A stretch of DNA of 46,797 bases, taken from contig CANRIG010000017.1 in the NCBI GenBank assembly GCA_947630595.1, positions 1 to 46,797 of the forward strand. Direction: 5' to 3'. The notes under the pieces were generated by a model, which saw only the letters and a program-made list of their open reading frames with translations, was not told the origin of the DNA and searched no databases. How positions within the stretch are numbered: the first letter of the stretch is position 1; each line of letters opens with the position of its first letter. This stretch comes from an uncultured Lachnospiraceae bacterium (GTDB lineage: Bacteria > Bacillota > Clostridia > Lachnospirales > Lachnospiraceae). Shown piece after piece: positions 1 through 46,797 of the stretch. Position numbers and translations under genes: made by a program.

Positions 1-7
1 GCAAAAT

Positions 8-200
8 ATCAGAAATCTAATATCGAAAATTTAATGTCAGAAATCTAATATCAAAAATCCAATACCGGAAATCTAATATCGAAAATCAATATCAAAAATC
101 TAATATCAGAAGTCTGATGCCGGAAATCCAATATCAAAAATCTAATATCAGAAATCTAATGCCGGAAATTCAATATCAAAAATCTAATATCGGAAATCTG
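8..200. repeat. 14-bp tandem repeat array, about 14 copies
   Basis: Fourteen consecutive units follow the pattern ATCAGAAATCTAAT with scattered substitutions. All are 14 bp except one of 13 bp (78-90) and a clipped last unit. From 119 a higher-order 42-bp period (three units, the first starting GCCGG) repeats, so the array reads open in one plus-strand frame. I see no ribosome site or protein family in that frame and treat it as non-coding. The array lies beyond the 3' end of the minus-strand polysaccharide operon. Confidence 0.9.
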
Positions 201-400
201 CGACACTGCGACAAGTCTGCAGCCAAAATTAATGACCTGTGGTCTGCATATCTGCAGACAAAAAGGCAAAGCTTCGCCATCCCGGCCCGCCCTCATGCTG
301 CCCGAATGGGGGATCCCATTATGACACCGTTCGGGAAAGCATTGCCTTCGGGCCCATACGTTCCCTCTCGGATTTATAAAACCTGTGCCGGCTAATCCTG

Positions 401-617
401 ATATCGGCTGAATCTATAACTGCCTTATATCAATCGGCTCTGTAACTATCAAATCCGTATCAGCTAAATCTGCATCGGCTGAATCTATAACTGCCCTGCA
501 CCAGCCGGCTTTGTAACTACCAAACCTGTATCAGCTAAACCTGCATCAACTGAATCTATAACTGCCCTATATCAGCCAAATCAGTAACCGCCAGACCTGT
601 AACCATCAAATCTGTAT
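401..617. repeat. 71-bp degenerate tandem repeat, three copies
   Basis: The core GAATCTATAACTGCC recurs at 410, 481 and 552, exactly 71 bp apart. The intervening sequence is also shared (for example TGTAACTA-CAAA-C-GTATCAGCTAAA). The third copy is the most diverged. Positions 201-400 between this and the 14-bp array show no gene I can support. Confidence 0.8.
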
Positions 618-667
618 CGAAATTCTCCTTTTCATGTGGACATGAACAGTAAAAATATGTTATTTTG

Positions 668-689
668 CCACAATTTGTGGACAATTGTC
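668..689. other. Overlapping palindromes downstream of the polysaccharide operon
   Basis: CCACAATTTGTGG (6-bp arms, 1-bp centre, 668-680) runs directly into the perfect palindrome GACAATTGTC (680-689). This could be a protein-binding site or part of a 3' structure. It lacks the stem-plus-T-run form of an intrinsic terminator for the minus-strand operon ending at 752. No further feature is seen from 690 to 751 apart from an A8 run. Confidence 0.45.
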
Positions 690-751
690 ACATCAAAAAA
701 AACTCACACCGCATTTCAAGGAGATTAAAAACATTAAAACCAATTGCCGCT

Positions 752-2227
752 TCAGATTATAACTGCACCCAGAATTTTTACATTCCGATCCGCAGCCATC
801 TTGCTTTCCTGACAGATCAGGCGGGCAGATGAAACATCTTTTTTCTCTATAAACAAAACCCCGTCGCAATCATTTAATTCTTCCAAAGCGGAAGCATCAA
901 AGATCAATTGACGATAGTCTGAGAAAACAACGCCGTTTATTCCTTTCACAACCGCAGTGCTTACTGCTTTCGCATCCTGCGCTGCAATTGTGCCGGCTAC
1001 CATAATATGAGGCAATCCCTCTTTAGGGGAAATCGCTGTCTTTACATTCTCTGACACAATTTTGATTTGCTCATCGTAAGGGACATTTGCATAAACCCCT
1101 TCTCCCAGCCGCTGGAACCAGCGGTCGAGAAAACCAAACAATCTCTTACTGTCGGCGGGCTCTATGACACGTCCCAGCAATCGCATGCCAAACTTGTTTT
1201 CAAAATTCTCTGTGCTGCGGATTTTATCCCTCATGAGGAACAATACAATCAAAACAAGTCCCGCCAGAAACGCTCCCAGTACCAGGCCCAACCCAGCATA
1301 TTTCACACCGGATTCAACCGGACTGGAAAGAACCGGAGCGCCGAGTATCTGAGTGGTATCCGATGCTGCAAGATTATTTGCATAGGTTTCCGCCTCTGTC
1401 CGCAGCGCGTTCAGACTTTGTACCGCCGTCGTATAATCATTCAGTATCTTTGTCTGATACTCCTGAATAGCCTCATCCTGACGCTCTGAAACTCCGGAAG
1501 CCAGCACCGTCAGAGTGTGAGTTCCTATCTTCTGCAGTTCCTTGCTGTAAGAGAGAACCCCTTCCATGATTACTTCCATATACGTTTCACAGACATCCTT
1601 GCTGTCGGATGCAATCCGTATCTGGAAGACTCTTGGGTCAGACGATCTGGCAACGGTCTCAACTGCATCGTCCGTTCCGTCTGTGCGGCCGCCCGGATTA
1701 TCGCTGCCTGCGGAAAATGTCAGCAAATACTGCAAATCGGAAATCGGGATATCGGCATCCGCCTCGTAAAGCCATTCAGCCAGACGTCCATCGGAAACAT
1801 AAGATTCATAGGCGACAAGCAGCGTATCCATCAGGCCATTTCCCGACGCCGTATTATTTGTCTCCAGAATGAATCTCACGGTTCCAATCTGAAGATGATT
1901 CGCATCCAGACGCATAACAACAGAATTTCTAATATACTCATCCTGTTTTTGTATGGTCTGAGTCATTTGTTCAATCCCTGACTGATAATACTGCAAACTG
2001 CCCGAATTGTCAATGGATGTTTTTTCCTCCGTTTCCGCTGCACCCAGCTCATTCCACTGCTGCAGTGCCGTCTGATTACTCTTTTCCGTAGCATAATACT
2101 TATATCCGCCTGCCAGCGCAGCCGCAATCAGCATAGCCGCCGCAATCCATCTCCATTTTTTCAGGCAGTAAAACAACAGATCTATCAGATTTATTTCTTC
2201 TTCATAGCAATTTTCATTTGCACTCAT
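752..2227 (-). CDS. Wzz/YveK-type polysaccharide co-polymerase with degenerate kinase-like C-terminus
   Basis: This 491-residue membrane protein is likely to set polysaccharide chain length or couple polymerisation to export. It has the Wzz layout: a short cytoplasmic N-terminus, a first membrane segment at about residues 26-45, a large extracytoplasmic region with helical and coiled-coil character, and a second membrane segment at about 308-332. Unlike a simple Wzz it then continues for about 155 cytoplasmic residues. That tail (about 385-491) has the outline of a BY-kinase/ParA-like domain, with a beta strand before the usual P-loop place (HIMVAGTIAAQDAK) and a closing strand (NVKILGAVII). 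It has no GxxGxGK[ST] Walker A motif, so ATP binding is doubtful. The gene starts 17 bp after the dehydratase gene and is the last gene of the locus. A G-rich ribosome site (GGGGAG) precedes the ATG at some distance. The family call is firm; the pseudokinase reading is inference. Confidence 0.82.
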   Translation of the reverse strand: MSANENCYEEEINLIDLLFYCLKKWRWIAAAMLIAAALAGGYKYYATEKSNQTALQQWNELGAAETEEKTSIDNSGSLQYYQSGIEQMTQTIQKQDEYIRNSVVMRLDANHLQIGTVRFILETNNTASGNGLMDTLLVAYESYVSDGRLAEWLYEADADIPISDLQYLLTFSAGSDNPGGRTDGTDDAVETVARSSDPRVFQIRIASDSKDVCETYMEVIMEGVLSYSKELQKIGTHTLTVLASGVSERQDEAIQEYQTKILNDYTTAVQSLNALRTEAETYANNLAASDTTQILGAPVLSSPVESGVKYAGLGLVLGAFLAGLVLIVLFLMRDKIRSTENFENKFGMRLLGRVIEPADSKRLFGFLDRWFQRLGEGVYANVPYDEQIKIVSENVKTAISPKEGLPHIMVAGTIAAQDAKAVSTAVVKGINGVVFSDYRQLIFDASALEELNDCDGVLFIEKKDVSSARLICQESKMAADRNVKILGAVII

Positions 2228-2244
2228 TCACAGGCTTCTCCCCA

Positions 2245-4092
2245 TCACATATGATCTATCTGATATGTCGGCACAATTTTCTTTACCTCTTCTTTAATAT
2301 CATCTACGTCATTATTACAGAGTTTCTTCAAATTGTCAAGCTGAGCCATGAATTTTTCTTCATCAAATTCAATCGGCTTCCCGACAAAAATCCGCTGATT
2401 TCCCGTTTTTTGCAGCCCTTCTTCAGCCATCAGCAGCTCCTCATAAAGTTTTTCCCCGGGGCGCAGGCCGGTAAATTCTATTTGAATGTCCTCTCCTACC
2501 CTGAGGCCGGATAGCTGAATCAAATTTTTTGCCAGGTCGACGATTTTTACCGGTTCTCCCATGTCGAGGACAAAAATTTCACCGCCCTTGGCCTGGGCGC
2601 CTGCCTGCAAAACCAGAGAAACCGCCTCCGGTATCGTCATAAAATAGCGGATAATATCCGGGTGCGTAACCGTTACCGGGCCGCCTTCCTCAATCTGCTT
2701 TTTGAAAAGCGGAATCACACTGCCATTGCTCCCCAGCACATTTCCGAACCGCACTGCCGCAAATATGGTTTTGGAATGTCTGGCATACATCTGCACAATC
2801 ATCTCGCACATCCGCTTGGATGCGCCCATGATATTGGTCGGATTCACCGCCTTGTCCGTCGAAATCAGCACAAACCGTTCAGCGCCATACTTGTCCGCTG
2901 CCGCCGCCGTCTTGTAAGTGCCGAATACATTGTTCTTGATCGCCTCGTTCGGGCTGTCTTCCATCAATGGCACATGTTTATGCGCCGCCGCATGGTATAC
3001 GATTTCCGGACGGTATTTTTTAAAGATCGTTTCCATACGGTTTGTATTCCGCACAGAGCCGATCAGGACAACCAGATTCAGGTTCGGAAATGATTTTTTC
3101 AGCTCCTGCTGAATATCATACGCGTTATTTTCATAAATATCCAGAATGATCAATTTCTTCGGCCGGTACCCGGCAATCTGACGGCACAGCTCGCTGCCGA
3201 TGGAGCCCCCGCCCCCGGTCACCAGCACAATGCGATCGCGCACATACATCATGATTTCATGCAGATCCGTGTTTACCGGTTCTCTTCCCAGCAAATCCTC
3301 AATCCGTACTTCCCGCAGCTTTTCAATCATCACTTCACCGGTCACCATCTGATATATCCCGGGCAGAATTTTCAGATCGCAGTCCGTCTGCTGGCAAATC
3401 TCCACAATCTCACGCACATCTTTTTTCGGGGCGCTTGGCATGGCGACAATAATCTCATTGATCTGATATTTTCTGACACAATCGAGAATCTTATCTCTTC
3501 CTCCGACAACCTTCACGCCGCGAATGTACGTATTATGCTTTCTCTCGTCGTCATCAATAATACAGCAGATCTTCGCATCCAGTTTATCGCTGACTGTCAG
3601 CTCCCGCATCACCGTATTGCCCGCTTCGCCGGCGCCGATCACCATGGTTTTTCGCATATGCGGCCCATGTACCCAGCTGCGGTACAGATTCCGCAGGAAG
3701 CGATAGCTGAACCGGGTGACCGTCAGGCATAACACCAGCACGGCGCCATATAAAATATAATAAGAGCGGAAAATTGGTTTATAGCTGAAATAATAAACAA
3801 CAATATTGAATAAAACGCTGATTCCGCCGCCAATCAGGATATTCATCAGTTCCGTCAGGCTGGCATACCTCCATAAGCTGCTGTACAGCCGCAAAAAAGA
3901 AAAGATCAGTATGCTGACGATAATATTAATTGCCAAAACAGACTCCACCGAATTCGTATATTCCAGAGGAATCTGATTCCCGTCAATCCGAAAGCGGATC
4001 GCCAGAGCCGCGTAACAGGCCAGCGCCACGCTTGCGGCATCCAACATCACTAATAATATTTTATATAGCAGAAAAGTTTCCTTTTTTTTCAT
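2245..4092 (-). CDS. Membrane-bound NDP-sugar 4,6-dehydratase (CapD/WbpM/PglF family)
   Basis: The protein has 615 residues, normal for the long membrane-anchored dehydratases that convert UDP-GlcNAc to a 4-keto-6-deoxy intermediate for unusual surface sugars. Several hydrophobic helices fill about residues 8-125. A first Rossmann-like region has GAGEAG at 153-158. The catalytic SDR domain begins with the NAD(P) loop TGGGGSIG at 292-299. The active-site triplet TDK is at 412-414 inside STDKAVNPTN, followed by MGASKR at 422-427, as in this family, where Tyr of the classical YxxxK is replaced. The ATG is followed by an A8 run (codons 2-4), a possible slippage site. A consensus promoter with a G8 spacer lies 80-106 bp upstream, so this gene and the following wzz-like gene can be transcribed separately from the glycosyltransferase genes. 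The exact sugar product cannot be told from sequence. Confidence 0.93.
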   Translation of the reverse strand: MKKKETFLLYKILLVMLDAASVALACYAALAIRFRIDGNQIPLEYTNSVESVLAINIIVSILIFSFLRLYSSLWRYASLTELMNILIGGGISVLFNIVVYYFSYKPIFRSYYILYGAVLVLCLTVTRFSYRFLRNLYRSWVHGPHMRKTMVIGAGEAGNTVMRELTVSDKLDAKICCIIDDDERKHNTYIRGVKVVGGRDKILDCVRKYQINEIIVAMPSAPKKDVREIVEICQQTDCDLKILPGIYQMVTGEVMIEKLREVRIEDLLGREPVNTDLHEIMMYVRDRIVLVTGGGGSIGSELCRQIAGYRPKKLIILDIYENNAYDIQQELKKSFPNLNLVVLIGSVRNTNRMETIFKKYRPEIVYHAAAHKHVPLMEDSPNEAIKNNVFGTYKTAAAADKYGAERFVLISTDKAVNPTNIMGASKRMCEMIVQMYARHSKTIFAAVRFGNVLGSNGSVIPLFKKQIEEGGPVTVTHPDIIRYFMTIPEAVSLVLQAGAQAKGGEIFVLDMGEPVKIVDLAKNLIQLSGLRVGEDIQIEFTGLRPGEKLYEELLMAEEGLQKTGNQRIFVGKPIEFDEEKFMAQLDNLKKLCNNDVDDIKEEVKKIVPTYQIDHM

Positions 4093-4171
4093 TTATTTCT
4101 CATCCCTATCGTCTTTCATTCCTTAATCATGCGCAAAACTCTTCCTATAAAGAATACAGACACTATATTTC

Positions 4172-4198
4172 ATTATACCCCCCCCACGCAGTTGTCAA
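4172..4198 (-). promoter_or_regulatory. Candidate phase-variable promoter with G8 tract in the spacer
   Basis: On the minus strand TTGACA (4198-4193) and TATAAT (4177-4172) both match consensus perfectly. They are separated by only 15 bp (4178-4192), and 8 of these bp are an uninterrupted G run (4185-4178). Gain of one or two G would give the favourable 16-17 bp spacing; loss would weaken it further. Transcription would start near 4165, about 73 nt before the dehydratase ATG. This is the longest G/C run I noticed in the window. The promoter call is from sequence; phase variation is inferred by analogy with Neisseria porA and opc promoters. Confidence 0.75.
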
Positions 4199-4249
4199 GT
4201 ATTCCTCCCCAAAGTCAAAACAGAGATCTGGGCGAATAATGATACCTTT

Positions 4250-6193
4250 TCAAGCATCTGCACGCACATACAGGTAATAATTCTCCAAACCAATTTCCTC
4301 TATATCATATCCGGAAAGTATTAAAGGATGTAATGTAATAATATATTTGGGCGCAGAATATCCTTCCAGTCTATAAGGCCAATCACTAATATGAAAGTTC
4401 AAAAATGTACCCTGTATCTTACCATCAACCAATGTATCCGGCGAAATCAGTTCCTGCCAAATACAAAGCCGATATGGTACATCAAGATATGCCTCTGTTA
4501 CTTCTGTATCATTCATCCATGAGTCTGCTACCACTAAAACATCATCTTCCGTTTTTATCCCTTCTATCCCCTGAAAATAGCCTTCCAGCCGTATTCCATC
4601 TCTTTCCTTTCCTGCCAAAAACACCTTGACATCCATTTGGGTCTGATATGCTTTTACAGTACTGAAAAAGCAAAGACATCCCATCAAAAAAAATGTCCCG
4701 TTATAAAGAAGTTTTATATGCCGTTTCCAAACTGCAAATGCTCCCCAAATCAAATATAAAACAAGCATAATTTTAAAAAGAACTATTCCGTTTCTTGAAG
4801 CGAAAAAATATTGCAAAGCATATAAAGGTACCGCATCTACCTTACTGCCCATTGTTGGAGGTATGACTGCAATAAGCAATAATGCGCAAATAATATTCCA
4901 TTTAATATAACGAAACGTTATCCCCTTCTTTTGCAGTTTGTCAAATAAAGATAGAAATATTACAAGAAACGGGATCAGCGGATAATAAAAATACCGGTAA
5001 TGCATCCAAATTAATGTCTGACTGTCACTCGTAGCTGTCGTTGTAAAAGAAAAACACACTGCAGTTAGTATAAGCAGCCAAATCAAAGTTATAAACAAAA
5101 GAAGGTCTCGTTCTCTTTCTTCCAATTCTTTTACATATATAAGCGGAAATATAACAGGAAAAATTCCCCAAAAAATACAGCTGAACACAGCATACGTTAT
5201 GCACGAATTCAGATAACCTAAGTGATAAATCGTCCAAACTGCTCCAACCAAAAATATTGCCAGTACTCCAAGGAGAAGCAGACGGATACTCTGACGTTGA
5301 TATTTTTTTTTCGTATATTCTTTCATACATACGCCTAACGCCAGCAATGCAAAAGACGCGACTACAAGAACACCTATTATTTGTGAAAAAGTAAGCCCAC
5401 TGTAAGCAGCCAGATTATAAACTACTCCACGAAAACGTACAATAATATCTATAATCATAGAAGTAGCCCCATTATAACCTCTGACTAAATCTATCAGATA
5501 ATCTACTCCAAAACAAATCAAAACTGCTTCCAATAAAACTATGGTGCTTTTTCGCTTTTGTTTGAATGACCCCAAAAACAAGATTTGAATAATATAAAAA
5601 AGAAAAAAAGCCAGAACTAAACAATGTCCTATTCCTTTAATATAAAAAGCAGCACATGCCACAATAGAAAACACTGCCACACGCTTTATACTGTATTTGT
5701 CTTCTAATAAATATTTAAAAAAGAGATAAAACGTCCACATCACATAAGGATAATATAGATTTTCCTGCAACAATTTACTTGAATAAAACAACTCCGGAAC
5801 TGCAACACTAAAGACAGCGATAAATATAGCCAGCTTTTTATTTCTCAAAACCGCATCGGCCAATAAATACGCCGGAAAAACAACCGACGATATCAATAAT
5901 ACGTTAATCAACAGCATAGTATGATACGTCTTGCCAAAGTCTCCCCATAAATGTGCAACAGAAAGCAGCCACGGATAAAGCACATCTTTGACAACAGATG
6001 GACCTCCACGGTAATTAAGCGGCATCTTCCGCCAGAGCTCTTTGCTCCACTCCCAATATACAGGCTCATCAGCATATACAGTAAATGCTCCTGTCTTTAT
6101 CGCCAGATAAAAGCGTAGCAAAATACTGACACCAAATATAATAACCAGGCAAAACATAGGACTATATTTTTTTTGTTCAAATTTTTTAGCCAT
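4250..6193 (-). CDS. GT39/ArnT-like polytopic membrane glycosyltransferase
   Basis: This 647-residue protein has about a dozen hydrophobic segments followed by a soluble extracytoplasmic tail of roughly 110 residues. The first periplasm-side loop contains YADEPVYWEWSKEL, whose acidic DE pair sits where GT39/GT83-type enzymes keep their catalytic acidic residues. Such enzymes use polyprenyl-phosphate sugars outside the membrane to decorate a glycan. The substrate is unknown. The gene is visibly AT-rich compared with the polysaccharide genes at 9849-18952 and contains an A9 run (5303-5311) and an A8 run near its 5' end, which could slip. It follows the small 6227-6757 gene by 33 bp. The 157-bp gap after it carries the G8-spacer promoter. 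The family assignment rests on topology and the DE motif, so it is moderately sure. Confidence 0.7.
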   Translation of the reverse strand: MAKKFEQKKYSPMFCLVIIFGVSILLRFYLAIKTGAFTVYADEPVYWEWSKELWRKMPLNYRGGPSVVKDVLYPWLLSVAHLWGDFGKTYHTMLLINVLLISSVVFPAYLLADAVLRNKKLAIFIAVFSVAVPELFYSSKLLQENLYYPYVMWTFYLFFKYLLEDKYSIKRVAVFSIVACAAFYIKGIGHCLVLAFFLFYIIQILFLGSFKQKRKSTIVLLEAVLICFGVDYLIDLVRGYNGATSMIIDIIVRFRGVVYNLAAYSGLTFSQIIGVLVVASFALLALGVCMKEYTKKKYQRQSIRLLLLGVLAIFLVGAVWTIYHLGYLNSCITYAVFSCIFWGIFPVIFPLIYVKELEERERDLLLFITLIWLLILTAVCFSFTTTATSDSQTLIWMHYRYFYYPLIPFLVIFLSLFDKLQKKGITFRYIKWNIICALLLIAVIPPTMGSKVDAVPLYALQYFFASRNGIVLFKIMLVLYLIWGAFAVWKRHIKLLYNGTFFLMGCLCFFSTVKAYQTQMDVKVFLAGKERDGIRLEGYFQGIEGIKTEDDVLVVADSWMNDTEVTEAYLDVPYRLCIWQELISPDTLVDGKIQGTFLNFHISDWPYRLEGYSAPKYIITLHPLILSGYDIEEIGLENYYLYVRADA

Positions 6194-6226
6194 TGTTTTC
6201 CACTTCCAACATTCACAGTCATCTCA

Positions 6227-6757
6227 TTACTGAATACTTGAAATACGCAGATTCAGCATTCCCAGCGCCAGCAGTCTGGTATCCGAAACGCCTTCCATTT
6301 CCGCTGGAGATACAGCATCCGGCAAAATAAATTCAATCCTTAACCGATCCTTCAAAATATATTTTGCGGGAATATAAATCGAGTGTTTTTTCGATTTTGA
6401 TGCGACAAAACTTGTCAGCTTATAACCATTCACATATACTTCTACCCTCTGAGGGGGTGCATAAACCCGACAACTAAATTTCATTACAAGATTTTTATAC
6501 TCTCCCGTCAAGTCAAAACACATTTTGGCAAATTTTCCGGAAGTCCAGGTATGCGTACCCTCATTTAATGAAAATCCTTCTATACAATATGGATTCGCAG
6601 TTGCGTCCTCACGAAAAGAAAGTTTTTCCCCTATCTGATATGCATACTCCCGTTCCGGCGCAGCAACTGAAAAAAAACCTTCCGCCCTTTCACCATATGC
6701 CATATACAATTCCAATGCACCGAGCACCAAAAATAAAATGATCAAACACTTTTTCAT
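6227..6757 (-). CDS. Small secreted/membrane-anchored glycan-locus protein (DUF7024-like beta domain)
   Basis: The product has 176 residues with an N-terminal hydrophobic segment (residues 3-20) that could be a signal anchor. The rest is predicted extracytoplasmic. The pattern GFSLNEGTHTWTSGK, then VYVNGYKL, then a stretch ending FILPDAVSP resembles the beta-sandwich tail found at the C-terminus of some lipid-linked-sugar glycosyltransferases and in O-antigen clusters. Here it is a free-standing protein immediately upstream of the ArnT-like gene, so it may act as a detached accessory domain of that enzyme. The match is from memory of the motif order, not a search. Function is unknown. Ribosome site AGAGGT lies 7 nt before the ATG. 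The gene shares the AT-rich composition of its neighbours. Confidence 0.65.
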   Translation of the reverse strand: MKKCLIILFLVLGALELYMAYGERAEGFFSVAAPEREYAYQIGEKLSFREDATANPYCIEGFSLNEGTHTWTSGKFAKMCFDLTGEYKNLVMKFSCRVYAPPQRVEVYVNGYKLTSFVASKSKKHSIYIPAKYILKDRLRIEFILPDAVSPAEMEGVSDTRLLALGMLNLRISSIQ

Positions 6758-6831
6758 ATTTACCTCTGTTCAGCAGGTCTCCACCTGTCATAAAGGCAGT
6801 CTCATACCTACACCAGATATCCTCTGAGTTT

Positions 6832-8016
6832 TTATTCCTGATTTTCAGAAACATATTCAATCAAATCTGAAAATTTTCTTTTGATCGTTTCCCACTGATA
6901 GTTCTCATCTATATATTTCTTCCCATTCTTACCCAATTCAGCTTTCAGGGTATCACTATTTAACAACTCCGATGTTTTCTTTTCAAATTCGGAATATCCT
7001 TTATACCAAAATCCGGCACGACTCTTTTCGCAATGCGCCTTTAATACCGCGCACACTCCGTTTACCAGTACAGGTTTTCCCAGGGCAAACGCTTCTAAGA
7101 CAACAAGTGAAAGGCTTTCATATCTGGAAGGAAGCGTTAAAAACTCTGCTCCGGCAATTCCGTTAAATTTATCGGTATCCGATACATAACCAAGCGAAAT
7201 AATGTCCCTCTGTTCTGGTATGCTCATACTTGCCTTTCCAAGCAAAACAAGTTTTAAATCACTCGGATGGGTCTTTTTATACTTCTGAAAATACTCAAAC
7301 AGCTCCTGACAGTTCTTTCCCTCGTCCATCCGGCCAACATAAATAATGTATCTATTTAAATGGAATTTCTTTTTAAAAGCATTTCCGGACACATTTGGCG
7401 GCACATCTACTCCGGCACCGCCGCACACATAAGGAATATAATAATTATTATACTTTTTTCTTACCAAAATACGTTCCTCATCTGTGTTAAAAAGAAATGC
7501 ACGCGGCTCTAAAAAAACAGAGCGAAACATTTTCATTTTGAGGAACGGTTCATCATGCGTACATGGAACAACGATCGCCTTTTCTTTTACCTCTCTGACA
7601 CCTTTCACCGTAGGATAATACAAATAAGTAAAAAACACATATACAGCATAATCCTCGCTATGTTCATGAATATACTGAATCAGCTCTGGTACATATGGCC
7701 CCTGTTCTTCCAGCCATAAATATTCTTCTGATTTTTTCAGATGACCATTTAAAAATTTCCCATTAATAATATTAAACTGATCCGGTATCCTGGGTCTTTC
7801 GACTGGAAACCGTCTGACTGTCACACCATTAATAATTTCTTTTTCATGTTCGTATTCATTGTTCCATGTCACATAATCAACAGCCTTAGTAGTCACCACC
7901 TCAACATCATATATATCCTGCATTAACTCTGCCATCTTCCGACACAAAAGTTCGGCTCCTCCATTTACTTCCAAACCATATCGCTGAACTACAAAGCAGA
8001 GTTTCTTTTTCATCAT
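6832..8016 (-). CDS. GT4-family glycosyltransferase (GT-B fold)
   Basis: A 394-residue retaining glycosyltransferase that should transfer an NDP-sugar to a growing glycan on the cytoplasmic side. The N-terminal VNGGAE (residues 17-22) is the nucleotide/acceptor-domain glycine loop. The donor domain starts at about 222 (IIYVGRMDEGKN), and the E-x7-E motif is E300-SLSLVVL-E308. The first two codons are both ATG, so the start may be 8016 or 8013. It is closely similar along its length to the product of 12182-13372 (shared QRYGxEVNGG, YLYYPxVxG and HDEP blocks), yet it is AT-rich whereas that paralogue is GC-richer. This suggests separate acquisition rather than recent local duplication. Acceptor and sugar are unknown. 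Confidence 0.92.
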   Translation of the reverse strand: MMKKKLCFVVQRYGLEVNGGAELLCRKMAELMQDIYDVEVVTTKAVDYVTWNNEYEHEKEIINGVTVRRFPVERPRIPDQFNIINGKFLNGHLKKSEEYLWLEEQGPYVPELIQYIHEHSEDYAVYVFFTYLYYPTVKGVREVKEKAIVVPCTHDEPFLKMKMFRSVFLEPRAFLFNTDEERILVRKKYNNYYIPYVCGGAGVDVPPNVSGNAFKKKFHLNRYIIYVGRMDEGKNCQELFEYFQKYKKTHPSDLKLVLLGKASMSIPEQRDIISLGYVSDTDKFNGIAGAEFLTLPSRYESLSLVVLEAFALGKPVLVNGVCAVLKAHCEKSRAGFWYKGYSEFEKKTSELLNSDTLKAELGKNGKKYIDENYQWETIKRKFSDLIEYVSENQE

Positions 8017-8070
8017 CTATCCCCGGCACATAATGTCATATCTTACACCATGTATATTACTCTCACAATT

Positions 8071-8571
8071 TCACTTCTCTGATATTTTTTTTTCTAACTG
8101 CTCAATTCTCTGTTCCAATACAATTATTTTTGTTTGCATTTTTTCAACAGCTTGCTCCTGATATAAAAAATATTTTTTAATATTCTCTTCGTTCATAAAT
8201 ACATCGCTTTCACCGATATTTTCATTCATATCAACCATATATTTCTTTACACAGTTCATACTGTTAACCACCGCCGCATTAAACGAATTCTGCTGCTGCA
8301 GCATCGGTAATTCCAAAAATGCCAGTATTTTCCGTATCGCTCTTTTTACTGTGCTTTTCAGGCCCCTATGTTCTATCGTGAAATAATATGAAACTTCATG
8401 CTGCTGATTAATTTGATCCAGGTATCCATAAAATTCATCTATATTAAAATACTCTTCATTTTCAACATCTGATTCTGCATCCAAAGGCAGAAATATATCT
8501 TCCGAATTCTCATTTTTCATAATCGTCTTTTTTATTTCTGCCATTATTTCCTCAACATTTGCTTCTTTCAT
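8071..8571 (-). CDS. Polysaccharide-cluster accessory protein, free-standing, coiled-coil C-terminus
   Basis: This 166-residue protein has no signal peptide or membrane segment. Its N-terminus (MKEANVEEIMAEIKKTI) and middle (HRGLKSTVKRAIRKIL, then LPMLQQQNSFNAAVVNSM) follow a pattern that I recall as an N-terminal module in front of methyltransferases or glycosyltransferases in O-antigen-type clusters. Here it stands alone. The last 40 residues are a heptad-like coiled coil ending LEQRIEQLEKKISEK. It sits between two GT4 genes with short gaps (32 and 54 bp), so it may tether or organise cytoplasmic transferases. That role is inference; no enzymatic motif is visible. An A9 run lies near its 3' end. 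Confidence 0.6.
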   Translation of the reverse strand: MKEANVEEIMAEIKKTIMKNENSEDIFLPLDAESDVENEEYFNIDEFYGYLDQINQQHEVSYYFTIEHRGLKSTVKRAIRKILAFLELPMLQQQNSFNAAVVNSMNCVKKYMVDMNENIGESDVFMNEENIKKYFLYQEQAVEKMQTKIIVLEQRIEQLEKKISEK

Positions 8572-8603
8572 AATCGGCCTTTCAGTTAGTTAACTTTATC
8601 TTT

Positions 8604-9806
8604 TCAACTATTTGTATGAGCTGACACATCTTCAAAAAAAGATATATACTTTTTTAAAACTACATCCCATGAATAATTATCAATAACAAATTTTCTCCCG
8701 CATTTACCCAATATATCCGCGTTCTGTGGATATCGCAAAAAATATCTTATACATTCCTGAAACTCCGGATAGTTTCCAAAGTATAATCCCCCATTTGCTT
8801 TTATTGCAAAATCCCGTGTCACATTACAATCGCTATGCACCAGTACCGGTCTTTTGCACAACCAGCTTTCCATTATTACCAGTGAAAAGCTCTCATTTTT
8901 CGAAGGCTGGCATAAAACGGTTGCAGCGGAGTAAGCATCATATTTATCCTGCTTTTCAACAAAGCCAAAGTCAATTATCTCGCCCCGCATTTCATCATCT
9001 ATGTGAATTTCCCCGCCGCCAATCAGCACCAGCTTTATATCGCAATTCTTATTGCGCATTTTAAATTCTCTAAAATAATTGCATAATGTATATACATTTT
9101 TCCCTACGTCTTTTCTGCCCGCATATAATATAAAAGGACTATTTATCCGATATTTTGCCCGAAAACGCACTGCATCAAAGGACACCTCTGTTTCCAGTCC
9201 TGTTCCTAGCACTGCCTGTTTAACGTGAGACAAATCAAATATAGCATTCGCAAGTTCATATTCTGGAGAGGAAAGATATATGACACCTGCCAGATTTCTA
9301 AAAACTTTTTTATATATATTCAAATAAACATATTTTTCATCATGAAAACAGGGAATGAGCACCGATTTCCAGGGAGCCTGCATAATACCATAATATGTAG
9401 TTCCAAACATATATGGTATAAAAACAAACAGTGTATACTCTGCATTATGCTCTTTAATATAGTTATACAATGCAGGACTATTGATCATTTCCCGTATAAA
9501 CAGCCGTTCTTCCCTGTCTGTTACCGCCATATTTCTCATCAATTTCGCCCTTACAGCATCAAAAGCCTGCACATTCCGAATTCTTACCTTAAAACGCCTT
9601 ACAACAACTCCTCCAACGGTCTCGACTCCTTCTTCGTAATAATTCGTATTCCAATCACTTGCAAACTGTTTCACACAGGTAGTAAGAATTTCCACTTTAT
9701 CCCCATTAAGAAATAACTGATGAACTAAATCCCGCAAAGCTGCCTCTGCACCTCCAGGAATATTTTCACCATACCAGGGAGTAACAAATCCAATCTTCCC
9801 TTTCAT
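8604..9806 (-). CDS. GT4-family glycosyltransferase
   Basis: A 400-residue GT-B enzyme. N-terminal PGGAEAALRDL (residues 18-28) is the acceptor-domain glycine loop, a donor-domain strand FILYAGRKDVGKN begins at about 225, and E-x7-E is E305-SFSLVIM-E313. It is related to, but clearly more distant from, the 6832-8016 and 12182-13372 products than these are to each other. The start is supported by AGAGAGGT upstream of the ATG. It is the first gene of the AT-rich cassette, following the ABC ATPase gene by 42 bp. Donor sugar and linkage cannot be assigned. Confidence 0.92.
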   Translation of the reverse strand: MKGKIGFVTPWYGENIPGGAEAALRDLVHQLFLNGDKVEILTTCVKQFASDWNTNYYEEGVETVGGVVVRRFKVRIRNVQAFDAVRAKLMRNMAVTDREERLFIREMINSPALYNYIKEHNAEYTLFVFIPYMFGTTYYGIMQAPWKSVLIPCFHDEKYVYLNIYKKVFRNLAGVIYLSSPEYELANAIFDLSHVKQAVLGTGLETEVSFDAVRFRAKYRINSPFILYAGRKDVGKNVYTLCNYFREFKMRNKNCDIKLVLIGGGEIHIDDEMRGEIIDFGFVEKQDKYDAYSAATVLCQPSKNESFSLVIMESWLCKRPVLVHSDCNVTRDFAIKANGGLYFGNYPEFQECIRYFLRYPQNADILGKCGRKFVIDNYSWDVVLKKYISFFEDVSAHTNS

Positions 9807-9848
9807 CTTTTATTTACCTCTCTTTTGAAGATCAGGCGCAAATTCTTT

Positions 9849-11093
9849 TTAGACACTTTCATTTTCTGCTAATAATTTTCCATCCACAGCCCAGCAATTC
9901 TCCAGTCTGCAGACCCCGATATCCCTCCGCTCAGACGCAATCTCAAACAACGCAACCTTGCGGATGTCGTCAAAGGCCGTCCCATCTTCCATGTGCACTG
10001 CCACATCCAGCATATACTTGGCCGGCAGCAGACAGTTGTTTTCTATCTTCACGGTAACCCTTCCCTGAGACTGCAGATCGACAAGGTGGCCGCTTTCGAT
10101 GAACGTATTCGTACCATACACATGAACGCCGTCTTCCCGGAAAATCCCAATGCCAAATATCCCCTGCAGTCCTGGTTCGACGCTTTCATAATCCATCTGT
10201 ATCATGAAAGGTTCCCCGCTCTGAAAAACAGCCTGCTCTTTTCTTTTATCGTCTGTCAGTTTCACATCCCGGAATCTTATTTTTTTATTGCCTTTACGGA
10301 TAGCAAGCGGGCTGCAAAACAAAGGAAGGCTCTCATCTCCCGGGGTCGTCGTGCGCGCGCTTTCCATCCATCTCAAATAATCCGTATGAACTTCCATCGG
10401 ATTACCCTCACTTTGAATCAGCCCCTGATTAATCCAGATCGACCGCTCGCAGATCCGTTCGATCTGAGAGAGCACATGCGAGACGATTACAATGGTCGTC
10501 CCTGCCTCCTTGATCTCGCGCAGGCGGTCAAAGCATTTCTCCTGAAAATTGACATCGCCCACCGACAGGATCTCATCCACCAGCAGAATATCCGCGTCCA
10601 CATTGATCGCCACGGAAAACGCCAGGCGCATATACATACCGGAAGAATAGGTTCTGACCGGATTGTCGATAAAGTTTTCCAGTTCGGAAAACGCAATAAT
10701 ATCATCCAGCCGTCTGTCTATCTCCTTTTTGGTCAGGCCGAAGATGGAGGCGTTGATGTAGATGTTCTCTCTGCCGCTCATATCCGGATGAAAGCCCGCG
10801 CCCAGTTCGATCAGACTCGATACGCGGCCCCGCATTTCGATGGTGCCGCTGTCCGGATACATGATTTTGGACAGAAGCTTCAGGGTCGTACTCTTGCCGC
10901 AGCCGTTATGTCCGATCAGGCCGATGGCCTCGCCTTTCTTTACGGAAAAGCTGACGTCCTTTAAGACCTCGCGGTCTTCGTATTTTCTCCGTCTTTTGGA
11001 AACAATTTTCTCTTTTATGGTGCTGCCTTTATCCAGATATACCTTAAAGCTCTTTTTCAGATGCTTTACCTCGATTGCATTCTCTGCATTCAT
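9849..11093 (-). CDS. wzt: Polysaccharide ABC exporter ATPase with C-terminal glycan-binding domain
   Basis: A 414-residue ATPase that powers export of a polyprenyl-linked glycan. Walker A is GHNGCGKST (61-69), the ABC signature YSSGMYMRL (149-157), Walker B ILLVDE (169-174) and the switch histidine H206. After the ABC domain (to about 245) a C-terminal beta-rich domain of about 165 residues follows. This is as in Wzt proteins that recognise a finished chain terminus before export; KpsT-type ATPases without a tail stop earlier. The ATG follows the stop codon of the permease gene with no gap (TAAATG), implying translational coupling. Composition is GC-richer than the AT-rich cassette that follows. 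Confidence 0.95.
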   Translation of the reverse strand: MNAENAIEVKHLKKSFKVYLDKGSTIKEKIVSKRRRKYEDREVLKDVSFSVKKGEAIGLIGHNGCGKSTTLKLLSKIMYPDSGTIEMRGRVSSLIELGAGFHPDMSGRENIYINASIFGLTKKEIDRRLDDIIAFSELENFIDNPVRTYSSGMYMRLAFSVAINVDADILLVDEILSVGDVNFQEKCFDRLREIKEAGTTIVIVSHVLSQIERICERSIWINQGLIQSEGNPMEVHTDYLRWMESARTTTPGDESLPLFCSPLAIRKGNKKIRFRDVKLTDDKRKEQAVFQSGEPFMIQMDYESVEPGLQGIFGIGIFREDGVHVYGTNTFIESGHLVDLQSQGRVTVKIENNCLLPAKYMLDVAVHMEDGTAFDDIRKVALFEIASERRDIGVCRLENCWAVDGKLLAENESV

Positions 11094-11870
11094 TTATAAT
11101 TCCTCCGCAAAATGCCGCTCCAATCGTCCGAATAAAAGCCAGCCCACAATCAGGAGCGCGAGCCCCAGCACGGCTGCCGTCATTAAAGTATTTAAATGCG
11201 GTATCTGCTTGTAATACAAAATATCCCGGTAAGCCACGATGACGGATGACATCGGGTTCAGCCAGAATATGGAAAGCAGTTCTTCCGGCACATTGTCGAT
11301 CGAATACATCACCGGCGTCAGAAACTGCCAGGCCATTGAGACGATGATCAGAATATGCTCCAGATCCCGGAAATATACCGTCAGGGCGGAGGAGAGAAAC
11401 GCGATGCCAAGCGCCAGCAGGTATTCCACCAGAATTACCGGAATCAGGAATGGGAGCGCCCTCAGGTTCACGCCCTTGCCGGAAAAAAATAGCACGGCAA
11501 ACACTACCACGAAAGAAAGCAGCATATTGGTAAGCTGGCAGGTGACATGCGAGATCGGAAGCACTTCCCGCGGAAAGTATATTTTTTTCACCATTTCTTT
11601 CTGTGAAATGATGCAGCTTGCCCCGCCTGTCAGGGAAGCGCTGAAAAAAATCCAGGGAATCAGGGCGACAAACAGAAACAGATAATAATCTTTAATCCCC
11701 GCCCGCATAATCACAGAAAACACTACCGTATAAACGCCCAGCTGAAGCAGCGGATTCAAAAAGGTCCACGCAAATCCCAGCACAGACCCTTTATACCGTC
11801 CCCGAAGATCTCTCTGGATCAGGCTGGAGATCATCGTGCGGTACTGATATATTTCCCGAAATTTATTCAT
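11094..11870 (-). CDS. wzm: Polysaccharide ABC exporter permease
   Basis: A 258-residue ABC-2 type permease with about six membrane helices, the usual size for Wzm/TagG proteins that form the channel for a lipid-linked polysaccharide. The N-terminal amphipathic start (YRTMISSLIQRDLRGRYKGSVLGFAW) and the LIPWIFFSASLTGG and PVMYSIDNVP blocks are typical. It is immediately followed by its ATPase gene. Upstream is a 311-bp gap filled largely by a 23-bp repeat array that ends 12 bp before the likely ribosome-site region (GGGGAACAGGA). A teichoic-acid TagG role is possible, but the ATPase tail favours Wzm. Confidence 0.94.
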   Translation of the reverse strand: MNKFREIYQYRTMISSLIQRDLRGRYKGSVLGFAWTFLNPLLQLGVYTVVFSVIMRAGIKDYYLFLFVALIPWIFFSASLTGGASCIISQKEMVKKIYFPREVLPISHVTCQLTNMLLSFVVVFAVLFFSGKGVNLRALPFLIPVILVEYLLALGIAFLSSALTVYFRDLEHILIIVSMAWQFLTPVMYSIDNVPEELLSIFWLNPMSSVIVAYRDILYYKQIPHLNTLMTAAVLGLALLIVGWLLFGRLERHFAEEL

Positions 11871-11880
11871 TCCTGTTCCC

Positions 11881-12078
11881 CATATCTATATCATCCATAT
11901 TCCGATATCTGTATCGACCATATTCTGATACCTGTAGCATCTATATTCTGATATCCTTATTCCGATACCTGTATCGTCCATATTCTGATATTTATATCAT
12001 CCATACTCTGATATCTGTATCATCCATATTCCGATATCTGTATCGACCATATTCTGATACCTGTATCGGCCATATTCT
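11881..12078. repeat. 23-bp tandem repeat array inside the polysaccharide operon
   Basis: Nine units, eight of exactly 23 bp and one of 14 bp (11950-11963), have the plus-strand form GATATCTGTATC followed by a variable GACC/ATCC and ATATTCT. Some units hold GATAC-CT-GTATC, a short inverted repeat. The array fills most of the 311-bp gap between a glycosyltransferase gene and wzm. The remaining 12079-12181 shows no clear terminator or promoter. No unique spacers separate the units, so this is not a CRISPR. Confidence 0.92.
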
Positions 12079-12181
12079 GAATTATTCCGCCGGTTCATGC
12101 TTTTCTCTGTGTAAGCAGAGACTGCACCCTGCTGCAGCGGCAGCTATAAAATCAAATTTTCCTGATCTGCACTGTTTCCTG

Positions 12182-13372
12182 TCACCGCACCGCAATCTGC
12201 GCAATCAGGCGGTCGATCTTTTTTACAATCGCATCCCACTGATAATGCTCCGCCACATACTGCCGGGCGGCCTGCGACATGTCCGCCTTTCGTCCGGAAT
12301 GCAGCAGCAGGGATAATTGACCGGCTGCATCTTTTTCACCGGTATAATAAACTCCGGCGCCGCTGCGCACGCAGTGCCCCCTGAGCACCTCGCTCCGGCC
12401 GTTTACGAAAACCGGAACCCCCAGCGCCATCGCTTCCAGCACCGCAATGGACAGGCTCTCATACTGAGAAGGCAGCCATAAGGCCTCCGCCCCGCTGATC
12501 CCGTCAAATTTATCTGTCTCGGAGACAAAGCCGAGCGCCCGAATATCGTCCGCTTTCGGTATGTCCATCAGCTGCTTTCCAAGCAGGATCAGCTGCAGGC
12601 CGCTTTCCGGGCAGCGGTTTTTGTACTCCCGGAAAATCCGGAACATCTCCGCACAGCCCTTGTTTGGCTCAATCCGGCCCGCATAGATGAGATACGCTGC
12701 GCGCACATCATATTTTGCCCGGAATCTGCCGCTGTCAATCTGCGGCGGCAGCTCCACGCCAGCGCCCGTCACGCAGTTTGGCTTGTCCGCAACGGGAAAC
12801 CTGCTCTCCACGAGCTGCTTTTCCTCCGGAGTCAGGTAAAGGAATCCTGCCGGCATCGTAAAAATCTGCCTGAAAATATCAAAACGGAGATACGGCTCAT
12901 CGTGGGCGGTCGGTATAAAAACCGCACGGTCCGCCGTTTCCGGGATCCCCCGCACAGCCGGATAATACAGGTAGGTGACAAATAAAACCGCAGCGTAATC
13001 TTTTCCGTGCTCTTTCAGGTACTGTACCAGCCCCGGAACATATGGGCCCTGAGCGTCAATCCAGCGGTTTTCGCAGAAGCGCCGGAGCGCCGGAACATAA
13101 CGGCGCAGACGGTTCCATATCTTCATCGCAGGGACATTCCTTTTTTTCTCTACGTGAAATCTCCGCACCAGAACGCCGTCTATGACTTCTTCGTCCGACT
13201 GATAATGGTCTGTCCAGGAATTGTAATCCAGCGCTTTTGTGGTCAGCACTTCTATATCATACAACATCTTGAGATGTTCTGCAAGCTGTTTCGTATAATA
13301 TTCCGAGCCGCCGTTGACTTCCGCGCCGTATCTCTGATTTACCAGCGCAATCCGCAATTTTTTCCCACTCAT
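12182..13372 (-). CDS. GT4-family glycosyltransferase
   Basis: A 396-residue GT-B enzyme with N-terminal VNGGSE (19-24), donor-domain strand YLIYAGRIEPNKG at about 227 and E-x7-E as E305-SLSIAVL-E313. It is the GC-richer paralogue of the 6832-8016 product. It is the last gene of the first glycosyltransferase block. The 67-bp gap from the preceding gene has no terminator, so co-transcription is likely. Before its ATG the sequence is A-rich with only a weak ribosome site (GAGAAAGAAAA). Its substrate is not predictable from sequence. Confidence 0.92.
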   Translation of the reverse strand: MSGKKLRIALVNQRYGAEVNGGSEYYTKQLAEHLKMLYDIEVLTTKALDYNSWTDHYQSDEEVIDGVLVRRFHVEKKRNVPAMKIWNRLRRYVPALRRFCENRWIDAQGPYVPGLVQYLKEHGKDYAAVLFVTYLYYPAVRGIPETADRAVFIPTAHDEPYLRFDIFRQIFTMPAGFLYLTPEEKQLVESRFPVADKPNCVTGAGVELPPQIDSGRFRAKYDVRAAYLIYAGRIEPNKGCAEMFRIFREYKNRCPESGLQLILLGKQLMDIPKADDIRALGFVSETDKFDGISGAEALWLPSQYESLSIAVLEAMALGVPVFVNGRSEVLRGHCVRSGAGVYYTGEKDAAGQLSLLLHSGRKADMSQAARQYVAEHYQWDAIVKKIDRLIAQIAVR

Positions 13373-13439
13373 TTTTCTTTCTCATCTTCTCCGCATGACA
13401 TAACCCGCTCCATCGGCCGCGCCGCAGTTCAGATGTCTC

Positions 13440-14693
13440 TCAGCCTGCAGCAAAATCCCGGATTTCCCGCAGGCGACGCTCCACGAGCGGCTTCACGCCG
13501 TCCATTCCCAGTTTTTCCACGGCATGAGCATAGGCTTTTTGCGCGATCGCTTCATAATACGCCGGATCGGAGGCCAGCCGTTTCATGTACCGCGCGGCTT
13601 CTTCCAGATCCGGATCCGCCCAGCGGTTTCCTTTCCGGTACGGCAATATATCATGCTCCAGCGTTTTCAGCTGATAATTTACCATGCATGCCGCCTGCGA
13701 ATCCATAAACTCTGTGTTTGCGGACCAGTTTGTGGCAATGACCGGAACATGGTTCAGCATCGATTCCGCCAGCACCAGGCCGAATCCCTCCGCGCGATGC
13801 AGGGACACCAAAACATCCACGCCGGCAATCAGGCTGTTCACCTGAACCTTTTCCAGATTCTGGTTCAGCACATAGATATTGGAATAGCTGCCGATCTGTG
13901 CCTTCAGCCAGTCCAGCTCCTCTTTCCCGGCGGAATTGACTTTGATCACAAGGCCCGCGCCCTTCTCATCCGCAGAAAACGCGGACTGAAATGCCCGGAT
14001 CACGCCGTCCGGATTCTTGCGCTCTCTGATACTCTGCGAATCATACATGGTCAGAAACAGAAACGCATCTTCCGGAAGTCCGAAATAAGCCCGTCCGTAC
14101 CGCCCGGTATCCGTAGCGGCTGTCACGCAGTACGGCACCGTATATACCGGCTTATCCGTCTTCCTGCGTATCCCCTCGCTGATGAACTCCGACGGCGTCC
14201 AGATCTCGTCCAGAACATGAATATAGGGCACCCATTCATCCGGAAAGTCTTCCAGCTCCCAGAGCCAGTAGGCGATATTATACCTGCCGTCGAACTTTCG
14301 TTTTCCCATCACCGCATAGGCCTCCGCAAATTCCGACGGATTGACGTGCCACAGATTGATCGAATACTGCAGTTCCTCTTTGATTTTGCCGGCATATTCC
14401 GCGATCTGCACACGATTGCTGGTATTTTGTCTGTAATTGCAGATCAGGTACGGAATCTGCGTGCATGAAATCACGTGTTCCAGCAGCCGCAGGCTCTGTC
14501 CCAGCCCCGTCGCGCTGTCGATGGGGCCGATCAGATTCAGGCCGAACGGGAACCTGCCGGGATCATACGGGGCAATTTCCGCCTGCAGCATTTGATCTGT
14601 AATCCGGTCCAGCATGGCCCGCTTTGCAGCATGCAGGGCCGGGGCCGGAAGCAGGCGTTTTAACAACCGCTTTGCATAAAAAGATGTCTGCAT
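13440..14693 (-). CDS. GT4-family glycosyltransferase
   Basis: A 417-residue glycosyltransferase. The acceptor domain contains GPIDSATGLGQSLRLL (56-71), a glycine-loop variant common in GT4 enzymes acting on rhamnan or mannan-like chains. The donor domain carries E302-GFGLVLA-E310. The first about 40 residues form a basic amphipathic helix (FYAKRLLKRLLPAPALHAAKRAML) that could dock on the membrane. The gene starts 2 bp after the previous stop, implying translational coupling. The sugar transferred is unknown. Confidence 0.9.
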   Translation of the reverse strand: MQTSFYAKRLLKRLLPAPALHAAKRAMLDRITDQMLQAEIAPYDPGRFPFGLNLIGPIDSATGLGQSLRLLEHVISCTQIPYLICNYRQNTSNRVQIAEYAGKIKEELQYSINLWHVNPSEFAEAYAVMGKRKFDGRYNIAYWLWELEDFPDEWVPYIHVLDEIWTPSEFISEGIRRKTDKPVYTVPYCVTAATDTGRYGRAYFGLPEDAFLFLTMYDSQSIRERKNPDGVIRAFQSAFSADEKGAGLVIKVNSAGKEELDWLKAQIGSYSNIYVLNQNLEKVQVNSLIAGVDVLVSLHRAEGFGLVLAESMLNHVPVIATNWSANTEFMDSQAACMVNYQLKTLEHDILPYRKGNRWADPDLEEAARYMKRLASDPAYYEAIAQKAYAHAVEKLGMDGVKPLVERRLREIRDFAAG

Positions 14694-14695
14694 AA

Positions 14696-15802
14696 TTATT
14701 CCTCAAATTCTTTCCTGCTCATTGCATAATAAAACTTCCGGCTCCTGAGAAATCCTCTCTCTATCTGCGCATTCAAATCGCTTTGCCCCATCCGCTCAAA
14801 ATCCGCCAGCGCCTTTTTCAAATCAGCCGCATCATTGCTGTGAAAATAAATCGCCGCATCACCCAGCACCTCCGGCAGAGAGCTGGAGTCCGAAGAAATG
14901 ACCGGCACGCCCTGCGCCATCGCCTCAAGCGGCGGAATCCCAAAGCCTTCATACAGGGACGGAAAAAGGAAGCACTTTGCCAGACGGTAGACGGCCGGCA
15001 AATCTCTGTCATCCACAAATCCGGTGGCGATCACACGCCCCGTCCGCTCCGCATCCAGGCTCTGCAGCAGCTCATCCACCTTCCAGCCCTTTCTCCCGGC
15101 GAGAACCAGCGGCGTCTGTATAACGCCAGCCCGGTGTAATTCCAGATAAGCGCGCAGCAAAAACAATAAATTTTTCCGCGGTTCCAGCGTCGACAGGCAC
15201 AGGTAATACGTATCCGGCAAATGATACTTTGCCCGGATCTCTGCCGCATATTCCGGCGGCACCTCGGCCCGCGCCCGGAAATTGTCGGACACGCCGCAAT
15301 ATGCGAGGATCATTTTCTCATCCGGAACGCCTAAAATCTCCCGGATCCGGTTTTTGCTGAACTGTGAAATGGTAATAATCCGTTCCGCCTTCCGGGCCAT
15401 CCGCCGGTAGGACAGGCGGAAGTACCATACCATCTGGCGTTTCATCGTTTCAGGGCAGTCCCAGCAGCCCATATCGTGGATGGTCCCCCAGACATGCTTT
15501 TTATGCAGCAGCACCGGCATGGGAAACGCAAAAAACAGAAAGCGGTCCGCCGGAAGCCGGTTCAGGAAGCACGGCAGGCGCCACTGGTTAAAAAACAGCT
15601 TGCTGCAGCCCTTTAAGATATGAAAACGCACATTTTTGCTATCTTTCCAGGGCAGAAAATCCGGATGCACGCTGTCTTTAAAAATCAAATCATAGGCATC
15701 GTTTTTGTTGTTTTCCAGCAGCATCCGTGCCATATTCAGCGCATAGCGCTCAATCCCGGAAAAATTATCGGCAAGCGCCGTCAGGTCAATCGCTGTTCTC
15801 AT
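14696..15802 (-). CDS. GT4-family glycosyltransferase (mannosyl/rhamnosyl type)
   Basis: A 368-residue enzyme beginning [20 protein letters not shown], the typical N-terminus of WbdB/MtfB-like GT4 enzymes, followed by [13 protein letters not shown] (200-212) and E285-GFGIPPL-E293. The reading frame stays open 19 codons further upstream, but that extension overlaps the preceding coding sequence and the conserved family start is at 15802, 22 bp after the stop of the WecG-type gene. Members of this subfamily often add mannose or rhamnose to lipid-linked chains; the specific donor here is not determinable. Confidence 0.9.
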
Positions 15803-15824
15803 TCCGCTCTCGCCTTTCTGCCTG

Positions 15825-16568
15825 TCAGTCTCCGGCAGTTTTTCTGTATTTCCATACAAGCCGGAAAATCTTCATATCGTCAACCAAATACCGTTTAAAC
15901 AGACGCCGGGGCTCATGGCACAGCCGGTAAAACCATTCCAGGCCCGCTTTCTGCATCCACTCAGGCGCACGCCTGACATTGCCCGCGGCGAAATCAAGGC
16001 CGGCGCCGATTCCGAACCCCAGGATTCCCTCCAGCTTTTCCCGGTTTTCCCATAAAAAGAACTCCTGCTTGGGCGTACCCAGGCCAACCACCAAAATGTC
16101 CGGCGAGGCATCCGTAATCTTCTTCAGCGCTGCATGCAGCTGCGCGGGATCCTGCTCAAACCCATAGGGCGGCGAATCCGTTCCGACCACTTTCAGCCCC
16201 GGATTCTTTGCCGTCAGTTTTCGCGCCGCCTCAGCCGCCACTCCCTGCGCAGCTCCAAAAAAATACATGGTATACTGTTTCTTCGCCGCCAGCTCGCACA
16301 GACGCGGAAATAAATCGGAACCGGATATTTTTTCCCGGATTGGCTGCCCCAGTGCCCTGGAAATCCAGATCAGCGGCTGTCCGTCCGTGAGCACAAGCGC
16401 CGCGTTCTGATAAACCCGGCAAAGTTTTTCGCTTTTTTCCAATTGTATTACATGGTCCACATTCGGCGTCACCACATAGCCGCCCGTTTTGGAGTCAAGC
16501 ATCCGTTCAATTTGTGCGAGCGCTTCCTCAAATGTGACATTGTCAATCTCCATATTCAAAAACTTCAT
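15825..16568 (-). CDS. WecG/TagA/CpsF-family glycosyltransferase (GT26)
   Basis: A 247-residue enzyme of the family that adds the second sugar (for example ManNAc) onto undecaprenyl-diphosphate-linked HexNAc. Motifs in order: TPNVDH (34-39), DGQP (62-65), GSDL (83-86), GLGTPKQEFF, then RAPEWMQKAGLEWFYRL and RRLFKRYL near the C-terminus. An upstream in-frame methionine exists, but the conserved N-terminus MKFLNMEIDNVTF fixes the start at 16568. This start overlaps the preceding stop by four bases (ATGA), indicating translational coupling. The C-terminal basic helix probably binds the membrane. No initiating phosphoglycosyl transferase is in the window, so the first sugar must come from elsewhere. 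Confidence 0.94.
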   Translation of the reverse strand: MKFLNMEIDNVTFEEALAQIERMLDSKTGGYVVTPNVDHVIQLEKSEKLCRVYQNAALVLTDGQPLIWISRALGQPIREKISGSDLFPRLCELAAKKQYTMYFFGAAQGVAAEAARKLTAKNPGLKVVGTDSPPYGFEQDPAQLHAALKKITDASPDILVVGLGTPKQEFFLWENREKLEGILGFGIGAGLDFAAGNVRRAPEWMQKAGLEWFYRLCHEPRRLFKRYLVDDMKIFRLVWKYRKTAGD

Positions 16569-18952
16569 CCGTTTTCTCCCCGCTCCGCGACAAGAGCCCA
16601 GGCCGCTCCGAAATAAAACAGCAGCCACACAATCTGCCCGAACGGCATTTCCACCGGCTCCGCCATACTGACTGCGATGCAGATAAACGCAAGCGCAAAC
16701 GGGAAAAAGTCCCGCCGGGTCAGCGCGGCGCGAATCGCTTTCCAAAGATACAGAAAAGCTGCCGCAATGTACAGGACGCCTGCAATGATTCCATAGCGGA
16801 ATGCTACCATGACAAAGCCGTTCTGCGCCCAGCGCGCTTTTCCGGCGATTTCAGCCAGATGCCGGTGTCCAAGCAGGTTCATCTGCATCAGATATTCCTC
16901 TGCGAGCCATAGTCTGGTTTGTATTGTATCAGAAACGGCGCTGTCAGACAATACATATTGGAGCAATATTATACCGGCGATGCCAAGTACCAGTACCGGT
17001 ATCATTTTGATTTTTTCACCAGGGCTGCGGAAAGCCCCGTCCCGGAAGCAGAGGAATATCCGAAAGGCCATGCAGAACAGCAGCACTGCCGCGGCAATGA
17101 AAACCAGCAGCATTTCCCGGGAAAGCCAGACCAGGTAAAGGGAGGAAATCACACCGAGCCCATTCCGCACGGGATTTTTCCCGGAGGAAAAATCACTCAG
17201 GAAAACGCCCATGGCAATCAGCATGCAGGCGCCAAAAATTTTTGCCGAATAAAACATTCCGCAGTAGGGAACGCCCGGGAGAACCGGAAAGAATACCGCG
17301 CAGAGAACAAGCATCCCGATGAACCAGATTTTGCAGGCCTGCCTGCATTCCTCTAATAAATATTCCGGATTTTGCATCCTGCTCCAGGAGCAGCAGAATA
17401 TTCCTCCGAAAATCAGCAGCCCAAAGCTGCTGCCGGAGAACCGTTTGTCCACAAAGAAATCCGAGATACAGGCCGTCAGCAAAAAGCAGAAAACAATATG
17501 AGACAATACGCCTTTGATCCTGTAATTTCCCGCCGATTTTTCCGTACAGAGCACGGCCAGAAGCAATAATAACCCGCAGATGACGCACATATGAACGGAA
17601 GCATGCTTCACAATATGCTTTATTCCAAGATATTGCAGAATCGAAGTATAGCACAGAACAGCCAGAAAAACTCCTGTGCGCAGAATGCGGCGTTTTTTTT
17701 CGTCCGTTTTCTCCGGCCGGCACGCCGCCAAAACCGCCAGCCATGCGCCGGTATGCGGTCTGAAACCATGGAACCATTTTTCTGACGCACTTGCCATACA
17801 GACGGTATGGCTTTCGCTGTACGCGACCCCGGGACCGGCAAAAAGCCGGCCCAGAGCCAGAATAAATACATTAAAGGTCAAGACGCACAGGTGCGCATTC
17901 GTGATGCTGTACAGCAAAGACATCAGGATCACCCAGCCCAGCGCATGATCGCGGGTTCGGGAAATCCGCTTTCCCAATAAATAATAGCCGGCCGCCAGCA
18001 ATATTAAAAAGAGAATACCATAGGAAAGCGTCTCTTTTAAAAAGGAAGAATCTACATAATTATAAATTCTGGTCGGATCACTCAGCAGGCTCCCCTGCCC
18101 GAACCAGCGAATCGGCCTGCCAAAAATCGAAAAGCCATATTCCTGTATCGCATCATATCCCAGCTGCAGCCTTCCGTTCAGGACCTGGTTAAGGCGCTGC
18201 ATCCAGGCCGTGTCCGCATCGTAAAATATATGCATGGCGATGGAAAACACGGCAGCTGCGGCAAACCCATATTCCACCGTCAGGCACCGCAGCGTTTCAA
18301 ACCACTTTGCACGAAACGAACCTGTCCACAGAAAAAAGCCCAGAATGCCCAGTACCGCCAGATAAAAATCCGTTCTGGAATCCGTAGCCATGTAAATCAC
18401 ATAATTCAGAGCAAGCAGGCATACCGCGTCAAGCACGCGGGCCTTTTTCCTGAGATACAGAACCACAAGCGTCAGGAAAAAAATCAGATGGGCCGGGTAC
18501 CCGCAGTAGCTGTATCCAAGGCTGTGCCGTACGCGGCTGCCCTCATACCAGATCACATCCTCGATAACGCCAAGCATGGAAGCGCCCGCCGTCAGAATGA
18601 AAAGAATGCCCTGAACCGCCAGCGTGCATTTTAAAATTTTAGTATAATCGATATCCCGTGAACAGCCGATAAAGAGCACCACCGGTATCAGCTGTTTGTT
18701 GTAGACAGAATTCGCCGCGAGAGCGCAGCCGAACAGCATGAGATATAATGCGGCAATATCCCTGGGAGAATACTGTTTTCTTGATATAAACTGAAACAGC
18801 AGAAGAACATAGGCCAGTTTCTGCCCGTAATCCGCTATGTCGTCTGCATACGGATATTTCCCCCATAAGGTAATCTCAAGCACAGCACAGGCCAGCCACA
18901 ATCCGTATGCTGCCAGATACAGTTGTTCTTCGCGGTTTTTATAAGTGTCCAT
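16565..18952 (-). CDS. Double-module O-antigen polymerase/ligase-like membrane protein
   Basis: The 795 residues are about twice the length of a usual Wzy or O-antigen ligase-like protein. Residues 1-375 form one polytopic module with Wzy-type landmarks: RHSLGYSYCGYPAH (142-155), TDSRTDFYLAVL (190-201), a long extracytoplasmic loop with LNGRLQLGYDAIQEYG (258-273), and YNYVDSSFLKETLSYGI (297-313). A charged, poorly hydrophobic linker (about 376-425, ending RPEKTDEKKRR) leads to a second polytopic module with ligase-like features (LVWLSREMLLVF, then RLWLAEEYLMQMNLLG and ARWAQNGFVMVAFRYGIIAG). This suggests a natural fusion of two polymerase/ligase modules. It is the first gene of the locus, with a promoter close upstream. 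A short G-rich ribosome site (AGAGG) lies very close to the ATG. Which module polymerises is unknown. Confidence 0.8.
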   Translation of the reverse strand: MDTYKNREEQLYLAAYGLWLACAVLEITLWGKYPYADDIADYGQKLAYVLLLFQFISRKQYSPRDIAALYLMLFGCALAANSVYNKQLIPVVLFIGCSRDIDYTKILKCTLAVQGILFILTAGASMLGVIEDVIWYEGSRVRHSLGYSYCGYPAHLIFFLTLVVLYLRKKARVLDAVCLLALNYVIYMATDSRTDFYLAVLGILGFFLWTGSFRAKWFETLRCLTVEYGFAAAAVFSIAMHIFYDADTAWMQRLNQVLNGRLQLGYDAIQEYGFSIFGRPIRWFGQGSLLSDPTRIYNYVDSSFLKETLSYGILFLILLAAGYYLLGKRISRTRDHALGWVILMSLLYSITNAHLCVLTFNVFILALGRLFAGPGVAYSESHTVCMASASEKWFHGFRPHTGAWLAVLAACRPEKTDEKKRRILRTGVFLAVLCYTSILQYLGIKHIVKHASVHMCVICGLLLLLAVLCTEKSAGNYRIKGVLSHIVFCFLLTACISDFFVDKRFSGSSFGLLIFGGIFCCSWSRMQNPEYLLEECRQACKIWFIGMLVLCAVFFPVLPGVPYCGMFYSAKIFGACMLIAMGVFLSDFSSGKNPVRNGLGVISSLYLVWLSREMLLVFIAAAVLLFCMAFRIFLCFRDGAFRSPGEKIKMIPVLVLGIAGIILLQYVLSDSAVSDTIQTRLWLAEEYLMQMNLLGHRHLAEIAGKARWAQNGFVMVAFRYGIIAGVLYIAAAFLYLWKAIRAALTRRDFFPFALAFICIAVSMAEPVEMPFGQIVWLLFYFGAAWALVAERGENG

Positions 18953-18987
18953 AACCCCTCTTTTATCGCAGCGACATTTATTTGTCT

Positions 18988-19016
18988 ACTTTAACATAAA
19001 ACGAAGGTATTTTCAA
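18988..19016 (-). promoter_or_regulatory. Promoter of the polysaccharide operon
   Basis: On the minus strand TTGAAA (19016-19011) is followed after 17 bp by TAAAGT (18993-18988). The predicted start is about 18981, giving a leader of only about 28 nt before the ATG at 18952. The box lies in the 130-bp gap after the sigma-factor gene. The match is to the housekeeping sigma consensus and is imperfect at -10, so use of an alternative sigma cannot be excluded. Confidence 0.6.
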
Positions 19017-19082
19017 TATTTCCAGAAATGATCGTTGCGGATCCGATACAATTCTCCCTGACCGGCGCTGCCGTCCTGAATC

Positions 19083-19844
19083 CTACCGCCACTTCCGCAC
19101 CTCCTCATCTTCCCGCATCTGCTCCAGTGCCTCCCGGCAGTATTTCTTTACAAAATACACGCTCTGCCCTGTGCAGCGTGCGATGGATGCGTAGGTTTTG
19201 CCTTCGATAATCCGCATCTGCAGGATTTCCTGTTTTTCCGGCTCCAGGCGGGAGAAAGCGCGGCGCAAAAGCTCCTGTTCTTCGCGCTGAATAAAAATGT
19301 ATTCCGGGGTGTCCCATTCATGGCCGTGCCCGGATCCGTCCAGTCGTCCGTCCAGGCATACGGACAGATCAAGCTCGTCAAGGCTGACGGAGCCTGCTGC
19401 CGCGCGGTTCAGGTTGCATTTGATTTTTCGGTGGGAAAAGCCGGTGAGTTCCGCGAGGTTTTCTGTGGAGACCGCTCTGCCTTCCCTGCGCAGGCTGGTT
19501 TCCGCCGCATAAATCGCCGCCAGTGTTCTCTGAACGTAACGGGATTCGGACGGACTGTGCAGTTTGCGGTCCATTTCCAGAATGGCATCCTCGATGTGAA
19601 ATTTACAGTAGGTTAAGAAAGTTGCTTTCCGGACATCATAGTGCTGCAGACACTGCAGCATGCGCTCGCGCCCTTCCTGCGCGCAGTCCTCGATGTCCTG
19701 CTGAATGTTGTGTTTCCGTATCAGACTGTAGATGAATCTTGAATATTTGGAGATCATGATTTCCTTGGCCTGCATCGCCAGCACATGGTCGCCGCTGTGG
19801 TACATCTCCATAATCTTCTGGTCATCGGGAAATTTTTGCTGCAT
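19083..19844 (-). CDS. Sigma-70 family RNA polymerase sigma factor (group 3-like)
   Basis: A 253-residue sigma factor. Region 2 spans about 30-95 with the core-binding/-10-recognition pattern DIEDCAQEGRERML...TFLTYCKFHIEDAI. A region-3-like helical part (about 103-155, STENLAELTGFSHRKIKCNL) follows, then region 4 (about 196-245) with a helix-turn-helix EGKTYASIARCTGQSVYFVKKY. No region 1.1 is present, so it is not the housekeeping factor. It resembles alternative sigma factors of Firmicutes with regions 2-3-4. It lies directly upstream of the polysaccharide operon on the same strand, with no clear terminator between. Control of that operon by this factor, or co-transcription, is possible but unproven. 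Ribosome site GGGGAG is 7-8 nt before the ATG. Confidence 0.88.
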   Translation of the reverse strand: MQQKFPDDQKIMEMYHSGDHVLAMQAKEIMISKYSRFIYSLIRKHNIQQDIEDCAQEGRERMLQCLQHYDVRKATFLTYCKFHIEDAILEMDRKLHSPSESRYVQRTLAAIYAAETSLRREGRAVSTENLAELTGFSHRKIKCNLNRAAAGSVSLDELDLSVCLDGRLDGSGHGHEWDTPEYIFIQREEQELLRRAFSRLEPEKQEILQMRIIEGKTYASIARCTGQSVYFVKKYCREALEQMREDEEVRKWR

Positions 19845-19880
19845 AGATCCACTCCCCTCTGTATGCCGCGAATTGCTACT

Positions 19881-19909
19881 ACTCTATCATATTGTGCGGG
19901 GATGTGCAA
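19881..19909 (-). promoter_or_regulatory. Possible promoter of the sigma-factor gene
   Basis: Minus-strand TTGCAC (19909-19904), 17-bp spacer, TAGAGT (19886-19881), 37 bp upstream of the ATG. Both boxes match consensus at four of six positions. It is a weak match, but spacing and position are good. Confidence 0.4.
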
Positions 19910-19920
19910 CTATTATTGTA

Positions 19921-20275
19921 AATTTATCGTTTATCCTGCTGATTTTTATTTGTTATTGGTTAATTTCTTTATACTGTTTCATATTGCTTTTTCTTATTCT
20001 GTATTATTTTATATTATGCTATATTATTGTATACTATTTTATATTTTCTTATATCTATGCATATTATTTTATATTCTCTTGTATTTGCTTATATTAATAC
20101 ATATTATTTTATATTCTCTTATATCAGTGCATTATATTCTATGTTTTCTTAATATCTATGTACATTATTTCATAATTATCAATGCATTTCATATTATCGA
20201 TGCATTTTATTTCATATTTTCTTCTGTTATTGCTTATTATTCTAAATCCGCTTGCATTACTGCATACTATTTATA
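19921..20275. repeat. A/T low-complexity region with about 40-bp periodicity
   Basis: The plus strand is a run of TATT/TTATATT words. The block CATATTATTTTATATTCTCT occurs at 20060 and again at 20100, 40 bp apart, with more diverged neighbours on both sides. The plus-strand frames through it encode only Ile/Leu/Tyr/Phe-rich translations of the repeat and I do not consider them genes. It occupies the upstream half of the 832-bp gap between leuS and the sigma-factor gene. Confidence 0.75.
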
Positions 20276-20310
20276 ACGAATTTAAATTAAATACACCTCG
20301 ATTTTTCAAA

Positions 20311-20341
20311 AATCCTTAATTTCTGGGGCTTTCCAAGGATT
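20311..20341. other. Short inverted repeat
   Basis: AATCCTT (20311-20317) and AAGGATT (20335-20341) are perfectly complementary around a 17-nt loop. It lies in the leuS to sigma-factor gap and could be part of a 3' structure; no T-run follows on either strand. The flanking sequence 20342-20429 shows nothing else I can name. Confidence 0.35.
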
Positions 20342-20429
20342 AACGTACCTAACAAAAAGCATTACAGTTTAAAATTCACTTATAAACAATTCTTCTTATA
20401 AATGCATTTTTCTCATGAGCACACGGAAA

Positions 20430-20480
20430 CTGCCATGCAGCTGTATGGTTTTCCCATAATCAGCAGCATGGCAGCTTTTT
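20430..20480. terminator. Long hairpin with T5 on the plus strand, possibly bidirectional
   Basis: CTGCCATGC (20430-20438) pairs with GCATGGCAG (20466-20474), with a nested TATGG/CCATA stem. On the plus strand it is followed by CTTTTT (20475-20480). No plus-strand gene is seen upstream, so either an unannotated plus-strand RNA ends here or it serves leuS (minus strand, stop at 20677) as a weak 3' hairpin followed by TTTCC. Confidence 0.45.
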
Positions 20481-20526
20481 AACCGTTTTCTAATGCTTTT
20501 TATTTTTCTTTGCTATTTCTTTTCTG

Positions 20527-20676
20527 CTTATCTCTGCATAATATTAACAGCCATCTTTACTTCTGTATCATATCATGCTTCCGCCAATATTAGTAATCGC
20601 CTTTACTTCTGTATAATCATACTTCTGTATAATCATATTTCTGCATAATATTACGCTCTCGTATAATATCAGCAGA

Positions 20677-20694
<18 letters not shown>
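20527..20694. repeat. Degenerate 16-17-bp repeats continuing from the leuS 3' end
   Basis: On the minus strand the last leuS codons and stop read AATATTGTGCAGAAATAG. Diverged copies follow downstream: AATATTATGCAGAAATATG, GATTATACAGAAGTA twice in tandem, AATATTGGCGGAAG, GATATGATACAGAAGTA and AATATTATGCAGAGATAAG. The array thus includes the terminal coding bases of leuS. Confidence 0.65.
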
Positions 20695-23091
<2,397 letters not shown>

Positions 23092-23133
23092 TTTTCACTC
23101 CTCCAATTGATTTCGACATAAAATATCCTAAAT

Positions 23134-23163
23134 ATTCTATGCCTTTTCCAATGTCTTTGTCAA
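23134..23163 (-). promoter_or_regulatory. leuS promoter
   Basis: Minus-strand TTGACA (23163-23158), 18-bp spacer, TAGAAT (23139-23134). The predicted start is about 23127, giving a short leader of about 36 nt, which also argues against a T-box. A perfect small inverted repeat TCCGAT-3-ATCGGA lies upstream near 23207-23221, between recJ and this promoter, without a T-run on the minus strand. Confidence 0.7.
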
Positions 23164-23248
23164 GAAATTTCCGGCAATTCGTATGTATCGGGCGTTCTCT
23201 GTCATTCCGATTTCATCGGACATTTTCTGCCGTTCCCCACCATCTGAT

Positions 23249-25297
23249 TCACCGGTAATGTTTGATCACGATCTGCAGGGACTTTCGTCCCATATATTCA
23301 TTCACCGACGGATAGTAAGTCAGGTCAAGCTCCATGCCCTGCCCCCGGCCCCAGAAAAGCTCCTGCATGCGCTGTTCGCCCCAGCGCTGCACAAGATATT
23401 CGCGCATGGCCTCCACATCACCGAAATACAGGGCGTCCAGCGTGCGGCCGGCGCGGTTCATCACCCGGAATTTCAATACGTTCGCCTGTTTTCCGAGGAG
23501 GCGTGCGCCCAGCAGCTGCAGGCCGCTCTCCGCAAACAGCGGCTTTTCATTGCCTTTGCCGAACGGTTCCAGAAGCGGCAATTCCTCCACAAGCCGTTCC
23601 GATATGTAATCGATGGGCATGGGCACATCGATGGTCACCTTTTCCGTCAGTTCCTGTCCGGTCAGGGTGCAGTTTTCATTGAGACGGCGGCGCATTTCGC
23701 CGATGCGGCCGCGTTCCAGGGAAAAGCCGGCCGCCATCGGATGTCCGCCGAACTTGAGGAACAGGTCGCTGACCTTTACCATCTCCTCAAACATGGAATA
23801 GCCCTCGATGGAACGCCCGGAACCCTTGGCATCCTCCCCGGCGTCTGTCACCACAAATACCGGGCGGTAATAGCGCTCGCGCAGCTTTCCGGCCACAATT
23901 CCGGCGATGCTTTCATGGCAGCCCGGCAGATAAACTACCAGCACGCGATCCAATTCCCGTCGTTCATGCGTCATATCAGTCCCTGTCCGACCTGCCTGAC
24001 ATTCACGCATTCCGTCATCACTCACGGATTCTGCCCGACATTCGCGCATCCCAGTACTCATAGTCTGATCCGCCGGATGTCCGCACATCATATCCGCCTG
24101 ATCTGCCCGAGCTCCGTATACTCCGCTGTCTCCAGCCTGATCCGCCTGACCCCCGCACATTCCGCTGTTGCCTGCCTGATCTGCCCGACCTCCGTACACT
24201 CCGCTGTCTCCAGCCTGATCCGCCCAGCCTCCGTACACTCCGCTGTCGATCAGCCGGCAGGCCTCTTCCACGGCCTGCTGCGTCAGGTATTTACGCTCAT
24301 CATTCAGCGCTTTCAGCTGCTCCGCCAGCTCCAGCGCTTCCTCCCGGGTCCTGGCGAGCAGCAGGCGCATCGAGCGCCGCGCCGTGTCCAGACGGCCGCT
24401 GGCGTTGATGCAGGGACCGAGCACAAAACCGATGTGATAGGCGGTAATGCTCTCCGGAGCGAGGCCGTTGACCTCTATGAGGGCGCGCAGGCCGGGATTT
24501 TCTGTGCTCCGCAGCCGTTTCAGGCCCTCGCGCACCAGAATCCGGTTCTCTCCCTCAAGGTCCATCACATCGCCCACCGTCGCAAAGCCGACAAACGGCA
24601 GCAAGGATTCCGCTTCTGAGGACGGCTTACCGAACGTCTGGCAGAGCGCAATCGCCAGCTTCCAGGCCACCGCCGCCCCGCACAGCTTTTTAAACGGATA
24701 GGGACAGTCCGGCTGCTTGGGATTGACCACGACGTCCGCCGCAGGCAGGCGGTAAACCCGCTCATCCCCGTTTTCCTCATACAGTGGCTCGTGGTGGTCG
24801 GTCACCACCACCGTCAGTCCTTTTTCTTTCGCGTAGGCAATCTCGTCAAGCGCAGCGATACCGTTGTCGCAGGTGATGACGGTATCGATTCCTTCCTCAA
24901 GGGCGTACTCCAGCAGGCGCAGGTTCAGCCCGTAGCCGTCCCGCATGCGGTCCGGAATCTCAAAATCCACCTCCGCGCCGCAGCTGCTCAGCACACGGTG
25001 CAGGATATAGGTGGCATTTACGCCGTCAATGTCATAGTCCCCGATGATGCGCAGCCGTTTCCCTGCAAGGATTTTCTCCCGCAGGAGCGTAGCCGCCTCC
25101 CGGCAGCCTTTTAAAAGCTCCGGCGGATACAGGTTCTGCAGCGAACCGTGCAGATATTCCTCGATGGCCGCATCGCCGACAATGCCGCGGTTGCGGATGA
25201 TGCGCGCCGTCACCGGGTCGATGCCGAATTTCTGTGAGATCGCCTGAAAATCCGCCCGTTTGGCCGCCACCACCCACTTTTCCTGTTTCTTTTCCAT
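23249..25297 (-). CDS. recJ: Single-strand-specific exonuclease RecJ with internal minisatellite insert
   Basis: A 682-residue DHH-family nuclease for 5'-3' single-strand degradation in recombination and mismatch repair. Metal-binding motifs are visible: GDYDIDG (86-92), CDNG (143-146) and TDHHE (166-170). The DHHA1-type part includes CHESIAGIVAGKL (460-472) and later GGHPMAAGFSL, and an OB-fold tail completes the protein. It is about 100 residues longer than usual because residues 351-439 are seven repeats of a 13-residue unit (DSGVYGGWADQAG and variants), placed between the two catalytic halves where a helical linker is expected. All key residues are kept, so the enzyme is probably active. 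Ribosome site AGGTGA. It lies downstream of secDF after a 364-bp repeat-bearing gap. Confidence 0.95.
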   Translation of the reverse strand: MEKKQEKWVVAAKRADFQAISQKFGIDPVTARIIRNRGIVGDAAIEEYLHGSLQNLYPPELLKGCREAATLLREKILAGKRLRIIGDYDIDGVNATYILHRVLSSCGAEVDFEIPDRMRDGYGLNLRLLEYALEEGIDTVITCDNGIAALDEIAYAKEKGLTVVVTDHHEPLYEENGDERVYRLPAADVVVNPKQPDCPYPFKKLCGAAVAWKLAIALCQTFGKPSSEAESLLPFVGFATVGDVMDLEGENRILVREGLKRLRSTENPGLRALIEVNGLAPESITAYHIGFVLGPCINASGRLDTARRSMRLLLARTREEALELAEQLKALNDERKYLTQQAVEEACRLIDSGVYGGWADQAGDSGVYGGRADQAGNSGMCGGQADQAGDSGVYGARADQADMMCGHPADQTMSTGMRECRAESVSDDGMRECQAGRTGTDMTHERRELDRVLVVYLPGCHESIAGIVAGKLRERYYRPVFVVTDAGEDAKGSGRSIEGYSMFEEMVKVSDLFLKFGGHPMAAGFSLERGRIGEMRRRLNENCTLTGQELTEKVTIDVPMPIDYISERLVEELPLLEPFGKGNEKPLFAESGLQLLGARLLGKQANVLKFRVMNRAGRTLDALYFGDVEAMREYLVQRWGEQRMQELFWGRGQGMELDLTYYPSVNEYMGRKSLQIVIKHYR
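23981..24247 (-). repeat. 39-bp in-frame minisatellite within recJ
   Basis: Four well-conserved units encode DSGVYGGWADQAG, DSGVYGGRADQAG, NSGMCGGQADQAG and DSGVYGARADQAD. Then come a shortened unit (MMCGHPADQTM) and two diverged 13-mers (STGMRECRAESVS, DDGMRECQAGRTG). The unit length of 39 bp keeps frame when copies are gained or lost. Confidence 0.93.
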
Positions 25298-25403
25298 AAT
25301 TTCACCTGTTTTTATTTTTTCGGTCGTTTATACAAAATGAGCAGGCCCGTTTTCGCTCCCCAACCTCTCAAACCTGAGAGACCTGCACATCCATGCCTGG
25401 ACC

Positions 25404-25564
25404 ATTTTGTGCGGCAGAAAGTCTTTCCTATCTCAGCATGAAAAAAGTCGCTGCAAATTTTGTACGGCAAAAAAGTTTTTCTGCCTCAGCATGAAAAGGT
25501 CGCTGCAAATTTTGTGCGCCAGCAAACTTCCCCATCCCAGCGCGAAAAAGGGCCGCTGCAAAAT
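25404..25564. repeat. About 53-bp direct repeat, three copies, between secDF and recJ
   Basis: ATTTTGTGCGGCAGAAAGT, a short pyrimidine stretch, then CAGCATGAAAAA and GTCGCTGCAA recur from 25404, 25457 and 25509; the third copy is diverged. It occupies much of the 364-bp gap 25298-25661. The unit is not a multiple of three in the clear copies, so the short open frames across it on both strands are not convincing genes. Also in this gap is a 6-bp-stem hairpin, CTCTCA-AACC-TGAGAG, near 25366-25381. Confidence 0.8.
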
Positions 25565-25609
25565 AAGCGCAATGTCCTGCCCTTTCTTTTGCAACAGCCC
25601 GTCATCGTA

Positions 25610-25648
25610 CCCGGCGCGTGCGGCCGTGAACGGACGCACGGCACCGGG
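25610..25648 (-). terminator. Strong hairpin just after secDF, no T-run
   Basis: CCCGGCGCGTGCG (25610-25622) pairs with CGCACGGCACCGGG (25635-25648) with one bulge and one wobble, and the loop contains a further CCG/CGG stem. It begins 14 bp past the secDF stop on the minus strand. There is no U-tract, so it is better read as a 3' stabilising or processing structure than as an efficient intrinsic terminator. Confidence 0.4.
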
Positions 25649-25661
25649 AATATTCCGTATC

Positions 25662-27809
25662 TTATTTGGCCGGAGCCGCTTTCTGATGTGATTTCATGAG
25701 ATACCACAGAGCGCCCGTGATGCACACGGAGGAATAGCCGCCCGCCAGCACGCCCACGATCAGCGGAAGCGCAAACTCCTTGATCGTCGCCACGCCGAGG
25801 ATATAGAGCACCGCTATCGTCAGGAACGTGGTAACGGTCGTGTAGATGCTTCGCGTCAGCGTCTGCGTGATGCTCGCGTTTACGATCTCCGCAAGCGGAG
25901 CTTTCCTCATCACCTTCAGGTTCTCACGGATACGGTCGAAAATGACGATCGTCGCGTTGATCGAATAACCGACAATGGTCAGCATGCAGGCAATGAAAGT
26001 ATTACCCACGGAAATCCGCACCACCGCGTAGCAGGAGAACACCACCAGCACGTCGTGCAGGAGGGCGATCACCGCGCTGCCCGCGAAACGGATATCCTTG
26101 AACCGGAACCAGATGTACACCAGCATGCACAGCGCCGCGACGATCACCGCCACCACTGCGTCCTGACGCATCTCATTGCTGACCGTGGAGGAAATCGTCT
26201 CGAAATTGATCGCCTTCTTGTCGATGCCGTAAGCGTCCTGAATCGCCTTGGAAACCGCCTCGCGCTCGTCCACCGAGAGCACTCTGGTCTTGATGTATAC
26301 CTCGTTGGAACCCGCCACTTTCTGCGTCTGAATCTCCGCATCGCCGGTCACGTCCATGATCAGCGGCTTCACGTCGGAATCCAGCTGCGCGATGCTGAGG
26401 TCTTCGTCAAACATCACGCTCGTGGACGTACCGCCCATGAAATCCATGCTCAGGTTGAGGGCGCCCCTGCCGGACGCGGAATTGATCACCATGAACAGCG
26501 GGCCGACCAGGATCAGCACCAGGGAAATCACAAAGCAGAGATTCTTTTTGCCGAGGAAATTGATGGTCGGAATCTGTTTTGCCTTTTTGTAGTATTTTTC
26601 ATCGCGGAATCCGAGCTCGTAAACCGCATTGATGATCAGGCGCGAGATCACCAGCGCCGTCACCATCGAGAGCACGATACCAAGCGCCAGCGTCTGAGCG
26701 AAGCCCTTTACCGTGCCGGTACCCATAAAGTTCAGCACAAACGCCGCGATCAGCGTCGTAATATTGCCGTCAAGAATCGCCGACAGCGCTTTCTGGAAGC
26801 CGGTGCGGATGGCCACTTTCACGGACGCGCCCGCCGCAATCTCCTCGCGGATACGCGCGTAGATGATGACGTTTGCGTCGACGGCCATACCGATGGAAAG
26901 AATAATACCGGCGATGCCGGGCAGCGTCAGCGTCATGTCAAACGCATTCAGCAGCACCAGGTCCAGGCCGATGTAGATCAGCAGCGCAAACGCCGACACG
27001 ACGCCCGGAAGCGCATAGGCCCAGATCATGAACAGCATGACCAGAACGATGCCGATTGCGCCGGCGATCAGGCTGGTGTGAATCGCGTTTTCACCGAGCT
27101 GCGCGCCGACCACGTTGGAACGGATTTCCTGCAGCTCCAGAGACAGCGAACCGATGCGGATCGAGGAGGCCAGATTCTGCGCTTCCTCCGCCGTGAACGA
27201 ACCGGTGATGTAAGCCGTGCCGCCCGTGATCGCCTCGTTTACGCGCGGAGCGCTGATGACTTCGTCGTCATAGACAATCTCGATGACATTGCCGACGTTC
27301 TCGGAGGTCGCCTCCGCGAACGCTTCCGCGCCCTCGTCGTTCAGCTCCAGCTGCACCACGTATTCCTGGTTGCCCATCTGGTTCTGCTGCGTCCCCGCGG
27401 AAGCGGAATCCACCTGGTCGCCGGTGATGACTACCGTGCCGTCGGTCAGGCGGAACTCCAGGGAACCCGGCTTGCCCAGCTCGGTCAGGATCGCGTTGGC
27501 GTCGCTCACGCCCGGAATCTCAACGTTGATCCGGTTGCTGCCCTCCTGATATACGTGCGCCTCAGTGCTGTAGCCGTCTACACGCTGCTGCAGCTTGTAG
27601 ACCGTGTCGTTCATGTCCTCCGCCGACGGATTCTCATCGCCGACCGCCTCGTAGGTGATGCTCACGCCGCCGGAAAGATCCAGGCCGAGGACGATGTTTT
27701 TCATCGAACCGGTTCCGGTTTTGCCGATGCCGAACGCCGCTGTGTAAACCAGGATCAGCAGCAGAACGACCGCCCCGCCAAGCACTGCTTTTGCTCTTGT
27801 CTTGTTCAT
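25662..27809 (-). CDS. secDF: Fused protein translocase subunit SecDF
   Basis: A 715-residue membrane protein with SecD and SecF in one chain, which uses the proton gradient to help SecYEG complete export. The SecD half starts with one membrane helix (about 8-27), has the P1 extracytoplasmic domain (GLDLSGGVSITYEA, then FRLTDG and ITGSFTAEEAQNLA) and five further helices (LPGIAGIILSIGMAVDANVIIYARIREE). The SecF half repeats the pattern (LNLSMDFMGGTS, VGYSINATIVIFDRIREN). Length fits a direct fusion as in Bacillus. It starts 22 bp after scfB with AAGGAG upstream, so scfA-scfB-secDF probably forms one operon, an arrangement I know from other Clostridia. Confidence 0.96.
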   Translation of the reverse strand: MNKTRAKAVLGGAVVLLLILVYTAAFGIGKTGTGSMKNIVLGLDLSGGVSITYEAVGDENPSAEDMNDTVYKLQQRVDGYSTEAHVYQEGSNRINVEIPGVSDANAILTELGKPGSLEFRLTDGTVVITGDQVDSASAGTQQNQMGNQEYVVQLELNDEGAEAFAEATSENVGNVIEIVYDDEVISAPRVNEAITGGTAYITGSFTAEEAQNLASSIRIGSLSLELQEIRSNVVGAQLGENAIHTSLIAGAIGIVLVMLFMIWAYALPGVVSAFALLIYIGLDLVLLNAFDMTLTLPGIAGIILSIGMAVDANVIIYARIREEIAAGASVKVAIRTGFQKALSAILDGNITTLIAAFVLNFMGTGTVKGFAQTLALGIVLSMVTALVISRLIINAVYELGFRDEKYYKKAKQIPTINFLGKKNLCFVISLVLILVGPLFMVINSASGRGALNLSMDFMGGTSTSVMFDEDLSIAQLDSDVKPLIMDVTGDAEIQTQKVAGSNEVYIKTRVLSVDEREAVSKAIQDAYGIDKKAINFETISSTVSNEMRQDAVVAVIVAALCMLVYIWFRFKDIRFAGSAVIALLHDVLVVFSCYAVVRISVGNTFIACMLTIVGYSINATIVIFDRIRENLKVMRKAPLAEIVNASITQTLTRSIYTTVTTFLTIAVLYILGVATIKEFALPLIVGVLAGGYSSVCITGALWYLMKSHQKAAPAK

Positions 27810-27831
27810 GATAGTTACACTCCTTTATTTC

Positions 27832-29187
27832 TTATTCAGCTAACGCTGCTTTTATCATAATCGCACATTCCACGCGCTTTCGCTGAAGCGCGCAGCCGAT
27901 GTCGTACGCGTCCTGAATGGTGCCGTGAAAGTGGTAGGAATTTGCCGCGCAGCCGCCGCTGCAGTAAAACTTTGCAAAGCAGCTGCGGCATTTCTCTTTT
28001 GTATAGACATTGCAGCATTTGAATTCGTCCGCAATCTCCGGCTTTGTGATGCCCTCGTCCACGCTTCCCATCCGGTAGGATTCCTCGCCGACGAACTGAT
28101 GGCACGGATAGAGGTCGCCCCACGGCGTCACGGCCAGGTACTCCGTGCCCGAACCGCATCCGGAAAGGCGCTTGTATACGCACGGCCCGCCCGTCAGGTC
28201 GATCATAAAGTGGAAGAACGTAAAGCCTCTGCCCTCCCGCTCCCGTTTCACCATCTCGGCCGCCAGCCGGTCATACTCTTCGTAAATCTGCGGGAGGTCC
28301 TCTTCGCGCAGCGCGTAGTCCTCAGATTCCGCCGCCACCACCGGCTCCACGGAAATCTGCGTAAAGCCCTCGTCCGCCAGGTGCAGCACGTCTCTGGAAA
28401 AGTCGAGATTGTAATGGGTAAACGTCCCTCTCGCGTAATAGCGCTGCTGGCCGCGGCTGTCGGCAAAGCGCTTAAACTTCGGGAGCACCAGGTCGTAGCT
28501 GCCGTCCCCGCGCCGGAACGGGCGCATGTAATCGTGAACCTCTTTCCGGCCGTCGATGCTCAGCACGACATTGTCCATCTCGCGGTTGCAGAACTCCATG
28601 ATCTCGTCGTTCAGCAGCACGCCGTTCGTCGTCAACGTAAAGCGGAACCGCTTGTCGTGCAGCTTCTCCTGCCCGCGCCCGTAGGCCACCAGGTCCTTTA
28701 CCACCTGCCAGTTCATCAGCGGCTCCCCGCCGAAAAAGTCCACCTCGAGGTTGTGTCTGTCCCCGGAATTTGCAATCAGGAAATCGAGCGCCTTTTTCCC
28801 GACCTCAAAGCTCATCAGCGCGCGCCGCCCGTGGTATTCGCCCTCCTCAGCGAAGCAGTAGCGGCACGCCAGGTTGCAGTCGTGCGCGATGTGCAGACAG
28901 AGTGCCTTGACCACCGTCCTGCGGGCCTTGTAGTCGATAATCGCCTTTTCGTATATGTCCTCCGTAAACAGCGCGCCCGCCGCCTCCAGCTCCCGGCACT
29001 CCGCCAGCGCCTCGGAAATCTCCTCCTGCGGATAGCGTCCGCCCAGCGCGGCGCCGATCTCGGCCTCGGTCCTGCCCTCGTCAAGCAGGGCGATCACGTC
29101 GTACACCAGCTCGTCCACCACGTGTACAGAACCGCTGTTTACATCCAGAACGATGTTGTATCCATTGTTTTTGTATTGATGGATCAC
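27832..29187 (-). CDS. scfB: Radical SAM/SPASM SCIFF-peptide maturase
   Basis: A 451-residue radical-SAM enzyme that installs thioether cross-links in the Cys-rich SCIFF peptide. An N-terminal peptide-recognition-like domain (about 1-85) precedes the radical-SAM cluster motif CNLACRYC (C104, C108, C111). A SPASM region with many cysteines closes the protein (CGSGTEYLAVTPWGDLYPC, CNVYTKEKCRSC, FYCSGGCAAN, and a final Cys near CALQRKRVEC). The start is a GTG at 29187, chosen because AGGGGA lies 6 nt upstream and the N-terminus matches the family. Its peptide substrate is encoded 144 bp upstream. The biological role of the mature peptide is not known to me. Confidence 0.95.
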   Translation of the reverse strand: MIHQYKNNGYNIVLDVNSGSVHVVDELVYDVIALLDEGRTEAEIGAALGGRYPQEEISEALAECRELEAAGALFTEDIYEKAIIDYKARRTVVKALCLHIAHDCNLACRYCFAEEGEYHGRRALMSFEVGKKALDFLIANSGDRHNLEVDFFGGEPLMNWQVVKDLVAYGRGQEKLHDKRFRFTLTTNGVLLNDEIMEFCNREMDNVVLSIDGRKEVHDYMRPFRRGDGSYDLVLPKFKRFADSRGQQRYYARGTFTHYNLDFSRDVLHLADEGFTQISVEPVVAAESEDYALREEDLPQIYEEYDRLAAEMVKREREGRGFTFFHFMIDLTGGPCVYKRLSGCGSGTEYLAVTPWGDLYPCHQFVGEESYRMGSVDEGITKPEIADEFKCCNVYTKEKCRSCFAKFYCSGGCAANSYHFHGTIQDAYDIGCALQRKRVECAIMIKAALAE

Positions 29188-29227
29188 ATCCAGTCCCCTT
29201 TCTCTTTCGGGATCAGCAGTACAGCTT

Positions 29228-29252
29228 CCGCCGCACAGGAAATCCGCGGCGG
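29228..29252 (-). other. Intercistronic hairpin between scfA and scfB (second)
   Basis: CCGCCGC (29228-29234) and GCGGCGG (29246-29252) form a 7-bp GC-only stem with an 11-nt loop, about 40 nt upstream of the scfB start. It could act as a 3' stabiliser or partial attenuator that keeps the peptide message in excess over the maturase. Confidence 0.55.
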
Positions 29253-29274
29253 TTTCTCATACGGCAAGATACAA

Positions 29275-29295
29275 GCAGCGAAGCATGTTCGCTGC
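29275..29295 (-). other. Intercistronic hairpin between scfA and scfB (first)
   Basis: GCAGCGAA (29275-29282) and TTCGCTGC (29288-29295) form a perfect 8-bp stem with a 5-nt loop. On the minus strand it is followed by TTGTATCTTG, a poor U-tract, consistent with partial rather than complete termination after scfA. Confidence 0.6.
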
Positions 29296-29331
29296 CTGTG
29301 AGTTCACATCTTTTCTGTTGTGCGTTCTATG

Positions 29332-29475
29332 CTATTTGCTGTGCTCGCATGTCTGATTGCCTACCGTGCAGGATGTCTTGCATGCGGACTGGCAGGACGT
29401 CTGGCACTCGCCGCATCCGCCTTTCCTGAGAGTGTTCTGTAACGGCTTTGTATTCAGAGTCTTGATGTGTTTCAT
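29332..29475 (-). CDS. scfA: SCIFF ribosomal peptide precursor (six cysteines in about 45 residues)
   Basis: The 47-residue product begins MKHIKTLNTKPLQNTL, the near-invariant leader of this family, and carries six cysteines at 21, 24, 28, 32, 36 and 43 in a C-terminal core (CGECQTSCQSACKTSC). It is the substrate of the radical-SAM maturase encoded immediately downstream on the same strand, which makes Cys-to-Thr-type thioether bridges in characterised members. AAGGAGAA lies 8 nt upstream of the ATG. Identification rests on length, leader, cysteine spacing and the neighbouring maturase, all of which agree. Confidence 0.96.
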   Translation of the reverse strand: MKHIKTLNTKPLQNTLRKGGCGECQTSCQSACKTSCTVGNQTCEHSK

Positions 29476-29561
29476 CAGCGCATTCTCCTTATCCTCATAA
29501 TTTGCCCGAAAATATGCCTATTTCCGGCTCTGTAGGCTATTGTAACACAGAACTTTTGAAA

Positions 29562-29590
29562 ATAAAAGAGGTTTCTTCAAACTTTGTCAA
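29562..29590 (-). promoter_or_regulatory. Promoter candidates for scfA-scfB-secDF
   Basis: Minus-strand TTGACA (29590-29585) with TTTTAT 17 bp on (29567-29562). A second -10-like TACAAT preceded by TG (extended -10) is at 29544-29539. Either gives a 5' leader of about 60-85 nt. The better -35 and the better -10 do not belong to the same pair, so the exact start is open. Confidence 0.5.
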
Positions 29591-29637
29591 AAGAAATACG
29601 CAAACCGTCCGCAAAAGCCTTTCGTTCCCGCCGCCCG

Positions 29638-29666
29638 TTGACGGAGGCGCCGGGCAGGGATAAAAT
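29638..29666 (+). promoter_or_regulatory. Promoter of the GDSL hydrolase gene
   Basis: TTGACG (29638-29643), 17-bp spacer, TAAAAT (29661-29666). The predicted start is about 29673, leaving a leader of about 115 nt that contains the 35-bp direct repeats. Confidence 0.6.
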
Positions 29667-29670
29667 AAAT

Positions 29671-29756
29671 GCGGGAAATCAAATGCGGGAAATCATTTCT
29701 TAGCTGCAAATTATAAAACAGCAGGGAATCGTTTCCTACTATAAATTATAAAACAT
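29671..29756 (+). repeat. Two short direct repeats in the GDSL hydrolase leader
   Basis: First GCGGGAAATCA occurs twice in succession. Then a unit of about 35 bp, GGGAAATCATTTCTTAGCTG plus AAATTATAAAACA, is repeated as GGGAATCGTTTCCTACTATA plus AAATTATAAAACA. Each unit holds a small GGGAA/TTTCC inverted repeat. The ribosome site follows at 29772-29778. Confidence 0.65.
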
Positions 29757-29786
29757 ATATTATAAATCGACAGGGAGGCATTCAGA

Positions 29787-30422
29787 TTGACAGACATTCT
29801 TTTTCTCGGCGACAGCATCACAGACTGCGACCACTGTTTCAGCAGCGATAATCTCGGATACGGATACGTCCGAATGCTGGCGCAGCGGCCGGGCGTAACG
29901 GCGGTAAACGGCGGCACGGACGGCTTTACCTTTCCGCGCGTGCTTCAGAAATGGCGGCGGATGTTCTCCGGCCGGCGCTATGACCATGCGGTCGTCACCT
30001 GCGGCATCAACGAGGTCGGCGTGATCGTCAATACCGGCATCCGGCCCTGGGAGGCCGAGCGCTACCTCGACACTTCCATGGAGTCGCTGCGCCTGCTGCT
30101 CGCCGGGCTTCTGCAGTGTACGGGGCCTGAGGCCCAGCAGAGCGAACCAGGCGCCGCTTCCGTCCTGCTTCTGGAGCCGTTCCTCTTTCCGGAACCCAAG
30201 GCCCGCATCCCGTGGTTTCCTCTGCTGGAAACCGTGCGCCAGGATATACAGGCCGTCGTCTCCGATTTTGCGCCCCGTGCACAGTATCTCCCCGTGCAGG
30301 ACGCGCTCGACGAGCTGGCCGGGGACCGCGGGTACGGAGCCGTCACCACCGACGGTATCCATCTCACGGAGTTTGGGCATGAACGGCTCGCCGCCCTGGT
30401 GGCGGAAGCTCTGCACATCTGA
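29787..30422 (+). CDS. SGNH/GDSL-family hydrolase (esterase/acylhydrolase)
   Basis: A 211-residue cytoplasmic-type esterase (no signal peptide). Block I is FLGDSITD with the nucleophile Ser10. Block III-like TCGINEVG replaces the usual GxND, and block V is TTDGIHLTEFGHE with the catalytic Asp-His near residue 190. It may deacetylate sugars or lipids; the substrate is unknown. The start is a TTG at 29787, preferred because AGGGAGG ends 8 nt upstream and the conserved FLGDS begins at residue 6. The gene stands alone on the plus strand with its own promoter. Its composition is GC-rich, unlike its AT-rich leader. Confidence 0.88.
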   Translation: MTDILFLGDSITDCDHCFSSDNLGYGYVRMLAQRPGVTAVNGGTDGFTFPRVLQKWRRMFSGRRYDHAVVTCGINEVGVIVNTGIRPWEAERYLDTSMESLRLLLAGLLQCTGPEAQQSEPGAASVLLLEPFLFPEPKARIPWFPLLETVRQDIQAVVSDFAPRAQYLPVQDALDELAGDRGYGAVTTDGIHLTEFGHERLAALVAEALHI

Positions 30423-30564
30423 GGCTGTGCATGGCCAAATGCGCCTTTACAGCCCAATACAATGGGCCCGGCACAAATCTGTTCAGGCCCTGTCTGTTCT
30501 TTTTTACGGCTTTTCCGCCGTCTCTTTCACTTGATTTCAGGCATCAGCGCAAATGGGCAAACCT

Positions 30565-32643
30565 TTAATCCTCATCCGCATTCTGCCGCGCCGCAACCTC
30601 TTTCTCCTGCACATCGTTCGGAGCCTGCTCGTAGCGCGCAAACTCGTATGCATAGGAGCCGCTGCCGCCGGTCATCGAGCGGAGCTGCGTGGAATAGCCG
30701 TACAGCTCGGACATCGGGATATCCGCCTCAACGATCGTATTGCCCTTGTGGTCCGGGTTCATGCCGAGCACGCGGCCGCGCCGCTTGTTGAGATCGCCCA
30801 TGACGTCGCCGGTGTACTTATCCGGCACGGTCACTTTCAGGGATGCGATCGGCTCGAGCAGAACCGGGCTGGCATCCATGAAGCCTTTCTTGAATGCCTG
30901 GATGGCCGCCGTCTTGAAGGCCATCTCGGAGGAGTCTACCGGATGGTAGGAACCGTCGTAGAGGACTGCCTTGACGCCGACTACCGGATATCCGGCCAGA
31001 GGTCCCTTGAGGACGGAGTCCTGAATACCCTTTTCCACTGCCGGGAAGTAGTTCTTCGGCACCGCGCCGCCGACGACCTCCTGCTCGAATTCGTATGCCT
31101 GCTCCAGGGAATCCAGCGGCTCGAAGCGCATCTTGACGTGACCGTACTGGCCGTGTCCGCCGGACTGCTTCTTATATTTGGAATCCACGTCGGATTTCTT
31201 GCGGATCGTCTCGCGGAACGCCACCTTCGGCTTCTCCAGCTCGACGTCTACTTTGTATCTGGTCAGCAGCTTGCTGACGATGATGTCCAGATGCTGGTCG
31301 CCCAGGCCGTACAGCAGCGTCTGGCGGTTCTCGCCGTCGTTCACGACGCGCATGGTCAGGTCTTCCTGCGCCATCTTCGCGAGCGCCTGCGCTACCTTGT
31401 CCTCCTCGCCCTTGTTCTTTGCGCGGTACCGTTTGTATGTATACGGAACCGGCGCATCCAGCCTGCCGTACTCGATCGGCGTAGCCTTGGTGGAGAGCGT
31501 ATCGCCTGTGGATGCATTCAGCTTGCCGATCGCCCCGATGTCGCCCGCGTGCAGCTCTTTTACCTCGACGGCTTTGCTGCCCTCCATCACATAGAGCTTG
31601 CCCACGCGCTCCTCGGAATCGGAACCGCTGTTGTACAGGACGTCGTCGTTCTTGATCACGCCCGACGCCACTTTGATCATGGAATACTTACCGATGAACG
31701 GGTCGACAATGGTCTTCCAAACGAAAGCGGATTTGGCCTTGGAGAAATCGTAGTCCGCCTCGAACACTTCCTTGGTCTTCATGTTAACGCCGGCGATCTT
31801 GCGCTTCTCCGGCGACGGTAGATAGCTGACGATATCGTCCAGCAGAAGCTGTACGCCCTGCAGGTTGAGGCTCGCGCCCATCGTCACCGGAACGATGGAG
31901 CAGTCGCTGACGTTGGTGTGCAGCGCGGACACGATCTCCGCCTCGGAGAACTCCTCGCCGCTGAAATAGCGGTCCATCATCTCCTCGCTCGTCTCCGCAA
32001 CCGCCTCCAGCAAGTCCTCGCGGTACTTCTCAAGGTACTCCTGCAGATAATCCGGGATCTCGCACTCCACTTTTTCCTGCTTGTTTACATAACGTCTGGC
32101 CGCCATCTTGACGACGTTGACATAACCGACAAATTTTTCATTCTCACGGATCGGCAGATACAGCGGGGCGATCTTCTTGCCGTAAAGCTCGGTCAGGGCC
32201 TCCACAACTTCGCGGTAGCTGGCATTGTCAAAGTCCATATTGGAAACATAGAAGATTCTCGGCAGCTTATACTTTTCGCACAGGTCCCATGCCTTCTGCG
32301 TGCCGACCTCGACGCCGCTCTTGCCGTTGATCACGATCACCGCGGCATCGGCAGCCGCAGCCGCCTCCTCGGCCTCTCCCAGGAAATCAAAATAACCCGG
32401 AGCGTCGAGGACGTTGACCTTGGTGTCGCCCTGGATGATCGGAACCATCGTGGTGCTGATTGAAAATTTTCTCTTTATCTCCTCTTTATCGAAATCGCTG
32501 AGCGTATTCCCCTCGGCTACATTTCCAAGCCTGCTTGTAATACCTGACAGATACGCCATGGACTCCACGAGGCTCGTTTTCCCGGCTCCGCCATGGCCGA
32601 GAAGTACGACGTTTCGGATCTTGTCTGTTGTGTAAACATTCAT
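30565..32643 (-). CDS. Elongation factor G-like translational GTPase, divergent paralogue
   Basis: A 692-residue protein with the full EF-G domain order (GTPase, domain II, III, IV with GGHGQYGHVKM, and V ending in a short acidic tail). The GTPase motifs depart from housekeeping EF-G. The P-loop is GHGGAGKT (16-23) instead of AHIDAGKT. Switch II is DAPGY (80-84) instead of DTPGH, removing the histidine that normally activates water. G4 is SNMD (134-137) instead of NKMD. It is therefore a member of the EF-G-like group found alongside true FusA in many Clostridia, whose role (ribosome recycling, stress, or a back-up) is unsettled. The ATG at 32643 is chosen over an upstream in-frame TTG because that TTG lies within the ribosome site TTGGAGG. 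Confidence 0.9.
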   Translation of the reverse strand: MNVYTTDKIRNVVLLGHGGAGKTSLVESMAYLSGITSRLGNVAEGNTLSDFDKEEIKRKFSISTTMVPIIQGDTKVNVLDAPGYFDFLGEAEEAAAAADAAVIVINGKSGVEVGTQKAWDLCEKYKLPRIFYVSNMDFDNASYREVVEALTELYGKKIAPLYLPIRENEKFVGYVNVVKMAARRYVNKQEKVECEIPDYLQEYLEKYREDLLEAVAETSEEMMDRYFSGEEFSEAEIVSALHTNVSDCSIVPVTMGASLNLQGVQLLLDDIVSYLPSPEKRKIAGVNMKTKEVFEADYDFSKAKSAFVWKTIVDPFIGKYSMIKVASGVIKNDDVLYNSGSDSEERVGKLYVMEGSKAVEVKELHAGDIGAIGKLNASTGDTLSTKATPIEYGRLDAPVPYTYKRYRAKNKGEEDKVAQALAKMAQEDLTMRVVNDGENRQTLLYGLGDQHLDIIVSKLLTRYKVDVELEKPKVAFRETIRKKSDVDSKYKKQSGGHGQYGHVKMRFEPLDSLEQAYEFEQEVVGGAVPKNYFPAVEKGIQDSVLKGPLAGYPVVGVKAVLYDGSYHPVDSSEMAFKTAAIQAFKKGFMDASPVLLEPIASLKVTVPDKYTGDVMGDLNKRRGRVLGMNPDHKGNTIVEADIPMSELYGYSTQLRSMTGGSGSYAYEFARYEQAPNDVQEKEVAARQNADED

Positions 32644-32698
32644 CACTTTTTCCTCCAATACTTGTTAGTCCGTGGACACAACTTTCCCACATAGGGAT

Positions 32699-32727
32699 AT
32701 TTTACTAAAATAATGTGTACGTTTCAA
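32699..32727 (-). promoter_or_regulatory. Promoter of the EF-G-like gene
   Basis: Minus-strand TTGAAA (32727-32722), 17-bp spacer, TAAAAT (32704-32699). The predicted start is about 32692, leaving a 5' leader of about 50 nt. Confidence 0.7.
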
Positions 32728-32785
32728 GCATTTTATTCAGTTTTAACAATCTTTTTTATTTTTGCACTTTAAAGCGCCGCAGTAT

Positions 32786-32814
32786 TTGACATGTTTTGGG
32801 TTTGATAGTAAAAT
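32786..32814 (+). promoter_or_regulatory. Promoter of tyrA-aroA
   Basis: Consensus TTGACA (32786-32791), 17-bp spacer, TAAAAT (32809-32814). It is divergent from the EF-G-like promoter, with about 60 bp between the two -35 boxes. The leader is about 40 nt. I see no T-box or other riboswitch structure in it. Confidence 0.8.
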
Positions 32815-32862
32815 AAACCTGCAATTCTGGCACTGCTTACAAAGAGAAAGGTACAAAAAATC

Positions 32863-33963
32863 ATGGATTTGAATACATTCGGCTTTATCGGTCTCGGATT
32901 GATCGGCGGCTCCCTGGCGCTGGCGCTGAAGCGCGCGCGGCCCGGCTGCCGCATCATGGTATACACAAGGACTCCCGCCACGGCCCGGCAGGCGCTGGAG
33001 CAGGGCGCGGTGGACCTCATCTGCGCTTCGCCGTCCGACCCGCAGTTCGCGGCGTGCGACTGCGTTTTTCTGTGCGCCCCGGTGGGAACGAACATCGAAG
33101 CGCTGCGCCTGCTGAAGGATGTGGTCAGCGAGCGCTGCATCCTGTCGGACGTCGGCAGCGTGAAAACCGACATCCACGAGGCGGCGCACGAGATGGGGCT
33201 GGACGGCCGTTTTATCGGCGGACACCCGATGACGGGCTCGGAAAAATCCGGCTTTGCCAACGCGCAGGCGCATCTGTTTGAAAATGCCTACTATGTGATC
33301 ACGCCCTCGCCCGGCACGCCGCAGGAACATATCGACGCCTGCCACGCGCTCGCCGCCGCCATCGGCTCCATCCCGCTGGTGCTCGACTACCGGCGGCACG
33401 ATTATGTGACGGCGGCGGTGAGCCATTTGCCGCACCTGATCGCCGCCGCGCTCGTGAACACCGTGCACGATCTGGATTCCAGAGATGAAATCATGAAAAT
33501 GATCGCCGCCGGAGGCTTCAAGGATATCACGCGCATTGCCTCCTCCTCGCCTGAGATGTGGGAGCATATCTGCGTTTCCAACAACGAAAATATTTCCAGC
33601 GTCATGGACACCTTCATCGCGCTTCTGGAGCAGTCCAGGGCGCAGATGAATTCCGGCGACGGCAAGGGCATTTACCGGACCTTCGAGCGCTCGCGGGAGT
33701 ACCGCGATTCGTTTTCTTCCACCTCGCTCGGTTCTATTAAGAAAACCTACCGCATCTTTTGTGACATTGTCGACGAATCCGGCGCCATCGCCACCATTGC
33801 GACCACGCTGGCGGTGAACGGCATCAGCATCAAAAATATCGGCATCGTCCACAACCGCGAATTTGAGGAGGGCGCGCTGCGCATTGAATTTTATGAGGAA
33901 TCCCCGTCGCTGAAGGCCGCTGAGGTACTGCGCCAGCACCGTTACCGCGTCTGGGTGCGCTGA
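32863..33963 (+). CDS. tyrA: Prephenate dehydrogenase with C-terminal ACT domain
   Basis: A 366-residue enzyme converting prephenate to 4-hydroxyphenylpyruvate with NAD, the tyrosine branch of aromatic synthesis. The nucleotide loop is GLGLIGGS (10-17), the DVGSVK and GGHPMTGSEKSG blocks mark the active site, and the all-helical dimerisation domain follows. Residues from about 290 form an ACT domain (YRIFCDIVDESGAIATIATTL, then GISIKNIGI), so feedback by tyrosine is likely. AGAAAGG lies 11 nt before the ATG, slightly far. It is followed after 19 bp by aroA in the same operon. Confidence 0.96.
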   Translation: MDLNTFGFIGLGLIGGSLALALKRARPGCRIMVYTRTPATARQALEQGAVDLICASPSDPQFAACDCVFLCAPVGTNIEALRLLKDVVSERCILSDVGSVKTDIHEAAHEMGLDGRFIGGHPMTGSEKSGFANAQAHLFENAYYVITPSPGTPQEHIDACHALAAAIGSIPLVLDYRRHDYVTAAVSHLPHLIAAALVNTVHDLDSRDEIMKMIAAGGFKDITRIASSSPEMWEHICVSNNENISSVMDTFIALLEQSRAQMNSGDGKGIYRTFERSREYRDSFSSTSLGSIKKTYRIFCDIVDESGAIATIATTLAVNGISIKNIGIVHNREFEEGALRIEFYEESPSLKAAEVLRQHRYRVWVR

Positions 33964-33982
33964 ACAAGCAAAGGAGACTGTT

Positions 33983-35260
33983 ATGATCATACGATACGCC
34001 GCTCCCCTGCGCGGGGAGCTCGCCGTTCCCGGCGACAAGTCCATTTCACACCGCAGCATCATGCTGGGCGCTCTGGCCGAGGGGCGCACCGAGGTCAGCC
34101 ACTTTCTGACCGGGGCCGACTGCCTGTCCACGATTTCCTGCTTCCGGCAGATGGGGATCGACATCTCCGTTGACGGCACGCGCGTCGAGGTGCTCGGGAA
34201 AGGGCTGCACGGCCTGTCGGAGCCGTCCGATGTGCTGGACGCCGGAAACAGCGGCACGACGGTGCGGCTGATGTCCGGCATTCTCGCCGGCCAGCCGTTC
34301 GCGTCGGCAATCACCGGGGACGATTCCATTCAGAAACGGCCGATGAAGCGCATCATCGAGCCGCTCACGCAGATGCAGGCCTCGGTCGTCTCCCTGCGGG
34401 ACAACGGCTGCGTGCCGCTCTCCATCCGCGGAGGCCGGCTGTGCGGCATTCACTATGTCTCCCCGGTGGCCTCGGCGCAGGTCAAATCCTGCGTGCTTCT
34501 GGCCGGACTGTATGCGGACGGGCCGGTCAGCGTCACGGAGCCGGTGGTCTCCCGCAATCACTCCGAGCTGATGCTGCGCTATTTCGGCGCGGATGTCGTC
34601 TCTGAGGGCACCACCGTCTCCGTCCGCCCGCAGCCGCTCCTGACCGGACAGAAGGTTCAGGTGCCCGGAGACATTTCCTCGGCCGCCTATTTCATCGCCG
34701 CGGCCCTGCTCGTGCCGGGTTCGGAGGTTCTGCTGCGAAACGTCGGCATCAATCCCACGCGCGACGGCATGCTGCGCATCTGCGCGGCCATGGGCGCCGA
34801 CATCACCCTGCTGAACCGCGACGATTCCGGGGCGGAACCGTGCGCCGACCTGCTGGTGCGCAGCAGTTCCCTGAAAGGCACGGTGATCGGGGGCGATATC
34901 ATTCCCACGCTGATCGACGAGCTGCCGGTGCTGGCCGTGCTCGGCGCGTTTGCAGAGGGAACGACCGTCATCCGCGACGCCGCCGAGCTGAAAGTAAAGG
35001 AATCGGACCGCATCGCCGTCATGATCGAAAATCTGCGGCGCATCGGCTGTGACGTCGAGCCGGCGGACGACGGCATGATCATTCACGGCGGCCGCCCGCT
35101 GCACGGCGCGGTGATTGACAGCAAAAAAGACCACCGCGTGGCTATGAGCTTTGCGGTGGCCGCGCTCGCCTGCGACGGCGAGATGGAGATTGCGGACGGC
35201 GACTGTGTCCGGATCAGCTATCCGCAGTTTTATGAAGATCTGCGGCAGTTGTGCCGCTAA
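33983..35260 (+). CDS. aroA: 3-phosphoshikimate 1-carboxyvinyltransferase (EPSP synthase)
   Basis: A 425-residue enzyme joining phosphoenolpyruvate to shikimate-3-phosphate in the sixth step of the shikimate pathway. Conserved blocks include GDKSISHRS (17-25), DAGNSGTTVRLM (86-97), RPMKR (119-123), a SRNHSELMLRYFG segment and KESDRI near 337. The two-lobed inside-out alpha/beta barrel repeat is full length. AAAGGAG lies 5-6 nt before the ATG. It is the second gene of the tyrA-aroA operon and is directly followed by an intrinsic terminator. Confidence 0.97.
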   Translation: MIIRYAAPLRGELAVPGDKSISHRSIMLGALAEGRTEVSHFLTGADCLSTISCFRQMGIDISVDGTRVEVLGKGLHGLSEPSDVLDAGNSGTTVRLMSGILAGQPFASAITGDDSIQKRPMKRIIEPLTQMQASVVSLRDNGCVPLSIRGGRLCGIHYVSPVASAQVKSCVLLAGLYADGPVSVTEPVVSRNHSELMLRYFGADVVSEGTTVSVRPQPLLTGQKVQVPGDISSAAYFIAAALLVPGSEVLLRNVGINPTRDGMLRICAAMGADITLLNRDDSGAEPCADLLVRSSSLKGTVIGGDIIPTLIDELPVLAVLGAFAEGTTVIRDAAELKVKESDRIAVMIENLRRIGCDVEPADDGMIIHGGRPLHGAVIDSKKDHRVAMSFAVAALACDGEMEIADGDCVRISYPQFYEDLRQLCR

Positions 35261-35274
35261 TCCGTTTCCCGGGG

Positions 35275-35317
35275 CTGCGGGGCTGCCGCAGAAATATCAG
35301 GCAGCCCCGCAGTTTTT
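35275..35317 (+). terminator. Intrinsic terminator of tyrA-aroA
   Basis: CTGCGGGGCTGCC (35275-35287) and GGCAGCCCCGCAG (35300-35312) form a perfect 13-bp stem with a 12-nt loop, followed by TTTTT (35313-35317). It sits 14 bp after the aroA stop. On the minus strand there is no T-run, so it serves the plus strand. Confidence 0.95.
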
Positions 35318-35340
35318 ATACTTCTGTCCCGGATTCTTTT

Positions 35341-37779
35341 TTATGCTTCTGTTCCAGACTCCGGCGCCTCCTGCGTTTCAGGTTCCGGTATCTCCCATCC
35401 GAACGCGGAGGCCTCCTGTTCGTTCCAGTACAGCTCTCCGTCCTTTCTGGCGGCCGCGCAGCCGCTCTCCACGTGTTCCTCCCGCATACCGAACACCGGG
35501 ATTCCGACTTCTTTCGCGTACGCGCATATGGTCTGTACCAGTCCGTTTATTTCTGCGTCATCGATGCAGAAAATACAGCCTACTTTGCCAACCAGCTCGG
35601 AAGCAACCAGATCGATCTCCACCTCATCCTCCAGTTCCCTGGCTTCGACTGAGATGCCATAGGAAGCGGCAAGCTCCGTGTACGCTGCCAGCTGTTCTTC
35701 CGCATTCCGGTTCTGTGCAGAGTAAATGATGCCGACGCTCTGCGTCTCCGGGGCCAACGTGCGCAGAAGTTCAAACTGGCTTTCCGCGCTCTCCTGCCAC
35801 TGTGCGGGCGTCGTTTCCACATCCGCTGCCGTCCCGTCAGTTTCTGTCTCTGTTACTGTTTCCGTTTCGCTCCTGGATTCACTCTCTGTTTGCGTTTCGG
35901 GTTCCGTCACAGGTTCCGTCTCGTTTTCTGTCAGGGCTTCCGTTACTTCTTCGGTCTCAGTCTCAGATTCCGTCTCCGTCTCGCTCTCAGATTCACTTTC
36001 TGTCTGCGTTTCGGATTCTGTCACAGCTTCCGTCACAGTCTCTGTCACAGGTTCCGTTACTTCTTCGGTCTCAGTTTCAGATTCCGTCTCCGTCTCGCTC
36101 TCGGATTCACTTTCTGTCTGCGTTTCGGATTCCGTCCCGGTTTCTGTCAGGGCTTCCGTAACTGCTTCGGTCCCTGTCTCAGACTCAGCTTCCGTCTCTG
36201 TTTCGCTTTCGGATTCACCCTCTGTCTGCGTTTCGGGTTCTGGCACAGATTCCGTCACGGCTTCGGTCTCGTTTCGCTCCGCCCACTCTGCCTGCAGATC
36301 GGCGATTTCTCCGACAATATTATTGTTTTCGATCTCATCCATATCCGCCGAATGAATGAGGTCGGAGCGCACGAATGCGTTCGTCACGGCGTCCTCCGCA
36401 GAGAAACGAATCTCGGACCAGCCGTCTGCATTCCGCCGCACGACGAGCACCGGATCGTTTGCCTCCAGCCCGCCGACCTTCTCAGAATCGGCCGAAGCCG
36501 CCGCACGCACATTGATCGTCTCGTTTGCAAGATAAAGGGAATCTACGCCGCTCAGGTACTCTGTTTTAACATAACCATCCAGAAACCCTTCCGGCGTCTC
36601 AAAACGGATTCCGCACCACTCGCCCTCGTCACGCAGCCAGATTACTTCCATCCCTGTGCTCAGCGTCGCCAGAACCTCGGAATCTGTGCTGGGTTCCGAG
36701 CGCACCCTGATATAGTCATTCACAATCCTGATTTCCGGCTTCGCCTCTGTTTCAGGCTCTGTCTCAGTCTCCGTTGTCGTTTCCGGCTCGGTTTCGTTCT
36801 TTGTTTCTGCTTCCGTTTCAGTCTCGCTCCCGGTTTCCGTCTCAGTCTCTGTTTCCGTTTCGCTTTCCGATTCCGTCCCGTTTTCTGTTTCGCTCTTTGT
36901 CTCAGTCGCCGCTTCACTTTCCGGCTCCGTCTCGTCCCCGGTCGTCACTTCGCTTCCCGTCTCTGTCTCGTTTCCAGTCGCCGTTTCGCTTTCCGGTTCC
37001 GTCTCACTCTCCGGCTCCGTCTCGCCCTCGGTCAAGCGCTGCGTTTCTGTCTGCGTCTCCGACTGTTCCTGGACTTCCGGGCTGGTCTGCCCCGACAAGG
37101 TCCCGGAAGCCGGTACGGTTTCCGACTGCTCCTGCGACTCCGGCTGCTCCGGAACCGCAAGGCCGGGTTTTGTCTCCGCCGGCAGGCGCTGTGCCTGCGG
37201 CTGCGGCTGTGTTTCCGGCGGCTGCGTTTCCGGCTCCTGTCTCACGGTCGAAGGCTGCGTGCTCCGCCGCTGCGTCTCCCCCTGTTTCCGTGTCTCCGTC
37301 TGTTTTCGTGTCTCCGTTTCGGGTTCCGTCTGCTCCTGCGCCCCGGTCTGCGGCTCCGACTGTCCGCGCTTTTCCGGCTGCCGCTGCGTCTCTGTCCCGG
37401 ATTCTGACTGTTCCTCCGCGGGCGTCTTTCCCGGCTTGCCGGCAAACGTCATCCCTTCGTCGAGGATTTCGTCGCCGGACTGGTTTTCCGCAGGAATTTC
37501 TTCCGTCTCGTCAAGAGGAATCCCCTGTTTGGCATTTGCCCGGGCGGTGGCTGTCACTTCGTTTTCACCGGCCAGGTCCAGCTCCAGAGCCTCCGTCGAC
37601 AGTTCTTCGAGAACCTCCTCGCTTTGCTCCATTGCCTTCTCCGGATCGCCGTCCAGAAGCTCCATCTCAGCCACGACCAGAGTCTGCGGCTCCGTCTCCT
37701 CCTGTTTTGCTCCGCAGCCGCCAAGCACGGTCACTGCCGCCGACACGCCCAGCAGGGCGCAGATTGCCTTGTACTTCAT
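35341..37779 (-). CDS. Repeat-rich lipoprotein: Glu/Thr-rich arms, two SH3-like domains, ABC_sub_bind-like C-terminus
   Basis: An 812-residue exported lipoprotein. The signal peptide ends with lipobox LGGC (C22). Residues about 120-345 are low-complexity (Gln/Pro/Glu, then Glu-Thr-Ser). Two bacterial SH3-like domains follow (about 348-410, with YIRVRSEPSTDSEVL, and about 414-476, with TINVRAAASADSEKV), usual in cell-wall-binding proteins. A second acidic region with repeats spans 516-648. Residues about 661-795 resemble the sugar/amino-acid-binding-protein-like ABC_sub_bind (TrpX) fold: FELLRTLAPETQSVGIIYSA, later VGCIFCIDDAEINGL and GIPVFGMREEHVESGCAAA. No transporter genes adjoin it. The start at 37779 gives the proper signal peptide, with GGGGGA upstream; the frame is open 26 codons further but that part overlaps the pnp terminator. 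Function is unknown: possibly a wall-spanning sensor or binding protein on a long acidic stalk. Confidence 0.85.
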   Translation of the reverse strand: MKYKAICALLGVSAAVTVLGGCGAKQEETEPQTLVVAEMELLDGDPEKAMEQSEEVLEELSTEALELDLAGENEVTATARANAKQGIPLDETEEIPAENQSGDEILDEGMTFAGKPGKTPAEEQSESGTETQRQPEKRGQSEPQTGAQEQTEPETETRKQTETRKQGETQRRSTQPSTVRQEPETQPPETQPQPQAQRLPAETKPGLAVPEQPESQEQSETVPASGTLSGQTSPEVQEQSETQTETQRLTEGETEPESETEPESETATGNETETGSEVTTGDETEPESEAATETKSETENGTESESETETETETETGSETETEAETKNETEPETTTETETEPETEAKPEIRIVNDYIRVRSEPSTDSEVLATLSTGMEVIWLRDEGEWCGIRFETPEGFLDGYVKTEYLSGVDSLYLANETINVRAAASADSEKVGGLEANDPVLVVRRNADGWSEIRFSAEDAVTNAFVRSDLIHSADMDEIENNNIVGEIADLQAEWAERNETEAVTESVPEPETQTEGESESETETEAESETGTEAVTEALTETGTESETQTESESESETETESETETEEVTEPVTETVTEAVTESETQTESESESETETESETETEEVTEALTENETEPVTEPETQTESESRSETETVTETETDGTAADVETTPAQWQESAESQFELLRTLAPETQSVGIIYSAQNRNAEEQLAAYTELAASYGISVEARELEDEVEIDLVASELVGKVGCIFCIDDAEINGLVQTICAYAKEVGIPVFGMREEHVESGCAAARKDGELYWNEQEASAFGWEIPEPETQEAPESGTEA
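35836..36234 (-). repeat. About 114-bp in-frame repeat encoding Glu/Thr/Ser-rich units
   Basis: Units begin ETQTES/EGES at lipoprotein residues 516, 552, 590 and 628, spaced 36, 38 and 38 residues. Each holds SESETETESETETEEVTE-like text followed by a Val/Ala-Thr-Glu stretch. The two 38-residue units are almost identical at DNA level. Confidence 0.88.
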
Positions 37780-37814
37780 TTGAATCCCCCTTACTTCCCG
37801 GAAATATTGCATGA

Positions 37815-37862
37815 TATAGAAAGAGACTATTGCAGGAACCTCCGACGAGTCCTGCAACAGTC
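37815..37862 (-). terminator. Terminator of the infB-pnp operon
   Basis: Minus-strand GACTGTTGCAGGA (37862-37850) pairs with TCCTGCAATAGTC (37837-37825) over 13 positions with one G-U wobble and a 12-nt loop. TCTTTCTATA follows. It starts 12 bp past the pnp stop. The interrupted T-tract suggests partial read-through, and no convincing separate promoter for the lipoprotein gene is visible in the remaining about 35 bp. Confidence 0.72.
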
Positions 37863-37873
37863 CCTGGGTATGG

Positions 37874-39961
37874 TCAATTCTTTACGTCTTTGATGCTGAA
37901 GCTCATCCTGCCCATCTTGTCCTTGCCAAGGCAGACCACCTTCACTTTGTCGCCAAGCGTGAGCACATCCTCCACGCGGTTGATCCGCTCCCTGGCAATC
38001 TTGGAAATGTGCACCATTCCCTCCTTGCCCGGCGCAAACTCCACAAACGCGCCGAACTCCTTGATGCTGACCACCTCGCCGGTGAATACCTGCCCCGCCT
38101 CGAAATCGGTCACGATAATGCGGATCATCTCCGCGGCCTTGTCCATCATCGCCTGGTCGGTGCCGCAGATGGATACGAAGCCGTCGTCGTTGATGTCGAT
38201 GCGGACGCCGGTGCGCTCGATGATCGTGTTGATCGTCTTGCCGCGCTGTCCGACCACATCGCCGATCTTCTGCGGGTCAATCTGCATCTGCGCGATCTTC
38301 GGCGCATACTTGCCGACGGTCGGTCTCGGCTCGGAAATGCACGGCATCATGATCTCTTTGAGGATGTATTCCCTCGCCTCGTGCGTGCGGGAAATCGCTT
38401 CCTCCACGATCGGGCGGGTGAGTCCGTGAATCTTGATGTCCATCTGGATGGCCGTGATGCCGTCCAGCGTACCCGCCACTTTGAAGTCCATATCGCCAAA
38501 GAAGTCCTCAAGACCCTGAATATCGGTCAGGACAATGTAATCGTCGTCGGTCTCGCCGGTCACCAGGCCGCAGGAAATGCCCGCCACCATCTTCTTGATC
38601 GGTACGCCTGCCGCCATCAGCGACATCGTGGACGCACATACGCTGGCCTGCGACGTGGAGCCGTTCGACTCAAAGGTCTCGGACACGGTGCGGATTGCGT
38701 ACGGGAATTCCTCCTCCGACGGAAGCACCGGCAGCAGCGCTTTCTCCGCCAGCGCGCCGTGGCCGATCTCACGGCGTCCCGGTCCGCGGCTGACCTTCGT
38801 CTCGCCTACGGAGTAGGACGGGAAATTGTAATGGTGCATGTAGCGCTTGCCCGTGATATTCTCATCGAGGCCGTCCACCTTCTGCATATCGGAAAGCGGC
38901 GCCAGCGTGGTAATCGTGCAGATCTGCGTCTGGCCGCGGGTAAACATGGCCGAACCGTGCACCCTCGGAATCAGGTCCACCTCCGCCGCCAGCGGGCGAA
39001 TCTGCGTGATCGCGCGGCCGTCCGGGCGCTTGTGGTCTTTGAGGATCATCTTGCGCACGGTCTTTTTCTGGTACTGGTACAGTGCCTCGGGGAGCAGGGC
39101 CAGCCACTCCTCGTTGTCCGCGAACGCCTCCTCGAGCTTTGCGGAAATCTGGCGGATATTCTCCTCGCGCACCTGCTTTACATCGGTGAAGACAGCCGTC
39201 TCCATCTCCTCCGGCGGCACGATCTTCCGCATCTCCTCAAACAGCTCCTCCGGAACGGCGCAGCTCTCGTAGGAGTGTTTCGGCTTGCCGACCTCGGCCA
39301 CGATCTTATTGATAAAGTCGATGATCTCCAGGTTGATCGCGTGACATTTGTAAATGGCGTCGATCATGACGTCGTCCTTCACCTCGTTCGCGCCGGCCTC
39401 GATCATGATCACCTTCTGGCCGGTGGAAGCGACCGTGAGCTGCAGGTCGCCCTCGTCCCACTGCGTCTGGGAGGGATTGACGATGAGCTCGCCGTCCACA
39501 AGGCCCATCTGCGTCATCGCGCACGGGCCGTCAAACGGAATGTCCGAAATCGAGGTGGCAATCGCCGCGCCCAGCATGGCGGTCAGCTCCGGACGGCACT
39601 CCGGCTGTACGGACATGACCATGTTGTTGAGGGTGACGTCGTTGCGGTAATCCTTGGGGAACAGCGGGCGCATCGGGCGGTCGATCACGCGGGACGTGAG
39701 AATCGCGTTCTCCGACGGCTTGCCCTCTCTCTTGTTGAATCCGCCCGGAATCTTGCCCACGGAATAAAATTTTTCTTCGTATTCTACGCTCAGCGGGAAA
39801 AAGTCAATCCCGTCGCGCGGCTTCTCGGAAGCCGTCGCGGTGGAGAGCACCGTCGTCTCCCCGTAATGCATGAACGCACAGCCGTTCGCCTGCGCACCCA
39901 CGCGTCCTACGTCCACCGTCAGAGTCCTGCCGGCCAGTTCCATCGAATAACTCTTATACAT
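37874..39961 (-). CDS. pnp: Polyribonucleotide nucleotidyltransferase (PNPase)
   Basis: A 695-residue phosphorolytic 3'-5' exoribonuclease of the mRNA degradation machinery. Two RNase PH-like domains are present (first with RPMRPLFPKDYRNDV; second with VHGSAMFTRGQTQ and GPGRREIGHGALAE). A KH domain (about 555-615, with IGDVVGQRGKTINTIIERTG) and an S1 domain (about 620-690, VFTGEVVSIKEFGAFVEF) complete it. Length is normal. AAGGAG lies 8-9 nt before the ATG. It follows rpsO after a 291-bp leader with two hairpins, as in many bacteria where rpsO-pnp are linked. Confidence 0.98.
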   Translation of the reverse strand: MYKSYSMELAGRTLTVDVGRVGAQANGCAFMHYGETTVLSTATASEKPRDGIDFFPLSVEYEEKFYSVGKIPGGFNKREGKPSENAILTSRVIDRPMRPLFPKDYRNDVTLNNMVMSVQPECRPELTAMLGAAIATSISDIPFDGPCAMTQMGLVDGELIVNPSQTQWDEGDLQLTVASTGQKVIMIEAGANEVKDDVMIDAIYKCHAINLEIIDFINKIVAEVGKPKHSYESCAVPEELFEEMRKIVPPEEMETAVFTDVKQVREENIRQISAKLEEAFADNEEWLALLPEALYQYQKKTVRKMILKDHKRPDGRAITQIRPLAAEVDLIPRVHGSAMFTRGQTQICTITTLAPLSDMQKVDGLDENITGKRYMHHYNFPSYSVGETKVSRGPGRREIGHGALAEKALLPVLPSEEEFPYAIRTVSETFESNGSTSQASVCASTMSLMAAGVPIKKMVAGISCGLVTGETDDDYIVLTDIQGLEDFFGDMDFKVAGTLDGITAIQMDIKIHGLTRPIVEEAISRTHEAREYILKEIMMPCISEPRPTVGKYAPKIAQMQIDPQKIGDVVGQRGKTINTIIERTGVRIDINDDGFVSICGTDQAMMDKAAEMIRIIVTDFEAGQVFTGEVVSIKEFGAFVEFAPGKEGMVHISKIARERINRVEDVLTLGDKVKVVCLGKDKMGRMSFSIKDVKN

Positions 39962-40156
39962 ACCTCGTCTCCTTTTCTGATTGTTCTGCAGAACAGGACA
40001 TCTGCAAGAGCTCCGAAACTACTGAAAAAAAGATTCCCTGAAATCTGTTTTTCAGTGGTCTCGGCTTCGTCTTGGCAGATGCCTGATCTCTCCTATTTGC
40101 GCTGCGTAAGCAGCATATTTCCGGTGCAAATTCGTGCGCATCCCCCGGAGGGACTG

Positions 40157-40188
40157 TAGCAAACGGAACATATATTTGACGTTTGCTA
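40157..40188 (-). promoter_or_regulatory. Hairpin in the pnp 5' leader
   Basis: TAGCAAACG (40157-40165) and CGTTTGCTA (40180-40188) are a perfect 9-bp stem with a 14-nt loop, about 200 nt upstream of the pnp ATG. It could be a double-strand cleavage site for autoregulation of pnp, as known for E. coli through RNase III; here that is only an analogy. The rest of 39962-40156 shows no gene. Confidence 0.5.
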
Positions 40189-40206
40189 TAAAACATACAG
40201 GAAAGC

Positions 40207-40241
40207 GGGGCCGCCGCCCGGAAAGCTCCGGACAGCGCCCC
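40207..40241 (-). terminator. GC-rich hairpin after rpsO (partial terminator)
   Basis: GGGGC (40207-40211) pairs with GCCCC (40237-40241), with an inner CCGG/CCGG stem. It lies 12 bp after the rpsO stop. On the minus strand only GCTTTCC follows, so termination would be weak; on the plus strand it is followed by ACTTTTATTT. It probably lowers read-through from rpsO into pnp or stabilises the rpsO message. Confidence 0.5.
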
Positions 40242-40252
40242 ACTTTTATTTC

Positions 40253-40519
40253 CTACTTTCTGATGCCAAGCTTTGCGATCAGCTCACGGTATCCGTCCAG
40301 ATTGGTCTTGCGCAGATACGCCAGCAGTCCGCGTCTCTGACCTACCATTTTCAGAAGTCCTCTTCTGGAATGGTGATCCTTCGGATGCGTCTGCAGATGT
40401 GCGGTCAGCTCCTGAATGCGGGCCGTCAGCACTGCGATCTGAACCTCCGGTGACCCCGTGTCGCCCGGTGTCCTTGCGTACTCGTTGATAATTGCCGTTT
40501 TCTTTTCCTTTGAAATCAT
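40253..40519 (-). CDS. rpsO: 30S ribosomal protein S15
   Basis: An 88-residue protein, full length for bacterial S15, an early 16S rRNA-binding protein of the small-subunit platform. Key blocks are [16 protein letters not shown] (17-32), the [19 protein letters not shown] rRNA-binding segment and [15 protein letters not shown] at the end. GGAGGAG lies 5 nt before the ATG. It has its own strong promoter and a 5' leader of about 85 nt, in which S15 autoregulation would be expected from other bacteria, although I cannot identify a specific binding structure. Confidence 0.98.
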
Positions 40520-40609
40520 GACAGCTCCTCCTGTTTTTAATCGCCTGCCACCAGGAATCCGGTCGGAGCGTCCAGGATTCTGGGTGACGGCTGAATTTCA
40601 TGCCAGTCT

Positions 40610-40638
40610 AATATAGCATAAGAAAGCATCCGCGTCAA
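40610..40638 (-). promoter_or_regulatory. rpsO promoter
   Basis: Minus-strand TTGACG (40638-40633), 17-bp spacer, TATATT (40615-40610). The predicted start is about 40603. It lies just after ribF, so rpsO-pnp can be expressed apart from the upstream infB-ribF genes. Confidence 0.78.
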
Positions 40639-40672
40639 CCGGAAAAAACTGCGTCCCGCTCAGATGCCCGGT

Positions 40673-41566
40673 TCAAATGCCGAAATATTCTATCCCGGAA
40701 CGGATGTCGCGCTCCATCTGCGCCTTTAATTCCTCCACCGAGGCAAACCGGTGCTCCGGGCGGCAGAACCTGCGGATCCGCACCTCGGCCTCCCGGCCGT
40801 AAAAATCGCCCGCAGCCCCGTACAGGTAGGTCTCCACGCCCAGAAAGCTGCCGTCCACCGTCGGCTTGTAGCCGATGTTGGTCACCCCGTGGCAGCAAAT
40901 CTCCCCCAGCTTCACATCGCTGAAGTAGACGCCCTCCGGCGGCAGCAGCTTGCGGCCGTCCGGGACCTGGTTGATGGTCGGCATGCCGATCCTGCGCCCG
41001 AGCTGGCGGCCGTGCCGCACCGGCCCGCAGACCGGATAATAAAAGCCCAGCAGGTCATGCACCAGCGACATGTCCGCGCAGCTTAACGCCTCCCTTACAA
41101 AGGTGCTGCTGATCTCCCGCCCCTGGCAGCGCTCCTTTTCCATCACCAGCAGGCGGAAGCCGTATTTCTCCTGCAGAGCCTCCAGCAGCTTCACATCCCC
41201 GCTGCGCCTGCAGCCGAAGCGGAAATCCGTGCCCACCACGACGTACTTCGCGCGCAGGCCGCCCGCCAGCACCTCAGAGACAAAATCCTCCGGTTCCATG
41301 CTGAGAATCTGCGGCACATACGGACACCGGATCATGCAGTCGATCCCGCGCCGCTCCAGCAGGGCCTGCCTTTCCCGCTCCGTCAGAAGCGACGGGGCCT
41401 GCTCCGGCGCAATCGTAAACACGATGCCGCGAAAGCCCTGCCCCTGCAGGCGCTCCACCTCCCGCAGCAGCTTCTGATGGCCTCTGTGGAAGCCGTCGAA
41501 CTTGCCCAGTGTGACCACGGAAGGGACATCGGAATAAAATTCTGTCGTATCGTGTATATATTCCAT
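40673..41566 (-). CDS. ribF: Bifunctional riboflavin kinase / FAD synthetase
   Basis: A 297-residue enzyme making FMN and then FAD. The N-terminal adenylyltransferase has VVTLGKFDGFHRGHQ (17-31, HxGH variant) and the ISSTFVREAL block. The C-terminal flavokinase has GRRIGMPTINQ, LPPEGVYFSDV and the closing VEELKAQMERDI. Length is normal. There is an AAGGAG, but 17 nt upstream of the ATG, farther than usual. The family N-terminus MEYIHDTTEF nevertheless supports this start. It sits in the conserved truB-ribF-rpsO order with a 55-bp gap after truB. Confidence 0.96.
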   Translation of the reverse strand: MEYIHDTTEFYSDVPSVVTLGKFDGFHRGHQKLLREVERLQGQGFRGIVFTIAPEQAPSLLTERERQALLERRGIDCMIRCPYVPQILSMEPEDFVSEVLAGGLRAKYVVVGTDFRFGCRRSGDVKLLEALQEKYGFRLLVMEKERCQGREISSTFVREALSCADMSLVHDLLGFYYPVCGPVRHGRQLGRRIGMPTINQVPDGRKLLPPEGVYFSDVKLGEICCHGVTNIGYKPTVDGSFLGVETYLYGAAGDFYGREAEVRIRRFCRPEHRFASVEELKAQMERDIRSGIEYFGI

Positions 41567-41621
41567 CGGTAGTTATCCGCCAGCTCCTTCACATGATGAA
41601 ATCTTCTTTTCTATATATATT

Positions 41622-42512
41622 CTATAAAAACATTTTCACGGCGCGGTAGCTCTGCTTCTGCTCATTCCAGCCGTAGAGAGCCAGGAACTGCCCGTCCGCG
41701 CCGTAAACGCGAATCCGTTCTGCCGCCTCCAGCCGCCCTGCAATCTCCTGCCGCGGCAGCGGATTCCCGTTTCGCACCAGGCGTTCCGCCGCGCCGTCCA
41801 GCGTCACCCGCGGGACCTGCGCAAACAGCGAATCCACGGGCAAAATCAGCTCCTGCAGCCGCCCCTCGTCCCGGCGCCGGACGATCTCGTCCAGCGTCAC
41901 GCTGTCCTCCACCGCAAACGGACCCACCCGCGTGCGCAGGAGGCTTTTCATACAGCCGCCGCAGCCAAGCGCCGCCCCGATGTCGTGGCAGAGGGTGCGG
42001 ATATACGTGCCTTTGGAGCAGGTGACGGTCATGGTCACCTCCGGGAGCCGGATTTCCTCAATCCGGATCTCCTCAATCACAATCGTCCGCGGCCTGCGCT
42101 CCACCTCAATCCCCTGTCTGGCGAGGTCGTACAGCTTCTGCCCGTTCACCTTGAGCGCGGAATACATCGGCGGCACCTGCTGCTGCGGGCCCGTGAAAGC
42201 GGCGATGCAGCGGCGCACCTCTTCCTCATCGCAGGTTACCGGCATTTCCCGCAGAACCCGGCCCGCCATGTCCTGCGTGTCGGTGACGACGCCGAGCAGC
42301 AGCGCCGCCCGGTACTGCTTGTCATGCCCGGCCAGCAGCTCGCAGACCCTGGTGGCCTTTCCGAGACAAACCGGAAGCACGCCCTGTGCCTCCGGATCCA
42401 AGGTACCCGTATGTCCTATTTTTTTCTGTCTGAGGATGCCACGCAGCTTCGCCACCACGTCATGCGAGGTAAAGCCGCTCTCCTTGTAGACATTTATGAT
42501 TCCGTCCGTCAT
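41622..42512 (-). CDS. truB: tRNA pseudouridine-55 synthase
   Basis: A 296-residue enzyme that makes pseudouridine 55 in the T-loop of tRNAs. The start MTDGIINVYKESGFTSHDVV is the family N-terminus. The catalytic Asp39 lies in KIGHTGTLDPEAQGVLP. YSALKVNGQKLYDLARQG and TCSKGTYIRTLCHDIG are the other conserved blocks. The C-terminal extension is PUA-like. The frame is open a further 46 codons upstream into nrnA, but the conserved start and 13-bp spacing favour 42512, with AGGA close upstream. Confidence 0.97.
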   Translation of the reverse strand: MTDGIINVYKESGFTSHDVVAKLRGILRQKKIGHTGTLDPEAQGVLPVCLGKATRVCELLAGHDKQYRAALLLGVVTDTQDMAGRVLREMPVTCDEEEVRRCIAAFTGPQQQVPPMYSALKVNGQKLYDLARQGIEVERRPRTIVIEEIRIEEIRLPEVTMTVTCSKGTYIRTLCHDIGAALGCGGCMKSLLRTRVGPFAVEDSVTLDEIVRRRDEGRLQELILPVDSLFAQVPRVTLDGAAERLVRNGNPLPRQEIAGRLEAAERIRVYGADGQFLALYGWNEQKQSYRAVKMFL

Positions 42513-42525
42513 TGTCCTGCCCCGC

Positions 42526-43485
42526 TCACTCTGCATCGAGCATCTGCTTTTCAATGTGGAGCGTGAGGTTGTTGACCACGTCGTGAATGCTGCCCTGCAT
42601 CGAGCAGCCGGCCGCGCGCACATGGCCGCCGCCGCCGAAGTAGCTGGCAATGACGCTCACGTCCACCCGGCTGCGGGAGCGGAGACTGACCTTGTAGGTG
42701 CGCGGGCTCGTCTCGTAGAGGAAAATCGCCACCTCGACGCCGGTGGTGCCCATCAGCGTCTCCACAATCCCCTCCATGTCCGCGGGCGCAACCCCGTAAA
42801 AGTCCATCTCCTTCTGGCGCACCGCGCTGAATATGACCTTTTTGTCCATAATCAGAATGCTTTCCAGCAGCGCGCGGCCGAGTATCTGTTTCTGATGGTA
42901 TGTCTTGTCGTAATATGTGTCGTTGATGATCGCGGAACAGTCAACGCCCTTGCGCATCAGCCGCGCCGCCACCTCCATCGTCCGCGGGGAGGTGCAGGAG
43001 TGGCGGAACACGCCGGTGTCATGTACAATCCCCATGTACAGCGCGGCCGCCGTCTCCAGGGGGATTTTTTCTTCCTCCAGAATCCCGAACATCAGCTCGG
43101 AGGTCGAGCTGGCGTCGGGCACGATGTAATTGACATCCGCGAAGCCCGGGTTGCTGATGTGGTGATCCACGCAGACCGTCCGCCCGGCCGCCTCCAGATA
43201 GGGCTTCGCCTTGCCCAGCCGCCGCTCATCCGCGCAGTCCAGGCTGAAAAAGACGTCGAACGGGGGCCGCGGCCCGAAGCTGGTGCTGATCTGACCCACG
43301 CCCGGTATGCTCCGGTATGCCTCCGGAACCTCTTCCAGATAAACCGACGCCATGACCGACGGGTAATTATGCCTCAGATAGTGGTACAGTCCCAGGCAGG
43401 CGCCGACGGCGTCCCCGTCCGGCCGCACATGGCCGGCGATGCCGACGGTCCGCACTCCCTTTAATTCTTCTGCCAGATTAATCAT
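42526..43485 (-). CDS. nrnA: DHH-family oligoribonuclease / pAp phosphatase
   Basis: A 319-residue DHH/DHHA1 phosphoesterase that degrades nano-RNAs and 3',5'-bisphosphonucleotides. Motifs: HVRPDGDAVGACLGL (21-35), SLDCAD, VDHHISN, then the C-terminal DHHA1 GGGGHVRAAG. Unlike the membrane GGDEF-linked versions it has no extra domains. The ATG at 43485 has GGGAGG at good distance and overlaps the end of rbfA by 8 bases. A TTG immediately before it is an alternative. The position between rbfA and truB is the standard Firmicutes order. Confidence 0.95.
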   Translation of the reverse strand: MINLAEELKGVRTVGIAGHVRPDGDAVGACLGLYHYLRHNYPSVMASVYLEEVPEAYRSIPGVGQISTSFGPRPPFDVFFSLDCADERRLGKAKPYLEAAGRTVCVDHHISNPGFADVNYIVPDASSTSELMFGILEEEKIPLETAAALYMGIVHDTGVFRHSCTSPRTMEVAARLMRKGVDCSAIINDTYYDKTYHQKQILGRALLESILIMDKKVIFSAVRQKEMDFYGVAPADMEGIVETLMGTTGVEVAIFLYETSPRTYKVSLRSRSRVDVSVIASYFGGGGHVRAAGCSMQGSIHDVVNNLTLHIEKQMLDAE

Positions 43486-43867
43486 CAAATCCTCCCTTTT
43501 CGTCCTGATCCCGCTCCGGCTTTACCACCTCGTCGATCAGGCGCGTCATGTTCACGCCGTAGGCGATCGACTGATCGAGGATAAAACGGAGCTCCGGCGT
43601 GTTCCGCAGATTGACGCTCCCGGCGAGCTGGCGCCGGATGTAGCCCTCCGCGCTGCGCAGCCCCACCAGCGTATCCGCGGCCGCCTGTTCGTCTCCAAGT
43701 ACCGATATATAAGCCTTACATGTTTTCAGATCAGGGGCCACCTCGACGGCCACCACCGAAGTCATGGGCGCGATGCGCGGGTCTTTGATCTCATTCTGGA
43801 TAATCAAGGACAGCTCTTTTTGGACTTCGCCGTTGATCCTGGTGTTTTTGATGCTGTTTTTTCTCAT
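43478..43867 (-). CDS. rbfA: Ribosome-binding factor A
   Basis: A 129-residue KH-fold protein that helps mature the 16S rRNA 5' end and cold adaptation. The start MRKNSIKNTRINGEVQKELSLII is typical, followed by KDPRIAPMTSVVAVEVAPDLKTCKAYISVLG and a C-terminal LRNTPELRFILDQSIAYG. The frame extends upstream to the end of infB, but the family start and spacing of 22 bp after infB support 43867. Length is normal. Confidence 0.97.
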   Translation of the reverse strand: MRKNSIKNTRINGEVQKELSLIIQNEIKDPRIAPMTSVVAVEVAPDLKTCKAYISVLGDEQAAADTLVGLRSAEGYIRRQLAGSVNLRNTPELRFILDQSIAYGVNMTRLIDEVVKPERDQDEKGGFDD

Positions 43868-43889
43868 TGATACGCCTGCTTTCCGGAAT

Positions 43890-46797
<2,908 letters not shown>

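Follow-up and report, generated by a model that had tools for sequence, protein, structure and literature searches.

In Neisseria meningitidis, the promoters of porA, fetA and opc carry unstable homopolymers between the -10 and -35 elements, which are thought to alter sigma-factor binding (PMC2791445). Intergenic positions account for about half of the variable repeats in N. meningitidis (PMC5084427), and PMC2831843 deals with tracts in coding genes. For Bifidobacterium breve UCC2003, coding G-tract slippage was described by deep sequencing, and the authors mention promoter-spacer G-tracts in passing (PMC9187656). GAA repeats of the Mycoplasma pMGA genes are named in a title cited in PMC2791445.

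Here we describe a promoter in a window of 46,797 nucleotides, which makes up all of contig C17 in a draft genome of 3.31 Mb and 151 contigs. Like those of porA, fetA and opc, it is a surface-gene promoter in which a homopolymer separates the -10 from the -35. It differs from them in that it belongs to a Clostridia-type anaerobe, has perfect hexamers and a G run flush with TATAAT, and precedes a glycan operon. B. breve UCC2003 is also a gut commensal with G-tracts, and promoter spacers are among the places named for them, but the cases worked out there are coding-frame switches of pilus genes, unlike the window promoter. Mycoplasma has surface-gene families in which each member has its own repeat-controlled promoter, comparable to the genomes of roughly 1 Mb described below, but the vlp and pMGA genes have other repeat units. 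The vlp switch is a poly-A repeat in the promoter region, the pMGA repeat switch lies outside the core-promoter spacer, and B. breve belongs to another phylum. Invertible promoters of gut bacteria provide reversible on/off control of surface genes inside a clone through recombinase-driven inversion between inverted repeats. The control proposed here would likewise be reversible and act on surface genes within one clone, but an invertible promoter was rejected as positions 3900-4500 of the window held no inverted pair of 12 or more (seed 9). Among the matches listed from the open-licence literature, we found no report of promoter spacers with poly-G tracts, either in Clostridia or in gut Bacilli, which leaves their absence unproven; within those matches, this would be a known mechanism in a group without a report.

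The promoter and its operon

On the minus strand, positions 4198 to 4172 read TTGACA, ACTGCGT followed by GGGGGGGG, and TATAAT in the 5' to 3' direction. The features of the locus are as follows.

4193..4198, minus strand: -35 hexamer TTGACA, perfect consensus (sequence)
4178..4192, minus strand: spacer of 15 bp, ACTGCGT plus G8 (sequence)
4178..4185, minus strand: G8 tract, flush with the -10 hexamer, proposed slippage element (sequence and run count)
4172..4177, minus strand: -10 hexamer TATAAT, perfect consensus (sequence)
4163..4167, minus strand: predicted transcription start region, 5-9 nt past the -10 hexamer (from promoter geometry)
4099..4107, minus strand: Shine-Dalgarno-like AGGGATGAG ahead of the dehydratase ATG (sequence, by eye)
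2245..4092, minus strand: nucleotide-sugar dehydratase, 615 aa, hydrophobic N-terminus (Pfam Polysacc_synt_2 and CoA_binding_3)
752..2227, minus strand: Wzz-like chain-length protein, 491 aa, presumed to be encoded second in the operon (Pfam Wzz)
4250..6193, minus strand: 647-aa open reading frame upstream of the promoter, without a Pfam match (ORF list and Pfam)
6832-8016 and 8604-9806: two group-1 glycosyltransferases, farther upstream (Pfam)
9849-11870: Wzt-type ABC transporter pair with a Wzt C-terminal domain, farther upstream (Pfam)

The preliminary description had reported perfect TTGACA and TATAAT hexamers around a 15-bp spacer with a G8 tract, and this agreed exactly with the sequence. 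Its statement that the tract was the only long G or C run also held, since nowhere in the window did a G or C run other than the G8 at 4185-4178 reach a length of 6. The promoter sits in a 157-bp intergenic gap between the stop of the 647-aa open reading frame (4250) and the dehydratase ATG (4092), at a distance of 79 bp from the dehydratase-Wzz operon. The Wzz-like gene starts 17 bp past the dehydratase stop, and its product matched Pfam Wzz slightly under the cut-off (E 2.1e-05; 25.2 bits against 25.5). The Polysacc_synt_2 dehydratase and the Wzz-like protein adjoin the two glycosyltransferases and the Wzt-type transporter pair, and the locus is therefore a surface-glycan locus with surface-related products. 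A simple promoter scan did not return the site because it permitted spacers of 16-18 bp only, and no alternative -35 or -10 partners that would yield 17 bp at this site were seen by eye. A structured RNA leader was rejected, as the window was without an Rfam family at the gathering threshold. At the level of sequence, a real promoter geometry ahead of the dehydratase-wzz operon was confirmed, and TTGACA-N7-G8-TATAAT places a homopolymer between a recognisable -35 and -10 as in phase-variable promoters of the porA/opc type.

Dinucleotide shuffles of the window contained on average 2.07 G8 runs and at least one in 82 of 100 shuffles, so the run by itself says little; it is the placement that is improbable. 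The own genome of 3.31 Mb had 26 distinct tracts of G7 or longer (six G7, fifteen G8 and five G9), 20 of them G8 or longer. Perfect TTGACA-N13..19-TATAAT pairs numbered 61, compared to 3 for the reversed pattern, and the perfect pairs are thus mostly genuine promoters. By hand arithmetic, the chance of a tract of G8 or longer falling in such a spacer on the correct strand was of the order of 0.002. The spacers of the 61 pairs were 15 bp in 2, 16 bp in 9, 17 bp in 41 and 18 bp in 9, which makes a 15-bp spacer uncommon (2/61, the window site being one). A second poly-G spacer promoter was found in the own genome at G000:C3:4990-5019 (L332, L008), with TTGACA, an 18-bp spacer ending in G9, and TAGAAT, and the gene behind it codes for a secreted-looking protein. 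As a separate observation, TA directly followed the G tract in 11 of the 20 tracts of G8 or longer, including both promoter sites, and the remaining tracts of this kind had no promoter recognisable by eye.

Orthologs of the dehydratase were sought among 47 genus genomes, the own genome included. Four other genomes had a dehydratase 82-86% identical over nearly the full length, and none of the four was found to carry a poly-G spacer promoter. Three of these were judgeable; in G036 the contig breaks off about 87 bp ahead of the ATG, so that the expected place of the promoter is itself missing there. Hence the window promoter is not common to the three judgeable orthologs, and a conserved ancestral element was rejected. 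The end of the same upstream gene was recognisable by eye in G042 and G041, and in G041 (L064) an extended -10, TATGGTATAAT, lies ahead of the dehydratase ortholog. In G036 (L065), we observed a G9 directly ahead of the dehydratase ATG, where a ribosome-binding site would be expected.

Recurrence of poly-G spacers and the genes behind them

A search of 397 family genomes with TTGACA-N6..13-G6-TATAAT returned 16 sites in 14 genomes, with none in the reversed control. Fourteen of these tracts were G7 to G11, counting one G7 site repeated three times in G257, and two were G6. When the -10 was relaxed (TTGACA-N-G8-TANNNT), there were 54 sites in 38 of the 397 genomes, two of them in the own genome, and again none in the reversed control. 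In five of the 54 relaxed sites the spacer measured 10-12 bp, a length at which a promoter is unlikely, so the relaxed pattern includes some noise. Spacers with C7 or longer anywhere were found in 6 of the 397 genomes. The preliminary description had considered such a promoter unusual in gut Clostridia, a view that the 38 site-bearing family genomes do not support.

In public species genomes, TTGACA-N2..16-G8-TATAAT occurred in at least 119 stretches. Among the 80 loci listed, 44 were titled Clostridia or Bacilli and the remainder mostly had other Firmicutes names, with Saccharibacteria, Spirochaetes, Streptobacillus, Helicobacter and others also present; a single rabbit-gut project supplied many of the titles, which makes the sample uneven. 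A wider pattern gave 202 matches, a few of them a second reading of the same site, across 35 genomes, which give no prevalence because the genomes were chosen from the listed loci as site-bearing; the reversed control was 0 in 35/35. The highest numbers were 26 in G443, 22 in G442, 22 in G453 (Streptobacillus notomytis) and 15 in G454, and others had fewer. Genomes of roughly 1 Mb had 15-26 poly-G matches. Per genome, such matches numbered one or a few in some that are Lachnospiraceae-like and exceeded 20 in some of around 1 Mb. In viral contigs, which were searched for near-identical variants, flush G8 gave 2 stretches and flush C8 none, and a gap after G8 gave 8 stretches, 2 being the flush loci again. 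Two further observations concern layout and leaders. Several copies in G443 (L283 and other rows) had a second layout in which the G tract adjoins the -35 (TTGACA-CT-Gn-TGTTA-TATAAT and alike) with spacers of 14-16, and that genome has flush sites at 18-20 as well. The leaders after the poly-G promoters L107 and L119 resembled c-di-GMP riboswitches by eye.

These searches bear on the idea that the window site is a G run between two chance hexamers. The shuffles do predict a G8 somewhere in the window, and the relaxed family set has its share of spacers too short for a promoter, but both window hexamers are perfect and lie inside an intergenic gap of 157 bp, the reversed controls were empty in the 397 family genomes and in the 35 others, and the own genome has 61 perfect pairs against 3 reversed. 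Chance is therefore a very unlikely explanation. Still less credible is an assembly artefact in which the true majority tract length is other than G8: the genome is a draft of 151 contigs and homopolymers are error-prone, but such an error would alter the count and leave the architecture as it is, and independent assemblies show this architecture again.

The first genes behind the class sites were classified with a simple in-house rule for N-terminal hydrophobicity. From 109 sites with G7 or more, 15 of them without a callable gene, 94 first genes were obtained, and 72 of the 94, the window's dehydratase among them, were secreted- or membrane-like. Behind ordinary promoters, the corresponding numbers were 5/31 in a first control (38 sites, 7 without a gene) and 9/39 in a second control drawn from two class genomes (40 sites), a contrast that is partly confounded since the controls are mostly Clostridia and many class sites are from Bacilli. 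The 94 genes contain paralogs, and L144 and L269 occur in both sets. At 25 more family loci, 12 were positive by the hydrophobicity rule, or 11/24 after subtraction of one repeated site, which is a weaker bias. Pfam assigned 60 families to the 94 proteins, including BspA-type LRR (7), Listeria-Bacteroides repeats (4), InlB-like repeats (3), Ig-like domains, LPXTG anchors (2) and camelysin-like proteins (2); cytoplasmic families such as ABC transporter ATPases (3), and others, were also found behind poly-G promoters. Among L121-L200 and L254-L283, we noted BspA-type LRR, InlB-like and camelysin-like surface proteins as recurrent behind such promoters.

G tracts also occurred inside genes of the own genome. 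On contig C1 (L002, around 73988-74950), an aminotransferase open reading frame contains a G9 and an adjoining dehydratase homolog a G7 near its end, and both reading frames break within a few bases past the tracts. These breaks resemble coding-type contingency genes, and decay or assembly error would look identical.

Tract length and spacer length

Tract lengths were compared within groups, defined as at least two copies in one genome with the same hexamers and the same spacer remainder. Among the 146 matches listed from 30 genomes there were 18 groups, and the G count differed in 12 and was constant in 6. The eight genomes with a varying group comprised five titled Bacilli, one Clostridia (G446), one Hydrogenoanaerobacterium (G455) and one titled only 'bacterium'. 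Tract-length variation among related promoters of the class was thus found in other genomes than that of the window. Wider flanks were compared for 10 of the 12 varying groups. The G470 copies, with G9 and G8, were 90-95% identical upstream and 97-100% downstream over 60 bases, and the G442 pairs reached 92% upstream and 98% downstream, with other pairs there down to 30% and 50% in ungapped comparison. In G446, the sites C86:60-90 and C111:22-51 (L387, L388) had G12 and G11 and were otherwise identical over the sequence compared; the two lie at contig ends that would overlap, and this looks like one locus assembled at two lengths, or a sequencing error. The copies in G454, G459 and G443 had mainly the leader in common and little upstream (33-58% identity upstream in G454), and the G455 pair was weakly alike (58% upstream, 32% downstream). 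With such weak wider flanks, the copies in G455 and G454 need not differ through slippage alone. The differing copies are comparative evidence at the sequence level of tract-length mutability, and they give no rate.

The same comparison bears on whether the window site is a fixed weak promoter, in which the 15-bp spacer was selected to damp a perfect consensus and the G8 is stable on relevant time scales. A spacer off the usual length, a short tract and operon orthologs that live without the poly-G element all agree with this, but the G count differs in 12 of the 18 class groups, G470 and G446 do so with near-identical wider flanks, and a G run would be an odd means of fixing a length. We regard a fixed weak promoter as unlikely, although it is the strongest of the alternatives.

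The 86 poly-G sites among the loci listed had spacers of 14 bp (1), 15 bp (10), 16 bp (14), 17 bp (3), 18 bp (21), 19 bp (27), 20 bp (9) and 21 bp (1), and their G counts included G8 in 13, G9 in 45 and G10 in 18. A spacer of 17 bp was therefore present in 3 of 86 poly-G sites, in strong contrast to ordinary perfect promoters, where it was found in 41 of 61 (Fisher 1e-17). When one site per genome was taken (G8 or more, 30 genomes listed), a mean of 0.9/30 had 17 bp and the mode was 19. Ordinary perfect promoters in two class genomes had 17 bp in 14/25 and 72/90 of the listed sites of 14-21 bp, as did 27/40 fetched ordinary promoters of class genomes. The relaxed family set also had few 17-bp spacers relative to ordinary promoters (5/54 vs 41/61; Fisher 8e-11), and a dip at 17 relative to 16 bp was absent in that set (16:6, 17:5, 18:10, 19:17).

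On one reading of this distribution, the majority state differs from the optimum by one or two slips and the default is low, and 17 bp would be avoided as being the ON state, on that reading only. Alternatively, the poly-G spacer may shift the optimum to 18-19; the porA promoter is reportedly strongest at 18 bp. The 15-bp window promoter, judged from its spacer, should be weak under both. The preliminary description had proposed that G10, with a 17-bp spacer, would be the strong state, which is plausible, yet the class sites avoid 17 bp.

Spacer length also enters into the view that the G tract has a structural or regulatory role, for example as an A-form-like or regulator-bound spacer, through which the promoter would depend on supercoiling or an activator with no slippage switch involved. 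MerR-type promoters have spacers of 19-20 bp and show such a dependence on supercoiling or an activator. The class mode of 19 bp, the avoidance of 17 bp and the position of the tract, mostly flush with the -10 in the 35-genome scan although the pattern permitted other positions, would fit such an element. A G count that varies among related copies would, however, hardly be tolerable for a fixed protein site or helical phase, and C tracts occur in spacers too (the 6 family genomes above). We consider a structural element improbable, less likely than a fixed weak promoter.

A putative slippage-tuned promoter of surface genes

As judged from the sequence features and their recurrence, the window promoter is most likely slippage-tuned in the manner of porA and opc. 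We think it probable that the site is a real sigma-A promoter, that its G8 makes promoter strength slippage-prone and that it is a member of a class of promoters with mostly surface or secreted products. In the proposed mechanism, a housekeeping-type (sigma-A) promoter would drive the dehydratase-wzz operon, and replication slippage in the G8 tract would change the spacer length and hence the promoter strength. The assembled 15-bp state would be weak or off, and the gain of one to three G would give 16-18 bp and more transcription. A change in tract length could then make cells unlike in their amounts of sugar precursor and chain-length protein. We infer slippage at the window tract, a resulting change in transcription and any consequence for the glycan; with G8, the tract is among the shorter ones of the class, and less slippage is expected at short tracts. 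The switch proposed in the preliminary description is thus supported in part, by a promoter geometry ahead of the operon and a recurring class of poly-G spacers in gut Clostridia and Bacilli, with tracts that differ between copies and first genes that are mostly secreted- or membrane-like; its supposed rarity in gut Clostridia found no support.

More broadly, and with somewhat less assurance, we favour the view that gut Clostridia, Bacilli and some Saccharibacteria possess an unrecognised, widespread set of poly-G-spacer promoters that tune surface proteins and glycans by slippage, with a majority state 1-2 bases off the 17-bp optimum and a low default, and that the window promoter is one such dial. 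If this is true, part of the surface diversity in dominant gut Firmicutes would come from single-base slips in promoters, a layer that is invisible to inversion-based surveys and could be read from G-tract counts in existing deep sequencing data. At the window locus, cells of the same clone would differ in the dose of the dehydratase and the chain-length protein, which could matter for phage adsorption, antibodies and mucosal contact.
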